64,000 bases of DNA from Deltaproteobacteria bacterium (GTDB lineage: Bacteria > Myxococcota_A > UBA796 > SXON01), in contig CANKOI010000003.1 in assembly GCA_947484175.1 (NCBI GenBank), forward strand, positions 1 to 64,000. Direction: 5' to 3'. The notes under the pieces were generated by a model, which was given only the letters and a program-made list of their open reading frames with translations, was not told the DNA's origin and did no database searches. The translations under genes and the position numbers were made by a program. This document shows positions 1 through 64,000 of the stretch, piece by piece (the stretch's first letter is position 1; every line of letters begins with the position of its first letter).

Positions 1-756
1 GTATTGCAGCCCGAGGAGGTAGTAGAGCTGGTTGCGCGCCGAGCGGGGGTAGTCGTCCGGCGAGATCTTCTCGACGACCTTCTCTAGATCGGTCACGTCG
101 CCGGTGTATTTGTAGATCGCCACCAGCTTCGGCAAGGCGTACTTGAAGTAGGGGTTGCCTGTGCCCTTCTTCAGCACTTCGATGAAGTAGTACTGCGCCG
201 AATGGTACATCTTCAGATCGTAGAGCGACATCCCCATGTAGTAGAGGATCTTGCTCTCTTTATCGGGGTAGGTGTTGTCCTTGAGTAGGTCGTGAAAGGC
301 GAGGCTGGCCGACAAGGGCTTCTTCGCCTTGTACTGCCGGATCGCGTCGTCGAGCTTCTCTGGGTCCTTACTCGAATCCTCTTCGCTGTCCTTGTCCGTG
401 AGCTCGCGGCTCTTCGCCGTCTTGCCGACGGCCTCCTCCTTCTCGAAGGACTCGCGGGAGGCCTGCTTCTTCGACTTGGGGGCGGCCGTCTCTGCCGCGG
501 GCGCCTCATCGTCGCCGCCTGAGTCTTTGGGGGCGGAGTTGGCCGCGATCACCTTCTTCACAGCGGCAACGACGCCGTCAGGCGCCCCTTCGTTGGTGAG
601 GCACCGCACGAAGTCGGCGGTGAACGACTCTCCGGAGCCCTCGATCGTCTGCACGACGATGCTCTCCGGAACGTTCACGTTGACCATGTTCATCACTTCG
701 TCGCAGGTGAGCGCGTGGGCGGGCGCCGCGAGAGTGAGCAGCAAGAGCGGAGACAT
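1..756 (-). CDS. Exported TPR-like protein, 3' end beyond window
   Basis: Reverse-strand frame open from ATG at 756 to window edge; signal peptide MSPLLLLTLAAPAHA; later TPR-like 'ILYYMGMSLYDLKMYHSAQYYFIEVLKKGTGNPYFKYALPKLVAIY'; start abuts stop of the upstream gene. Confidence 0.8.
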   Translation of the reverse strand, partial: MSPLLLLTLAAPAHALTCDEVMNMVNVNVPESIVVQTIEGSGESFTADFVRCLTNEGAPDGVVAAVKKVIAANSAPKDSGGDDEAPAAETAAPKSKKQASRESFEKEEAVGKTAKSRELTDKDSEEDSSKDPEKLDDAIRQYKAKKPLSASLAFHDLLKDNTYPDKESKILYYMGMSLYDLKMYHSAQYYFIEVLKKGTGNPYFKYALPKLVAIYKYTGDVTDLEKVVEKISPDDYPRSARNQLYYLLGLQY

Positions 757-1623
757 CTACTTCATTCCCGGAAAGAAGAAGGAAACGTTGGTCTGGACGA
801 TGAGGTTGTTCTTCATTTCCAGGGTCGTTGATTTGACGGTTTCGATGTAGGTCATCGACTTCACCTCGGCGCGAAGCGCCACCGACTCACTGAAGGCAAT
901 ACGCGCCCCGCCCCCCATCACGGTGGTGGGGTGTACCTGACTGGCGGTGCGATGGGCTGGGCCGTCGGGGGGTTCGTCTTCGGCCTGGAGGGCGACGATG
1001 TCGTCTTCGGTGGCCGTGACGCCGATGCCGATGGTGCCGAAGATGTCGAAGGCGATGATGTTGTTGCCGGCGGCGACCTTGCCGTAGATGGGTGCGAACT
1101 GCAGGCCGATGGCGCCGTGGGCGGTGAGCCGCGAGATGTCGGGCGACACGCTGTTCTTTTCCAGCAGTTGGCAGGAGAGGGGCTTCCAGTCTGGGTCTTC
1201 GCAGCCGCCCACACCCAAGACGGGGCTGTACGCTACGGTGGACTCGATCGCGAAGATCTCGGTCACGTGGTAGTCGAACACCGCGCCCATGATGTAGCGG
1301 TTCAGGAAGGGATCGTTAGCCACGAAGCCCAGAGATGGGCCGATCTCATAGCGGTGGAGCTTCATGAAGGTCTTCGGCTGAATGGTCTTGATGACCTTCT
1401 TGCGACGCTTCGGTTCCTGAGTCTTCCTGGCCGACTCGACTTTGCCGGACTTCACGGCTTCCTGCTCGGACTTCACCGAGTCTTCGTCTTCTTCCTCTTC
1501 GTCGCCTTGGGCAACGGCGGGGAGGGGCGAGGAGACCTCGGCGGGCTCGCTCACCACCACGGGGGTTGGCTCGGCCGCATGGGCCAGAGGAGCTAGGGCG
1601 AGGGAAAGGGCAATGCTCAGCAT
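757..1623 (-). CDS. Outer membrane beta-barrel domain protein (paralog 1)
   Basis: Signal peptide; 'HRYEIGPSLGFVANDPFLNRYIMGAVFDYHVTEIFAIESTVAYSPVLG' resembles the next gene; C-terminal aromatic beta-strand 'NVSFFFPGMK'. Confidence 0.8.
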   Translation of the reverse strand: MLSIALSLALAPLAHAAEPTPVVVSEPAEVSSPLPAVAQGDEEEEDEDSVKSEQEAVKSGKVESARKTQEPKRRKKVIKTIQPKTFMKLHRYEIGPSLGFVANDPFLNRYIMGAVFDYHVTEIFAIESTVAYSPVLGVGGCEDPDWKPLSCQLLEKNSVSPDISRLTAHGAIGLQFAPIYGKVAAGNNIIAFDIFGTIGIGVTATEDDIVALQAEDEPPDGPAHRTASQVHPTTVMGGGARIAFSESVALRAEVKSMTYIETVKSTTLEMKNNLIVQTNVSFFFPGMK

Positions 1624-1639
1624 CGGGTGTCCTGGCCGC

Positions 1640-2527
1640 TCAGAAGTTGAAGATGCGGGGCTTCATCTTCGGAATGAAGATGCTGATGCCCCCGGTGGTG
1701 ATGAACGCGGTCTGGATTTCATTTTCGAGCACCTGCGGCTGACCGGTGGTGGGGTCGACGTCGCCCACGATGTAGTCGGCCTCCTCGCCCACGAACACCA
1801 ACGTGCGTGCGTCGATTTTCAGCGCGATGCTCGGAGAGAGGAACACGTTGATTCCGGCGCCGAGGTTGACAGCGGGGTTGAAGGCGGTCTGCGGCTGGGG
1901 TTCCACGTACACCGGGTCGTCGGAGTTGCCGCTTCGGTAGTCTTCGGAGATGGTGGCGACGTCTTTGCTGACGGCCAGCAGGCCGACGCCGGCGGTACCG
2001 TAGACATCGAAGTTGACGACCCCCTCGCCCATCAGGTTGATCTTCCCGTACACCGGAGCCCATCGCGCGCTGAACGCGGCCGCCATTTGGAGGCGGTCGA
2101 TCGGCTGCTGGAACTTGGTCTTAGGATCGCCCTGGTACGCGATATCGAGCAGGGTGCGGGTGAGCCCCTTCACTCCTGACGCGCCGCTGTTTGGCGAGTA
2201 GATGAAGGCCGCCTCGACCGAGAACTGCTCGGTGAAGTGGTAGGCCAGAAAGGCGCCGCCCACGTAAACTTCGGCGAAGGAGTTGTTCGGCACGTAGCCG
2301 AGCGATGGCGCGATCTCGAACCGGTTCGTCTTCAGGAAGAAGCGGTTCCGAATCGGGTCGGGAACCGGCTTCTTACCGTTGAACTCGGCGAGCGCTGCCT
2401 CGGCGGAATTCTTCTCACGGGCGAGCGCCGTCTCGGGAGCGAGCAGCGCCGTCGCCGCGAAGGCGAGGGTGACCGCACCGCTCAGAAGGCGCGACAATGG
2501 TCCAAAAAGGCGACCTGCAAGCGTCAT
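1640..2527 (-). CDS. Outer membrane beta-barrel domain protein (paralog 2)
   Basis: In-frame ATG at 2527 (MTLAGRLFGPLSRLLSGAVTLAFAATALLAPETALA signal peptide); 'NRFEIAPSLGYVPNNSFAEVYVGGAFLAYHFTEQFSVEAAFIYSP' parallels the 757-1623 protein. Confidence 0.8.
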   Translation of the reverse strand: MTLAGRLFGPLSRLLSGAVTLAFAATALLAPETALAREKNSAEAALAEFNGKKPVPDPIRNRFFLKTNRFEIAPSLGYVPNNSFAEVYVGGAFLAYHFTEQFSVEAAFIYSPNSGASGVKGLTRTLLDIAYQGDPKTKFQQPIDRLQMAAAFSARWAPVYGKINLMGEGVVNFDVYGTAGVGLLAVSKDVATISEDYRSGNSDDPVYVEPQPQTAFNPAVNLGAGINVFLSPSIALKIDARTLVFVGEEADYIVGDVDPTTGQPQVLENEIQTAFITTGGISIFIPKMKPRIFNF

Positions 2528-2636
2528 TCCAGCACTCCGCTGTACAAATGCTGTCCACGTTGCCCTAGGTGGGATCCGAGGGCGCCGCACCATATCACGG
2601 AACCGGTGGTTAGGTGGACCGCGCAGGGAGGGCCCG

Positions 2637-3044
2637 ATGATGTTGGTGGTTGCGGCGGCGGCGGCGATGGCGAGCGAGGCGGTGCTCAAGGCGCCGGACA
2701 CGGCGGTGGCTCCCGGTGATCCGGTCAGCTTTTCCTTTGGGTTGGAGGGTACATCCTGGCTCGATGGCTGCTCTCCAGTAGAGCTGGAGCGGCAGTCAGG
2801 GAGCGTGTGGGTGGCTGTGGCTCGTACGCCCTGCTCGGCGGGCCTCCCGGCCACGCAGGTGGATTCGGCCCTGGTCCTCTCGGTCGCTGCCCCGGCGGAG
2901 GGGACCTACCGCGGTGTCGTGGCGTTCGGTACCGGCTGCGTGCCCGCACGCTCGTTCGGGGTGGCCGCTTGCGCGAAGCTCGCCTTCGTGCGCTCGGAGC
3001 CGTTTACCGTCGCAGTGCCCGCTGCCGCTCCGCAACCTCCGTAA
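2637..3044 (+). CDS. Hypothetical exported protein
   Basis: ATG at 2637 inside ORF 2379..3044; short hydrophobic N-terminus; divergent from beta-barrel genes. Confidence 0.5.
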   Translation: MMLVVAAAAAMASEAVLKAPDTAVAPGDPVSFSFGLEGTSWLDGCSPVELERQSGSVWVAVARTPCSAGLPATQVDSALVLSVAAPAEGTYRGVVAFGTGCVPARSFGVAACAKLAFVRSEPFTVAVPAAAPQPP

Positions 3045-3900
3045 CGTCGAAGCTAAGATTCAGCGTTCCCCAGCCCATTCCGCCGCGGCGATCCCGAATG
3101 ACCACCCACAGCGCCTGCGACTTCAGGGTGGGCTGGTCTGGCGCAAAGTAGACGACCTCGTCGAAGGGGTACAGCGTGTTCGTCTGGTCGAAACTTCCCT
3201 CTTGCAGGTACCACGAGAGGTAGGGTTCCTCCGTTCGTTCCTCATCCTTCCCAGCTTCGGTGCGAAAGGTGTAGGTTTCTACCGCATCATCCGCGAGTCG
3301 TGCCTCGATGGTGTAGGCCTGCGCCGGGTCGAGCCGCACGGTGGCGCCGTCGGCAACGGGGAAGCCATCCACGGACCATCCTGCGAAACCGGGGTTGCGG
3401 TTCGGCGTCTGCGCCAGCGACACGGGCACTCGTTTGTAGGCGATTTCGACATCTTCTTCGGCCACTTCGGCGCCTTCCTCCACCTCGGGGAAAGCCGTGA
3501 TGTACGTCATCGCGAAGGTGCCTTCCAGCCGGTCGGCCTCTGGGAGCGCGTCGAGGAAGTCGGGTGGGACGAGCCACACGGGCGGCAGGTCGGGGAGGTA
3601 GCCAATCAAGCCGGCGGCTTGGAGCGCCGCGAAGTCGATCTCATCGGCCGACGCTCCCGAGAGCGAGGAGGTGTCGATCTCGCAGCCAAACTCGGAGCTG
3701 GCGCTGGCGCTGCACACAAACCACGCGCTTCCGCCCACTGGCACGGCGGGGGAGAGGATGAGCGCGTCGAAGGTGACGAGGTCGCCCGGGCGCGGCTCGG
3801 CCGGCGTGGCCGCCACTGCGAGCACCCGCAGGCGGTCCACCTGCCAAGACTGAGCCATCGACTCCGTGTCACACGCGGTGATAATGTAGATAATCATCAT
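3004..3900 (-). CDS. Hypothetical lipoprotein
   Basis: MMIIYIITAC lipobox then 'DTESMAQSWQVDRLRVLAVAATPAEPRPGDLVTF'; immediately 3' of the receptor gene on the same strand. Confidence 0.7.
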   Translation of the reverse strand: MMIIYIITACDTESMAQSWQVDRLRVLAVAATPAEPRPGDLVTFDALILSPAVPVGGSAWFVCSASASSEFGCEIDTSSLSGASADEIDFAALQAAGLIGYLPDLPPVWLVPPDFLDALPEADRLEGTFAMTYITAFPEVEEGAEVAEEDVEIAYKRVPVSLAQTPNRNPGFAGWSVDGFPVADGATVRLDPAQAYTIEARLADDAVETYTFRTEAGKDEERTEEPYLSWYLQEGSFDQTNTLYPFDEVVYFAPDQPTLKSQALWVVIRDRRGGMGWGTLNLSFDVTEVAERQRALRR

Positions 3901-6530
3901 TAGAACTCCACCTTTGCTTCCACGCCGGGGCTGGGGATGAAGGGCAGGCCCTTGAAGTAGGTCTTCTCGGTGTAGTCGTAATTGTACTGCTCAAACTCAG
4001 GATTATCACCGTGGAAGGCGTTGATGAGGTCGACGTACAACAGTAGTTGCCACGACTTAAAGGTGAAGAGCTTGTCAATTCGGACCGACACCGCCCAGAA
4101 GGGGGGGAGCCGCTCGCTGTTGTAGGCGCCCGAGGGGAACGCGGAGTAGGTGTCCTGGTCCACGTCATACACCCCCAAGGAGTACGGCGTGCTGGGGTTC
4201 CCCGTGGTGTACTGTACCTTTGCGCCCACGCTCAGATCGTACGGCAGTCGATAGCTCCCTACGGCCGTGAGGATGTGCGTTTGGTCGTAGTCGAAAAGGT
4301 ACCAGTCCTCCCCCGGACGGTCCTGACGTTCGGAGCGGCTGAGCGTGTAGCTGAGCCAGCCGAAGAAGTTCCCGACGGGCTCGTGGCGCACGATGGTTTC
4401 TATGCCGTACGCTCGCCCCACCCCGGTGTTGACGTAGTAGCTGTCGTCGAGCGTTCCGAAGCTGCTGTTGCTGACGATGAGGTCGGTCAGGTCCTTGTAG
4501 AAGCCCTCTAGCTCCACCCTGACGGCGGGACCGATCTCCTGCTCGATGCCGATGCTGCTCGCCCAGCTCTGCTCGGCGCCGACTTCCGCTGGCTTGTCGT
4601 CGGGTCGGTAGGACTGGAAGGGCTGCGGAGGCTGATGGTACAGGCCCGTGGAGCCCTTCAATGCCGTCGTTCCCGTCGCCTGCCATCGGAAGGAGAAGCG
4701 CGGATCAAACGCCAGCACCTCGTTCTCATCGGGGATGATGACGTACATCATGCGCAGCCCGCCGTTGAGCGCGAGCGCGTCGGGGTCCGCGAGCGGTTTC
4801 CAGGTCGCGCGCACCCAGGGGTCGGGCCCCCAGCCAGTGGCCGTTCCGGTCAGCGAATAGGGCTCGCGCTCAGCGAGGGGGTCGATCTCGGCGAACTGCG
4901 CCGGATTGAACGGGAGTTGCACCTCGAACGCCGCCCAGCCGAAGATGGCGTCGAGCCCGCCCACCACGGCCAAGTGCTCGTCGTGCTCGTACCGAACTTC
5001 CCCTCGAACCTCGCCTGTGTACCTCGTCTGGATCAAGCGGAAGGAGTTGCCGATGTCCAGCGCGGCCTCGTCCGATCCGAAACTTGGTGCCACGTGCGCA
5101 GACCACTGCTTTCCCCAAGCACGATCCCACGTGCCGCCGAAGCGGTAGGTGCTGTAGTCGGTGGCGATGTCGCCCTGCGTGTCGGCGTCGGTGCCTTGGG
5201 CGTAGCCGGTGGGCGTGGAGACGAGCAGCGTGTCCCTGAAGCCGAAGGCAAGCGCGGAGAACTTGTCGGGGCGGTCGCCTTGGTACTGGTACTTCGCCTG
5301 AAAGTCCCACCAGCGCGGGGCGACGGAGAACCCGTCTTCGTCGAGGAACGCGGGCAGGATCAGATCGATGTACGAGGCGCGTGCGGCCACGCCGAAGCCG
5401 TGCTGGTTGTTCTTGCCCACGCTTCCGAGCCAGAGGCCGCCGGAGTCGAGGGCGTCGGTAGACCAGCGCACCTCGTTCCTCTCCGGAAAGCGCCTGCGAG
5501 TCGTCGCGTCTACGGTGCCACCCGTGCTTCGTCCGTAGTGGGGGCCGTAGCCGCCGGGCAGGTAGTCCACGCTGTCGATGAGGTCGGGGTTGATGACCGA
5601 TTCAAAGCCGCCCAGGTGGTAGATGTACGGGATGTACATGCCGTCGACGTACACCCGGCTGTCTTCCGGGTTGGACCCCCGAATGATCAACAGTCCCGAC
5701 CCGAGCGGCGCCCGAGCCGCCCCGGGGAGATTTTGGACCACCCGAATGGGGTCGCCGAAGGTGCCGGGGATTCGCCGTGCTTCCTCCATGGAGATCGTGC
5801 GCCGCGTGACGTCGTCTGTCTCGCGGCGGTAGGTGCCGAGGATGCCGGGGTCGGCGTAGGACTGGTTGCGGACCCATAGGCGCGCGTTGGTCACCGAGCC
5901 GGCGACGACCTCCACGCGCTTCTCCAGCGTGTCGTAGCCGGGGTGGACGACGCGGAGAGTGTACGCCCCGGGAGCGACCCCCCGGAACGACCATCGACCC
6001 TCCGCGTCGGTCTGCGTTTCGAGGTTCAGGACGTCGATGCGGACGAGGTGATCGGGGAGCGGGCGGCGGGTGCCCATCTCCACGATGCTGCCTTCGAGGG
6101 TGACAGGTGCATCGGCCTCGACGGCGGCGGTGTCGGGTGCGGCTCCCTCCACCTTCGCGCGGTCGAGCACAAAGCCGTACGCGAACTCGATGGCCACTGG
6201 GACCGGACCTGTCGCATCTTGGGCGGGGGTGAAGCGGAAGGCCTTCGCCGCCTCCGTAGCGGCCTCGTCAAAACCGAATCCGGCCGGCTCCAGTACCTCT
6301 ACGCGCGTAACGACGCCGGCCTCGTCGATCTCGATGAGCAGCCGCACCGATCCTTCGCGCTGTTCGGCCTCTGCCTGCGTGGGGTAGGGCGCCTGCACAA
6401 AGTCGAGCAGAGCAGGCTCCACCAGCAGCGGGGGCAGATCCTGGGCTACTGCCTCCGGCGTCGGCGGGGAATCGGTCGGAGACTGAGCCTGTGCCGAGAA
6501 GAATGCCAACGGGAGAAACAGGCCGATCAC
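3900..6530 (-). CDS. TonB-dependent receptor with N-terminal TonB_C-like and carboxypeptidase-regulatory-like domains
   Basis: GTG start at 6530 overlapping tonB stop (GTGA); plug 'LLIIRGSNPEDSRVYVDGMYIPYIYHLGG'; C-terminal barrel ending 'VEAKVEF'; N-terminal TonB_C-like 'YPTQAEAEQREGSVRLLIEIDEAGVVTRVEVLEPAGFGFDEAATEAAKAFRFTPA'. Confidence 0.85.
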   Translation of the reverse strand: MIGLFLPLAFFSAQAQSPTDSPPTPEAVAQDLPPLLVEPALLDFVQAPYPTQAEAEQREGSVRLLIEIDEAGVVTRVEVLEPAGFGFDEAATEAAKAFRFTPAQDATGPVPVAIEFAYGFVLDRAKVEGAAPDTAAVEADAPVTLEGSIVEMGTRRPLPDHLVRIDVLNLETQTDAEGRWSFRGVAPGAYTLRVVHPGYDTLEKRVEVVAGSVTNARLWVRNQSYADPGILGTYRRETDDVTRRTISMEEARRIPGTFGDPIRVVQNLPGAARAPLGSGLLIIRGSNPEDSRVYVDGMYIPYIYHLGGFESVINPDLIDSVDYLPGGYGPHYGRSTGGTVDATTRRRFPERNEVRWSTDALDSGGLWLGSVGKNNQHGFGVAARASYIDLILPAFLDEDGFSVAPRWWDFQAKYQYQGDRPDKFSALAFGFRDTLLVSTPTGYAQGTDADTQGDIATDYSTYRFGGTWDRAWGKQWSAHVAPSFGSDEAALDIGNSFRLIQTRYTGEVRGEVRYEHDEHLAVVGGLDAIFGWAAFEVQLPFNPAQFAEIDPLAEREPYSLTGTATGWGPDPWVRATWKPLADPDALALNGGLRMMYVIIPDENEVLAFDPRFSFRWQATGTTALKGSTGLYHQPPQPFQSYRPDDKPAEVGAEQSWASSIGIEQEIGPAVRVELEGFYKDLTDLIVSNSSFGTLDDSYYVNTGVGRAYGIETIVRHEPVGNFFGWLSYTLSRSERQDRPGEDWYLFDYDQTHILTAVGSYRLPYDLSVGAKVQYTTGNPSTPYSLGVYDVDQDTYSAFPSGAYNSERLPPFWAVSVRIDKLFTFKSWQLLLYVDLINAFHGDNPEFEQYNYDYTEKTYFKGLPFIPSPGVEAKVEF

Positions 6531-7273
6531 TGCTCGATCCTCACGGTACAGACCTGTGGAACGCCGGTGACCGTGACCGGTGTTCCATCTTGATTTCCGG
6601 GCACAAACCTCGCCTGACGCCAGGCGGCCGCGCAGGCGTCGCCCGTGCCGTGGCCGAGGTCGCGCAGCACCCGCACGCCGGTGACGTTGCCCTGAGCGTC
6701 GATGTCCAGACTCACCTTCACTTCCCCCTCCACGCCGGCCTCCTGCGCCTCCTTGGGCACCTCCATCATCGGGCGCATCCGGCTCTTCGGCGGGGTGGTG
6801 ACGCTGGCGAAGCTGCGCGGCCCCGCTGCGTCTTCCGCGCTCATTCCGGGGCCGGTGGCTGCCACCCGGGTGGAGTTGCCCGCGCGCGCATCGAACCCCG
6901 TGCCGGCGCCCGGCGCGAAGGAGTTCGCGGAGAGACCCTGCGTGACGCGCCGGACCGGACGCGCTGCAGCCTCGGGCGGCGGCGCCACGTCGGGCTGGGG
7001 GGGCGGAATCTCCGTAAACTTCACGGTCTTCGGCTTCGGTGGCGGTGGGGGTGGCGGCGGGGGAGGCGGCGGGGGAGGCGGCGGCGGCGGGGTGACCACC
7101 ATGTCCACCCACTCGGCCGCCCGCGCCGTGGTTTCGGGCTGCTGCAGGATGGCTGCCGCCGCCGCCGTGTGGAACGCCAACGACGCCAGAATCCCCACCG
7201 GGAGAATCCACAGACGGTCGCTCCCCGCGTGGCCGAAGGGAGAGAGCGACCCTGTAGGGCCGGCGGGTTTCAT
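6527..7273 (-). CDS. tonB: TonB-family energy transducer with 18-residue poly-proline tract
   Basis: N-terminal TM, Pro18 then KPK, C-terminal TonB-like domain; operon with exbB/exbD. Confidence 0.8.
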   Translation of the reverse strand: MKPAGPTGSLSPFGHAGSDRLWILPVGILASLAFHTAAAAAILQQPETTARAAEWVDMVVTPPPPPPPPPPPPPPPPPPKPKTVKFTEIPPPQPDVAPPPEAAARPVRRVTQGLSANSFAPGAGTGFDARAGNSTRVAATGPGMSAEDAAGPRSFASVTTPPKSRMRPMMEVPKEAQEAGVEGEVKVSLDIDAQGNVTGVRVLRDLGHGTGDACAAAWRQARFVPGNQDGTPVTVTGVPQVCTVRIEQ

Positions 7274-7707
7274 GGCGCGGGCGTCGGGGTGGTGACGGGC
7301 GTGATGGGATCAATGTTGATCGCGAACTTGGCCACGCCCTCTTGCTTCACCAGATCGATCACCCGGGTCACGTCGCCGTGCCGGGCGTCGGTGTCGCCTG
7401 CAATCAGGCAGACCACCTCCTTGCCACTCGCTTTGGCCGCACGGACCGCCTCGCGCAGGCCGAGGTCGGTGACGGGCTTCCCGTCGAGTAGCAGTGTGCC
7501 GTCGGTGAGCACGGAGACCGCGAGCGACGAGGGCGCCGTTGCTTCGCCGGTAGCCGCGTCAGGCAAGTTCACCTTGATGGATGGCGACACGATGTACGAG
7601 GTCGTCACCATGAAGATGATCAGGACGACCAAGATGATGTCGACGAGGGGGAGGATGTTGATCTCCGTCATCCCTTCGTCGTCGCCACTGAGTCGCGCCC
7701 CGGCCAT
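7270..7707 (-). CDS. exbD: ExbD/TolR biopolymer transport protein
   Basis: 'MTEINILPLVDIILVVLIIFMVTTSYIV' TM with conserved Asp. Confidence 0.9.
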   Translation of the reverse strand: MAGARLSGDDEGMTEINILPLVDIILVVLIIFMVTTSYIVSPSIKVNLPDAATGEATAPSSLAVSVLTDGTLLLDGKPVTDLGLREAVRAAKASGKEVVCLIAGDTDARHGDVTRVIDLVKQEGVAKFAINIDPITPVTTPTPAP

Positions 7708-7710
7708 CGC

Positions 7711-8331
7711 TCATTCTCCTTCGGCGCGCATGCGGGCAACGACGAGGTCCGCGAGGCTCTCGATGCGCCCCACCTGCGAACGAACCATGCGGGTGAGCAC
7801 GTTGTACAGCACCACCGAAGGGATGGCGACCACGAGCGCCACGGCGGTGGCTACGAGGGCCTCGGAGATGCCCGCCATCACGGTTTTGGCTCCTTCTTCG
7901 GTCTCCAGAGACAGCGAGTGAAACGCTTGAATGATGCCGAGCACGGTGCCGAACAGGCCGATGAACGCTGCGGTGGATGCTACCGTGCCGACTGCGATGA
8001 GGCCGCGCTCAAGGCGCAGCTTCTCGAAGAGCAGCGTACCTTGCATTGCGTAGCGGGCAGCGGCGCTCACCCGGGCGTGTAGGCCAGCGAGGAGCACTCG
8101 CGCTTCGATTCCGCCGAGCGACGACAAGGACTGCTCCAAGTCGGAGCGCTCGCCTCCGCCGAGGTACTTGCCCACGGCCAACTCGAACTTCGCGGTCGGG
8201 GTGCGGTTCACCACGAAGTACACCACACGCTCCACGCCCACGGCCACACAGAGCAGGGAGAGCGCCACGAGTAGCCAGAGCACCCAGCCCGCTCCCAGCA
8301 GCGCGAAGTTCAGCATCGTCTTGGCCAGCAT
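7711..8331 (-). CDS. exbB: ExbB/TolQ/MotA proton channel protein
   Basis: 'VASTAAFIGLFGTVLGIIQAF...GISEALVATAVALVVAIPSVVLYN' signature. Confidence 0.9.
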   Translation of the reverse strand: MLAKTMLNFALLGAGWVLWLLVALSLLCVAVGVERVVYFVVNRTPTAKFELAVGKYLGGGERSDLEQSLSSLGGIEARVLLAGLHARVSAAARYAMQGTLLFEKLRLERGLIAVGTVASTAAFIGLFGTVLGIIQAFHSLSLETEEGAKTVMAGISEALVATAVALVVAIPSVVLYNVLTRMVRSQVGRIESLADLVVARMRAEGE

Positions 8332-8363
8332 CGTCCCTCCGACGGCTGGCGGGCCTATCTCGA

Positions 8364-8825
8364 TCAGGGGGCGCCGGCGCAGGCCCGAGTGAAGCGAGGT
8401 GAGTGCTCACCGATCGCTTCGGGCCGCACCACCACGGCGTTCGCGGCGTCAATGAGGTCGGAGGCGCTCTCTGGCTGAAAGGGCGGCCCGAACGCGCAGC
8501 CGGTCGCCGTGAGGAACTGCACGGTACCGGTCGCCTGAGCGGCGTCATGCGTGTGGAACAGCGGGTGGAAGCGGTCGTTGAGAAACGTGGTCACATCGGA
8601 ATTGCCCGCCAGCGTGTCTACGGCGCCGCCGGGCGTGTCGACAAAGACGGCAACGGGACGATCCACCGGGTCGCCGTCGCCCCGCCATTCCACCCAGCGC
8701 GCCGTGGAGGTGGATCGGGTAGCCGGTGCGGGGTCGGGCGGATCGCCGCATGCCACCAGCACAAGCAAGGGGAGTTGGAGGCGACGGGCGGAGTTGAACC
8801 GCCGAATGATGGTTTTGCAAACCAT
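8364..8825 (-). CDS. Predicted lipoprotein, possibly thioredoxin-like fold; start uncertain and may lie inside tRNA-Cys
   Basis: From ATG 8825: MVCKTIIRRFNSARRLQLPLLVLVAC|GDPPDP gives a plausible lipoprotein signal; alternative TTG start at 8768. Confidence 0.5.
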   Translation of the reverse strand: MVCKTIIRRFNSARRLQLPLLVLVACGDPPDPAPATRSTSTARWVEWRGDGDPVDRPVAVFVDTPGGAVDTLAGNSDVTTFLNDRFHPLFHTHDAAQATGTVQFLTATGCAFGPPFQPESASDLIDAANAVVVRPEAIGEHSPRFTRACAGAP

Positions 8826-8852
8826 TGCCTTAGGCCACTTGGCTACGTCGCC
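8776..8852 (-). tRNA. tRNA-Cys(GCA), CCA encoded
   Basis: Cloverleaf by eye: GGCGACG acceptor / CGTCGCC, anticodon loop TTGCAAA, T-loop TTCAACT, discriminator T then CCA. Confidence 0.93.
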
Positions 8853-8895
8853 GGCGGGGGCGGGTCTAAGGCAGGGCGCCGCCGCCGGCAAGGGT

Positions 8896-9933
8896 TCACG
8901 CGTGCAACAGCTGTCGGCAGGCCGCGTGGAGTTCTCGCGCGTGCTGGAGAACGCGGCGCTGCCACTCCGGGTCGAGAGGAGCGAAGGCTTCGCGCATCCC
9001 CATCTTGGCGGGGTGGTCGAGGCGGGGTTCTCCCCAGTGGTGGAGGCGGTTCTCGGCGCGGAGGCGAGCCAGCACCGCGAGGTTGGAGAGCGTGCCGAAC
9101 TCGCAGGTGAATCCGTCGTAGCGCACGCCCGGAAGCCGCTCGAGGAGCGCTCCGGTAAGTCCGCCGCGGATGAGGTAGCCTTGGGGGTCGGAGGGGTCCC
9201 AACAGCGAACAGCCTCGCCCATCGCCGCTCTCACTCTCGCGAGTTCGTCGGGCGCCACCTTCCCTTCGAGCAGGAGTGTGCGGTTGCCGTAGCCTCCCAA
9301 CGCGCTGTGCCAGTCGACATGGACGACGCGCTCCCGGGACCGCAGCCTGTCTACCAGAAACGGAAAGACGAGCCCTGGCCCGGTCTGCAGCTCGCTGCCC
9401 CCGTAGAACAGCCCCTTTTCGAACGTGTACTGTCCGCTCACCACGGCGTTTTTCAGCGCGCCGTAGCCATTGCGGAGAACGGCGAGGGCGACCTCCAGCC
9501 AGAAGAGCTCAAACCCGCCCGAGGGGGTCGTCGGGTTGAGCAGGGGGTCCAGCGCCCGGTAGCTCGGGTCGACTCCCTCCCATCCAGCCGGCGGGTAGAA
9601 GTTGCGGTTGAGATCGACGTTCTGCTCGTTGACCCTTCGCAGGTTCGCCCATCCCCACGGGTTGAGGGCGTGTACGTAGAGCACGGCCTCCTCGCCTCTC
9701 TCGAGCGTGAGGGTCTCGAGCTGCGCGGCCCCGCCGCCGAAGCCCTCCACGCCGTGCAGGCCGCTGGTGTAGAGCAATACGCGCGGTGCATCCACCGGCC
9801 CGACCCAGGCCCAGTCGATGCTGTGCTCGGCGTCCACGTCGAAGTGTCCATGCTCCACCTCGCGGGTGGCGGCGCGGAAGCGCTCCCTCGCCTCGGCGTA
9901 GTCGCGGCTGAATCTCGTGTCCGTAGCATCCAT
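8896..9933 (-). CDS. M14/DUF2817-like zinc carboxypeptidase family protein
   Basis: ATG at 9933; 'LLYTSGLHGVEGFGGGAAQLETL...VHALNPWGWANLRRVNEQNVDLNRNF' pattern. Confidence 0.8.
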   Translation of the reverse strand: MDATDTRFSRDYAEARERFRAATREVEHGHFDVDAEHSIDWAWVGPVDAPRVLLYTSGLHGVEGFGGGAAQLETLTLERGEEAVLYVHALNPWGWANLRRVNEQNVDLNRNFYPPAGWEGVDPSYRALDPLLNPTTPSGGFELFWLEVALAVLRNGYGALKNAVVSGQYTFEKGLFYGGSELQTGPGLVFPFLVDRLRSRERVVHVDWHSALGGYGNRTLLLEGKVAPDELARVRAAMGEAVRCWDPSDPQGYLIRGGLTGALLERLPGVRYDGFTCEFGTLSNLAVLARLRAENRLHHWGEPRLDHPAKMGMREAFAPLDPEWQRRVLQHARELHAACRQLLHA

Positions 9934-9990
9934 GCCACCGAACGTAGCGCACAGCCGTGACCCGGGGCCAATCCGGATTACGCGCGGCGG

Positions 9991-11004
9991 GTGAAGTTCG
10001 CGCTTGTCCACCGCCGGTTCACCACCAACGGGGGCACCGAGCGGTACCTCGTGGGGCTGGCCCGATTCCTCGTGGCCGCGGGCCATGAGGTGCACGTCCT
10101 GTGCAACGAGGTTCGTGCCGACCTCCGCGGCGAAGCCGGCGTGCGCTTCGTGCACCTGCCCATGTGGCGCCCGGCGAAGGCTCTGAGCCTTGCTTGGTCG
10201 GCGCGCTCGGCGGTCGCCGCAGGTGGGTTCGATGCCGTGATGGGCCTAGGCCGCCATGTGGGGCACAGCGTTTACCGCGCGGGTGGGGGCTCGCACGTGG
10301 ACTATCTGCGCCGCGCGCACCCCTACCGCCGGTGGTTCTCTCCGGGGGACTGGCTCGACACGCTCCTCGATCGCGCCGCTGTCCGCTCGGCGAGCATCTG
10401 CATCGCCAACAGTCGGCTCGGCGCAGCGGGCCTCCGCAACGACTACGGAGCGGCCCGCGTGGAGGTGGTCTACAACGGTGTTGACCTCGAACGTTTCCGT
10501 CCCGCCCCCGCCATGCGCGAGGCCGTTCGGCGGGAACTGGGCGCGAGCGGGCCCGTAGCCATCTTCGTGGGCAACGGTTTTGCCCGAAAGGGGTTGGATG
10601 TGGCGATCGAGGCGCTTCCCGCGGGATGGTCGTTGTGGGTCGTGGGGGGCGATCGCCCCGTTCCTGCCTCACCCGCCGTGCGTTTCCTCGGCACCCAGAG
10701 GGAGCCGGAGCGGTTCTTGCAAGCAGCCGACGTGATGATCCTGCCGACTCGCTACGACCCCTTCGCGAATGTGTGCCTCGAGGCCCTCGCCTGTGGAATC
10801 CCGGCGCTCACAACGAGCCACAACGGGGCGAGCGAGGTGCTGCCGGAGCCGTGGATGACGTGCGACGATGTGGCCTCGTTCCACGCCGCCCTGCTGCGGG
10901 TCACCCCGGAGCTCGGTGGCGCCTGCCGAGCCGTCGCGGAGGCTTTTCCCCCGGAGCGCAGCTTTCAGCGTGCGCTCGACCTGCTCGTGGAGACGTGCGC
11001 GTGA
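9991..11004 (+). CDS. Glycosyltransferase, GT4-like
   Basis: 'NGGTERYLVGLARFLVAAGHEVHVLC', 'YNGVDLERFRP', 'LPTRYDPFANVCLEALACGIPALTTSHNGASEV'. Confidence 0.88.
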   Translation: MKFALVHRRFTTNGGTERYLVGLARFLVAAGHEVHVLCNEVRADLRGEAGVRFVHLPMWRPAKALSLAWSARSAVAAGGFDAVMGLGRHVGHSVYRAGGGSHVDYLRRAHPYRRWFSPGDWLDTLLDRAAVRSASICIANSRLGAAGLRNDYGAARVEVVYNGVDLERFRPAPAMREAVRRELGASGPVAIFVGNGFARKGLDVAIEALPAGWSLWVVGGDRPVPASPAVRFLGTQREPERFLQAADVMILPTRYDPFANVCLEALACGIPALTTSHNGASEVLPEPWMTCDDVASFHAALLRVTPELGGACRAVAEAFPPERSFQRALDLLVETCA

Positions 11005-14000
11005 AACCCATTCTGAAACGATTGCTCCAATTCTCCATGGTGCTCACGGTAGCCAGCGGCGCGGCCGGCGTGTGGGGCTACCGAAAGTACGTGGTGCAGG
11101 AGCCGGGGCCCGAGTTCGAACGGGCGAACGTGCTCGCGATCATCGCCCAAGAGTCGCCCGTCTACTACCGCGACGGCGTCACGCCGATGGGCGTCTTCTT
11201 CGATCAGGAGCACCGCAGCTACGTGCCCTACGCGGAGCTTCCCGCGGACTGGGTCAGCGCCATCGTGGCTGCGGAGGACGGGAGTTTCTGGACGCATCCG
11301 GGGGTGGATGCCAAACACGTCCTGCGGGCGATGGGCCAGAATGTTCAGGCCGGCGCCGTGGTGGCGGGCGGATCTACGCTCACCCAGCAGACCGCCAAGA
11401 ACCTCTTCTACCGCCCGGATCGGTCGTTCCGCGCCAAGCTGGTCGAGCTGGTCGACGCCCTGCGCTTGGAAGCGCACTTCTCCAAGGAGGACATCCTCGA
11501 GTTCTACGCCAATCAGTTCCACGTGAGCGCCAACGGCCGCGGCATCGGGATCGCTTCCCGTTACTTCTTCGACAAGACGGCGGGCCAGCTCTCGACAAAA
11601 GAATGTGCATTCATCGCCGGGATGGTGAAGGCGCCGAGTCGGTACAACCCCTTCATTGGTCAGTCGGAGGAGCGGCGCGCCGCGGCCCGTGCTGCGGCGG
11701 AGGAGCGCACCGCCTACGTGCTTCGCCGCATGGTCGCCACCGGCGCTCTGCAGGAAGGCCGGCGCGCGTCGATCGCGGGGCCGCCGCTGGAGTTTCGGAG
11801 AGGCAGCTTCCGGTACGACCGCAGCGTGGTTCTCGACGAGGTGCAGCGGCGGCTCGAGCAGCCGGAATTCGTCGAACTCTTCGAGCGGACCGGGATCAGC
11901 AACCCCTCGACCGCTGGGCTCCGCATCATCACTACGGTGGACGAAAACGCCGAGCGGGCAGCGGTGTACGGCCTCTGGCACCACCTCACCGAATTGGGCG
12001 GCGAGCTGGAGCGTCCCGGTGCCGCCGCGCTGCTCTTGCCCGACCTCACCCAGGTCGAGGCTTCCCCGAGCAGCGAGTTGAGCCCGCTGAGTTTTCACGC
12101 GGGGCGAGTGGCCACGGCGGGTGCTACCGAAGTGACGGTCGACCTCGGAGGGCGGCCGTGTGCGGTCGACGCTGCCGGCGTGACACGCATCGCGAAGGCC
12201 GTGGGAGCCACGCCGGCCGAGGTGGCGAGCGCCCTCAGCCCCGGCCGGTTCGTGCTGGTGAGTGTGCGCCGCGAGGGTGCGGGCTGCGACATCGAGCTGC
12301 GGCCTCGCCTTCAGGGGGCCGTACTCGTGCTGGAGAACGGCGAAATCCGGGCGATGGTGGGCGGGAACGACAACCGAAACCTCAATCGGGTAACGGGCGC
12401 GGCGCGACAGTTCGGGAGTACGTGGAAGCCGCTGCTGTTTCTCGCCTCTGCGGAGCTGGGCTGGCTGCCCACCGACGTACTCGACAACCGCCGCAACGTT
12501 TTCCCCTTCCGCGACGTCTGGTACTACCCGCGCGCCGACCACACCGCCGACCCGTTCCTGTCGATGGCCGCCACCGGCGCGCGCTCCGAAAACCTCGCCA
12601 CCGTCTGGCTTCTCTACCACTTGGTGGACCGTGTGGACGACGACACGCTGCGCGGGCTGGCGCGGGACGCAGATCTGTGGCCGCGGGAGGGCGAAGCGCC
12701 CGTCGCCTTCGGGGAGCGGATGCGCGACGAGGCCTCGCTTCGCTCGAGCGCGGAGCGTTTTCCGGAGGTGGCGTTCACTCGGGCGAGGGCCGACGTCGTG
12801 GCCGCTCTGGCGCGCTCTCGGCACCCGGAAGATGCCCTCGCCGTGAGGTCGCTCTTGCACGGCTACGGCGCGAGCGCGGAGCGGGCGAGGGTGGCCAAGA
12901 CCCAGGCGTCGGCGGAGCGCGAAGCCCGCCTCGTGGCGCTGGAGAACAGCTTCCTTTCGCTCGAGGAGCGAGCCGCGGCCTGCCGCGCCGCGCCGCTCTC
13001 CAGCTTGCAGTGGGACCCGCTGACCCAAGCGCTCGCCTGCGGCCGCGCCCCCGCCGGATTCGAGCCGCTGCCTCCGGAAGCCCTCGCGCTCGCCACCGCA
13101 GACGCGGTGGCTGCCTCGCTCTCCGAGGAGGGCATGGACGACCTCCTCCTCGACGGTCGCCTGCACTACGGCACGCTCCGCCGCCTCCGTGCCGCCCTCG
13201 ACGTGCGCCTCGCTCAGTTCGAGGGTCTCGACCCCTGGGACCCCGAGGTGCTCCTCTACCATCCGGACTGGCGCACTCTGGTGGGGGTCCGCACGTTCTC
13301 GGCGGCCGTGCGTGCAGCCGGCGTGAGCGCCGTACTGCCGGAGAACCTCACGCTCCCTCTGGGGGCAGCCGACGTTTCGCTGGCCGAGATGGCCGGTGCC
13401 TACCAGTCGATGCTGGGCCGCGGTTCGCCGCGGTTTCTGTCCGAGGGCTTCGGCGCCGGTTCGGTAACGGGCCTGCGCACGGCGTTCGTGCTTCCTGAGA
13501 ATCAAGAGCCCACGGCGCTCATCTCCGAGATCCGCGACGCCGGCGGCAACGTGATCTTCCGGATGCGCCCAGCGCCGAACCCTGAGGTCGACCCCCGGCC
13601 GGGCGCGATGGTCGGTGACATTCTGCGCTCCGCCGTTTTGCACGGAACGGGCCGACGCGCAGCGGCTCCCGAGGGCCTCGGGGGTCGTCCGCTGTCCGGC
13701 AAGACGGGCACGACGAACGACTACCGGAATGCCGCTTTCATCGGCTTCGCCCCCATTCAGCGCGGCGCTGCCGCCACGTGGGGAAACGCCCACACCGTTG
13801 CCGCCTACGTCGGCTACGACGACAACGCCTCGATGCGCCGCGGTCGCATGCGTGTGCAGGGCGCGAGCGGCGCGCTCCCCGTGTGGCTGGGGACGGTCAG
13901 GGGCCTCGCGGACGCGGGGCTCATGGGTCAGGCGGGAGTCGCGGAGTTCGGGGTTCCCGAGGGCCTCGTGCGGGTGCCCGCACCCGATGGGGCGGGGTTT

Positions 14001-14255
14001 GACGGGGCCGCGCTGACGGCGCTTCGTCCGCCGGGAGAGCCCCCCGCTCGCGTGATCCGGGGTCGTGCGCCCACCGCGGGAGTTGTTCCCGCTCCCGACG
14101 AGGCCCCCCCATCGGGCGCGCTCGTTCTCCCCGCGGACGCTGAGTTCGGACCGCCTCTTCCCGACGAAGGGGTCGACCCCACGGTGGCGTCGCCGATCGA
14201 CGAAGAGCCCACCCTCGACGACATGGCCGATCAGGACCTGCTCCTTCCGGAGTAG
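11001..14255 (+). CDS. Class A penicillin-binding protein (transglycosylase/transpeptidase)
   Basis: GTG start at 11001 overlapping previous stop; 'AIVAAEDGSFWTHPGVD', 'GGSTLTQQTAKNLFY', 'GSTWKPLLFLA', 'SGKTGTTNDYRNAAFIGF'. Confidence 0.9.
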   Translation: MKPILKRLLQFSMVLTVASGAAGVWGYRKYVVQEPGPEFERANVLAIIAQESPVYYRDGVTPMGVFFDQEHRSYVPYAELPADWVSAIVAAEDGSFWTHPGVDAKHVLRAMGQNVQAGAVVAGGSTLTQQTAKNLFYRPDRSFRAKLVELVDALRLEAHFSKEDILEFYANQFHVSANGRGIGIASRYFFDKTAGQLSTKECAFIAGMVKAPSRYNPFIGQSEERRAAARAAAEERTAYVLRRMVATGALQEGRRASIAGPPLEFRRGSFRYDRSVVLDEVQRRLEQPEFVELFERTGISNPSTAGLRIITTVDENAERAAVYGLWHHLTELGGELERPGAAALLLPDLTQVEASPSSELSPLSFHAGRVATAGATEVTVDLGGRPCAVDAAGVTRIAKAVGATPAEVASALSPGRFVLVSVRREGAGCDIELRPRLQGAVLVLENGEIRAMVGGNDNRNLNRVTGAARQFGSTWKPLLFLASAELGWLPTDVLDNRRNVFPFRDVWYYPRADHTADPFLSMAATGARSENLATVWLLYHLVDRVDDDTLRGLARDADLWPREGEAPVAFGERMRDEASLRSSAERFPEVAFTRARADVVAALARSRHPEDALAVRSLLHGYGASAERARVAKTQASAEREARLVALENSFLSLEERAAACRAAPLSSLQWDPLTQALACGRAPAGFEPLPPEALALATADAVAASLSEEGMDDLLLDGRLHYGTLRRLRAALDVRLAQFEGLDPWDPEVLLYHPDWRTLVGVRTFSAAVRAAGVSAVLPENLTLPLGAADVSLAEMAGAYQSMLGRGSPRFLSEGFGAGSVTGLRTAFVLPENQEPTALISEIRDAGGNVIFRMRPAPNPEVDPRPGAMVGDILRSAVLHGTGRRAAAPEGLGGRPLSGKTGTTNDYRNAAFIGFAPIQRGAAATWGNAHTVAAYVGYDDNASMRRGRMRVQGASGALPVWLGTVRGLADAGLMGQAGVAEFGVPEGLVRVPAPDGAGFDGAALTALRPPGEPPARVIRGRAPTAGVVPAPDEAPPSGALVLPADAEFGPPLPDEGVDPTVASPIDEEPTLDDMADQDLLLPE

Positions 14256-14272
14256 CCGGTTATCCCCCGCGC

Positions 14273-14638
14273 GTGCTTCCCTTGCTGTTCGCCGCGTGCT
14301 CCGTGCTGCCGTATCACCGGCCTCCGGACACCACTCTGCCCCCGCCCCCGCCCCTTCCCGCCGCCAGCGCCGCTGTTGACGTGTCCGGGCTCCTCTCTCG
14401 GCTCGACTCCTTGCTCGCAGTGGCCGACACTGTTGACTCGCGCGACCGGCTCGTGGAGCTTCGCGAGCTCATCCTCGGCGCCGCCAGCGGAGATCCGGGG
14501 CTTCGCGCGGCGGTGATGCGGTACGGCGACCGGGTCTTGAGCATCGAAGAACGCAGCAGAGTGCAGGTGATTGAGCAGCCGGGCCTCGACCGTCCTGTCG
14601 CGCCCGCTCCGGTGGTGGAGGAGGAGGTGGTGCCGTGA
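14273..14638 (+). CDS. Small hypothetical lipoprotein
   Basis: MLPLLFAACS lipobox; overlaps ispA start (GTGA). Confidence 0.55.
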   Translation: MLPLLFAACSVLPYHRPPDTTLPPPPPLPAASAAVDVSGLLSRLDSLLAVADTVDSRDRLVELRELILGAASGDPGLRAAVMRYGDRVLSIEERSRVQVIEQPGLDRPVAPAPVVEEEVVP

Positions 14639-15450
14639 GCCCCGCACTTTCCGGGTGGGCGGCGGGAGTGCTGCCCGCACTTGAGACGGCGCTGTCCGCC
14701 CAGTTCGACGACGTCGATCCGGAGTTTCGCGGGGCGCTGCTCTACCCCTTGCAGACGGGCGGAAAGAGAATCCGCCCGCTGCTCGCTTTTGCCGCTGCCG
14801 AGGCCGTGGGGGCGGAGCCTGCTCGGGCCGGGCCGGCTGCCCTCGCTGTCGAGCTCGTCCACACCTACTCGCTGGTACACGACGACCTCCCCGCCATGGA
14901 CGACGACGACGTTCGCCGCGGCCGCCCCACCGTGCACAAGGTCTACGGCGAAGCCCTCGCGATCCTCGTGGGCGATGCGCTCCTCACCCACGCTTTCTTG
15001 GTGGTGGCCGACTCGCCGGGCCTCGTGGCGGAGTTGGCTCGTGCGGCGGGCGCCACGGGCATGGTGGGCGGTCAGGTCTTGGACATCGGGGGCTGCGCGA
15101 ACGATCTTCCGGCGCTCACGCGGCTCCATGCGAGGAAGACCGGCGCGCTCATCCGGGCGGCGGTTCGCATGGGCGGGATCGCGGCCGGTGCCTCGTCCGA
15201 CGAACTCGAAGCCCTCGCCCGCTACGGCGAGGCCGTGGGGCTCGCGTTCCAGGTGGCGGATGACGTTCTCGATGCAGAGCAGGACGCCGCACCCGAAGGA
15301 CCGCCCTCCTTCGTGCGGCTCCTCGGCGTTCACGGCGCCGCGGCCGAGGCCCAGCGCCTCGCCGACCTCGCGTGTTCCGCGGCGGAGGCGCTCCCGTTTC
15401 CGACACGACTGCAGGAACTGGCGCGGTTCGCCGTGGAGCGCAGGGTCTGA
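14635..15450 (+). CDS. ispA: Polyprenyl (farnesyl) diphosphate synthase
   Basis: 'GGKRIRPLLAF', 'ELVHTYSLVHDDLPAMDDDDVRRGRPT', 'FQVADDVLD'. Confidence 0.92.
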   Translation: MSPALSGWAAGVLPALETALSAQFDDVDPEFRGALLYPLQTGGKRIRPLLAFAAAEAVGAEPARAGPAALAVELVHTYSLVHDDLPAMDDDDVRRGRPTVHKVYGEALAILVGDALLTHAFLVVADSPGLVAELARAAGATGMVGGQVLDIGGCANDLPALTRLHARKTGALIRAAVRMGGIAAGASSDELEALARYGEAVGLAFQVADDVLDAEQDAAPEGPPSFVRLLGVHGAAAEAQRLADLACSAAEALPFPTRLQELARFAVERRV

Positions 15451-15451
15451 C

Positions 15452-16186
15452 GTGGCGGAGCGGCTCGACGCAACGCTGGTGGCTCGCGGAATCGTGCCCA
15501 CTCTGGAGCGCGCCGAGCAGGAGGTCCGAGCCGGAAACGTGCTGATGGACGAGCGGGTGGCCGACAAGCCCGGTGCGGTCGTTCCGGAGGGAGCGGTGCT
15601 GCGCCTGCGGGTGGGGCCGCGCCGGTTCGTTTCGCGCGGCGGGTTGAAGCTCGAGGCCGCGCTCGATCACTTCGGAGTGTCTCCCGCGGGGCACACCTGT
15701 GCCGACTTCGGTGCGTCGACGGGCGGGTTCACGGACTGCCTGCTGCAGCGTGGGGCAGCCCGGGTGTACGCCGTCGACGTAGGCTACGGGCAACTGGCGT
15801 GGTCTCTACGAACGGACCCCCGGGTGGTCGTGATGGAGCGCACGAATGTACGGCACCTCTCGGGCCTGCCCGAGCCCATCGATCTGCTGGTGGGCGATCT
15901 CTCGTTCATCTCGCTGGCATCGGTGCTGCCGGGGATGTGGACGGTGATGGCATCGGGGGCGGAGGCGGTGGTCCTCGTGAAGCCGCAGTTCGAGGTGGGT
16001 CCGTCGGGCCTCGAGGCGGGTGGCCGCGTTCGCGACGATGGCCTGCGGCTGGCGGCGCTCGCGGAGGTGGCGAAGGCTGCGGTGGCGATTGGTTTTGTGG
16101 TCGTGGCAGAGATGGAGTGCCCGGTTGCAGGCGCTCGAGCGGGGAACCGCGAGTGGTTGGTGCACCTGCGCAAACCGCCGTGCTAA
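15452..16186 (+). CDS. tlyA: TlyA-family rRNA 2'-O-methyltransferase
   Basis: GTG at 15452; S4-like 'RLDATLVARGIVPTLERAEQEVRAGNVLMD', 'RFVSRGGLKLEAALDHF', 'CADFGASTGGFTDCLLQRGAARVYAVDVGYGQL'. Confidence 0.9.
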   Translation: MAERLDATLVARGIVPTLERAEQEVRAGNVLMDERVADKPGAVVPEGAVLRLRVGPRRFVSRGGLKLEAALDHFGVSPAGHTCADFGASTGGFTDCLLQRGAARVYAVDVGYGQLAWSLRTDPRVVVMERTNVRHLSGLPEPIDLLVGDLSFISLASVLPGMWTVMASGAEAVVLVKPQFEVGPSGLEAGGRVRDDGLRLAALAEVAKAAVAIGFVVVAEMECPVAGARAGNREWLVHLRKPPC

Positions 16187-16204
16187 GGTGGCGGGGGAGC
16201 GCCC

Positions 16205-18169
16205 ATGCGTCGATCTCTGGCCGTCGGGGCCCTTCTCTCTCTCGCTGCAGGCTGTACGTGGATCGACGACGCGCAACGTGAGGCGCGCCGTGGGCAGGTA
16301 GACGACGACGGCGACGGAGTGATCGCCTCTAAGGACTGCGACGACGGGAACCCGAGCATCTCCACCGCCGAGCCCGAGGTGTGGTACGACGGGGTGGATA
16401 GCGATTGCGCCGGCGACGACGACTACGATCAGGACGCGGATGGCTACGTTCCCAAGGAGTTCGTCGGCCTCACCACGCTGAAGGTGAAGAACTCGGGCAC
16501 CCTCCCGGGCGGCGACTGCGACGACCGGGAGGCCACCGTCTCGCCGAAGGAGAAGGACATCGCCTACGACGGCGTAGACCGCTCCTGCGACGGCGGCGAT
16601 GACTACGATCAGGACGGCGATGGCTACGTACCCGACGAGTATGTCGGGCTGGCCACGAAGTATGTGGGCACCAGCGGGCTCCTGCCGGGGGGTGACTGCG
16701 ACGATGGAAATAGCGCGGTGAACCCCGCCGGAGTTGACACCCCGTACAACGGGCTGGACTCGGACTGCGGCGGCAACAACGACTACGACGACGATGGCGA
16801 CGGCTACGTGCCCGACGATTACGTCGGGGTGGCCGGCGGTCTTCCGGGCGACGATTGTGATGACGCCGACCCGGGCGTGCACCCCGGCGCCGCCGAGATC
16901 TACTACAACGGGGTCGATGACGCCTGCGATGGGGGCGACGACTTCGATCAGGACACGGACGGCTACGTGCGTTCGGGAGACGTGGGTCGGGGTACGGAGG
17001 GCGTGGCCGACTCCGGTGCGCTCCCGGGGGGCGACTGCGACGACACCAACGAGGTGGCGCGCCCCTATGCCAACGAGCAGTACGGCGACGCCTTGGATGG
17101 CGACTGCGATGGCGGGCGCGACAGCCTGCAGCTCAACGCGGTTGAGGGCTTCGTGTTCACGGATGCCCACACGCCCGTTTTCGTAGAGGCTCGCGACCGC
17201 GTGTACCTGTCGGTGGCCGCTGCCGACGTCGTCACGCCGACGAACCACTGGTACGCGAGCGGCTTCGCCATGACGTGGGATGCCGGATTCGTGGAGAACG
17301 ATCCCGACGCGGTGGGGGAGTTCCCGTGGGCCAGCTCCTCGAACCCGACCGACTTCGAGGTGGGCTACGCCCACAACTTCCGGCACGTGGACGACACGCT
17401 CTACGGCGTGATCGGCCGCCAGGGCACCCGCTTCCGGGCCCTTGCCTTCGAGTCCTACCCCTTGGGTTCGGGCACCGCCGGCCAGGCCACGGCACAGTCC
17501 AACAACACGGCCTCCGACAACTTCGATGATGCCGATCTCTTCGTGGACGACAGTGGGCGGGTTCACGGCGTTGGTTGCGATGCGGGGAGCAACGGGGTTT
17601 TCACCTACGCACGCGTCGATAGCATCGCGACGAGCACCAGCGCCGACGTGCAAGTGAACGAAGAGGCGGGTGTGGCCAGCGCCGCCGCGTGCTCCTTCAC
17701 GAACGACCAGGCGCTCCAGGTGCTGGCCGCCCGTACCGACGACTTGTACACCTACAGCTTCGACTCCGACTCGGTCTCGCCCACCTTCACGGGCGCGGCA
17801 AGCGGGTCGGGCTGGGTGGCGGCCGACATCGACACCTCCATCGACGGAACCTCGCCGCTCGAAGTGCTGGCGCTCCCCACGCAGGTGTACGTGAGCGGCA
17901 CCGGCATCTCCGCGCTGGTGGGCCAGATGGGCGACGTTCCGCTGGCCGCCGACGCCGTTCTGCTCACCGATGGCAGCTACCTGATCGCCTGGGTCAACGA
18001 CGACGGAACGGCGCGGGCCGCCATCGGCAACGATGCCGTCGGCTTCGCGTACGTGGCGTTGAGCTTCGACGACGTTGCCACGGGAATCGCGGTGTGGGCC
18101 GACGACACCAACGGGATGGTGGCCGTGACCAGCGACACGCAGGTTGCGATCGGCATCTACGACTGGTAG
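16205..18169 (+). CDS. Lipoprotein with about five MopE-type metal-binding repeats
   Basis: LSLAAGC lipobox; repeats such as 'YDQDGDGYVPDEYVGL...LPGGDCDDGNSAVNPAG'; C-terminal half beta-rich. Confidence 0.85.
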   Translation: MRRSLAVGALLSLAAGCTWIDDAQREARRGQVDDDGDGVIASKDCDDGNPSISTAEPEVWYDGVDSDCAGDDDYDQDADGYVPKEFVGLTTLKVKNSGTLPGGDCDDREATVSPKEKDIAYDGVDRSCDGGDDYDQDGDGYVPDEYVGLATKYVGTSGLLPGGDCDDGNSAVNPAGVDTPYNGLDSDCGGNNDYDDDGDGYVPDDYVGVAGGLPGDDCDDADPGVHPGAAEIYYNGVDDACDGGDDFDQDTDGYVRSGDVGRGTEGVADSGALPGGDCDDTNEVARPYANEQYGDALDGDCDGGRDSLQLNAVEGFVFTDAHTPVFVEARDRVYLSVAAADVVTPTNHWYASGFAMTWDAGFVENDPDAVGEFPWASSSNPTDFEVGYAHNFRHVDDTLYGVIGRQGTRFRALAFESYPLGSGTAGQATAQSNNTASDNFDDADLFVDDSGRVHGVGCDAGSNGVFTYARVDSIATSTSADVQVNEEAGVASAAACSFTNDQALQVLAARTDDLYTYSFDSDSVSPTFTGAASGSGWVAADIDTSIDGTSPLEVLALPTQVYVSGTGISALVGQMGDVPLAADAVLLTDGSYLIAWVNDDGTARAAIGNDAVGFAYVALSFDDVATGIAVWADDTNGMVAVTSDTQVAIGIYDW

Positions 18170-18186
18170 TCGCCCTCAGGGGGCGA
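18170..18186. terminator. Hairpin at convergent junction
   Basis: TCGCCC-TCAGG-GGGCGA stem; stop codon of the minus-strand gene lies in the loop. Confidence 0.4.
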
Positions 18187-20698
18187 AGGCCACGCCATCG
18201 TCGCCCGGCGCTGAGCCTTCGCCGAAGATGTACAGCTCCTGGCGCGTGCGCAGCCCCTTCTGGTCCTCGGCGATGATCACCACACGGTTGGTTCCGACCA
18301 ACACGGGCACCGCGACTGAGAACCGCAGGCGTTTTGCAGAGGTGGCGCGGTACAGCAGTTTGTTGTCCGTCCAGTCCACGCTCGCCTCCCAGCGGCGGCG
18401 ATCCACCCGGCCGGTGCCGGCCCAGATCACGACGTGATCGAGTCCGTCGGGGTCGTTCAGCTGGACGGTGACAGTGGCGGTGCCGGGTCGTTGCTGGAGC
18501 TGGGGAGCCGTGGCGGTCACGACGGGTGCGTCGAGGCGCACGGGGGACCCGGACGTGGGGACCTGCAGCGGCCATTCTGCGAACCGACCAAAGCCGCGAG
18601 CGCGCACCTCCAGGGAGAGCGCAAGCGTTCCCGGATGGCCGATCCCGAGGGTCAGCGGCTGCTTCAGTTCGAGCGTGGATCCCGCCGCCAGCACCGCGGG
18701 TCGCTCGGCTACGGGCGCGAACTCCACCCCGGTAAGCTCTGCGAACGGGAGGCGCGCCTGGACGTCGGTCAGCGTGAGGTGGCCCCGGTTCCGAAGCGTC
18801 ACGATCACCACCCCATCCTCGAAACGGGCCACGGCGTCTAGGTCCGGCTGTTCGCCCCCCTCTACGGCGATCATCTTGTCGAGCGCGGGGGCAGACTCGC
18901 AACCATCACATTCCAACACGACCACGATGCGGTCTGCCCGATGCGCCGAGGTGGCCGCGGGGGTGTAGGCGAGGGTGGCGACGCGGCGCTCGCCGGCCGC
19001 CAGCTTGCCGAGGGGAGCGACCCGGTCGTCGAGGTCGGGATTCACGGAGCGGAGTCGGAGGGCGGCCCGGTAAAGGTCGCCGCCACGGTTCACCACCGTG
19101 AAGCTCAGCTCGGCGCGCTCGCCCGCGCGTGCTGTCGGTTGGGGGCCCATTTCGACCCCCACGTCGGGCACAGCGGGCGTGCCCGACGCGGCGCGCCAGT
19201 CCACCGACTGTGAGCGCAGACCCTCGCTGAGGCGGGCGGCCTGAAGCGCGGTGAGCGTGGGCATCAACGCCGCTGCGCTCGAGAGGGCGGTGGCCCGGTC
19301 CACACTGCTGCCTGCCGACAACAGGGAAGCGGCGAAGCTGAGGACGTCGTCGACGGCGGGATCGTCGCTCCCTCGTTCCGGGTAGAACAGCAGCGGCGTT
19401 TCAGCGGCAAGACGCTCTCGGATGCGGCTGGCGTCGGGGTACCAGAAGGGGAGCTCGCCGAGATTCACGGGGTAGAGGGCCACATCGGGTATGACCCCGA
19501 CCTCGTTGACCTGGACATCGTTAGCGAGCACGTACTCTGCCGCTGTGAGCTTGAGCTTCAGGCGGTCGGCTTCGAGCGCATGCAGCGTTTGGACGGTGCC
19601 CTTCCCGAAGCTGGTCTCTCCGACCACCAGCGCCCTTCCCAGCTGCATCAGGGCGCCTGCGAGGATTTCGGCACCCGAGGCGGTGTCGTGGTCGACCAGC
19701 ACCACCACCGGGGGCAGGGGTTCGCCGGCGTGGGGCTGGGCGTCGATGAGCTTGACGAGGCCGGGAACCTCGCCGCCCGAACGAACCTCGGTGGTCACGA
19801 TCCGGCCTCGCTGAACGAAGGTGTCCGCCGCGCGCGCGGACTGCCGGAGCGAGCCGCCCGAGTTGCCGCGCAGGTCGAGCACCAGCCCACGGTCGAGCAG
19901 TCCGTTTCCTCGAAGGTCGGCCAGCACCCGCTCGAGGTTGGTGACCGTTCGTTCGGAGAAGTGATCGATGTGCACCACGCCGATGCCGTGCGGGCCCGCT
20001 CTCCCGGTCACGTTGGGGATGTTCACCTCGGCGCGCTCCACCTCGAACACCAACACGTCGTTGATGCGCAGCACCTCGATCGTCACCTTTGAGCCCTCCG
20101 GGCCCCGGATGTGCGCCGTGGCGTCCTTGGGCACCATTCCGGCTGTCGAAATCCCGTCTACCCGGACGATGATGTCGCCGACCCGGAGTCCGGCGCGTTC
20201 TGCCGGCGTGTCGGGGTACACCTCGGTGAGCACGAGCGCGCCTTCCGCCCGCCGCAGCGTGACCCCGATGCCCGTGAGCGTTCCACTCAGCCGCTCGTCG
20301 AAGCGTTCGAGCGCCCCCCCCACGAGCACGGTGGTGTACCGATCCAGCGTTGAGAAGGCGCCGTTGAGCAGCTCCGCACGGAGGTCCACCCCTTCGTCGA
20401 GCGTGCCGGCGCCTGCGCGGGCGGCGTCCTCAAGCGCGGCGAGGGCGGCGGGAAGGTCCCCCTCGAACGAAACCGTCGTTTCACCCTCGAGGCCGCGGAT
20501 CGTCACCACCGTGCCCAGGGTGTCGATCAGGAGCGGCTCCACCCGCTCTTCGAGCCTCAACGCGGCGGCTTGGAACATCTGCGCGTGGTCGATGCGCTCA
20601 GGCCAGCGGTACTGCGCCTCGATCAGCCGCAGCGCCTCCTGGTACAGTCCCGCATCGCCCGCGAGGGCACAATGAAGCCACCACCACATCGCCGGCAA
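18176..20698 (-). CDS. S41 carboxyl-terminal processing peptidase with PDZ and C-terminal beta-sandwich repeats
   Basis: PDZ 'ERAGLRVGDIIVRVDG', catalytic 'DHDTASGAEILAGAL' and 'FGKGTVQTLHAL'; long CARDB-like tail. Confidence 0.88.
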   Translation of the reverse strand: MPAMWWWLHCALAGDAGLYQEALRLIEAQYRWPERIDHAQMFQAAALRLEERVEPLLIDTLGTVVTIRGLEGETTVSFEGDLPAALAALEDAARAGAGTLDEGVDLRAELLNGAFSTLDRYTTVLVGGALERFDERLSGTLTGIGVTLRRAEGALVLTEVYPDTPAERAGLRVGDIIVRVDGISTAGMVPKDATAHIRGPEGSKVTIEVLRINDVLVFEVERAEVNIPNVTGRAGPHGIGVVHIDHFSERTVTNLERVLADLRGNGLLDRGLVLDLRGNSGGSLRQSARAADTFVQRGRIVTTEVRSGGEVPGLVKLIDAQPHAGEPLPPVVVLVDHDTASGAEILAGALMQLGRALVVGETSFGKGTVQTLHALEADRLKLKLTAAEYVLANDVQVNEVGVIPDVALYPVNLGELPFWYPDASRIRERLAAETPLLFYPERGSDDPAVDDVLSFAASLLSAGSSVDRATALSSAAALMPTLTALQAARLSEGLRSQSVDWRAASGTPAVPDVGVEMGPQPTARAGERAELSFTVVNRGGDLYRAALRLRSVNPDLDDRVAPLGKLAAGERRVATLAYTPAATSAHRADRIVVVLECDGCESAPALDKMIAVEGGEQPDLDAVARFEDGVVIVTLRNRGHLTLTDVQARLPFAELTGVEFAPVAERPAVLAAGSTLELKQPLTLGIGHPGTLALSLEVRARGFGRFAEWPLQVPTSGSPVRLDAPVVTATAPQLQQRPGTATVTVQLNDPDGLDHVVIWAGTGRVDRRRWEASVDWTDNKLLYRATSAKRLRFSVAVPVLVGTNRVVIIAEDQKGLRTRQELYIFGEGSAPGDDGVAFAP

Positions 20699-20704
20699 GG
20701 TATC

Positions 20705-20719
20705 GCGCGATTATCGCGC
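20705..20719. promoter_or_regulatory. 15-bp perfect palindrome in divergent S41/larB intergenic region
   Basis: GCGCGAT-T-ATCGCGC; also tandem TATCGCGC copies at 20701 and 20712. Confidence 0.45.
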
Positions 20720-20724
20720 TCGGC

Positions 20725-21402
20725 ATGGATCGTGAGCACCGCCTTCCGCACAGCACACTCGATCTCGAGCGGGCGGGCCGCATCGGGCAGCCCGAGGTGG
20801 TGTTCGGCGAAGGGAAGTCGGCGGCCCAGGTTGCCGATGCGCTCGACGTTCTCGCGGGTGCGGCGGGTTTTGCCTTCGCCACTCGTGTAGGCTCGGAGAA
20901 GGCCGGTCTCGTGCAGGAGAGGCTCGGGGGGAGGGGCGAGTACGACGGGGTCGCCCGCGTTCTCTGGCTCGGTACGCCGCCTCCGCTGGAGGGTAGAGTC
21001 GCCGTGGTCAGCGCCGGAACGAGCGACGAGGGCGTGGCGGCAGAGGCCGAGCGAGCTCTGGAGCTCCTCGGGAACGGGGTGCTGAGGGTGCGCGACGTGG
21101 GCGTGGCCGGGCTGCATCGCGTGCTGGCCCGCGTGGAAGAGCTGCGCTCCTGCAGCGCAATTGTGGTGGTGGCGGGCATGGATGGAGCGCTGCCCTCGGT
21201 GGTGGGCGGCCTCGTGAGCTGTCCGGTCATCGCCGTTCCCACGAGCGTCGGCTACGGTGCGTCGTTCGGCGGCTTGGCCGCGCTGCTCGCGATGCTCAAC
21301 AGTTGCGCACCCGGAGTGACCGTCGTGAACATCGACAACGGCTTCGGTGGGGCCTACGCCGCCTCACGAGTGAACCGCGCGCGGGCGGCGGCCACGCCGT
21401 GA
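20725..21402 (+). CDS. larB: LarB, nickel-pincer cofactor biosynthesis carboxylase (AIR carboxylase-like)
   Basis: 'VAVVSAGTSDEGVAAEAERALELLG', 'VVVAGMDGALPSVVGGLVSCPVIAVPTSVGYGASFGGLAALLAMLNSCAPGVTVVNIDNGFGG'. Confidence 0.92.
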   Translation: MDREHRLPHSTLDLERAGRIGQPEVVFGEGKSAAQVADALDVLAGAAGFAFATRVGSEKAGLVQERLGGRGEYDGVARVLWLGTPPPLEGRVAVVSAGTSDEGVAAEAERALELLGNGVLRVRDVGVAGLHRVLARVEELRSCSAIVVVAGMDGALPSVVGGLVSCPVIAVPTSVGYGASFGGLAALLAMLNSCAPGVTVVNIDNGFGGAYAASRVNRARAAATP

Positions 21403-22655
21403 GGACCGCCTGGATCGACCCCGTTGGTGGTATCGCCGGCGACATGCTCGTCGGCGCGCTGATCGACGCGGGGGCCGACGTTGACCAGATGCTCGCCGAG
21501 GTGCAGAAGCTGGGGGTTCCCGGGTGGAGCGCGCGCGTGGAGCGTGTCTGGCGCGGTCCCTTCCATGCCGTTCGCTTCGTCGTGGAGCTGGAGGAAGGGG
21601 CCCCGGCTCACGATCACGACCACGCGCATGGCGGGCACGATCACGGCCACGAGCACGTTGCGGCCGGTCCGCCTGCCGAACGCTGGCGCGCGACCAGCCG
21701 CCGCTGGGTCGATATCCGGGAGCTCCTCGAAAGCTCAGGCCTCTCGCCGCGGGTCAAAGAGCGTGCGGTGGCGACGTTTGCCGCGCTGGCGATGGCGGAG
21801 GGGCGGGTTCACGGGATGGCGCCCGAGGAGGTGACCTTCCACGAGGTGGGCGCTGTCGACTCGATCGTCGATGTGGTGGCTGCGTGCGTGGCGCTGGAGC
21901 TCCTCGGAGTGGACGAGGTGGTGGTGGGCGTGCTGCCGCTCGGGGGGGGGCACACTCTCGGCGCCCACGGGTGGATTCCCCTCCCGGCTCCGGCCACGAT
22001 CGCGCTGCTCCGGGGTCTCGACGTGGAGGGCCGTGATGTGCGGGGAGAGACCGTCACCCCGACCGGGGCGGCGCTCGTCGGCGCGTTGGCGCGGTCCGGG
22101 CCGCTCCCGGCCATGCGCATCGAATGTTCCGGCGTGGGCGCCGGAACATGGGACCCTTCGGGCCACCCCAACGTGGTGCGCGTGGTGATCGGCTCCGGCT
22201 CCGCGGGCTCCCTCACGCAGGTAGCGGAGCTTCAGGCGCAGGTGGACAGCCTTCATCCGGAGCTGGTTCCGCCGCTCCTCGAAGCCCTCCTTCAGGCCGG
22301 CGCCATCGACGTTTTCGTGGCTCAGGGCGTGATGAAGAAGGGCCGTCCGGGCTGGTCGCTGAGCGTGCTCGCGCCGCCTGAGCTGCGCCTCGCGGTCGGC
22401 GATGTGCTGCTGCGCCACGGCCGCACACTGGGCTACCGCTGGCACCTCGCCGAGCGGGAAGTCTTGGCCCGAAGCTGCGAGGCGGTGGCCACGCCTTGGG
22501 GCGCCGTGAACGTGAAGCTCGGCTCCCGTGGCGGCGAGGTTTTGCACTGTGCGCCAGAATACGAGGACTGCGCAGCGATCTCGCTTAAGGCTGGTGTGCC
22601 CGTGGGCGAGGTGGTGGCTGCCGCGCTGGCCGGCTGGTTTCGGGGCCGAGGTTGA
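21399..22655 (+). CDS. larC: LarC, nickel insertion protein
   Basis: GTG at 21399 overlapping larB stop; 'AWIDPVGGIAGDMLVGALIDAGA'; His-rich 'HDHDHAHGGHDHGHEH'; 'EVTFHEVGAVDSIVDVV'; 'ETVTPTGAALV'. Confidence 0.92.
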   Translation: MRTAWIDPVGGIAGDMLVGALIDAGADVDQMLAEVQKLGVPGWSARVERVWRGPFHAVRFVVELEEGAPAHDHDHAHGGHDHGHEHVAAGPPAERWRATSRRWVDIRELLESSGLSPRVKERAVATFAALAMAEGRVHGMAPEEVTFHEVGAVDSIVDVVAACVALELLGVDEVVVGVLPLGGGHTLGAHGWIPLPAPATIALLRGLDVEGRDVRGETVTPTGAALVGALARSGPLPAMRIECSGVGAGTWDPSGHPNVVRVVIGSGSAGSLTQVAELQAQVDSLHPELVPPLLEALLQAGAIDVFVAQGVMKKGRPGWSLSVLAPPELRLAVGDVLLRHGRTLGYRWHLAEREVLARSCEAVATPWGAVNVKLGSRGGEVLHCAPEYEDCAAISLKAGVPVGEVVAAALAGWFRGRG

Positions 22656-22669
22656 TCCATACTGCGCCG

Positions 22670-23296
22670 ATGTCCGGTCCGAGCCATGAACTGCTGAAGC
22701 TGCTTCTCGACATGGAGGTGCACGGCGTACTCACGGCCGACCCTCAGGGGAGGGTCACGTACGGGAACGCAGCCGCGCGTGCGTTGTTGGGCTACAACAA
22801 CGTGGAGTTTCCACCAGACATGCACGTCACCGACGTGTACTACCGCGCCGACGACGCGCGCCGGGTGATGCGCGCGGCGAGGGCGGAAGGCGGCTCCGCC
22901 GTGGACGCGCTGCTGCGCACGCGCTCTGGCGATCTGGTCCCCTCGCGAGTGCACGTGCGCATGCACACCTCCGCCGAAGGTACGTTCCTCGGCACGATCG
23001 GCCTGCTCATCGATCAACGGGAGCTGTTGGACCTCGACCGGCGGCTCGAGGAGGCCGCCAGCCAAGTGATAGCTGCCGAGAGAAGGGCGGCCGCGATGGA
23101 AGGTGGGGCCGAGGCGGCGAACGACCTCCGCCAGCCGATGATGGCCGCGATGGGGAACATCGAGCTCGCGATGATGGAACCCCATCTGGACGCGCGGGTG
23201 GCTAGCCGACTCGCACGCGCCTACGAACAATTGGAGCGCCTTCGAGTGCTCACGGCGCACTTCGCCACCCTCGGCGCGGGGCCCTCGATCTCCTGA
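22670..23296 (+). CDS. PAS-domain protein with degenerate histidine-kinase DHp-like segment and no ATPase domain
   Basis: PAS 'MEVHGVLTADPQGRVTYGNAAARALLGY'; 'NDLRQPMMAAMGNIELAMME' resembles an H-box with Asn at the His position. Confidence 0.65.
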   Translation: MSGPSHELLKLLLDMEVHGVLTADPQGRVTYGNAAARALLGYNNVEFPPDMHVTDVYYRADDARRVMRAARAEGGSAVDALLRTRSGDLVPSRVHVRMHTSAEGTFLGTIGLLIDQRELLDLDRRLEEAASQVIAAERRAAAMEGGAEAANDLRQPMMAAMGNIELAMMEPHLDARVASRLARAYEQLERLRVLTAHFATLGAGPSIS

Positions 23297-23461
23297 CCGG
23301 CCTTGCGCACTGCGTCGCGGTCGGCTAACCGCGGCCCGCTCTCGGCTGTCGCCGGGGGACGTCCACGCTGGACAAACGTTTCGCCCCGTGGTGCCCCTCA
23401 ATCCAGAGGGGTCGGGTGCAGACGCCGGCGGTCGCCCAACCACGAACCCCAAGGCTGCACC

Positions 23462-24244
23462 ATGTCCGTTTCTCTTCGTGATCTCCTCGACGCCGGCGTT
23501 CACTTCGGCCACCAAACCCGCCGCTGGCACCCCCGCATGAAGCCGTACATCTACGGTCAGAAGAACGGGGTCCACATCATCGACATCCAGCAGACGGCCA
23601 CCAAACTGCTCGACGCGAGCCGGTTCGTGCAGTCGCTCGCCGCCCGCGGCCAGACGATCCTCTTCGTGGGCACCAAGCGCGCCGCGCGCGACATCATCGC
23701 CGACGAGTCGAAGCGCGCGAACATGTACTACGTGAACGAGCGCTGGCTCGGCGGCACCCTGACCAACTGGGAGACCGTCAAGAAGAGCATCGACCGCCTC
23801 AACTTCCTCATCAAGTCGCGTACGGAAGGCCGGTTCGACACGCTCACCAAGAAGGAGGCGCTCACCCTGAGCCGCCAGATCGAGAAGATGGAGAAGTCGC
23901 TCGGCGGGATCAAGGACCTGAAGGGCCTTCCAGGCGCGATCTTCGTGATCGACCCGAAGAAGGAGCACATCGCCGTGGAAGAGGCCAACAAGCTGAAGAT
24001 CCCGGTGGTCGCCCTCTGCGACACCAACTGCGATCCCGACGGCATCGCGTACGTGATCCCCGGCAACGACGACGCGATCAAGTCGATCCGCCTCTTCACC
24101 TGCGCCATCGCTGACGCCGCCGCTGCCGGCGTCTCTGCAGGCCGCAGCGAAGCCGCCACCCACGCGCGCTACACCGACGACTCCGGCGATGCAGGTGGCG
24201 TCGAGATCGTCCGCCGTGGTTCCGCCCCCGAAGCCGAAGCCTAA
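23462..24244 (+). CDS. rpsB: 30S ribosomal protein S2
   Basis: '[36 protein letters not shown]'. Confidence 0.97.
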
Positions 24245-24273
24245 GCCTTCCGAAGCCGCATCAGGAGTCCCCC

Positions 24274-24924
24274 ATGGTAACGATGGAACAGATCAAAGAG
24301 CTGCGTGAGCGCACCGGCGCCGGCATTCTCGACTGCAAGAAGGCGCTTGCCGAAAACGGCGACGACGTGCAGAAGGCGATCGACTGGCTTCGGGCGAAGG
24401 GCATGGCATCGGCCGCCAAGAAGGCCGGTCGGGCCGCGGCCGAAGGCCTCGTCGAGGCATACATTCACGCGGGCGGCAAGGTCGGCGTGATGGTGGAGAT
24501 CAACTGCGAAACCGACTTCGTGGCGCTGAACGATAATTTCAAGCAGCTCGCCCGCGACCTCGCCATGCACATCGTGGCGGCTCAGCCCGAGTTCGTCCGG
24601 CGGGAGGAGGTTCCGGCCCACGCGTACGAGCGCGAGAAGCAGGTTCAGGTCGAGAAAACGATGGCCGAGGGAAAGCCTCAGGCTATCGCCGAGAAGATTG
24701 TCGTCGGCCGCATGAGCAAGTGGTACGAGGATGTCTGTCTGCTCGACCAGAAGTGGTTCAAGGACGACTCCAAGACCGTGGACCAGGTGGTCAAGGAAGT
24801 CACCGCGGTGATTGGCGAGAACGTGCAGGTGCGGCGCTTCTCCCGCTTCGTGATGGGCGAAGGCCTCGTTCGCCGGTCTGACGACTTTGCGGCGGAAGTG
24901 GCGAAGCAGGCGGGCATCGCGTAG
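24274..24924 (+). CDS. tsf: Elongation factor Ts
   Basis: 'IKELRERTGAGILDCKKALAENGDDVQKAIDWLRAKG'. Confidence 0.97.
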   Translation: MVTMEQIKELRERTGAGILDCKKALAENGDDVQKAIDWLRAKGMASAAKKAGRAAAEGLVEAYIHAGGKVGVMVEINCETDFVALNDNFKQLARDLAMHIVAAQPEFVRREEVPAHAYEREKQVQVEKTMAEGKPQAIAEKIVVGRMSKWYEDVCLLDQKWFKDDSKTVDQVVKEVTAVIGENVQVRRFSRFVMGEGLVRRSDDFAAEVAKQAGIA

Positions 24925-24951
24925 CAGCGCGCGGCACGATAAGCCGGCGCG

Positions 24952-25695
24952 GTGTCGAACAAGCCCATCTACGCTCGTGTACTCCTCAAGATTTCCGGCG
25001 AGATGCTCGCCGGCGACATGGACTTTGGGATTGACTCCACCGTCCTCCGCCGGCTTGCGGGTGAGCTGAAGGAAGTCGCCGAGATGGGGGTCCAGATGGG
25101 ACTCGTCATCGGCGGCGGCAACATCTTCCGCGGCATCTCGGGCAGTGAAAAGGGCATGGACCGCGCGCATGCCGACTACATGGGCATGCTCGCCACCGTG
25201 ATCAACGCCCTCGCGATGCAGGACGCCTTGGAGTCTGTCGGGTGCAAAACCCGCGTGGTGAGCGCGCTGCGGATGGAGCAGGTCTGCGAGCCGTACATCC
25301 GGCGCCGGGCTGTGGCCCACCTCGCCAAGGGCCGGGTCGTGATCTTCGCGGCGGGAACAGGCAATCCGTACTTTTCCACCGACTCCGCCGCTGCCCTGCG
25401 CGCCGCGGAGATTGGCGCGGACGTGATCCTCAAGGCCACCAAGGTGGATGGGGTGTACGACAAGGACCCGAAGAAGTTCGCCGATGCGGTGCGCTTTGAG
25501 ACCATCGCGCCCATGGAGGCGTTCAAGCTGGGCCTGAAGGTGGCCGACGCCACGGCGATCGCGTTGGCGATGGAAAACAACACTCCGATGATCGTCTTCG
25601 ATCTAGGCGTCCCCGGAAACATCAAGCGGGTGGTGCTCGGCGAGCCCGTCGGCACCATCGTCATTACGCCCCGAGCGGCGGGAGGAACCCCATGA
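24952..25695 (+). CDS. pyrH: UMP kinase
   Basis: '[20 protein letters not shown]', 'IGGGNIFRG', '[40 protein letters not shown]'. Confidence 0.97.
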
Positions 25696-26255
25696 GCGAC
25701 GACTATCTGAAAGGTGCTTCGGCCGACATGGCGAAGGGCATGGAACAACTCAAGCGTGACCTCGTGAGTGTGCGCACGGGGCGGGCCACCCCCGCCCTGA
25801 TCGAACACCTCCAGGTCGAGGTGGCGAGCTACGGCAGCAGCATGCAGATGAAGGAGCTCGGTGGCATCACGGCCCCCGACCCGCGCCTGCTCATAGTGAA
25901 CCCGTGGGACAAGGGCACCATCAAGGACATCGAGCGCGCCATCGCCGTGAGCGGGCTCGGGTTCAACCCTCAGAGCGACGGGCAGATCGTCCGCATCCCC
26001 ATCCCGGCGCTCACCGGCGAGCGGCGGCAGCAGCTCGTGAAGGTCGTCAAGCAGCACGCGGAAGAGGCGAAGGTGCGCGTGCGGGGGGTACGGCGCGAGT
26101 ACAAGGAGCTCCTCGAGGCCGCCGAGAAGGACGGGGAGCTCACCGAGGATCAGCTCAAGCGGGCTCTCGAGAAGCTCCAGACGGAGACCGACACTTTCGT
26201 GAAGCTGGTCGACGAGGTGTGTGGCCGCAAGGAGAAGGAGATTCTCGACGTGTAG
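25692..26255 (+). CDS. frr: Ribosome recycling factor
   Basis: '[26 protein letters not shown]', '[37 protein letters not shown]'. Confidence 0.97.
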
Positions 26256-26267
26256 TCGGGGAGCCTC

Positions 26268-26990
26268 ATGCCCGCACCAGCCCACGTCGCGATCATCATG
26301 GACGGCAACGGTCGTTGGGCCGAGTCGCGCGGTTGGTCGCGGGTGCGGGGGCACGAAGAGGGCGCAGAGAGCGTGCGCGTTGTCACCCGCGCCTGTCGGG
26401 AGCTGGGCTGCAAGGCCCTGACGCTCTACAGCTTCTCTACGGAGAACTGGAAGCGGCCGGCAGACGAGGTGGGGGCGCTCATGGGACTCTTGGCGCGCTA
26501 CCTCGTGCAGGAGCGGCGCGAAATCCTCGACAACGGAATCCGGCTCAACGCCATCGGCCAGACCGAACGGCTGCCGCTGGCCGTGCGGGCCGCGCTGAAG
26601 GAGCTGATCCTCGCCAGCCGGAACAACACGGGAATGGTGCTCACGCTCGCGCTCTCCTACGGCTCCCGGCAGGAGATCGTCGACGCCGCGCGGGCCCTCG
26701 CCAAGAAGGCCGCTTCGGGCCGGCTGCGTCCCGAACAGATCGATGAACGTCTTTTCGCCAACGAGCTGCAAACGGCCGGCCTCCCCGACCCCGACCTGCT
26801 GATCCGCACCAGCGGCGAACTGCGGATCAGCAACTTCATGCTCTGGCAACTCGCATACGCGGAGCTCTACGTCACCGACGTGCTCTGGCCTGACTTTCGG
26901 CGCCCGGAGTTGGAGGCCGCGTTCGAGGCTTTCGGTAAGCGGGAGCGGCGGTTCGGGGTCACGGGCGCGCAGCTGCGTTCGGGCTCCTGA
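26268..26990 (+). CDS. uppS: Undecaprenyl diphosphate synthase
   Basis: 'HVAIIMDGNGRWAESRG', 'LTLYSFSTENWKRP', 'PDLLIRTSGELRISNFMLWQLAYAELY'. Confidence 0.96.
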   Translation: MPAPAHVAIIMDGNGRWAESRGWSRVRGHEEGAESVRVVTRACRELGCKALTLYSFSTENWKRPADEVGALMGLLARYLVQERREILDNGIRLNAIGQTERLPLAVRAALKELILASRNNTGMVLTLALSYGSRQEIVDAARALAKKAASGRLRPEQIDERLFANELQTAGLPDPDLLIRTSGELRISNFMLWQLAYAELYVTDVLWPDFRRPELEAAFEAFGKRERRFGVTGAQLRSGS

Positions 26991-26992
26991 GC

Positions 26993-27808
26993 ATGCGGAA
27001 CCGTTTTCTTGCCGCTGTTGTCGGGCTCGCCCTCGTCCTCCCCATCCTTCACCGTGGGGGGCTGTGGGTGGTGGGGTTGCTGGCGTTCCTCGTGGCGGTG
27101 GGCCTCGACGAGTGGGCGGGAATGGTGGCGGGGGAGGGAGACGGCGCCGCTGCGCGCCGCCTCCGCGCGCGTCTGGTGCTCATTCCTCTCGGCACCGCTG
27201 CGTTCTTGTGGGTGACCGTCGCGGCGGGGCAGACGACCGTACCCGATGAGGCGCTGCTCCTCGCCCTCGTGGGCGTCGGGTTCCTTGTCCCCATGTTCGC
27301 CGAGCGCGATGTGAAGCGGGCCGGCGACGAAGCGGTGAAGTACGTCGCGGGGCTGGTTTACATTCCGCTGCTGTTGGCCCCGCTCTTCTTCATCCGTGAG
27401 CGCGAAGACGGTCTGTGGATGACGGCGTTCCTCCTCGCCGCCACCTGGCTGGGCGACACCGGCGCCTACTTCGCGGGTCGCTTCTTTGGCCGGCACAAAC
27501 TGTTCCCTCGTGTCTCGCCGAACAAGACGGTCGAAGGGGCGCTCGGAGGGCTGTTGTTGTCCTCGCTCGGTTCGGCGGCCCTGGCCCGCGCAACCGACCT
27601 GCCCTTCAGTCTTTGGGAGGCTCTGCTGCTGGCCGCCGTGCTCGACGTTGCGGGCATCGTGGGCGATCTCGCGGAGAGCATGCTGAAACGGGCGTGGGGC
27701 GTGAAGGACTCCGGGTGGATCATGCCCGGTCACGGCGGAATCCTCGATCGCATCGACTCGCTGTTGTTCACCGCGCCGCTCCTGTGGGCGTGGCTCGCCC
27801 TGCGCTGA
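26993..27808 (+). CDS. cdsA: Phosphatidate cytidylyltransferase
   Basis: 'DTGAYFAGRFFGRHKLFPRVSPNKTVEGALGGLL', 'KDSGWIMPGHGGILDRIDSLLFTAP'. Confidence 0.95.
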   Translation: MRNRFLAAVVGLALVLPILHRGGLWVVGLLAFLVAVGLDEWAGMVAGEGDGAAARRLRARLVLIPLGTAAFLWVTVAAGQTTVPDEALLLALVGVGFLVPMFAERDVKRAGDEAVKYVAGLVYIPLLLAPLFFIREREDGLWMTAFLLAATWLGDTGAYFAGRFFGRHKLFPRVSPNKTVEGALGGLLLSSLGSAALARATDLPFSLWEALLLAAVLDVAGIVGDLAESMLKRAWGVKDSGWIMPGHGGILDRIDSLLFTAPLLWAWLALR

Positions 27809-27865
27809 ACGAAATTTGACTGCGCGCCCCGGCCCTTCAAGGGCGGGGTGCACAAGGAAGGACCC

Positions 27866-29602
27866 GTGGACGTCGTTTCCCTCTTGAAACCGCTCTTCGC
27901 GATGCTCGCGATGGTGGGTTCGCTGATCCTCGTCCACGAGGCTGGGCACTACGTGGTCGCGCGCCTCTTCGGGGTGTCGGTGAAGGTGTTCAGCCTCGGG
28001 GTGGGGCAGCGCCTGTTCGGGTTCCGGTGGGGCAAGACCGACTTCCGCGTGTCGGCGCTCCCCATTGGCGGGTACGTCCGGTGGGTCGGGGCCGACCCGT
28101 TCTCCGATGGCGGTGGGGAAGACGAGGACTGGATCGACGCGGCCGGCTCCTTCATCCACAAGCCGGCATGGCAGCGTCTGCTGATTGTGGCGGCGGGCCC
28201 GATCACCAACCTCGTGCTGCCGGTCTTCGTATTCACCGCGCTGTTCATGGTCGGGGAGCCGCAGTGGCAGGCGGTGGTGGGGGGCATCGTGCCGGGAAGC
28301 ATCGCCGAGGAGGCGGGTGCGCAGGCGGGCGACCAGATCGTGGCGGTGGGCGAGGCGCCTGCGACCACCTGGGTGGACGTGGCCGAGGCGTTCGAGGCGC
28401 TCGAGGGCGACAGCGTGGTGCTGCGTGTGCTGCGGAACGGCGCCGAGCAGAGCCTCACGCTCCCCACCGCGGCGGCCACCGACCCCCACCGCTTCGGCGA
28501 CTTCGGGCTCGATCCGCGCGCGCTCGACACGGTGGTCGTCGTGGACGATCCCGCGAGTCCGGCGGGCCGCGGCGGGCTGCAGAGCGGCGACCGGATCGTG
28601 GCGGTGGGGGGCGCGTCGGTGCCCCACTGGCACTCGATGGCGGCGGCGCTCGCGCGGGCGGAGAGCGTGAAGCTGAAGGTGGCGCGCCCGGGCGAGCCCG
28701 AGGAGCGCGAGCTCACGATGGTCGCGGACCCGCTGTGGGCGCCTGAGCGCTACCCCGCCGACGACGACACCTGGGCGCGATGGGGCCTCGCCCACGGCAC
28801 GCTCGCCATCGGAACGGTGGCCCGCCTCCCGGATGGCCGCACGTCCGCGGCCCAGTGTGCAGGCTTGCAGGTCGGTGACCGGCTCCTCCGGCTCGGCGAG
28901 CGCGACATTCGCCGGTGGGCCGACGTGACCAGTGCGGTGGCCGCCACCGTCGCGGAGCACGCCCCAGCCGCGACCCCTGCGCAGTCGGTGCGCTTCGTCG
29001 TACGCCGCTCGGGCAAGCTCTTGACCCTCGAAATCACTCCCGATGTGGTGCAGGTCGTGGACGACGATCGCCGCTACCGCGTGCGCCCGCTCATCGGATT
29101 CAGCCCGCTCGGCAGCTTCGTGTACCCCGAGAACGTCACTCGCTCCTACGGCGCTGCGTCGGCCGCGGTGCGCGGACTCGAGGCGACGCTCGACAACGCC
29201 CGTCGCATGGTGGAGCAGCTTGGCCTGATGGCGTCGGGCGGCGCCCCGGTGAGCCAGAACTTGGGTGGACCCATCGCGATTTTCTCCACCGCCAAGGCCG
29301 CCGCGGAGGCGGGTTTGTTCGCGGCCGCTGGCACAATCGCGCTCCTGAGCATCAGCCTTGGCGTGATCAACCTGCTGCCCGTGCCCGTACTCGACGGAGG
29401 CCAGATCGTGATGTACGCCGCCGAGTGGGTGCGCGGACGGCCGCTCCCCTACCGGCTGCGCGAACGGCTTCAGCAGATCGGCGTGCTCGTGCTGGTGACC
29501 CTGTTCCTCGTGGTGAGTGTCTGGGACGTTCAGAGCTGCGCGCGGGGGGGGCGCGACACGCCGGTGCTTCCGGCCGCGAGTGGGCCGGTGAAGTGCGGCT
29601 GA
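27866..29602 (+). CDS. rseP: RseP-type site-2 protease, M50, apparently three PDZ-like segments
   Basis: HEAGH motif, 'GGYVRWVGAD', 'GVINLLPVPVLDGGQIV'; start chosen at GTG 27866 behind AAGGAAGGA (ORF opens at 27848). Confidence 0.9.
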   Translation: MDVVSLLKPLFAMLAMVGSLILVHEAGHYVVARLFGVSVKVFSLGVGQRLFGFRWGKTDFRVSALPIGGYVRWVGADPFSDGGGEDEDWIDAAGSFIHKPAWQRLLIVAAGPITNLVLPVFVFTALFMVGEPQWQAVVGGIVPGSIAEEAGAQAGDQIVAVGEAPATTWVDVAEAFEALEGDSVVLRVLRNGAEQSLTLPTAAATDPHRFGDFGLDPRALDTVVVVDDPASPAGRGGLQSGDRIVAVGGASVPHWHSMAAALARAESVKLKVARPGEPEERELTMVADPLWAPERYPADDDTWARWGLAHGTLAIGTVARLPDGRTSAAQCAGLQVGDRLLRLGERDIRRWADVTSAVAATVAEHAPAATPAQSVRFVVRRSGKLLTLEITPDVVQVVDDDRRYRVRPLIGFSPLGSFVYPENVTRSYGAASAAVRGLEATLDNARRMVEQLGLMASGGAPVSQNLGGPIAIFSTAKAAAEAGLFAAAGTIALLSISLGVINLLPVPVLDGGQIVMYAAEWVRGRPLPYRLRERLQQIGVLVLVTLFLVVSVWDVQSCARGGRDTPVLPAASGPVKCG

Positions 29603-30228
29603 TTTTAGTGGACACGTGCGGCCCCGCGGTGGCGGTGGCCGGCTTCGTGGGCGAGGACTGTGTGTGTGCCCGGGCGGCCGCCATCGTGGCGGGGGCGGAT
29701 GGTTGGCTCACCCCGGCGATCGCGGAGTGTCTCGAACTGCTTGGCGGGCTCGATGTCGTAGCGGTGTCGGTGGGCCCCGGGGCGTTCACCGGGCTTCGCG
29801 TGGGCGTGGCGCAGGCGATGGGGCTCGCGTTCGCGCGCGGGGTGCCGATGCGCGCAGTGCCGAGCCTCGCGCTCCGTGCCGCATCGGGGGGCGACAGCAC
29901 GGGCACCCTCGCGGTGATCGACGCCCGGAAGGGGCGCGTCTACGCCCAGCGATTCCGGGTCGAGAGGGGCGTGCCCACGGCGCTGGGCCTCGCGGCCGAC
30001 CTCGCGCCCGAGGCGGCGGCCTCGCTCCTGCAGCCCGGCGACCTTCTCGTGGGGGAGGGGGCTCCGCTCGTTGCTGCCGCCTGCGCAACCCCTGTGGGGG
30101 TCGTCGAGAGCAGCGCCGAGGCGTATGTCCGTGCGGGGTTTCCCCTGTGCGCATGGCTTCCGGAGGTGGCCGCCAGCGGGCTCGCTCCGTTCTACTTGCG
30201 TGAGCCCGACGCGCGCCCCTTTGGCTGA
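29593..30228 (+). CDS. tsaB: TsaB, t6A biosynthesis
   Basis: GTG at 29593 overlapping rseP end; 'LILVDTCGPAVAVAG', 'VAVSVGPGAFTGLRVGVAQAMGLA'. Confidence 0.9.
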   Translation: MRLILVDTCGPAVAVAGFVGEDCVCARAAAIVAGADGWLTPAIAECLELLGGLDVVAVSVGPGAFTGLRVGVAQAMGLAFARGVPMRAVPSLALRAASGGDSTGTLAVIDARKGRVYAQRFRVERGVPTALGLAADLAPEAAASLLQPGDLLVGEGAPLVAAACATPVGVVESSAEAYVRAGFPLCAWLPEVAASGLAPFYLREPDARPFG

Positions 30229-30275
30229 TTCGCCGGATCGTGATTGGCGCTCAGCAGGCGCTCGGCTTCTGCTAC

Positions 30276-30287
30276 ACTACGCGTAGT
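30276..30287. promoter_or_regulatory. 12-bp perfect palindrome overlapping a putative -10 (TACACT)
   Basis: ACTACGCGTAGT just upstream of CAGGAG and the ATG at 30299. Confidence 0.4.
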
Positions 30288-30298
30288 CAGGAGTTCTC

Positions 30299-30523
30299 AT
30301 GGAGTCGCACGAGCTCACCGTGCTTGAGGCGTTGGCCCCTCAAAACGACGAACTTCGGCATCTTTGGGGCCGGCATCAGGGCTACGAACGTGACCTGAAT
30401 CGTCTGGACGGCCTTCGGTACCCTTCCGAGGCCGAGCGGCGCGAGATCGGGCGGCTGAAGCGCGTCAAGCTGCGGGGCAAGGAGCGTATTCAAGCGATTC
30501 TCGACGCTCATCGCAACGTCTGA
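30299..30523 (+). CDS. YdcH/DUF465-like small protein
   Basis: 74 aa; 'EHELxxLHxxxDxxIxRLD'-like 'DELRHLWGRHQGYERDLNRLDGLRYPSEAERREIGRLKRVKLRGKERIQAIL'. Confidence 0.75.
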   Translation: MESHELTVLEALAPQNDELRHLWGRHQGYERDLNRLDGLRYPSEAERREIGRLKRVKLRGKERIQAILDAHRNV

Positions 30524-30540
30524 CTCAGACGGACGTTGAT

Positions 30541-30800
30541 GCGGCTCGCCGCGCAGGACGCGGCGCCGTTGGGGCGGAGGTCCCTGGCCAGCCGGCAGTC
30601 TCGGAAGGAGCAGCGTGAGGAAAATCCGGTGTTGGCGCGGGGTCCTGCCGCTATTGGCCGCCCCTGCGCTCGCCCCGCAGCGGGGCTCGGTCGGGACGGC
30701 CAACAGCGTCACCCAGCCCGTCACCTCCCCGTCCAACCGCAGTGCCCAGCGAGGAGGTGCCGGGCTGCCCAAGGACTCCGCGAGGCTTGCTGCAGCGGCT
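30541..30800 (+). repeat. Structured intergenic repeat, copy 1
   Basis: Ungapped alignment to 42611..42870 at constant offset 12070, about 204/260 identical by hand count; stem 30649-30664 / 30693-30708. Confidence 0.88.
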
Positions 30801-30834
30801 CCGCACGGAGCGTGGGGGGGATAGGGGGGCCCGC

Positions 30835-31842
30835 ATGACGGGTCCGACGATCGCGGTGCTGGGTGCCACGGGCAACGTAGGGGAGGCGCTGCTTGCGCGC
30901 CTCGCGGCCAGCCCGCTTGGGCAGGGCGAGGTGGCCGCGTACGCGAGCCGCGCCACTCGGCGCGAAACCGTGGACTTCGGCGGGCGCACCCTGCATGTTC
31001 GCACGTTGGCGGAGGCCGCCGACTCCGGCGCCAGCTTGGTGTTCTGCGCGCTCCCCCCGGGCCTCGCCCAGCGAACGGTGCCCAGCTTCACGGCTCGGGG
31101 CGCGCTGGTGATCGATGTGGGCAACTCCTGCGCGGGCCTCTTCGCGGGGCCGCTCTGCCTTGGCGATGTGCGCCCCATCGACGAAGCGGCCGTCGCTCGG
31201 GCCGGGGGTCTGCGTACTCCCGGCGCCCTCGGCTGGATGCTCACGACGGTGCTGGCGCCGCTGCTTCCGCTCGGCGCCTGGGGGGTCACGGGCCTCGCGA
31301 ACCTGCCGGTCACCGCGCACGGCCGCCTCGCCACGGAGGAGTTTTCCGAGCAGGTGGTGGCGTCGTTCAACAGCAAGGACCCTCCTCGCCGCCGCTTTCC
31401 CGAGGGCATCGCGTTCGACACGCTCCCCGAGGATGTGGATGCCGGCGAATGGAGCGACCGGGAGAGGAGCGCTGCGGCCGAGGTCTCGGAGCTCCTAGGC
31501 GTGAACCCCGGCCGCATCGGCGTGCAGGTGTGCACCCAGCCCGTTTTCTCCGGGATGACGGCAGCGTTGCACATCCGCGGCGTCGACGACGCGGAGGCTG
31601 CCGAGACGGCCCTGCGAGAGGCGCCCGGCCTCGCTACGGCCGCGCGGATGCGGTCGCTGCGGCCGCGCAAGGTGATGACGAAGGCGCCGGTCTACTTCGG
31701 AGGTGTCCGTGCCGACCCCGCGGGCGATGGCATTCACCTCTGGCTGGCGGCGGACAACCTGGCCGGCGCCGGTGCGGCGGTGCCCATCCTGTTGGCTGAA
31801 CGGTTGCTCAACGCCGGCGTTACCACGGAAGTCGACGCATGA
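30835..31842 (+). CDS. Aspartate-semialdehyde dehydrogenase family, USG-1-like
   Basis: 'TIAVLGATGNVGEALLARLA', 'KVMTKAPVYFGGVRADPAGDGIHLWLAADNLAGAGAAVPILLAERLL'; catalytic-Cys region reads TPGALGWML. Confidence 0.8.
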   Translation: MTGPTIAVLGATGNVGEALLARLAASPLGQGEVAAYASRATRRETVDFGGRTLHVRTLAEAADSGASLVFCALPPGLAQRTVPSFTARGALVIDVGNSCAGLFAGPLCLGDVRPIDEAAVARAGGLRTPGALGWMLTTVLAPLLPLGAWGVTGLANLPVTAHGRLATEEFSEQVVASFNSKDPPRRRFPEGIAFDTLPEDVDAGEWSDRERSAAAEVSELLGVNPGRIGVQVCTQPVFSGMTAALHIRGVDDAEAAETALREAPGLATAARMRSLRPRKVMTKAPVYFGGVRADPAGDGIHLWLAADNLAGAGAAVPILLAERLLNAGVTTEVDA

Positions 31843-34274
31843 TCGGACTCCTGCTTGCCGCCTCCGCGGCCTCTGCCCTCCCCACGGAAGAAGCCGCCTG
31901 GGTGGAAACTAGCACCGAGGTGAACGACCTCGCGGTGAGCTGGGACGAAGCGTGGGTCGCCTTCACGACCTCGGGCGGCGAGCTCCTCCTCATCGACACC
32001 GCCACCTGGGATGTCTGGAACGTTCCGCTCAGCTCTGCGGCCGGGGGCGGGGTGACCATCGGCGGAGCAAGCGGCGCGAGCACGCTGTTCGCAGGCCTCG
32101 CCGACGGCAAGGTGGAGGCCTTTCTGCTCATGGCGGGCTCGTCCCCGAGCCTGCTGGGCTCCTTTCCGGTGGGCGGCGCTCCGTTGGCGCTGGAGGCCGA
32201 CAGCCAGACGCTGTACGCCCTCGTGGAGGCTACCGAGACGGGCCCCACGCTCGAGTCCTACTCGGTGGCCGAACGCACCCCCACGGGTACGGAAGCGGCC
32301 GACCTCGGCGCGAACAGCTTCTCCGACATGGGCGCTCGCATCACGGCAGACAGCGAAACCGCGTCCGCGACGATCAGCTACCTCTACGTCACCCACGGCG
32401 GCTCGCAGGTGTCACGCATCGCCGTGTCGCCTACGTCGATGACGCCGGGATTGAACGAGAGCGGCGGTTCGGGGAACTACGACGACCTGTGGACGGTGGA
32501 CGGCGTGGCCACCACCTGGTTCACCAACAGCGGCGGCTCGAGCAGCGTGAGCTCGATCACCAACGACTCCGGCACCTTTGAGATCACCAACACCACCAAC
32601 CCCGTTCTCGGCGACCCGACCGCGGTGGGCGGCTCGTACCGCGATGGTTGGCTGGGCATCTCGAACAACGACGGCCTGCACGTTTTCACCTACGCGAACG
32701 AGGGGTTGGCCAACGAAGCCGACCTCGTCATTCCCGAGGCAGCGATGGCCACGGAGATCGTGGCGCTCAACGGCTACGGCGTGGTGGGGCTCCCGGGGGG
32801 CGCATCGATTGTGTCGGCGCTCCCCTGGGTGGAGATCACGGGTCTCTCGGCCACAACCGTGCTGCCGGAGGAGGAGTTCACCCTCACGTTCACGAGCAGC
32901 AAGACCGGCAGTTGGCAGGCGTATCGCCAGGTGCAGGGCTCCGGGGGCGGGCCGGAGAAGTTCACGGACGCGTCGGGGGATGTGGCGGCCGGAGAGGAAG
33001 TGACGGCCACGCTCAGTCTCCCGCCTTCCGACACCGATGCCGACGAACGTTTCCTGGTGGAGATTCGGGTGACCGAGGACGGCAGCACCTCCGAAGGGCG
33101 CGACGGCACCTTCGTGGCCTCCGACCCGCGCCCCACGGTGCCCGATCTCAGCGGTGGCGGCGTCGCCGTCGGCGATCGCGCCGTCTACCTCAAGTTCGAC
33201 GCCCTCGACCCCGAGGCGGCCCAAACCTACCAGGTGTGGATCACCACCGTGCCGTGGGCGGCCGAGGACTACGCCACGGGCGGTCCCGTGTACGAAGGTC
33301 CCGACGACTACGATGCCGAGTCCACCTTCATCGGCGAGGCCGGTGACCTCGGCGTTGTCGAGATCACGATCGGGGCGCTCACGAACGGCACCACCTACTA
33401 CGTGGGCGTGCGAGCGATCGATGCAGCCGACACCGACGACGAACAGGAGAGCGAGATGTCTACGGTCTATGAGGTGATGCCGGAGGAGACCTACTCCCTG
33501 AGCCAGCGGCTCGGCATCGAGAGCTGGTGCGGCCTGCCGCTCTCGAGCGCGGGTTGGTTCGGGGTGTTCGCGGGCGTCGTGGCGCTTTCACGGCGCAAGC
33601 GCACAGCCAAGGCCCTCGGGGCCGGTGCCGCCTTGCTCGTAGGGCTGGCGTTGCCGGGGGTTGCGGAGGCGCGCCCGCACGAAGACGACAGCACGTCGCG
33701 CCACTGGAACGTCGCGCTCCGGTACGGTCCGTTCCTCTCGCAGGGCAACTCCGAGCTGAAGGATGCCTTCGGGAGCAGCAACAACCGGCTCTTCCGGGCC
33801 GATCTCGGGTGGACCTCGAACCTGCTGGACCTCGACCTTGGTTTGGGGCTGTACACCGACGAAGGTGGCCAAACCACCGCTTCCGGTGAGCGGAGCGCCG
33901 ACGACACCAAGCTCACGGCCTTCCCGCTGGGTGTGGATGCGACGGTGCGCTTCGACTTCTTGCGCGAGCAGCCGGTAGTGCCCTTCGTTCGGGCGGGCGG
34001 CGACCTCTGGTTGTGGAACGAAACGTGGGACAGCCAGTACGACAGCGACGGCGGCGGGGCGACCACGGCGGGCACCTTTGGCTGGCACTGGGCCGGCGGC
34101 CTGATGATCCTTCTGGACACGCTCGACCCGGGCGCCGCCAGCAAGCTGGAGAACGCCGCCAGCGTCAACGACACTTTTCTGGTCGCCGAGTACCGGCAGT
34201 CCTACACCTTCGGCTCCGACGCTCTCGACTTCACCAGCTCGGAGATCACGTTCGGGCTCAAGTTCGACTACTGA
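31839..34274 (+). CDS. 811-aa two-part exported protein: beta-propeller/FN3-like N-terminal half, internal CTERM-like segment, C-terminal outer-membrane beta-barrel
   Basis: Single frame; internal 'ESWCGLPLSSAGWFGVFAGVVALSRRKR' then 'ALGAGAALLVGLALPGVAEA' then barrel ending 'ITFGLKFDY'. Confidence 0.8.
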   Translation: MIGLLLAASAASALPTEEAAWVETSTEVNDLAVSWDEAWVAFTTSGGELLLIDTATWDVWNVPLSSAAGGGVTIGGASGASTLFAGLADGKVEAFLLMAGSSPSLLGSFPVGGAPLALEADSQTLYALVEATETGPTLESYSVAERTPTGTEAADLGANSFSDMGARITADSETASATISYLYVTHGGSQVSRIAVSPTSMTPGLNESGGSGNYDDLWTVDGVATTWFTNSGGSSSVSSITNDSGTFEITNTTNPVLGDPTAVGGSYRDGWLGISNNDGLHVFTYANEGLANEADLVIPEAAMATEIVALNGYGVVGLPGGASIVSALPWVEITGLSATTVLPEEEFTLTFTSSKTGSWQAYRQVQGSGGGPEKFTDASGDVAAGEEVTATLSLPPSDTDADERFLVEIRVTEDGSTSEGRDGTFVASDPRPTVPDLSGGGVAVGDRAVYLKFDALDPEAAQTYQVWITTVPWAAEDYATGGPVYEGPDDYDAESTFIGEAGDLGVVEITIGALTNGTTYYVGVRAIDAADTDDEQESEMSTVYEVMPEETYSLSQRLGIESWCGLPLSSAGWFGVFAGVVALSRRKRTAKALGAGAALLVGLALPGVAEARPHEDDSTSRHWNVALRYGPFLSQGNSELKDAFGSSNNRLFRADLGWTSNLLDLDLGLGLYTDEGGQTTASGERSADDTKLTAFPLGVDATVRFDFLREQPVVPFVRAGGDLWLWNETWDSQYDSDGGGATTAGTFGWHWAGGLMILLDTLDPGAASKLENAASVNDTFLVAEYRQSYTFGSDALDFTSSEITFGLKFDY

Positions 34275-34278
34275 GCCG

Positions 34279-35037
34279 GTGCCCAACTACCGCCTGATCC
34301 TTGAGTACGATGGCCGCGACTACGCCGGCTTCCAGTCGCAGAGCAACCACCCCAGCGTACAGGCCACCCTCGAAGAGGCGCTCTCTCGCCACTTCGAAAC
34401 GGGCCGCGTGATCGTGCACGGCAGTGGGCGCACTGACTCCGGAGTGCACGCGCTCGGGCAGGTAGTGAACTTCCGGGTCGACATCGAACGCGACCCCAAC
34501 CGGGTGCGCCTCGGCCTGAACACCCTCCTTCCCCGCAGCATCTCCGTGGTGGCGGCCAGCGTGGCGCCCGCTTCGTTCCACTCCCGCTTCTCCGCCACGG
34601 GCAAGACCTACCGGTACCGCATCCTCCAGCGGCGCGACCGCAGCCCCTTCACATCCGGTTTCGCGTTGCATGTGCGCCGCCCACTCGACTGGGCGGCCGT
34701 AGAAGAGGCGCTGCCCGTGCTCGTGGGCACCCACGACTTCTCTGCCTTTCGTGGCGCGGGGTGCACCGCTCGTTCGCCCGTTCGCACCGTCGATCGTGCC
34801 GAGCATGTGGATGCCGGGGGCGGCGAGCACCACCTGTTCTTCCACGGCAACGGTTTTTTACGCTACCAGGTGCGGCGCATGGTGGGCACGCTGCTCGACA
34901 TCGGGCTCGGCCGGCGCTCCGCGAGCTCGATCGGCGAGCTGCTGGCCGGGCGCGATCCCTCGAAGGCGGGCAAGACGGCGCTCGCCGAGGGCCTCTGCTT
35001 GATGGAAGTGGACTACCCCCCGGAGGCGCTGGGGTGA
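34279..35037 (+). CDS. truA: tRNA pseudouridine(38-40) synthase
   Basis: 'LILEYDGRDYAGFQSQSNHPSVQATLEEAL', 'GSGRTDSGVHALGQVVNF', 'GNGFLRYQVRRMVGTLLDIG'. Confidence 0.95.
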   Translation: MPNYRLILEYDGRDYAGFQSQSNHPSVQATLEEALSRHFETGRVIVHGSGRTDSGVHALGQVVNFRVDIERDPNRVRLGLNTLLPRSISVVAASVAPASFHSRFSATGKTYRYRILQRRDRSPFTSGFALHVRRPLDWAAVEEALPVLVGTHDFSAFRGAGCTARSPVRTVDRAEHVDAGGGEHHLFFHGNGFLRYQVRRMVGTLLDIGLGRRSASSIGELLAGRDPSKAGKTALAEGLCLMEVDYPPEALG

Positions 35038-35056
35038 CGGCGCCTGGGCGCTTGCC

Positions 35057-37291
35057 TCACCGGCCGAGGAGCGCCGGTCCCTCGCCGACCAGCACATAGG
35101 TCCACGGCATCGTGTCGAGCGTGGACCACACCACGAGGTCCTCGTTGATTTCGAGGTGCCCGTTCCGGCGACCCCCGCTCACCGCTTGGACGACGCCGGG
35201 CCACGCGAAGGGCTCGGGCTGGTACTCCTGCCCCGACGTGGCCTGCTCCTTCAGCCCGGAGCGCACGACGACGCGCCCGTCTGAGTCCACGAGGTACGCT
35301 TCCACCGGCATTCCGGCTGGCTGGAGCAGCGTCTCCACGAGGCATCCGACCGTCACATCCAGCGCCGCCACTCCGACGAAGGCGCCCTCGGGGCTGAACA
35401 GGCCCGTCCCGCAGCCCAGCAGCAGGCCCATGCCGCTCTCGTCGAGGTACACCGACCCCCAGTGCGGTGCGCGTTTTCCGTGGGCATTGAGGTACCAGGG
35501 GCGTTGCCGCGGGTCGTAGCCGTCCGGGTACGGGGTCGGCGTCCCGGGAAGCCCCCCGATGACCCCTTCCTCCAGCGCCACGTAGGCCCAAGTGACCGGC
35601 ACGCCATCCTCCCCGATCAGGCGCCGCTGCTCCGCCGCCGACAACGTGATCGCGTTGTCTGCCGAGCTTTGGAGGAGCACCCTCAGGAAGGCGGGCTGGA
35701 GCGCGGCGAGCTGGTGGAGCCGCCGCTGGAGTGGCTGTGCCTCCACGCCCTCTGCGAAGCCAACATCGATGTGATCGAGGCTCATCTGCTCGAAGATCGT
35801 GGAGGGACCGAGGTCGGGCGGACCGAGCCCCGGGGTCGCGTAGTCCGCGTTCAGGTACACCTTGGCGGGTAGCGGCTCGGCGGCCAGCACCGCCTCGGCG
35901 GCGAAGGCTAGGCCGTTGAGCAGCCCCTCGTAGTGTTGCAGCGCCGTGTCGAGCCCGCGCGCGTGGGAGGACGCCACGGCAAGGACACCCGTCAGCCGCT
36001 CTTCGCGCTCGGCGGCGGCGAGCCGGGCGGCCTCTCGCGCCGCCACTCCCCCCGACACTCCCACTGCCACCACGACGAACACCAGCAGGAGCAGCCCGAG
36101 CAGGATCGCGGCGGACAGCTCCCGACGGCGCGCAACCCACCGAGAGAAGGTCTGCATGCGGGTGTCGGGCCGTGCGAGCACGGCATCGCCACGGAGGTAG
36201 CGCCGCACGTCGTCTGCGAGCGCCTCCACCCGCTCGTAGCGCTCGCCGGGAAGCTTCGCCGTGGCCTTCCGCACGATCGCGGCCAGCTCGCGCGGGACCG
36301 CCTCGTTCGGCGAGATGTGCTCGATGGCTCCCACTCTCCCGTCGCGCGCCAACTGCAGCATCTGGTCCGCATTGGAAGCGACCCTTGCCCGCCGTAGGGT
36401 GACGATCTCGAAAAGGATCAGGCCGAGCGCGAACTGGTCGCTCCGGGCGTCTACGTCCTCGTTCCTGCCGAATGCCTGCTCCGGCGACATGTAGGACAAG
36501 GTGCCGATGATCGCGCCGAACCGCGTGCTCTTCACGCGACCCGCGCCCTCCACGCCGGGGGTGCAGGCGGTCTCTCCCTCGCCCAGCACCCGCGCGATCC
36601 CCCAGTCCATCACGATCACGTCCCGGAAGGGGCCGACCATGATGTTGTCGGGCTTCAGGTCGCGGTGGAGGACTCCGCGCGCGTGGGCGAAGTCGACGGC
36701 ACCGCACACCTGTAGGAACAGATCGAGGCGGGCGGGCAGGGCGGCGTCTGTGTCTGGCTTCTGCCCGGCCTCGTGGGTAGCGCGCGCGGCGCCCATGACC
36801 TCCTTGAGCGTGCGCCCCCGGATGAGCTTCATCGCGTAGGAGAGGGTGCCGTCCTCTCTTCGCTCTACCGCATACACCGGCATGATCGCGGGGTGGTCGA
36901 GTTGGGCGGTGATCTGGATTTCGTCGTGGAATCGCTGCGCGAGGGCGGGCTCGTGCACGAGGCGGGGGTCCATCATCTTTACGGCCACGGCCCGATGGAG
37001 CGCCTCGTCACGCGCGAGGTGCACTTCGCCCATCGCGCCGCGACCGAGGACACCGAGCAGCCGGTGGCGAGGCGCGTCGGGACGAGCCTTGTCGCCTGTG
37101 GGTGTGAGCGTCACCTCTAGTGATGCCACGGCGTCGCGACACTGTGCGGCGGTGATGAGCTCCTCGCGGTGACACCACGCGATGAAGTCGCTGTCGTCGC
37201 CGCTGCCGTCGGCGTCGAACCGGAGCCGCAGCGCATCGAAGTCTGCCCCGAGGAGCGGGGAGAGGGCTTCGAGTAGGGCGCGAACCTTCAC
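35057..37291 (-). CDS. Transmembrane Ser/Thr protein kinase with extracytoplasmic dCache-like domain
   Basis: 'HRDLKPDNIMVGPFRDVIVMDWGIAR'; TM 'LSAAILLGLLLLVFVVVAVGVSGGVAA'; 'PRQRPWYLNAHGKRAPHWGSVYLDESGMGLLLG...GVAALDVTVGCLVETLL'. Confidence 0.88.
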   Translation of the reverse strand: MKVRALLEALSPLLGADFDALRLRFDADGSGDDSDFIAWCHREELITAAQCRDAVASLEVTLTPTGDKARPDAPRHRLLGVLGRGAMGEVHLARDEALHRAVAVKMMDPRLVHEPALAQRFHDEIQITAQLDHPAIMPVYAVERREDGTLSYAMKLIRGRTLKEVMGAARATHEAGQKPDTDAALPARLDLFLQVCGAVDFAHARGVLHRDLKPDNIMVGPFRDVIVMDWGIARVLGEGETACTPGVEGAGRVKSTRFGAIIGTLSYMSPEQAFGRNEDVDARSDQFALGLILFEIVTLRRARVASNADQMLQLARDGRVGAIEHISPNEAVPRELAAIVRKATAKLPGERYERVEALADDVRRYLRGDAVLARPDTRMQTFSRWVARRRELSAAILLGLLLLVFVVVAVGVSGGVAAREAARLAAAEREERLTGVLAVASSHARGLDTALQHYEGLLNGLAFAAEAVLAAEPLPAKVYLNADYATPGLGPPDLGPSTIFEQMSLDHIDVGFAEGVEAQPLQRRLHQLAALQPAFLRVLLQSSADNAITLSAAEQRRLIGEDGVPVTWAYVALEEGVIGGLPGTPTPYPDGYDPRQRPWYLNAHGKRAPHWGSVYLDESGMGLLLGCGTGLFSPEGAFVGVAALDVTVGCLVETLLQPAGMPVEAYLVDSDGRVVVRSGLKEQATSGQEYQPEPFAWPGVVQAVSGGRRNGHLEINEDLVVWSTLDTMPWTYVLVGEGPALLGR

Positions 37292-37353
37292 CTTTCCCGA
37301 CTATCCGGCGCGGCGGGGGTGTGGCACCCTTGCCATTGCCCATCGCCGGCCGG

Positions 37354-37731
37354 TCAGGGAACCCGCAACACCGCGACGTCGTACTGGGTGATCCTGTCGT
37401 CGTGCGTCATCAACGTGAGACCCTCGCACAGCGCCTGCGCTACGAGCATCCGGTCGAAGGGATCGTGATGGTGCGGCGGCAGCGCGGCGGCTGCCCGCGT
37501 GTGTCGGAAGTGGACGGGAAGCTCTGTGAACCCGGCAGCTACGACGCCGTCCTCCACGGTTTCGGGCAGGCGCAGCTTTCCGAGACTGACCTTGAGGCCC
37601 AACTCCCACGCCGTGGCGGCGCTAACGTAGACCGCCTCCGCGTCGGCGATCGCGCGCACCATCGCCGGCGAGAGGCGCGGGTCCGCAGCCTTCCACCACA
37701 AGAAGACGTGGCTGTCGAGCAGGAGCCTCAT
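37354..37731 (-). CDS. VapC-like PIN domain toxin
   Basis: 'MRLLLDSHVFLWWKAADPRLSPAM', 'SAATAWELGLKVSLGKL', 'HHHDPFDRMLVAQA', 'LMTHDDRI'. Confidence 0.9.
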   Translation of the reverse strand: MRLLLDSHVFLWWKAADPRLSPAMVRAIADAEAVYVSAATAWELGLKVSLGKLRLPETVEDGVVAAGFTELPVHFRHTRAAAALPPHHHDPFDRMLVAQALCEGLTLMTHDDRITQYDVAVLRVP

Positions 37732-37970
37732 TCGGGGGTGTCGCCGCCGAGCATGGCCGCAGCGACCTGGGCGTCGGCTTCGTCGAAGTCCGGCGCCACC
37801 CACACCCGGCCCTCCCAGCCGCCGGGTACACGCGCCGGCGGCGCCGCCAACGCAACCAGTCGTGCTGCTGGCTTCCCATTGCGTGCGATCACGATCTCCT
37901 CGCCCGCCGCTGCACGCTGCACCAGCTCAGAGAGGTGGGTCTTGGCGTCGTAGATGTTGACGGGGTTCAT
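37728..37970 (-). CDS. Phd/YefM-family antitoxin
   Basis: 'VNIYDAKTHLSELVQRAAAGEEIVIARNGKPAARLVAL'; ATGA overlap with the PIN gene. Confidence 0.9.
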   Translation of the reverse strand: MNPVNIYDAKTHLSELVQRAAAGEEIVIARNGKPAARLVALAAPPARVPGGWEGRVWVAPDFDEADAQVAAAMLGGDTPE

Positions 37971-37976
37971 GTCCAG

Positions 37977-38005
37977 ACGATAGCGCCGCTGACCAAGTTG
38001 GTCAA
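37977..38005 (-). promoter_or_regulatory. Sigma70-like promoter with overlapping 15-bp operator palindrome
   Basis: Minus strand TTGACC-N17-TATCGT, 6 nt before the antitoxin ATG; TGACCAAGTTGGTCA palindrome at 37990-38004. Confidence 0.65.
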
Positions 38006-38022
38006 GTGGCCCCTCGCCACCC

Positions 38023-38739
38023 TCAGCCGATCGCCCCATCCTCCAGCCGAGGCGGCACCCCGGTGGCGGCGGTGATGGCGCGCTCGAGCCCCCGGAAGAA
38101 GCCGATGCCGTCGAGCGGCGCGTTCATCCAACCCGTGGTGATGCAGTAGTGGCCGACGTGCGGGGCGCGATGGTGTACGGCGTGATGCTCCGGCCGCAGC
38201 GCCAGCCCGCTTCGCTGAACCAAGCGGATCCACGCGGGTGGTTCGGTGAGGTGCGCCCAGCTGTGGAACTGGTTGGTGGCGAAAATGCCGAGGCAGAGAA
38301 CGACGATGAACACGACGGCGCCTTCTGCGAGGCCGCCGCTAGCGGGATCGAGGGCGAGGGCCATGAGCAGCAACGGCAGGCTGCCTAAGCAGTTGCTGCC
38401 GTTGGTCTCGACGAAGTCGTGCCGGGTGATGGCGAGCTCGTCGACGTGGTGCTCGCGGAAGGGCCGCACGAACATCGAGCCGAGGATGGGGGTCGTTGCG
38501 CTCAGCCAGGTATCGAAGAACCAGTGGACAAGGCCCGAGAACACGTCGGCGGCGAGGTAGCCTGCGAGGAGAGCCGCCAGCGTGACGAAATCGAGGGCGT
38601 CGGGGCCCAAGCTGGCCAGCCTCCACAGGTGGAACCCGCAGGCGCCGAAGAAACCGAGGACACCCGCCGTGTCGATCAGGCGCGCCGTCGTGGTGTACTC
38701 GGCTAACGACGCTCGAGTGGGTGAGGAGTCGGGTGACAT
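38023..38739 (-). CDS. Plasmanylethanolamine desaturase homolog (CarF/PEDS1/TMEM189 family)
   Basis: 'ADVFSGLVHWFFDTW', 'PFREHHVDELAITRHDFVETNGSNC', 'NQFHSWAH', 'LRPEHHAVHHRAPHVGHYCITTGWMN'. Confidence 0.88.
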   Translation of the reverse strand: MSPDSSPTRASLAEYTTTARLIDTAGVLGFFGACGFHLWRLASLGPDALDFVTLAALLAGYLAADVFSGLVHWFFDTWLSATTPILGSMFVRPFREHHVDELAITRHDFVETNGSNCLGSLPLLLMALALDPASGGLAEGAVVFIVVLCLGIFATNQFHSWAHLTEPPAWIRLVQRSGLALRPEHHAVHHRAPHVGHYCITTGWMNAPLDGIGFFRGLERAITAATGVPPRLEDGAIG

Positions 38740-38779
38740 GGGTGGGGCGGAGCATACCACTGGGCGATAGGCGGCCGGG

Positions 38780-40648
38780 GTGAACAGCAATCGCTCCACC
38801 CTCGCGCCGTCGCCCAACGAGACCATCCGGGGCCCGCTCGATGCACCCACGGAGGTTCTTCGCCCGCGAGGCCAACTCCACGGCGCCTACACCACGCTCG
38901 ACACGCTCGGCCAGGGCGGCACGGCGCTGGTTCGCCGCGTCAGGCAGATCGTGCTCGACCGCGACGTCGCGATCAAGACGCCCCTGCGGGAGCACCTCGG
39001 CCCCGAGGCGGTGAGCCGGGTGTTGCAGGAGGCGTGGGTCACTGGCGCGTTGGAGCATCCGGGCGTGGTGCCCGTGCACGACGTGGTGGTGGACGCCGAA
39101 GGCTGCCCCCACATCGTGATGCGGCGCATCGAGGGCCACACGTGGACCCAGCTGCTCAACGAGCCCGAGGTGGTGGAGGCTCGGTTCGGCGTTCGCGACG
39201 TGCTCTCCTGGCACCTGCGCGTGCTGATGGCGGTGGCGGCCACCCTGCACCACGCGCATGAGCGAGGCGTGCTGCACCGCGACCTGAAGCCCGACAACGT
39301 GATGATCGGCGCGGGGGGCGAGGTGTACTTGCTCGACTGGGGGCTCGCGGTGGCGCTGGACGAGCGGGCCGCCCGGCACCTGCCGCTCGCCCGCTCTCAG
39401 GCCAGCCTCGCGGGCACCCCGCACTACATGGCCCCCGAGATGGCTCGCGCCGAGGGCGCGGCCTTCGGGGTGCCCACCGACGTGTACCTGCTCGGCGGCT
39501 TGCTCTACGCCGTGCTCACCGGCGAGCCTCCTCACCCCGGCGACGACGTTCAGGAAGTGGTGGACCGCGCCGCGCGGGAGCTGCCGTCGGTTCCCACCGA
39601 CGGTCCGCCGCGCTTGCAGAAGTTGTGCGTGCAGGCGCTCGCCACGGAGCCCTCGGAGCGCCCCGCCACCGCCGAGGTCTTTCGGAGGGCGGTGCAGGCG
39701 TGGCTCGAAGAGCGCGACGCCGACGCCCTCGCGGACGCCGGCCGCGCCGCGGTTCCCGCGCTCGAGGCCGCCTGCTCGGCGGGCGACCCCGCTCTTGTGC
39801 CGACCTTCTTTGCCGCCGTTCGGGTGCCCTGCGAGCAGGCGCTGGCGCGCGCCCCCGACCATCCTTCCGCCCGCGCCACCCTCGACGAGGGGGTGCTGCG
39901 GATGGTGCACTTCGAGCTGGAGCGGGGCACCGCCCGCGCCGCTGCGGCCTGGCTCGCCGAGGTGAAGTCGCCTCCGCCCGGGCTTCGGCAGCGGGTCGTT
40001 GCCGCGGTCGAGGCGGCGGCCGCCCGCGAGGCCGCCGCGGCCTCGCTGCTCGCCGACTACGACCTCCGGGCCGGCGTGCGCACGCGCGCCTTCGTCGCGT
40101 TCCTGCTGGGCCTCGTGTTCACCCTCGCTCCGCTGGCCGCGGGGCGCTTCGCCCGCGACATCACGTTGGGCCAGCTCGCCGGCGCCACCGTGGCGGTCCT
40201 TTTGGGGGTACTGGGCCTGTGGTACTGGGCGCGAGACTCGCTCAGCCGCAGTGCGCTGAACCGTGCGTTCATCCGTACGAGCGCCGTCGTCCCGTGCCTC
40301 CACCTCGTGCTCATCCTCGCCGCGGGTCCCTTAGGCCTCGACGTCGTTACCGTGGTGGTCTTGCAGCCGCTCTTGGCCGCTACCACCTGCTTGGTCATGG
40401 CGGCCACGATCGAGCCGTTCATGCTCCTGCCGGGGCTCTTGTACGGGGCCACCTTCCTCGGCGCCGCCACCTTTCCGACGCTGCGGTGGGAGTGGCATGT
40501 GCTGGGCAACGCTACCCTCACCGGAGTGGCGCTGTGGCGGTGGGGGCCCACCGGCCTGAAGAGCTGGATTTCTTTTCGACGGGAACTGCGCCGGGCAAAG
40601 CGGAACGAGATCGAGGGTGCGGGAGTACCCTGCGGGGATGTTCGGTAG
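38780..40648 (+). CDS. Ser/Thr protein kinase with C-terminal polytopic membrane domain
   Basis: 'YTTLDTLGQGGTALVRRVRQIVLDRDVAIKTP', 'HRDLKPDNVMIGAGGEVYLLDWGLAVAL', 'GTPHYMAPEMA'; several C-terminal hydrophobic helices. Confidence 0.88.
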   Translation: MNSNRSTLAPSPNETIRGPLDAPTEVLRPRGQLHGAYTTLDTLGQGGTALVRRVRQIVLDRDVAIKTPLREHLGPEAVSRVLQEAWVTGALEHPGVVPVHDVVVDAEGCPHIVMRRIEGHTWTQLLNEPEVVEARFGVRDVLSWHLRVLMAVAATLHHAHERGVLHRDLKPDNVMIGAGGEVYLLDWGLAVALDERAARHLPLARSQASLAGTPHYMAPEMARAEGAAFGVPTDVYLLGGLLYAVLTGEPPHPGDDVQEVVDRAARELPSVPTDGPPRLQKLCVQALATEPSERPATAEVFRRAVQAWLEERDADALADAGRAAVPALEAACSAGDPALVPTFFAAVRVPCEQALARAPDHPSARATLDEGVLRMVHFELERGTARAAAAWLAEVKSPPPGLRQRVVAAVEAAAAREAAAASLLADYDLRAGVRTRAFVAFLLGLVFTLAPLAAGRFARDITLGQLAGATVAVLLGVLGLWYWARDSLSRSALNRAFIRTSAVVPCLHLVLILAAGPLGLDVVTVVVLQPLLAATTCLVMAATIEPFMLLPGLLYGATFLGAATFPTLRWEWHVLGNATLTGVALWRWGPTGLKSWISFRRELRRAKRNEIEGAGVPCGDVR

Positions 40649-40667
40649 AGCGAACCCTGCTTTCCCA

Positions 40668-41438
40668 TCACCCCGCTCCCAGCCAAGCCGCCGCTCCGAT
40701 CGCCAGGATGGTGAGCGACCACTCGGGCTCCGAATAGCCGAACAGCACCCAGGTGAATCCTTTGAACACGAGGATCGCTGCGGCAAGATGCGGTCGCGTG
40801 GCGGGCCAGGCGAGCAGGGGGCCGGCCCATTCCATCCCCATGCCCACCCAGCCCACGACCGCACACGCTGCGCGGCTCTGGGCGAGGCGGAGTCGCAGGG
40901 CGCCGAAACGCCCGAAACCCCGCTCCGCGAGCATCAGCGACATGTGTTCGGCCCGCCCCCAGCCCCATCCGGAGAGCTGCACCTTGGCCACCGCGGCGAG
41001 CACGTAGGCACCGCCGAACACGCCGGCAGCGGCGTCCCAGCCGAAGGCCTCCTGCTCGCTCGCGCTCGCTCCAAGGGTGCCGGCCGCGGTGTGGGCGACC
41101 ACGAAGCCGAGGAGCGCGGCGCTGGCGGGCGCGTACTTTCCGAGCCTCACGACGGTGTCGCCGGGCCACGTTGCGACCTCCCACCGCCGCAGCTGCCACA
41201 CACACCCCAGCGTGAGCACGGCCCAGAGGGCGGGAACGGTGCTGGAAACGAACGCGAGTGCGCTCCCGAACGCCGTGAGCGCCACCGCCCATTGGGCAAG
41301 GCGCACCCGCTCCACGCTCACCTTGCCCGGCAGCGCACCGGGCTCGAGGTAGAGCGGTGCCCGGTGAAAGAGGAGGTGAAACATCGTGTTGAGCAGGCCG
41401 GCCGTGATGGCGGCAGAGAGCAGCGCTCGCGCGATCAT
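40668..41438 (-). CDS. Polytopic membrane protein, HTTM-like (module member A1)
   Basis: ATG at 41438; 'LAAVAKVQLSGWGWGRAEHMSLMLAERGFG...GMGMEWAGPLLAW' parallels A2. Confidence 0.6.
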   Translation of the reverse strand: MIARALLSAAITAGLLNTMFHLLFHRAPLYLEPGALPGKVSVERVRLAQWAVALTAFGSALAFVSSTVPALWAVLTLGCVWQLRRWEVATWPGDTVVRLGKYAPASAALLGFVVAHTAAGTLGASASEQEAFGWDAAAGVFGGAYVLAAVAKVQLSGWGWGRAEHMSLMLAERGFGRFGALRLRLAQSRAACAVVGWVGMGMEWAGPLLAWPATRPHLAAAILVFKGFTWVLFGYSEPEWSLTILAIGAAAWLGAG

Positions 41439-41854
41439 CGGCGCACCCGCCGCGCGGTGCCGGCCGCGAGGGGCACCCACCGCTCCGCGAGTACGAAGCG
41501 CTCCATGGTTACGATTCGGAAGCCGAACTCTACCGCTACAGCATCGGCGGAATCGGCCTCCCCTGGGTGATCCTCCACCCAGCGGCGCGTTTCGTGGACG
41601 ACCCACTCCTGCGAACACGGAAACCCATCGGGCCGGATCTGGGCCGGGTCGATCCCTACGAACGCCTCCAACGAGGTGGGGGCCACCTCTTGGCCTGCGA
41701 CCCGCACGCTGAGCACGGCGCCCTCGGTACGCCCGCGAAGTTTTGCGTACATCACGTAGCGGGAGAAGGGGAACCGATCCCCGACGCGCCACGACACGGC
41801 GAAGTACACGGCCAATGCCAGGAGCGCGACGGCGGTATGGGTCAACGCCGACAC
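41435..41854 (-). CDS. Small membrane-anchored protein (module member B1)
   Basis: GTG start near 41854; TM then 'ETRRWVEDHPGEADSADAVAVEFGFRIVTMERF'; overlaps A1 and A2 ends. Confidence 0.65.
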   Translation of the reverse strand: MSALTHTAVALLALAVYFAVSWRVGDRFPFSRYVMYAKLRGRTEGAVLSVRVAGQEVAPTSLEAFVGIDPAQIRPDGFPCSQEWVVHETRRWVEDHPGEADSADAVAVEFGFRIVTMERFVLAERWVPLAAGTARRVRR

Positions 41855-42594
41855 GAGCGGCTCCCCACGGCCACGGCGAGCACCGTGAACAGCCAGTCGT
41901 AGTGGTGGAGCCCCATCAGGAGCGAGATGCCGACGTGTAGGAACAGGGCGCCGATGGCCCAGACGGCCCGCAGGCCGGGCCACAGGAACGCGACCGCGCC
42001 GAGCTCGATTACGAGCGTGCCTACGCCGAGGGCGCGGCACACGACCGGGGAGCCCGCCACCCACGTTCTTAGCGGCTCCAGCTCACCGAGTCCGCCGTAG
42101 CCCTGCGCGAGGATGTGAACGCCGAGGTTCGCCTGAGAGGTCCACGCCCAGCCCGACCCGCCGAGCTTCGCCACCCCCGCCAGCAGGTAGCAGGCGGCCA
42201 CGAGGCCGGCGGCGGCGTCGATGCCGGCGCGGTCGCGGCGCTCAGGCGGCACCATCCCCCGGGCCACCGCCATCGCCACCAGGGCCGCACCGGGCAGCAT
42301 GACCGCCCCGTTCGCGCCTTCGTCGCCGGGCCACTGCCACCCCTGCACCGCCGCCCCCGCCGCCAGCAGCGCCGCAAGCGCCACCATCGTCGCTTGCCCA
42401 CCCCGAACCACGAACCACCCCAGTAGAAGGGCGAACACGACCGTGACGGCGGCAGCGGCCACCGGGTGAGTGAGCGGCCCCAGCCACTGGAGCGCCGCCG
42501 GAGCGTGCGGCACCCCCTCCACGCGCTGCACCCGTGCGAGGCTGGCCCAAGCGAAGAGCAGGCCCACGGCTTGGAGCGCGCGGGACGCTCTCAT
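41842..42594 (-). CDS. HTTM-like polytopic membrane protein (module member A2)
   Basis: 'AGVAKLGGSGWAWTSQANLGVHILAQGYGG', 'VIELGAVAFLWPGLRAVWAIGALFLHVGISLLMGLHHY'. Confidence 0.7.
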   Translation of the reverse strand: MRASRALQAVGLLFAWASLARVQRVEGVPHAPAALQWLGPLTHPVAAAAVTVVFALLLGWFVVRGGQATMVALAALLAAGAAVQGWQWPGDEGANGAVMLPGAALVAMAVARGMVPPERRDRAGIDAAAGLVAACYLLAGVAKLGGSGWAWTSQANLGVHILAQGYGGLGELEPLRTWVAGSPVVCRALGVGTLVIELGAVAFLWPGLRAVWAIGALFLHVGISLLMGLHHYDWLFTVLAVAVGSRSCRR

Positions 42595-42610
42595 GCGGCC
42601 GGTCCTCGGT

Positions 42611-42870
42611 CGGGCTCGCCGCGCAGGACGCGGCGCCGTGGGGGCGAAGGTCTCTTGCCACCCGACAGCGGTTGTCGGAGGCGCGTTTGGAAAAGCCAGG
42701 GTTGGCGCAGGGTCCTGCCGCAGGTGGCCGCGCCTCCGCTCGCCCCGCAGCGGGCCTCGGTCGGCGCGGCCACCTGCGTCACCCAGCCCGTCACCGTTCC
42801 GTCCAACGGCGGCAGCCGACCAGAAGTCGCTTGGCTGTCAAGAGACTCCGCTGGGCTTGCTGCTGCGGCT
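42611..42870 (+). repeat. Structured intergenic repeat, copy 2
   Basis: Ungapped alignment to 30541..30800; perfect 15-bp stem GCAGGTGGCCGCGCC (42720-42734) / GGCGCGGCCACCTGC (42763-42777). Confidence 0.88.
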
Positions 42871-42912
42871 CGCCACAGGGCGCGTTCCTGCGCGAATCGC
42901 AAGCTGAGCTTC

Positions 42913-43323
42913 TCACCGCCCCCGCCGCGCGCTTCCCGTAGCGTCGATCCGGTCGGTGGTGACGATGTCTCCGCCCTCCGAGAAGTGGAACACCCGCAGG
43001 CCCACCGCAACGGTCACCGGGCCACCCGCACCCTGATGGTCGTCCAGCCACCGGCGCGTTTCGACGAACCGATGGGCCACAGGTGAGGTGTAGCCGGGAT
43101 GGTCAACGTCGACCTGGGCGCCGGGGAGGGCTGCGAAGTCGACGAAGTCCGTGGGCTCGGAGAGAATGCCATCGGCCACGAAGATCGGCACGGCGGCCGG
43201 CGGCTGAACGAGCGGAAAGCTGAAGGCGGGAAAGCGCACGAAGGGCACGCCCCCGCCGACTCCCAGCGCGAGGAGAACGTACGCAGCGAACGGGAGCGCG
43301 GCGGTCGTCGGTGGCGCCACCAT
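42913..43323 (-). CDS. Small membrane-anchored protein (module member B2, paralog of B1)
   Basis: TM then 'RFVETRRWLDDHQGAGGPVTVAVGLRVFHFSEGG' parallels B1. Confidence 0.6.
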   Translation of the reverse strand: MVAPPTTAALPFAAYVLLALGVGGGVPFVRFPAFSFPLVQPPAAVPIFVADGILSEPTDFVDFAALPGAQVDVDHPGYTSPVAHRFVETRRWLDDHQGAGGPVTVAVGLRVFHFSEGGDIVTTDRIDATGSARRGR

Positions 43324-43336
43324 GCCGGAACCGCGC

Positions 43337-45610
43337 TCAGTCGGCAGCGGTGGCGAAGTCGAACGTCACCTTGCCGTCGGCGAGGCCCGCCTCCACGCTG
43401 CCGCCCTTGGCCAGGCGACCGAAAAGTAGCTCGTCGGCGAGCGGTTTCTTGAGGTGCTCTTGAATGACGCGGCTCATCTCGCGCGCACCGAACTCCGGCT
43501 TGTAGCCTTCGTTGCCGAGCCACTCGCGCAGCTCGGGCGTGATCCGCAAAGTGACGTCGCGCGACTGGAGCTGCGCGCTCAGCTCGCGCACGAACTTGTC
43601 GACGACCTGGAGGATCACGGGGCGGCTGAGCGCGGCGAACACCACGCTGCCGTCGAGCCGATTGCGGAACTCCGGGGGAAAAACACGCGTGATCGCTTCG
43701 GAGACCTTCCCCTCCACCCCCGGAGCCGAGAAGCCCACGGAGCCCTTCGCGGCTTCTCGCGCCCCGGCGTTCGTCGTAAGAATGAGCACCACGTTGCGGA
43801 AGTCGGCCTTCTTGCCGTTGTTGTCGGTCAACGAGGCGTTGTCCATCACCTGAAGCAGGATGTTGAAGATCTGCGGATGCGCCTTCTCCAGCTCATCCAG
43901 CACGAGCACGACGTGGGGGTTGCGCGCCACGGCCCCGGTGAGCAGCCCTTCCTGGTCGAACCCGACGTAGCCGGGGGGGGCCCCGATCAGGCGCGAGACG
44001 GTGTGGGACTCGCTGTACTCCGACATGTCGAAGCGCAGGAAGGTGACGCCCAGCACCTCGGCGAGCTGCTTGGCCAGCTCGGTCTTGCCTACACCGGTGG
44101 GGCCAGAGAACAGGAAGCAGCCGACCGGCTTGTTGGGGGAGCCGAGCCCAGCGCGGTTCAGCTTGATGACCGAGCTGATCGCGTCGATCGCCTCGTCTTG
44201 CCCGAAGATGCGCTCCTTGAGCTCCCGCCCCAGCGTCTGCAAGTTCTGGGTTTCTTCGGCGCTGACACTCTTGGGCGGAATGCGCGCCATGCGCGCCACG
44301 ACGGTCTCCACCTCGGGGAGCCCTACCACTCCGCCCGGGTCGGCTAGCCGGCTGGCCGCGCCGGCTTCATCCACCACGTCGATCGCCTTGTCGGGCAGGA
44401 AACGTTCGTTGATGTAGCGGGCCGAGAGGCGCGCGGCGGCGTCGAGCGCTTCGGCCGTGTACGTGATGCCGTGGTGCGTTTCGTACTGCGAACGCAGCCC
44501 CTCGAGGATGAGCACGGTCTCCTCGACCGAGGGCTCGCCCACCTCGATCGTTTGGAAGCGCCTGGCGAACGCACGGTCCTTGCCGAACGCCTGCCGATAT
44601 TCCTGGTGCGTGGTGCTGCCGATGCAGCGGAGCTCGCCGTTCGCGAGCGCGGGCTTGAGGATGTTCGACGCATCCATCGCGCCTCCGCTCACCGCACCGG
44701 CGCCGATCACCGTGTGGATCTCGTCGATGAACAGGATCGACTCGGGGCTCTCTCGCAGCACGTCGATCACGCCTTTGAGCCGCTCCTCGAAGTCGCCGCG
44801 GTAGCGTGTGCCCGCCACGAGCGCGCCCATGTCGAGCGCGTGGATGATGCAGGGTTTGAGGAGGTCGGGCACCTGGCCTTCGACGATCGCACGCGCCAGG
44901 CCCTCCACGATGGCGGTTTTCCCCACGCCCGCGTCGCCCAGGTACAGGGGATTGTTCTTGCGGCGGCGCGCCAACACCTGAATCGTTCGCTGAAGCTCGG
45001 CGGTTCGGCCGATCAGCGGGTCGATCTTTCCGGCCTTCGCTCGCTCGTTGAGGTTGATGCAGAACTGCTTGAGCGGGTTCGACGCGGGCTTCGTTTCGCC
45101 GGTCTCGCCACCCGCCCCCTCGAGCTCGCGGCGCTCCGGCACCTTGCGCCGGCCGTGGGCGATGAACGAGGTCACGTCGAGCTTCTCGATGCCCTGCTCG
45201 GCGAGCATGTGCACCGCGTGGGAGTCCTCTTCGGAAAAGAGCGCGACCAGCACGTTGGGGCCGCGGATTTCCGTCTTCCCGCTGGACTGCACGTGCAGCG
45301 CGGCGCGGTTCAGCACGCGCCGGAACGCCTCGGTGTGGACCGGCTCTTCCGGGAGCTTGGCCTTCGCCTTGGCCTTCGGCTTCGCCACCGGCTCCGCCAC
45401 CGGGACGGTTTCGAGGGTTTCGAAGAACGCATCGAGCGCCAACTCAATCTGTTTGAGGTCGGCGCCACACGCTTCGAGGCACTCCGACGACGTGGGGTCG
45501 GTGAGGAGCGCGTAGAGCACGTGCTCAAGGGTGATGAATTCGTGGCCGCGTTCCCGAGCCTCGTCGAGGGCCAGGGAAAGGGCAATGCTCAGCTCGCGGG
45601 AGAGGGTCAC
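43337..45610 (-). CDS. clpA: ATP-dependent Clp protease ATP-binding subunit ClpA
   Basis: '[16 protein letters not shown]', '[18 protein letters not shown]', '[21 protein letters not shown]', '[16 protein letters not shown]'. Confidence 0.96.
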
Positions 45611-45915
45611 TCAGGCTCCGTCGTCACCAACAGGGGATAGGCACGCGATCGGGCGAGGTCCATCGCCTGGCCACTCTTGGCTTCGGCAATCTCCCGGGGG
45701 TAGATGCCGGCGATGCCCTTTCCTGATCGGTGCACCGACAGCATGATGCGGGTGGACTCCAGCCGACTCTTCCGGAAGACATTCATGAGCACCTCCGTGA
45801 CGAACTCCATGGTGGTGTAGTCGTCGTTGTGGAGCACGGCCTTGAACATCTTGGGGCGTTCCACCTTCGGTTTGGTGGCGGTTTGCCCGTCGTCCTGGGG
45901 GTTGTGGTGCGGCAT
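45607..45915 (-). CDS. clpS: ClpS adaptor
   Basis: 'PKMFKAVLHNDDYTTMEFVTEVLMNVFRKS...IMLSVHRSGKGIAGIYPREIAEAK'. Confidence 0.95.
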   Translation of the reverse strand: MPHHNPQDDGQTATKPKVERPKMFKAVLHNDDYTTMEFVTEVLMNVFRKSRLESTRIMLSVHRSGKGIAGIYPREIAEAKSGQAMDLARSRAYPLLVTTEPE

Positions 45916-45950
45916 ACCCGGAAGCTAACCCCGCGCTCTCTCGCACAAAG

Positions 45951-46026
45951 TGGAGCGGGTGAAGGGAATCGAACCCTCGACAACTAGCTTGGGAAGCTAG
46001 CGCTCTACCAACTGAGCTACACCCGC
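45951..46026 (-). tRNA. tRNA-Gly(CCC), CCA encoded
   Basis: GCGGGTG acceptor / CACCCGC, anticodon stem-loop CTAGC-TTCCCAA-GCTAG, T-loop TTCGATT, CCA. Confidence 0.93.
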
Positions 46027-46068
46027 CTGCCGCGTGCATCTAATCGCGGCGTCCCATAGGGGCAAGAC

Positions 46069-49000
46069 GTGTCAGTGAAGCCTCCCGCCCGCCGCCGTCG
46101 TCGCCGCAGCCGCGCGTGGTGGATCGTTCCCACCTTCGTACTGGTGGCATTGGCGCTGGTGATTCGGACGGACCTCGTCACTCGGGTGGCCGGGAATGCG
46201 ATCCAGGTGCTGGCGGAACGGGCGCTGGGCGAAGAGGTGACGATTGGCGCTGTGACCGTTTCTTACTTCCCGCCCGAGGTGGGCCTCGAGGGGGTGGTGG
46301 TGAGCCATCGGGCCGATGGGGAGCGGATCGTGGGCGTGCGGAGTGTGCGAGCCCGGCTCGGCGTGCACGACTGGCGGCCGGGGATCGTGGAGCTGCGGGT
46401 GGAGCGACCCGACGTTCTGGTGCACGTCGACGCCGACGGACTCCGGGAGTTTCGTGACGGAGCCACCTCGAGCGGCCCCTTGCCGGATGCCTTCCCGTGG
46501 CTCGCGCTCACCGTGGTTGACGGACACGTGCGGGTGGAGGGCGTCGACTTTAAGGCGGAGGTCTCCGACATCGAGGTCTTCACCGAACTCGACGGCCGGC
46601 TCGATCTCGCCTGGGGTTCGGCGCATGTGCAGCGCGAGGGCATCCACGAACGTGCAGGGCCCACGCGGTTCAAACACGTGGCTCTCACCCCGCGCAGCAT
46701 CGAGGCGCCCGCTGTAGACATCACCTTCGACCACCTCGCGGTGGAGGGGCGCTTCTCCGCGAGCGTAGACGGCCCCCTCGGCGGCGACCTCGCGTTCACC
46801 GTGGGCCTGCCCGCCTTCACCACCGATGCTACCGATCCGCGGAGCTTCGTCGACGGCACCGTACACCTCGACGTTTCCCTGTCGGGCGACCTCGACGCCC
46901 CGGTGGTGGATGCCCGCCTGGCCACGGAAAACATCGTGGCGTGGAGGGTGGACTCTCTGGACGTTCCCCACGCGCTGAACCTCGGCGCCATCACGGGGCC
47001 GCTGCACTTCGAAGGCCACCTGCTCACCGCTGACCGCCTCGCTGTGCCGTGGGGGGATGGCCACGTGAGCGTGCAGGCCGAGGTCGACACCGAAGCCCGT
47101 ACCCTCACGGCCGCAGTCACCGCAGAGGGCATCCACCTTGGCCGCGTCCTGCGGCAAACGGGCGGCTTCACCGCACCCTGGATCGACTTTCCGGCCGACG
47201 TGGAAACCCACGTGAAGGGCACCCTCGACCCCCTCCACCTCGAGGGGCCCTTCGAGATCGTGTTCACCGACCTGATCGTGCGGAACGGTCCGTACGACAG
47301 CCGGGCCGAGTTGATGCTCGACGTGCCGCGAGGCCGGGTGTCGGGCGACCTCGATCTCGACGCGGAGCACATCGTGATCGACGCGACCGATGTTCGATTC
47401 GGTCCCGCCCACGGGAACGTGTGGGCGGACCTCGCCTTCGGAGAGCCCGTAGCAGTGAATCTCCGCACCGAGCTGCGCGACCTCGACCTCGGTTGGCTCC
47501 AGCCGCTCGCCGGCGCGGGCCTCGGCGGTCGAGCTCACCTACAAGGCTCGCTCGTCGGCTCGCCGGGCGACTTCGTCGCCCTCGCCGACCTCGAGGTGAT
47601 CGACGCGCAGGTGCTGCAGCTCGGGATCGCCGACCGGCTCACCGCGCACCTTGACAGTGACCTCGACACGCTCGAGTTCTCGGGCCTCCGCGGTGAGCTG
47701 GGCCAGACGCTCTACGCCGGCAACTACACGCTGGCTCTCGGCGGCGAGGAGCTGTGGATGGACACCCAGATCGCCATCCCGGAGGGCCGCCTGAGCGATC
47801 TGTCGGGCATCTTCGTCGAGCTGGGCGATCTGGATGGGTCGGTCGTGGCCAACGCGGTGCTCCGGGGTCCGCCCACGCGTCTCACGGGCGAGGTGCATGC
47901 CGAGTTGACGGGCGTGAACCTGTACGGGGAGCACGGCTTTGACGGCGCGGCCGTGGCCTGGATGGACGACGGCATCCTCACGATCGATGATCTGGCCTTG
48001 CGCCGTGGGGAGTCCTCGCTGCTGGCTCGAGGCACGGTGGGGCGCGGCTACGCCATGAACGTGGAGCTGCTCACGGATGGCGTGCGGCTCGAAGGGTTGG
48101 ACTACTTGCGACACTCGCCGGTGGACATCGCGGGCGGGGTGGTGGCCGACGTGCAACTGGAGGGCACCCTGTTTGACTGGGCCCCCCGCGGTCGGGTGCG
48201 GGCCTCGCCGGTATTCGTGAGTGGCCGGGCGGTGCAGCCGAGCGAGGTGCGGTTCCGAACGGACAACGAGGGGCGACTCGTGTGGGAAGGTGAACTCCTC
48301 GGTGGCACCGGCGTCGTGGGTGGCCGCCTCTCCCTGCGCGGAGAGCAGGCGTACGATGTGAACGCCACCTTCGACACCTTCCCGGTTGACGTGATCTACC
48401 CCTTCGGCGCCGATGGCACGCGCGTGGAAGCCACGGTGAGCGGCGAGTTGGAGCTGGCCGGTCGGCTGGGCGACGACCCCACCCCCGTGGACGTCGAAGC
48501 CCGCTTCGACCGGGTGCGCTTGGCGTGGAACGGGCACGAGCTCCGCAACGAGGAGGACTGGGTCGTGGCGGTCCATGGCCGCTCGGTCCAAGTGCCGGGT
48601 CTGTCGTTGGCCGATGGCCGCGGCACCCGACTCGGGCTGGAAGGGTGGACCACCGCCGACGGGCGGGTGAACTTTCGAGGGGGCGGGCCCTTCGACCTTG
48701 ATTTGGCCCGCATGGTGGCGCCGGGCGTTTCGCTGGCCGAGGGCGCAGCCACCCTCGATGTGGAGTTCAGCCCCTCAGCGGGGCCCCACGGATTCAAGGC
48801 CACGGTGAAGTCGAAAGACGCCACGATTCGCACGGAGTACTTCCCTGCCACCTTCACGGGCCTCGGCTTCGAGGTGGCGGCCGACGGCGACCGGTACGTG
48901 CTCCACCGCGTAGAAGCGGAGGTGGGCGGGGGGCGGCTGGCGGGGGGCGGCACCATCAGCGCAGAAGGCGGCTGGCCCACAGCGTTCAACCTTGAGGCCT

Positions 49001-49980
49001 CCCTCCGAGACGCACGGGTGCAGTACCTGGACTACTTGCCCGCCTTGGTGGGCGACGCCGACCTCACCTTCGACGGCCCCGTGGGCGACCTGCTCATGGG
49101 GGGACGCATCGACATCCAGGACATGGAGTTCCGCGAGCGGGTGGACTGGGAGGCGCGGATCGTGGCGCTGCAGTCGAGTCGCCTCACCGACTCGGCCCAC
49201 GCCGAACGTGAGGACTACTTCAGCATGGACCTCGCGGTGTCGGCGCCCGGAACGATCCGCCTCCGCAACAACCTCGCGGACGCTACGGCCAGCGCCGATC
49301 TCCGCATCGTCGGCGACACCGCTCGCCCCGGCATGACCGGCAACATCATCGTCGATCCCGGGGGTCGGATGTACCTTCAGGACCGGCAGTTCGAGCTCAC
49401 CCGCGGCGAGATGCGCTACCGCGACCCCTATTCGTTCGACCCGGAGATCGACTTTCTCCTCGAAACCGAAGTGAACGGGCGCGAGCAGGACTACCGCGTG
49501 GACTACCGCGTGTCCGGACCGTTCTCCAACTGGGCCACCTCCACGACGAGTGACCCCTACCTCTCTCAGGCCGACATCAACACGCTCCTGTTGTTCGGGA
49601 TGACGAGGGAGGAGTTCGAGCAGTACGGCGGCATGGCGGCGGCGGCGCTCGCGGCTCAGGCCACCGACCTCCTCGCCGCGCAGGTGGCGGCGAACCCGGC
49701 GCAGCTCGTGGACCGGTGGAACCTCGTGAGCGGCGTGAACGCTCGCGGCACCCCGACGCTCGACAGCAACTGGCGCGTAGTCGCGGCCAAGGAGTTTCTC
49801 GGCTTCACGGCCACGGGGGAGCTCGACCTCGCGGACTACGATCTGTACCTATCGCTGGAGCGGCGTGTCACCCGCAACTTCTTCGCCACGGCCTACGCCA
49901 CCACCCAGGAGGAGGGCCGCTCGCTCGACTTCGGATCGGCCCTGGGAACCGAGATCAAGTACCGCTGGGAGCTCGATTGA
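46069..49980 (+). CDS. tamB: Translocation and assembly module TamB-like (DUF490)
   Basis: 1303 aa, N-terminal TM, beta-rich repeats, C-terminal 'DPGGRMYLQDRQFELTRGEMRYRDPYSFDPEIDFLLETEV...YLSQADINTLLLFGMTREE'. Confidence 0.9.
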   Translation: MSVKPPARRRRRRSRAWWIVPTFVLVALALVIRTDLVTRVAGNAIQVLAERALGEEVTIGAVTVSYFPPEVGLEGVVVSHRADGERIVGVRSVRARLGVHDWRPGIVELRVERPDVLVHVDADGLREFRDGATSSGPLPDAFPWLALTVVDGHVRVEGVDFKAEVSDIEVFTELDGRLDLAWGSAHVQREGIHERAGPTRFKHVALTPRSIEAPAVDITFDHLAVEGRFSASVDGPLGGDLAFTVGLPAFTTDATDPRSFVDGTVHLDVSLSGDLDAPVVDARLATENIVAWRVDSLDVPHALNLGAITGPLHFEGHLLTADRLAVPWGDGHVSVQAEVDTEARTLTAAVTAEGIHLGRVLRQTGGFTAPWIDFPADVETHVKGTLDPLHLEGPFEIVFTDLIVRNGPYDSRAELMLDVPRGRVSGDLDLDAEHIVIDATDVRFGPAHGNVWADLAFGEPVAVNLRTELRDLDLGWLQPLAGAGLGGRAHLQGSLVGSPGDFVALADLEVIDAQVLQLGIADRLTAHLDSDLDTLEFSGLRGELGQTLYAGNYTLALGGEELWMDTQIAIPEGRLSDLSGIFVELGDLDGSVVANAVLRGPPTRLTGEVHAELTGVNLYGEHGFDGAAVAWMDDGILTIDDLALRRGESSLLARGTVGRGYAMNVELLTDGVRLEGLDYLRHSPVDIAGGVVADVQLEGTLFDWAPRGRVRASPVFVSGRAVQPSEVRFRTDNEGRLVWEGELLGGTGVVGGRLSLRGEQAYDVNATFDTFPVDVIYPFGADGTRVEATVSGELELAGRLGDDPTPVDVEARFDRVRLAWNGHELRNEEDWVVAVHGRSVQVPGLSLADGRGTRLGLEGWTTADGRVNFRGGGPFDLDLARMVAPGVSLAEGAATLDVEFSPSAGPHGFKATVKSKDATIRTEYFPATFTGLGFEVAADGDRYVLHRVEAEVGGGRLAGGGTISAEGGWPTAFNLEASLRDARVQYLDYLPALVGDADLTFDGPVGDLLMGGRIDIQDMEFRERVDWEARIVALQSSRLTDSAHAEREDYFSMDLAVSAPGTIRLRNNLADATASADLRIVGDTARPGMTGNIIVDPGGRMYLQDRQFELTRGEMRYRDPYSFDPEIDFLLETEVNGREQDYRVDYRVSGPFSNWATSTTSDPYLSQADINTLLLFGMTREEFEQYGGMAAAALAAQATDLLAAQVAANPAQLVDRWNLVSGVNARGTPTLDSNWRVVAAKEFLGFTATGELDLADYDLYLSLERRVTRNFFATAYATTQEEGRSLDFGSALGTEIKYRWELD

Positions 49981-52900
49981 GCCTGCTCCTCGTGGCCCTG
50001 TGGTCTGCGTTCGCCTCCGCTGCTGAGCCGGAGTCCCCCGCACCCGACGACCTCCTCGCCCACACCGGGCAGCTTGTGGCGTTTGTGACCATCACGGCGC
50101 CCCGCGGTGGCCTGGCCCAGGAACCGCTCGATCCCCTGCTGCGGGTGCGGCAGGACGGCATCTTCCGCCCCGGCGACATGCGCCAGGATGTGGCGACGCT
50201 CTTTCGCGCTGGCCAGTTCGCGCAGGTGGAGGCGTGGCTCTACCCCTGGCCGGTGCAGCTTCCCACGGGCGAAGAAGCCGAAGGGGTGCGGCTTGAGTAT
50301 CGGGTTTATCCCCAGCCACGCATCGCCAAGCTGGTCGTAAACGGCGCACGAACCTTTCCCGTCCCCGAATTGCTCGGGCGCCTCGGCCTCGCGAACGGCG
50401 ACGTGTGGGCGCACGACGACCCCGGCCGATGGGAAGCTGCCGTCGCCGAGGCGTACGTCGCTCGCGGGTGGCCTTCCGCCCGTGCCACTCTCGCGCGCAC
50501 CGTGGACGATGACGGAAATGTGGAGCTGTTGTTCACCGTGGAGGAGGGCGATCCCAGGCGGATCGTGGAGCTGCGGGTGCGCCCGACCGCGGCCCTGGGC
50601 GAAGCCGAGGCGCGAGCCATCCTCGAGCGGAACGGCCTCCGCGTGGGTCTCCCCTGGACCGACGCCGCTCTCCGCGACGCGCAGGACGCCGTGGTGCGTC
50701 GACTTCACGACTACCCGTCCCGATTCTTGTGGTGGCGGCGGGACTGGTGGCCCGAGGCCCGCGTGAACCTCAAGGTGATGCCGGAGGCCGGCGGCGACCG
50801 CATCTCGTTGCTCGTGGAGGAGCGCCGCCCGTGGACCATCGAGCTCTCCGACGAGGCCAACCGTCGGGATCTGCCCGACGAAGAAGCGCTTGTGGAAGGA
50901 ATGGCGCTGGATGGCGGAGCCCGGCTGCGCCGCGAGTTCGCGGCCGAAGCCACCGCCGAGCTGAACGACCGGGCCACCCGCGCCGGCTTCGTAGACGCCA
51001 AGGTGGACGTTCGGGTGGAGGAGACGGAGCAGCGCGTGCAGCTCACGATCGGCGGTACCGCCGGACCTCGCTACGCGCTCAAGCGAGTTCGGACCACCGG
51101 CGAGGTGATTGACCCCGACCTGCTGGGCGCCGCCAGTTCCGGCTTCCTGACCGGTTGCTCCGGGGGCGGCCGCTACGCCTTGGAATCGGGTGCCGTCGCG
51201 CGCGCCCACGCCCGCAGCGACCGCTTTCTCTGCCAGGCCACCGCAGAGTCGGCGCGTGAGGTCCTCCCCCCGCCGCTGTTGGGTCGACAGACGCTCACCC
51301 CCGAAGCGGCGGATCGGGCCGCTGCCGACATCGCGGAGTTCTATCGGTCGCAGGGCTACCCTTCGGTGGTGGTGGCGCGAACCCGGTTCGAGCGACTCGG
51401 CGAGGTGCGGGGGCGCCAGCAGCCGGTGGAACTGGGGTACGAAGTGACGGCCGGGCTGCGCGTGCGGGTCGTGGGTGTCGAGGTGACCGGCGGCGCGCCG
51501 GGGGTGCCGGGCAAGGAGTTCTTCGCCGACCTTCTCGGCAAGCCGCTGAACCCCAACGCGGTAGACGAACGGACGCGCCGGATCGTGGAGCGGCATCAGG
51601 AGCGGGGCTTCCTGCACGCGGACGCCCGTGTTTCCACCGAGCTGGACGAGGCGGGCACCGGTGCGCGCCTCAGGGTGGCGGTGGTGCCGGGGCCCATCGT
51701 GATGGTGCGCTCCGTGCTTGTGCGCGGGCATAGCCGCACGCGACGTGAAACGATCGAACGGCCGATCGAGCTCGCCGCCGGAGACCCGATCTCGCCCAGC
51801 GCGCTCTCCGATCTGCGCCGGGAGCTTTACGAACTGGGGGTGTTTTCTAAGGTGAGCGTGGAGGCCGAGGGCGACGAAGATCGGCTCAAGGACGTGGTGG
51901 TTTCGGTGGATGAACAGCGCAACCTCGCCTTCGAGGTGGGCGGTGGGCTGGCCACCGACAATGGCGCCGCTGTTTTCCTCCGCGCTCGCCACCGAAACCT
52001 CGGCGGCCTCGCGCACCGCCTTACACTCTACGGTCAGGCCGGCGTGGGGTGGCTCGGCGACAGTTGGACGCCGGACTGGGTCGCGCCGGAGTGGAAGGCG
52101 GCATTGCGCTACGAGGCTCCGAACCAGCCCACCCGCGGGGAGCGGGTGGCGGTCGATGTGTTGTTCAACGAAGAGCAGCAGGAACGCAGCTACCGGATCC
52201 AGCGCTCAGGCGGCGGCGTGGGCGTGCGACTGCGGCTGGGCCGCAGCGCAACGGCCGAGCTGGGCTACCGGGCCCAGTACCGGCGCCTGCTCGACATCGA
52301 TACCGGCGTGCTGGTGGCCGGCGATGTCTGGGCCGACGAGCTCGGGGTCACCGACCTTGCCGACCCGGTCCCGGTGCTGCCGAGCTTGGGGCGGTGGGCC
52401 AGCGGTATTGAGGCGAGCTTCGTGATTGACCTGCGCAATGACGTTGCGGCGGCCACACGCGGAGGCCTCGGCAGCGTTTCGATTCGGGTGAACGACGACC
52501 TCCTGAGCGATCTGGCGTTCGTGCGAGCCGAGGGCAGCTGGACCCAACTCGTTCCCGTGGGCGGCTTCGGCCTCGTCTTGCGTGCGCGGGGCGGGCTCGC
52601 GGCCTCACCCGAAGGCACGCTCACGCTCCCGATCGAGGACCGATTCAGCGCGGGAGGGGGCGGCTCGTTCCGCGGTTTCGACGTGGACCAGGTGGGCCCC
52701 GCCAACCACGTGAGCGCCGAGGCGATTGAGTACCCCGAGGCGATCGAGCCGATCGTGGACTGGTCGCAGCGGGATGCGGCGGGCCGATGGGTGTCGACCG
52801 GCGGCGACAGCATGGCGATCGCCACGGTGGAGCTCGACATCCCCTTCTCGCGTTTGGGTTTTTCGAACGGGTCGACGTGGCAGCTGGCGTTCTTTGGCGA

Positions 52901-53111
52901 CGTGGGCAACGTGTGGTGGCTTTCGCCGACGGTCACCACCGACTCCATGACGGAAGGCATCGACCCCTTTCTGCGCGTGGGCGCGGGCATCGGGCTGCGT
53001 CGCGCCACGCCCATCGGCCCTCTCCAACTCGACCTCGGCTTCAACCCGGCACCGCTGAGCTATCGTGAGGAGGTGATCGCCCGGCTGCACTTCGCCGTGG
53101 GAGCGTTGTGA
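49977..53111 (+). CDS. tamA: BamA/TamA-family outer membrane assembly protein
   Basis: TTG start at 49977 (TTGA overlap with tamB); POTRA-like repeats; barrel 'RFSAGGGGSFRGFDVDQVGP', C-terminal 'ARLHFAVGAL'. Confidence 0.88.
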   Translation: MSLLLVALWSAFASAAEPESPAPDDLLAHTGQLVAFVTITAPRGGLAQEPLDPLLRVRQDGIFRPGDMRQDVATLFRAGQFAQVEAWLYPWPVQLPTGEEAEGVRLEYRVYPQPRIAKLVVNGARTFPVPELLGRLGLANGDVWAHDDPGRWEAAVAEAYVARGWPSARATLARTVDDDGNVELLFTVEEGDPRRIVELRVRPTAALGEAEARAILERNGLRVGLPWTDAALRDAQDAVVRRLHDYPSRFLWWRRDWWPEARVNLKVMPEAGGDRISLLVEERRPWTIELSDEANRRDLPDEEALVEGMALDGGARLRREFAAEATAELNDRATRAGFVDAKVDVRVEETEQRVQLTIGGTAGPRYALKRVRTTGEVIDPDLLGAASSGFLTGCSGGGRYALESGAVARAHARSDRFLCQATAESAREVLPPPLLGRQTLTPEAADRAAADIAEFYRSQGYPSVVVARTRFERLGEVRGRQQPVELGYEVTAGLRVRVVGVEVTGGAPGVPGKEFFADLLGKPLNPNAVDERTRRIVERHQERGFLHADARVSTELDEAGTGARLRVAVVPGPIVMVRSVLVRGHSRTRRETIERPIELAAGDPISPSALSDLRRELYELGVFSKVSVEAEGDEDRLKDVVVSVDEQRNLAFEVGGGLATDNGAAVFLRARHRNLGGLAHRLTLYGQAGVGWLGDSWTPDWVAPEWKAALRYEAPNQPTRGERVAVDVLFNEEQQERSYRIQRSGGGVGVRLRLGRSATAELGYRAQYRRLLDIDTGVLVAGDVWADELGVTDLADPVPVLPSLGRWASGIEASFVIDLRNDVAAATRGGLGSVSIRVNDDLLSDLAFVRAEGSWTQLVPVGGFGLVLRARGGLAASPEGTLTLPIEDRFSAGGGGSFRGFDVDQVGPANHVSAEAIEYPEAIEPIVDWSQRDAAGRWVSTGGDSMAIATVELDIPFSRLGFSNGSTWQLAFFGDVGNVWWLSPTVTTDSMTEGIDPFLRVGAGIGLRRATPIGPLQLDLGFNPAPLSYREEVIARLHFAVGAL

Positions 53112-54847
53112 AGGAACGGCGGGTGCTGCTTTCGGTCGGTGCGGCGTGCGTACTGCTCGTGCTGTGGCCCGTGGTGCTGCACCCCAGAGCGCAGGCGCTG
53201 GGGCTGCAGTTCGTGGACGGGTTCGGCACCCAGTGGTGGTTCTGGTACCTCGGCGAGGTGCTGGCCGGGCGGCAGGACCTCGTTCATACCGACCTGCTGT
53301 TCTTCCCCACCGGCAAGGACGTCTTCGCCCATACCGGCGGCAACCTTCTCGACGCCCTCTTTGCGTGGCCGCTCCGCGCCGTTCTCGGCCCGACTGCCGG
53401 CTACAACGTGTGGGTGGGCGTGGTGGTGGCCACCAACTACGCGGCGGGGTGCCGCCTCGGCTCGGCCTTCACGGGCAAGCCTGCTTGGCTGGCCGGCGCG
53501 GCCCTCGCGCTCAATCCTTGGGTACTGCAGGAGATCAGCAGCGGGCGCCCGACCCAGGCGTGGATTGCGCTGCCTGCGGTCGCGCTCGCTGGGGTGTGGG
53601 CGGCCAGAACGGCGGGGGGGGCGGTGTGGACGGGCCTCGCGGTGGCGGGGTCGGGGTGGCTGTACTGGTACGGCGGCCTCACCACCGGCGTCGTAGCGGT
53701 GGTGGCCGGATTGCTTCGCCTTCTGCTGCTTTCGGAGCGCGGCCGGAGTCTCCTCGTTCTTGGTGGCGCTGCGGTCGTGGCGGCCTCCGCGGTGGCGCCG
53801 GGGGTCTGGTTCATGCACGAGCAGATCGCAGCCGGGGCGGTGCCAGGGTTGCTTCTGCTCGAAGGCACCGGCCTCATCGCCCCGCTGTCCCTCGGCACGG
53901 CTGAAGGGGGCCGGGGCGGGCTCCAGGTGCTGGCGCCGCTCCTCGGCCGGAGCGGCGGGCTCGCGGAGGTCGATGGCGTGCTCCGGTTCTCGCCGGGGCA
54001 GCCGTCGTTGAGCTTCGCGAGCGGCATCGGAGCTGCGGTGGCCGCCTTCGTGGCGTGGAGGTCGGGACACAGGCGGGCACTTGCCGCCGCGGTGGCCGTG
54101 GTCTTCACAGGCCTGATGCTTGCTTGTGGTCCGGCGATCGTCGTCGGGGACGAGCTCGTGCTGAACCGCCCCTGGGTGTGGCTGGTGTCGCACGTCGACA
54201 TCCTCCGCCGTTGGTGGTGGCCGGCGCGCGCCGTAGTCGCGGTGTTTCTCGGCCTGGTGGCGCTGTTGCCGCTCCTCCCGCGGGCGTGGGGGTTCCGCTG
54301 GCTCTTTCTGGTAGCGATCGGCGTGGAGGGTTTTCGCACCCAGCAGCTGCCGATGCCTTCTTGGAGTGCGCGAGTGCCGGCGCCCCTCGAGTGCCTGCGC
54401 AACGCGCCTCCCGGTGCCGTGATCGACCTGCCTCTGCTCTCCAACCAGCGCAACCTGTGGTTCCAAACCGAGCATCACCACCCCCTGCTGTCGGGAATGC
54501 TGGTCCTCAGCCCGGAGTTTGGGAGCGCTCCGGTCAATGCCCTGCGGGCCGAGAACTCTTTGCTGGACCTCTTGCTCGACCTCGGCGAGCGCCATTACAC
54601 CCGCGAGCCCACCTTCGACGAGGCTGACCGCACCTCGCTCCTCGCGGCTGGCTACCGCTACGTGCTGGTCGACCAGAGCCGCTTCTGGACCCTCCGCCCC
54701 GGCGGCGAAACGGTGCAACGCAAGTCCACCTGGCCGCGCCTCCAACGGCTCCTGCGACCGCTCCTCGGCGAAGCGGTGATCGACGCAGACGGGGTTGCGC
54801 TGTACACCCTCGATGCGAGTCCGCTGGAGTGTGCCCCCTCACCCTGA
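53108..54847 (+). CDS. Polytopic membrane protein, GT-C glycosyltransferase-like
   Basis: Many TM helices; 'FVDGFGTQWWFWYLGEVLAGRQDLVHTDLLFFPTGKDVFAHTGGNLLDAL'. Confidence 0.65.
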   Translation: MKERRVLLSVGAACVLLVLWPVVLHPRAQALGLQFVDGFGTQWWFWYLGEVLAGRQDLVHTDLLFFPTGKDVFAHTGGNLLDALFAWPLRAVLGPTAGYNVWVGVVVATNYAAGCRLGSAFTGKPAWLAGAALALNPWVLQEISSGRPTQAWIALPAVALAGVWAARTAGGAVWTGLAVAGSGWLYWYGGLTTGVVAVVAGLLRLLLLSERGRSLLVLGGAAVVAASAVAPGVWFMHEQIAAGAVPGLLLLEGTGLIAPLSLGTAEGGRGGLQVLAPLLGRSGGLAEVDGVLRFSPGQPSLSFASGIGAAVAAFVAWRSGHRRALAAAVAVVFTGLMLACGPAIVVGDELVLNRPWVWLVSHVDILRRWWWPARAVVAVFLGLVALLPLLPRAWGFRWLFLVAIGVEGFRTQQLPMPSWSARVPAPLECLRNAPPGAVIDLPLLSNQRNLWFQTEHHHPLLSGMLVLSPEFGSAPVNALRAENSLLDLLLDLGERHYTREPTFDEADRTSLLAAGYRYVLVDQSRFWTLRPGGETVQRKSTWPRLQRLLRPLLGEAVIDADGVALYTLDASPLECAPSP

Positions 54848-54851
54848 CCGA

Positions 54852-55646
54852 TCACTTCGCCCTGATGTCCGCCCCGTTCGCCCGCCCCCGCGGCGACACC
54901 GTGCCCCCGTTGGCCTGCAAGAAGTTCCGCGCCTCTCGCAGCTCCTCGATGCGGCTCGCGCCGAAAAACACCTTGTGATGCTTGGGGTACACGATGCCTT
55001 CACGCGTTTCGAAGTGGCGCAGGGGGCACCAGGCTGACTCGATCTGCTCCAGCAGGAGCTCCAGCGCGAGGGCCGAATTCTTCCACAAGCGGAGCGTGAC
55101 CCGGGCTGGCGTGGGCAGGTGGGCCGCGTAGTTGCCTTCGTTGAGCAGCGTGGCCGCCTCGGCGTAGGAGAGCCGGTGCATGCCGAGGGCGCGGGAGATC
55201 ACGAGCCCGTACAGGCCGCGGATGGTGTACACGTCGAACAGGACCCACAGGGGCGCCGTGAGGATGGCCGCGATGCCCGCAACGGCCCAACGGACCGGGT
55301 GCTGGCTGGCCGGTGCAGCCGCGAAGTGGTCGAGCTGCGTGTTCAACATCGTGGACAGCCCGTTCGCGTAGCCACAGAACTGGCAGTTCAGTCGGTCCAG
55401 CCAGAACAGGTTGGCGATCCGGCCCCGGTCCATGAACACGTGGTCGGCCCACCGCACTTGGGGCAAGCCAAACAACGGCGATAGCACTCCCTGGAGCAAG
55501 ACGACCACCAGCGTGACATTCAGCACGATGAAGGCGGGGATGCTCAGGTACATCGTTCCGCCGCCGATGAGGCAGCGGGCCCACCCGTGGGTGCGAATCT
55601 GCGCGATGCTGATGGAAACGAGGGTGGAGCGGGCGGAAGGTGGCAC
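54852..55646 (-). CDS. Conserved membrane protein with '[13 protein letters not shown]' motif, start uncertain
   Basis: Two hydrophobic regions; CxxC motif; divergent from purL. Confidence 0.6.
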
Positions 55647-55702
55647 CGCCGTGCGATAGCCCGTCGCGCAGCGGCGCGCTCGGCGGCCCGGGAGGAGTCA
55701 CG

Positions 55703-58700
55703 ATGCTTACGTTTGGCGGCGGCCCGGCCCTTTCTCCCTTCCGGCTCGCGAGGCTCTTCGACCGCCTTCGCGAGGTTGCGCCCGCCCTCCAAGCCCTCTG
55801 GGCCGATCACGTTCACTTCGCCGAGGCCGAGGGGCTCTCCGAGGCCGACGCCGCCACGCTCGCAGCGCTGCTTCGTTACGGAGTGGAGCCCGAGTCGCCT
55901 CGCCGAGAGGGGGCCTCGCTGCTCGTCGTTCCTCGGCTGGGCACGCGGAGCCCGTGGTCATCGAAGGCCACCGACATCGTGCACAACTGCGGCCTGCAGG
56001 CGGTGGCGGTCGTGGAGCGCGGCGTGCGGTACACCTTTGCTGGGTCTGGCCTCGACCTCGCCACGCTTTCGCCGGTTCTGCACGACCGTATGACGGAGTC
56101 CGTGCTCTTCGATGAAGCCGGCGCCTCCGCGCTCTTCGAGCGCTCGGCTCCCGCCCCCCTCCAATCGGTCGACGTGCTGGCTGGCGGCGCGGCGGCGCTC
56201 CGCGCGGCCGACCGCTCGCTGGGGCTTGCGCTGGCCGCCGACGAGATCGACTACCTCGTGGAGGCCTTCACGCGCCTCGGCCGGAACCCCACCGATGCCG
56301 AACTGATGATGTTCGCGCAGGCCAACAGCGAACATTGCCGCCACAAGATTTTCAACGCTTCGTGGACGCTCGACGGCGAGCCGCAGGCCCACTCCCTCTT
56401 CGGCATGATCCGCAACACCACCGCGATGGCGCGCGTGGTCCTGCCGAGCGGCGTGGGCAGCGTGCGCTCGGCGTACCACGACAACGCCGCCGTTACCGTA
56501 GGCCCTTCGGCGCGCCGCTTCGTTCCCGACCCCGCCACCGGCGTGTGGGGCTACCGCGAGGCGGCGCCCCTTCACATGCTGATGAAGGTGGAGACCCACA
56601 ACCACCCCACTGCGATCAGCCCCTTTCCGGGTGCGGCGACCGGCGCGGGTGGTGAAATTCGAGATGAAGGTGCGGTTGGGCGGGGGGGAAAGCCCAAGGC
56701 GGGACTCTGTGGCTTCTCGGTGTCGAACCTCCGGGTGCCCGGGGAGCCCCCCGAGGAATGGGAGCTCGAGAATCCCGGCAAGCCCGATCGCATCGTCAAC
56801 GCCTGGCAGATCATGGTCGAGGGGCCGTTGGGCGCTGCGGCCTTCAACAACGAGTTCGGGCGCCCCAACCTCGGCGGATATTTCCGAACCCTCGAATTGC
56901 CGTTCGGCGGGGAATGGCGCGGCTACCACAAGCCCATCATGGTCGCCGGTGGGCTCGGCAACATCGCCGAGACGGATGTGGACAAACGGCCCATCCCGCC
57001 CGGTTCCGCGTTGGTGGTGCTCGGTGGCCCGGCGATGCGGATCGGGCTCGGGGGTGGGGCCGCCAGCTCGATGGCCTCGGGGCAGAGCCACGGCGACCTC
57101 GATTTTGCCAGCGTGCAGCGAGACAACGCCGAGGTGGAGCGCCGTTGCCAAGAGGTGCTCGACCGCTGTCAGGCCGCCGGCTTGGACAACCCGATTCTCA
57201 GCGTGCACGACGTGGGCGCCGGGGGGCTCTCCAATGCGTTTCCCGAGCTCGTGAACGACGGGGGTGTGGGGGGGCACTTCAACTTGCGGGCGATCCCGAA
57301 TGGGGAGCCCGGGATGAGCCCGCTCGAAGTGTGGAGCAACGAGGCCCAAGAGCGCTACGTTTTGGCGATCAGCGAGGCGAGCCTGCCCGGCTTCGCCGCC
57401 CTGTGTGAGCGGGAACGGGCGCCGTTTGCGGTGGTGGGCCGCGCCACGGCCGAGCGGGTGCTCCGGGTGGACGACCCCCTCCTCGGTGCGGCTCCGGTCA
57501 ACCTCCCACTCGAGGTCGTGCTCGGCAAGGCGCCCCGCATGCACCGAACGGCGGTGCATGTCGCGGCTCCCGTTGCTCCGCTGAACCTCGCCGGTGTGAC
57601 GCTGGCGGAGGCGGCCGTTCGGGTCTTGCGTTTCCCCGCCGTGGCCGACAAGACCTTCCTCGTGACCATCGGCGATCGGTCGGTCACCGGCCAGATCGTG
57701 CGGGACCCGATGGTCGGCCCCTGGCAGGTTCCCGTGGCCGACGTCGCCGTGACCACGCAGGCCTACGAAGGGGTGGCGGGCGAGGCGATGGCCATGGGGG
57801 AACGCACACCGCTGGCGCTCTTCGACGGTCCCGCTTCGGCCCGCATGGCAGTGGGCGAGGCGCTCACCAACCTCGCCGCCGCCCCCATCGAGCGGATCGA
57901 GCAGATCGTCCTCTCCGCGAATTGGATGGCGCCGGCCGGCCACCGGAACGAAGACGCGGTGCTCTTCGACATGGTGCGCGCCGTGGGGCTGGAGTTGTGT
58001 CCGGCGCTGGGGATTGCGATCCCCGTGGGGAAAGACTCCATGTCGATGCGGACGACGTGGAGCGGCGGGTCGGTGACGGCTCCCGTGAGCCTGATCGTAT
58101 CGGCCTTTGCGCCCGTCACCGATGTGCGGGGCGTCCTGACCCCCCTCTTGCAGGACGTTCCCGACACTGTGCTCGTTCTCCTCGATCTGGGAGCCGGAAA
58201 AAATCGTTTGGGTGGCAGCGTTTTGGCGCAGGTGTACAACCAACTCGGCGACTGCGCTCCCGATGTGGACGCCGCCGCCTCCCTCCGCACCTTCTTCTCA
58301 GGCGTGCAGGCCGCGCGCTCGGCGGGGCTGTTGCTGGCCTACCACGACCGCGCAGACGGGGGCCTGTTCGCCACGCTCTGCGAAATGGCGTTCGCTTCGC
58401 GATGCGGCCTTTCGGTGCGGGTGCCCGGCGCTCCGCTTCCGGGTTTGTTCACGGAGGAGTTGGGAGCGGTGGTGCAGGTGCGGCGCGCCGATCTGGGCGC
58501 GTTGGCGGGGTGTTTCCCGGGGGTGCCCCTCGCGGAGCTGGGAGCGCCGGTGTTCGGCCCTCTCGGCGGGTCGGCGCGGAACGAGCTGGCGTTCGCGTTC
58601 GACGACCGCTCCATCTGGCGCGCCACCCGTACCGAACTCCACCACCACTGGAGCCGGGTCACCCACGCCGTGCAGGTACGCCGGGACGATCCCGGCTGTG

Positions 58701-59569
58701 CCCGCGAAGAGCTGCGCCGAATCGAGCAGACCGACGACCCGGGACTCTCTCCGGAGCTGCGGTTTCGGCCCGAGGGGGCGCCGGCGCTCGCTCGTCGTCC
58801 GCGCGTGGCCATCCTCCGCGAGCAGGGCGTGAACGGGCAGGCCGAGATGGCCGCCGCCTTCGAACGAGCGGGCTTCGAGCCGCTCGACGTGCACATGACC
58901 GACCTTGCTTCCGGGCGGGTAAACCTCCAGGACGTAGTCGGGCTGGCGGCCTGTGGCGGCTTCTCCTATGGCGATGTCCTTGGCGCGGGCGGCGGCTGGG
59001 CCAACAGCATCCGGTTCAATCCACGGCTGCGGGAGCAGTTCGCCACGTTCTTTGAGCGTAGCGACAGCTTCTCGCTGGGGGTGTGCAACGGCTGCCAGAT
59101 GATGTCCACCTTGGCCGAGTTGGTGCCCGGCGCCGAAGGGTGGCCGCGCTTCGTAAAGAACCGCTCGGAGCAGTTTGAGGCGCGGCTGTGTACGCTCCGT
59201 GTGGAAGAGTCGCCCTCGATCTTCTTTGCGGGAATGGCTGGGTCCACGCTCCTGGTGCCGGTTGCGCACGGCGAGGGCCGTCCGGTGTGGGCCACGCCCG
59301 GCGCGGAGTCGCGGGCGGTGGTGGCCGCACGGTTCGTGGATGGGCACCGGGGGCCGACCGAGAGCTACCCCTGGAACCCCAACGGCGCGAAGGGCGGCGT
59401 GACCGCGCTCTGCTCCAGCGACGGCCGCTCCACCATCCTGATGCCCCACCCCGAGCGCGCCTTCCGGTGGACCACCCTGTCCTGGCAGCCGGAATCGTGG
59501 CGCAACCCGGACAGCGACGCGAGCCCCTGGCAGCACTTCTTTGCGAATGCGCGCCGGTGGGTGGGCTGA
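55703..59569 (+). CDS. purL: Phosphoribosylformylglycinamidine synthase, large single-chain form
   Basis: ATG at 55703 behind GGGAGGAG; '[14 protein letters not shown]', '[30 protein letters not shown]', glutaminase '[20 protein letters not shown]' and '[12 protein letters not shown]'. Confidence 0.96.
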
Positions 59570-59579
59570 CGCTCAGCCC
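59563..59579. terminator. 7-bp stem hairpin holding both convergent stop codons
   Basis: GGGCTGA-CGC-TCAGCCC; purL TGA 59567-59569 and the minus-strand stop at 59573-59575. Confidence 0.5.
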
Positions 59580-62500
59580 CGGCGGCGGCGCGCGACCGCG
59601 AGCGCGGCGAGTGCCAACAGGCCGGCCGGTGCGGCCGCACCGGCCGGCGTCGCACAACCACAGCCGCCCTGCAACTCGCCGGGCGCAGTGATGTCGATCG
59701 CCTTGTCGTCGTCGGGCGCGTTGCCGCTGTCATCGCTCCCGTCGGTATCGGAGGTGGCGGTGTCCTCGCCCGTGTCTCCGGTGTCGGCGCCCTCGCCAGT
59801 GTGAACTTGGTCCGTGTCCTCGTGGATCGGCTCGTCCTCGCCGTCACAGTCTTGGTCGATGTCGTCCCCCGGCGTTTCCCGCGCCCCCGGGTACACGGTC
59901 GCGTCGGCATCGTTGCAGTCGTCCGTCGGGTCTTCTGCGGTCGCTTCGCCGGGGTCGTCGCAGTCGAGGTCGATGCTGGCCACCGTGCTCAAAGCGTCGC
60001 GACGGTACCCGTCGCCGTCGGCGTCCACCCCGCATAGCTCGCCGCCGTCACAGTCCTGGTCCACGCCGTCGGACAGTCCTTCCACCGCTCCTACGTGCAC
60101 GTTGGCATCGGCGTCGTTGCAGTCGTCGCCGCCGTAGGCCAGGTCGTCGTGCCCATCGCCGTCCGCGTCGAAGTCCGAGGCTCCGTCGCAGTCCGAGTCC
60201 ACTCCGTCATACCAAGCGTCCGGGGTGCCCGGGTACACGTCGGCGTCGTTGTCGTCGCAATCGCTCCCGCCAACCGCCGCCGCGTCGTACCCGTCCCCGT
60301 CCACGTCGGTGAGATCGGCGCCATCGCAGTCCTGATCGACGCCGTCGTAGGGCGTCTCCGTGCCCGCGGGCGAGGAGGACGCATCCGCGTCGTCACAGTC
60401 GTCCGCGTTGGAGACGTAGCCGGTGGGTTCGTCACACGCATCGGTGGTGACGGCGGGGTCGCCATAGCCGTCGCCATCGGCGTCCGCATACCAGGGAACG
60501 GCGTCCACGGCCGCCACGTCTACGCTGCCGTCGCAGTCGTCGTCCACGCCGTTGCAGGACTCCACGGCGCCCGGGTTGACCGCTGCGTCGTCGTCGTCAC
60601 AATCACTCCCCGCGATGTACCCGTCCCCGTCCGCATCCCACGCGGAAGCCCCGCCGCCTCCGTACGCGCCAATGTCCGACACCGTCCCGTCCGGATCGAG
60701 GTGGGCAGGGTGGCCGACATCGATGTTGGCGGAGCCGGCCGCGAGGGTAAGATCGTCGTTGTCACAGTCCCCGTCGGCGCTGTAGCTCACGAAGCCGGGC
60801 GCGCCGGTGTGGTTTCCGCCCGTCGTGGTGGAGAAGGTGAAGTAGCCGCTGCGGTCGTTGGTGGTGTTCACGTACCAGTCGTTGTAGGTGACATCCGAGC
60901 CCGATGCGGACGCCGAATCGGCCGCGTACACCCCATCGCCGTCGAAGGAATAGGCGACGATGTTGTTGGTTACCTCGGCGCTGGTGTAGAGCGCGTACCA
61001 GCCGCCGCCATAGCCCCCAGCCTCGTTTCCGACCAAGGTGTTGTTCAGGATGTCGAGAGAGGCGAGGCTGTAGCTGTACAGTGCCCCTCCCGACGCGGTC
61101 GCCTCGTTCTCCACGAATACGTTGTTCGCGATGTCCTGGGTGCTGGACACCACCGACGAGCCGTACACCGCTCCGCCATAGGCCGCGGTGTTGGCGCAGA
61201 ACTGGTTGGCGTCCACCTCGAGGTCCGTCGTGTAATAGGCGTAGATGGCGCCCCCGTAATAATAGCCGCCCGCGCTGTTACGCTGGAAGGAGCTGCGGCT
61301 CACGGACGTTCCGGCGGTGTAGGTCACGGCGAGTGCGCCCCCGTGGTAGCCTGCACTGTTGCCACTGAAATCAGTGGACTCGATGTCCAGATCGCTGGCG
61401 CCGTAGGTGGTTGCCGACTGGTAGAGCGCGCCGCCGCTCCCGTAGGTCGTGCCGTTGTCACGAAAGGAGGAGGCGGAAACGGACAGGTCGCTGCCGGTAC
61501 TGGAGTACAAGGCGCCGCCGTCGTAGTAGCTGCTGTTGCTGGAGAAGGTGCTGCCGCTGATCAGGGTGTCGGTGGTGACGAGCGACAGCGCGCCACCGTA
61601 CCCGTACGTGGAACGATTGTCGTCGAACACCGTTTCGTCCATCATCAGGTCGCCCGTCAGCGTGGACGTGTACAGGCCGCCACCACTGTAGTAGGCGACG
61701 TTGTCGGAGAATACACAACCGTCCACCTCCAGCCCGCCGGAGCTCACGAACGCTGCACCCCCATACCCGTAGGTTCCGGTGTTGCTGCCAAACAGGGTGC
61801 CGTCCAACACTACGTCGGTCACGCCCGAAAGGTACAACGCGCCGCCATAATAGTAGGCGATATTGCCGGTGAACTCCCCATCGGTGAGCACGAGGCTCGC
61901 GGCCGCGGTCGCGTAGATCGCGGCCCCGTGGTACCCGTAGTTGTCGGTAAACGAAGGCGAATCCAAGTCCACAGTGGCGGACGCGGCCACGTACACCGCC
62001 CCGGAGTAGCCGGACGTGTAATAATAGGAGTAGTTGTCGTCGAGTTGGTCGTGGCTTCCGGTCCACGCGGCGCCCGCTCCGACATACAGCGCGTTCCCAT
62101 GGGTGTAATACCCCCGATTGGAGGACCAAACGGTGTCTGCCGAGCTCAGGGACGTGCCACTGTCGAGGTACACCGCGCCCCCGTTGTAGTAGCCGGCGTT
62201 GCTGGTGAAGGTGACACCGTCCAGCGTGAGACTCGCCGCCCCCGAGGTGGCGGCGACGTAGATCGCACCCGCATAGTAGGCCCCGTTCGACGTGAAGGTC
62301 GTGTCGGTCACGGCCACCGTCGATGCGGCCTCGGCGTAGATCGCCCCTCCGGCGTACGCGGTGTTGCTGGTGAACGTCGAGCCAGTCACCTCCACGACGC
62401 CACCGCTGTCCACGTACACGCCGCCGCCGTTGAAGCTGGTGGCACCCGACGAGCTCACGGCTAACGTGTCCAAGGTGAGCGTGGACCCGGACACGTAGAT

Positions 62501-62803
62501 GCCGCGGTAGCCCGTGTTGGTGACGCCGAGGTCGCGCAATTCCACGGACTCTCCGGCGTCCACTGTGACGGCGTTGCTGCAACGGCCGCCCGGTGCGATC
62601 ACCGTGGCGGCCGAACCCGCGCCCACGAGGGTAAGGGACTTGCCGGCCGTGTCGACACACTCGGCCCAGGTGCCGGTGTCGATCTCAAGCGTGTCGCCCG
62701 AGGCCGCTGCCGTAACCGCGCTGGAGATGGTGGTGTACGGCCCCGCGGTGCTCACCACGAGGGTGGCGGCGAAGGAGCGTTCGAGGCTGAGGAGAAGCAA
62801 CAT
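59573..62803 (-). CDS. Parallel beta-helix surface protein with MopE repeats and MYXO-CTERM-like tail
   Basis: Signal peptide; repeated 'F.SN.AYY.GGA.Y' motifs; 'DADGDGY..G.DCDDDDAAVNPGAVE' repeats; C-terminus 'GGCGCATPAGAAAPAGLLALAALAVARRRRG'. Confidence 0.9.
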   Translation of the reverse strand: MLLLLSLERSFAATLVVSTAGPYTTISSAVTAAASGDTLEIDTGTWAECVDTAGKSLTLVGAGSAATVIAPGGRCSNAVTVDAGESVELRDLGVTNTGYRGIYVSGSTLTLDTLAVSSSGATSFNGGGVYVDSGGVVEVTGSTFTSNTAYAGGAIYAEAASTVAVTDTTFTSNGAYYAGAIYVAATSGAASLTLDGVTFTSNAGYYNGGAVYLDSGTSLSSADTVWSSNRGYYTHGNALYVGAGAAWTGSHDQLDDNYSYYYTSGYSGAVYVAASATVDLDSPSFTDNYGYHGAAIYATAAASLVLTDGEFTGNIAYYYGGALYLSGVTDVVLDGTLFGSNTGTYGYGGAAFVSSGGLEVDGCVFSDNVAYYSGGGLYTSTLTGDLMMDETVFDDNRSTYGYGGALSLVTTDTLISGSTFSSNSSYYDGGALYSSTGSDLSVSASSFRDNGTTYGSGGALYQSATTYGASDLDIESTDFSGNSAGYHGGALAVTYTAGTSVSRSSFQRNSAGGYYYGGAIYAYYTTDLEVDANQFCANTAAYGGAVYGSSVVSSTQDIANNVFVENEATASGGALYSYSLASLDILNNTLVGNEAGGYGGGWYALYTSAEVTNNIVAYSFDGDGVYAADSASASGSDVTYNDWYVNTTNDRSGYFTFSTTTGGNHTGAPGFVSYSADGDCDNDDLTLAAGSANIDVGHPAHLDPDGTVSDIGAYGGGGASAWDADGDGYIAGSDCDDDDAAVNPGAVESCNGVDDDCDGSVDVAAVDAVPWYADADGDGYGDPAVTTDACDEPTGYVSNADDCDDADASSSPAGTETPYDGVDQDCDGADLTDVDGDGYDAAAVGGSDCDDNDADVYPGTPDAWYDGVDSDCDGASDFDADGDGHDDLAYGGDDCNDADANVHVGAVEGLSDGVDQDCDGGELCGVDADGDGYRRDALSTVASIDLDCDDPGEATAEDPTDDCNDADATVYPGARETPGDDIDQDCDGEDEPIHEDTDQVHTGEGADTGDTGEDTATSDTDGSDDSGNAPDDDKAIDITAPGELQGGCGCATPAGAAAPAGLLALAALAVARRRRG

Positions 62804-62839
62804 GGAAACCCGCCGGGTGTCTGGGTCGCTGTATCGCGC

Positions 62840-63445
62840 TCAGTGCGCCTCTTCGAACCGGGCATCCTCGTCGTCGTACACGTAGAGCCCACCTTGCAGG
62901 TCGTACACCCACCCGTGCAGGGTGAGTTCTCCACTGGCGAGGTGCTTCTGCACGCACGGATAGGTCGTGAGGTTGGCGAGCTGGTCGAGCACGTTCTCCT
63001 CCACCGCCCGGCGCCATTGGGCGGTGCCGCCGCTCCCGTCACGGGCGGCGGTGTTCGCCACTGCGGCGTCGGCGATCCATCGGCCCAGCTCCGGCATCGC
63101 GGTGGTGTCGACCCCCTCGATCATGGCCTTCACTCCGCCACAGCCGTAGTGGCCGCACACCACGATATGCCCCACCTTGAGGGCCCCGAGGCCGTAGTCC
63201 AGCGCCGCTCCCACGCTGCCCGTGCCTCGGCCGGAGTGTGGGACGAGGTTGGCCACGTTGCGGATCACGAACAACTCGCCGGGCGCCGAATTGGTCAGCA
63301 GCTCCGGCACCACTCGGCTGTCCGCGCATCCGATGTAGAGTGCGTCGGGCGACTGGTGCTCCGAGGCGAGTTGGGCGAGAAACGAACGACTTTGGGCGAC
63401 GTACTCGCGTCGGAACGAAGCGTGACCACGGAGGAGTTTGTGCAT
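62840..63445 (-). CDS. Beta-class carbonic anhydrase
   Basis: ATG at 63445; 'YIGCADSRVVPELLTNSAPGELFVIRNVANLVP', 'VVCGHYGCGGVKAM'. Confidence 0.94.
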   Translation of the reverse strand: MHKLLRGHASFRREYVAQSRSFLAQLASEHQSPDALYIGCADSRVVPELLTNSAPGELFVIRNVANLVPHSGRGTGSVGAALDYGLGALKVGHIVVCGHYGCGGVKAMIEGVDTTAMPELGRWIADAAVANTAARDGSGGTAQWRRAVEENVLDQLANLTTYPCVQKHLASGELTLHGWVYDLQGGLYVYDDEDARFEEAH

Positions 63446-63458
63446 GGTGGGTCGGGCG

Positions 63459-63995
63459 TTATCGCGTCGGGTCGGGGAAGGCCCACACGACACCGCCTAC
63501 CTCCCCGCCGAGGCTCTGGGAGCGCAGCTCCACCTCGCCCGCTTCCACGGGCACCGAAACCGCCACCGGCGCGTCGTAGGCGAGGACGGCCTCTTGGCTC
63601 CACAGCACGCTTCCGCCTTGGACGACGCTCACCCGGGCCCCCGGCGCGCTGTTCAGGTTCGCGTCGTGGATGCCCACGCGTAGCTCCAGATTCCCTTCCT
63701 CGACCGGCAGGCGCACGATCGCCGTGGGGGTGGCAAACAGTCCGTGGCAGGCGTGTTCGCCTCCGACCAGCAGGCCCGGCCCGAGAGGGGAGCTGTCTTC
63801 GAGGACCGTGCCTACGGTGGCGACGGCGCCGCTGGGATCGGCCTCCTCACAGGTGGCGACCTCGGTGCCCGCGAGCAGGCTGAGGCGGGTGTGCAGGAAG
63901 AACCGGAGGTCGATCACGCGGTGACGGAAGCTCGTGCAGCTGTGGTAGGTGTCCTCGCATGCCGCGTCCTCGATCGTGGCCGCCCACTCGGCCAC
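63459..63995 (-). CDS. Hypothetical protein, may begin beyond window
   Basis: ORF open to near window edge; no family recognised. Confidence 0.5.
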   Translation of the reverse strand: MAEWAATIEDAACEDTYHSCTSFRHRVIDLRFFLHTRLSLLAGTEVATCEEADPSGAVATVGTVLEDSSPLGPGLLVGGEHACHGLFATPTAIVRLPVEEGNLELRVGIHDANLNSAPGARVSVVQGGSVLWSQEAVLAYDAPVAVSVPVEAGEVELRSQSLGGEVGGVVWAFPDPTR

Positions 63996-64000
63996 CTGGG

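Follow-up and report, generated by a model that had tools for sequence, protein, structure and literature searches.

A GC-rich, structured interspersed repeat family at gene ends in one bacterial genus

The genome of this Deltaproteobacteria bacterium carries a previously undescribed repeat family that is confined to one genus and has dozens of copies per genome. One strand of the element has evolved under a constraint that keeps a fold, made up of a closing helix (P0), the long arm that it encloses (P1, in which motifs of the internal loops and apex are conserved), and a 3′ hairpin (A). The element has proliferated separately in most species of the genus. We consider it probable that the family is a MITE-like interspersed repeat of ∼325 bp, presumably mobilized by a trans-acting transposase and putatively carried as a structured RNA in 3′UTRs, with its fold under selection.

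Two copies lie in the window, the 64,000-nucleotide stretch of DNA analyzed here. Positions 30541–30800 and 42611–42870 align without gaps over 260 bases with 78.5% identity (BLAST E of 1.9e-61 within the window). The features that the initial annotation had described in this alignment were recovered: the P1 stem (30649–30664/30693–30708) contains two A.C mismatches in copy 1, its counterpart in copy 2 is fully paired, three of its base pairs covary with exactly the positions and bases reported, and the hairpin CGCCGCG-CAGGA-CGCGGCG at 30547–30565 is invariant. The annotated extent of 260 bp, however, is too short, as the element of the host family spans ∼325 bp; matches to the family profile cover 30522–30814 (copy 1; E of 5.7e-87) and 42593–42910 (copy 2). 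The strand assigned to the fold was also wrong. It is the minus strand that folds, and what looks like two A.C "mismatches" in copy 1 pairs as G.U on that strand. Copy 1 has an eroded TIR at its left end and is missing the end beyond the C domain. A third copy is located on the same contig just beyond the window (C3:67829–68082). Features of the window are as follows:

30299–30523, plus strand: 74-aa gene, convergent to the RNA, with a TGA stop that abuts copy 1; it adjoins the semialdehyde dehydrogenase gene in nine relatives
30521–30814, minus strand: copy 1 of the element (family profile match), bordered by the TGA of the 74-aa gene at 30521–30523
30547–30565, minus strand: A hairpin, CGCCGCG-UCCUG-CGCGGCG in RNA sense, near invariant, the motif being present across the genus
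30574–30593, minus strand: P0 closing helix, RNA 3′ strand, in the consensus fold and the fold of copy 1
30630–30728, minus strand: conserved core of copy 1 (R2 covariance model, 104.1 bits, E of 3.3e-20; plus strand, 21.7 bits)
30649–30708, minus strand: P1 hairpin, a 16-bp stem (30649–30664/30693–30708) capped by a conserved apical hairpin
30763–30781, minus strand: P0 closing helix, RNA 5′ strand, paired with 30574–30593 in the consensus fold and in copy 1
30784–30793, minus strand: C motif, GCAGCAAGCC in RNA sense, a conserved loop whose distance to the core is nearly fixed in the majority of copies in most genomes
30835–31842, plus strand: semialdehyde dehydrogenase-like gene (PF01118, PF02774) beyond the opposite end of copy 1 and divergent from the RNA
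41842–42594, minus strand: gene with its ATG directly after the RNA 3′ end of copy 2
42591–42915, minus strand: copy 2 of the element, between two TCA triplets that form a 3-bp direct repeat (TCA...TCA)
42700–42798, minus strand: conserved core of copy 2 (R2 covariance model, 96.8 bits, E of 1.1e-18)
42913–43323, minus strand: 136-aa gene with a TGA stop directly before the RNA 5′ end of copy 2

Two tRNA genes are also on the minus strand of the window (8779–8852 and 45954–46026), and neither has a copy of the element beside it.

Read in RNA sense, the element starts just past the stop codon of the upstream gene and proceeds through the C motif, the 5′ strand of P0, and a linker to GGGUGAC, the P1 arm with its conserved CGAG...CGAG apical loop, and GGCAGGACCC. 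A second linker, the 3′ strand of P0, the A hairpin, and the 3′ TIR complete it. Conservation among host copies differs by part: mean pairwise identity is 0.99 in the A hairpin, 0.85–0.94 in the core, 0.89 in the C block, 0.67–0.73 in linkers, and 0.39–0.53 in the terminal repeats. Spacing of the conserved loops (the C motif; UGAC/GGCAGGA; CGAG...CGAG; UCCUG) is nearly fixed genus-wide. GC content of the core is about 76% (range of 69–82%). We do not claim a pseudoknot between the A loop (UCCUG) and CAGGA of the core; the two are complementary in most copies, and variants show no covariation.

The suggestion in the initial annotation of a maintained RNA or ssDNA structure is supported by covariation far above that of controls. 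When 62 copies from three genomes are aligned in RNA sense, 92.9% of cells at stem positions are paired, relative to 77.7% in shuffled alignments and 37–47% in slid ones. Changes on both sides of a pair occur in 218 cells versus 62 in shuffles, and the covariation score of 0.395 compares with 0.130 for shuffles (none of 500 reached the observed score) and 0.055–0.099 for slid controls. Relatedness of copies is modeled by the slid controls and not by the shuffles, and the slid values are far below those observed. Wobble pairs identify the strand. In RNA sense, the same 62 copies have 117 G.U versus six A.C cells, whereas the plus strand of the P1 stem has, genus-wide, 124 A.C or C.A cells and one G.U cell. 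The folding z-score of copy 1 is −2.05 on the minus strand and +0.40 on the plus strand. An RNA from the plus strand was rejected on both the wobble counts and the z-score.

The closing helix follows the same pattern, with 30 G.U versus three A.C cells in the consensus fold of 19 host copies, and in other species it has been remade with different sequence. Duplex energy of P0 averages −34.2 kcal/mol when both strands are from the same copy, −31.2 when one strand comes from a different copy within the genome, and −25.1 when it is from another genome; none of 5,000 permutations, even within genomes, reaches the observed same-copy energy. Energy alone does not discriminate between strands, as the minus strand is favored in 23 of 67 copies genus-wide. 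In nine host copies lacking the right TIR, 36 stem substitutions break four pairs, compared with ∼29 expected under random placement. Because copies share ancestry, retention of stems in TIR-less copies fits with but does not prove selection after insertion; alternatively, all copies could be recent products of diverse active sources.

Locations of copies are consistent with mobility. Insertion sites are mostly non-orthologous across species, and neighboring genes are mostly unrelated between species and differ from copy to copy. The genes flanking copy 1 are 315 bp apart here and, according to tblastn coordinates, 25–107 bp apart in nine relatives. Since the two genes are side by side in those relatives, copy 1 inserted in this lineage, directly past the TGA of the 74-aa gene, and its site was filled after the host species split from the sampled relatives. 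Three orthologous pairs of copies are present between species, and they are not evidence of long retention because a rough estimate of chance predicts about one coincidence per genome pair. In one further case (L112 of genome G005 and L186 of the host), the element is located past the stop codon of related genes with 69% identical proteins, but each copy is of its own species' type, and either shared descent with conversion or independent insertion could account for this.

The ends of copies provide details of the insertion. The youngest copies extend from TGA/TCA-TACCGATTGACC through GATCAGTTGGTA-TNA, with short TIRs (TACCRAYTGA) represented by the pair TACCGATTGACC and TACCAACTGATC; related ends are found in genomes G003 and G005. 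TIRs are eroded or missing in about half of the copies. In five of nine host copies with both ends readable (L002, L004, L008, L014, and L020), the 3-bp TNA flanks are equal, and in the remaining four, the flanking triplets differ. Equal triplets also flank a copy in each of G005 (L115) and G003 (L144). Together, the flanks partly demonstrate a 3-bp TNA target duplication. Scans for the TIRs, exact and with one mismatch, and PF01609 and PF13586 matches in the draft assemblies revealed neither an autonomous element nor a transposase sharing the ends of the family. The host genome has three PF01609 matches, all at contig ends and without visible link to the ends of the element, and PF13586 was not found in it.

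Copy number is high in the host and variable across the genus. BLAST detects 42 matches in the host assembly (94.7% complete; 4.37 Mb in 167 contigs), of which about 20 are full length (∼325 bp), scattered over many contigs in both orientations. Six host contigs (C8, C52, C59, C89, C151, and C159) start or finish in or very near a copy, and the true copy number is therefore probably above this count. With a covariance model of the core (R1), the family is detected in eight of 11 genus genomes, the host and seven others (29, 40, 23, 13, 9, 3, 2, and 1 copies), and has no match in three; G007 has one weak R2 match. R1 has no match in 12 other genomes of the taxonomic family, nor has R2 in 56 genomes from other genera of the order.

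Subfamilies are specific to each species. All nine copies in G002 (L130–L138) have an extra apical hairpin in P1 that varies in sequence and length (e.g., CAGGTTCGCAAGCGAACCTG), and copies in G003 have a short one. G004 has copies in tandem, and in three arrays (L072, L060, and L075), A and C blocks are repeated, sometimes together with the P1 core and sometimes not, as if modules had grown and shrunk by unequal recombination. Several short copies have lost internal sequence and retain the element's two flanks.

Placement relative to genes is strongly skewed. Where both neighbors were called (46 copies), 31 copies are between convergent genes, nine are between tandem genes co-oriented with the RNA, six are between tandem genes oriented against it, and none are between divergent genes. 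In most host copies, the downstream stop, or the next start, is 95–118 nt from the core, coinciding with the edge of the element. Tandem cases, for example L170, L171, and copy 2 in the window, have TGA as the flanking triplet at either end when read in RNA sense. The stop of the upstream gene accounts for one TGA, and the other, with the last base of the element, recreates the ATG(A) of the next gene. Such flanks are what would remain after insertion, with duplication of 3 bp, where a stop and a start codon overlap.

The initial annotation had listed a novel ncRNA, a post-transcriptional element, or a non-autonomous mobile element as possibilities, and this range is supported by the copies, covariation, lack of an open frame, and lack of an Rfam match. 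Like MITEs, the element is short, multicopy, dispersed, and non-coding and has TIRs and empty sites. AT-richness is typical of bacterial MITEs but does not define them, and the core of this element is GC-rich. In the mechanism that we propose, a trans-acting transposase would mobilize the element via its TACC...GGTA ends and duplicate 3 bp (TNA). Insertions are predicted to persist mainly at gene ends, possibly because the duplication restores a TGA stop that is hit. Judging from gene order, the element would be transcribed as the 3′UTR of the upstream gene, and the folded RNA could block exonucleases, mark an RNase cut site, or end transcription where genes converge. The fold may be selected for this role in 3′UTRs, for a step in the mobility of the element itself, or for both. 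We raise only tentatively a further proposal, that the family is a previously unrecognized class of large, structured RNA, perhaps RNP-associated or catalytic, that spreads as a transposable element via stop codons. Selection on the fold site by site would then make it a portable 3′UTR module that is common to dozens of genes in a genome and evolves in concert within each species.

Somewhat less likely still, the family could be a host regulatory or catalytic RNA (an RNP, ribozyme-like, or trans-acting sRNA class) that turned multicopy, with each copy under selection and the TIRs being relics of its founding. The conserved loops at nearly fixed spacing across the genus are expected of such an RNA, as are P0 strands that pair best within their own copy, even inside one genome, and a fold kept in copies without TIRs. 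But most sites are not orthologous, the site of copy 1 is empty in nine relatives, and the three of 11 genus genomes without an R1 match indicate that the element is dispensable. We therefore regard the host RNA as unlikely and favor the MITE-like reading.

It is improbable that the hairpin acts as ssDNA for a transposase or recombinase (REP/BIME, IS200/IS605-like, or attC-like) and has no function as RNA. One-strand folding asymmetry is also expected of ssDNA, as an ssDNA hairpin would tolerate G.T pairs on one strand, and intergenic placement at gene ends resembles that of REPs. However, Y1/RAYT (PF01797) was not found in the host, G004, or G002, all of which have the family, whereas G007, G008, and G010 have PF01797 and yet few or no copies. 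The ends of the element are also TIRs with 3-bp repeats, and to our knowledge, Y1 elements make neither. REP/BIME repeats with RAYT are likewise hairpins at gene ends, but the element is much longer, has TIRs, and is in a host lacking RAYT.

Spread of a retron-type or other retro-element RNA by reverse transcription is very doubtful. A long closing helix with a long arm recalls the msr-msd layout, and partial copies are many, but no reverse transcriptase (PF00078) is present in the 95% complete host genome, and core copies in the host and G005 nearly always retain both A and C, without consistent 5′ truncation. Fragments with only A had looked commoner, which we considered as a sign of retrotransposition and rejected because A is the best conserved and hence the easiest part to find, and core copies show no such pattern. 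A conserved short protein can practically be dismissed: the copies in the window align nearly without gaps, but all six frames are interrupted by stops in most copies, single-base indels occur, changes follow base pairing, and no frame is open across copies.

The initial annotation had recognized no named family, and none of 4,227 Rfam covariance models matched; weak lines for Pab91 and RsmW were far below the gathering score. Collections of phages and plasmids had no match to the element. Two matches, L079 in a genome collection and L228 in a virus, were attributed to chance because only the typed motif matched and not the element. A pattern search of the genome collection was near-empty, and since the pattern misfits the G004-type loop spacing, we give this little weight.

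Judged by behavior, the nearest analogues are BOX, RUP, SPRITE, and ERIC. Regions between convergent genes are enriched in the pneumococcal repeats BOX, RUP, and SPRITE, and 36 genes have their stop codon provided by BOX (PMC3049150). BOX of Streptococcus pneumoniae (modular boxA-B-C) is similarly a small, modular interspersed repeat that is limited to one lineage, folds stably when transcribed, and is found preferentially between convergent genes and often at stop codons (PMC3049150). In contrast to the AT-rich BOX, the element has a core of ∼76% GC, 3-bp TNA repeats, a separate closing helix, and conserved loops of 10 nt. We know of no sequence relation between the two. Transcripts of MITEs are typically stable stem-loops (PMC10969869; PMC2229807), and ERIC/RU-1, Correia/NEMIS, and RUP are likewise MITE-like, with TIRs, target duplications, and structured transcripts (PMC2229807). 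Those repeats are ∼100–170 bp, with TA-containing ends and a stem loop formed by pairing of the 5′ and 3′ ends, whereas, in a comparison by description, the fold of the element is internal and persists while TIRs erode. SPRITE, a terminator-like repeat, shares tail-to-tail placement and could end transcription, but the element has no T tract next to the A or P1 hairpins and its fold is far larger. Relative to BOX/ERIC-style repeats, the family is new in being GC-rich, in having a larger internal fold that is independent of the TIRs, and in its TNA ends.

Few lineages are known to have small structured repeats of the BOX or ERIC kind, and it is a long-standing question whether the host or the element benefits from their folds. 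This family has dozens of copies per genome, strong strand-specific covariation, clean empty sites, and copies that fold despite eroded ends; it therefore allows selection for mobility to be told apart from that for host function. If the RNA is indeed a portable 3′UTR, the family is a natural experiment in the rewiring of gene ends.

Individual host copies have marks of their own. An insertion of 15 bp following GTCACACA is common to L013 and L019 and sets these copies apart as a sub-lineage. Short derivatives with internal deletions are found at L197:990–1033 and L196:847–1027, the former consisting of little beyond the A hairpin and end sequences. At the start of host contig C56 (L194:1–160), an unrelated tandem repeat (CTCGACCAAGCCTCGAGGTCTCCCCGAGTTCGC...) is next to a broken remnant of a transposase.
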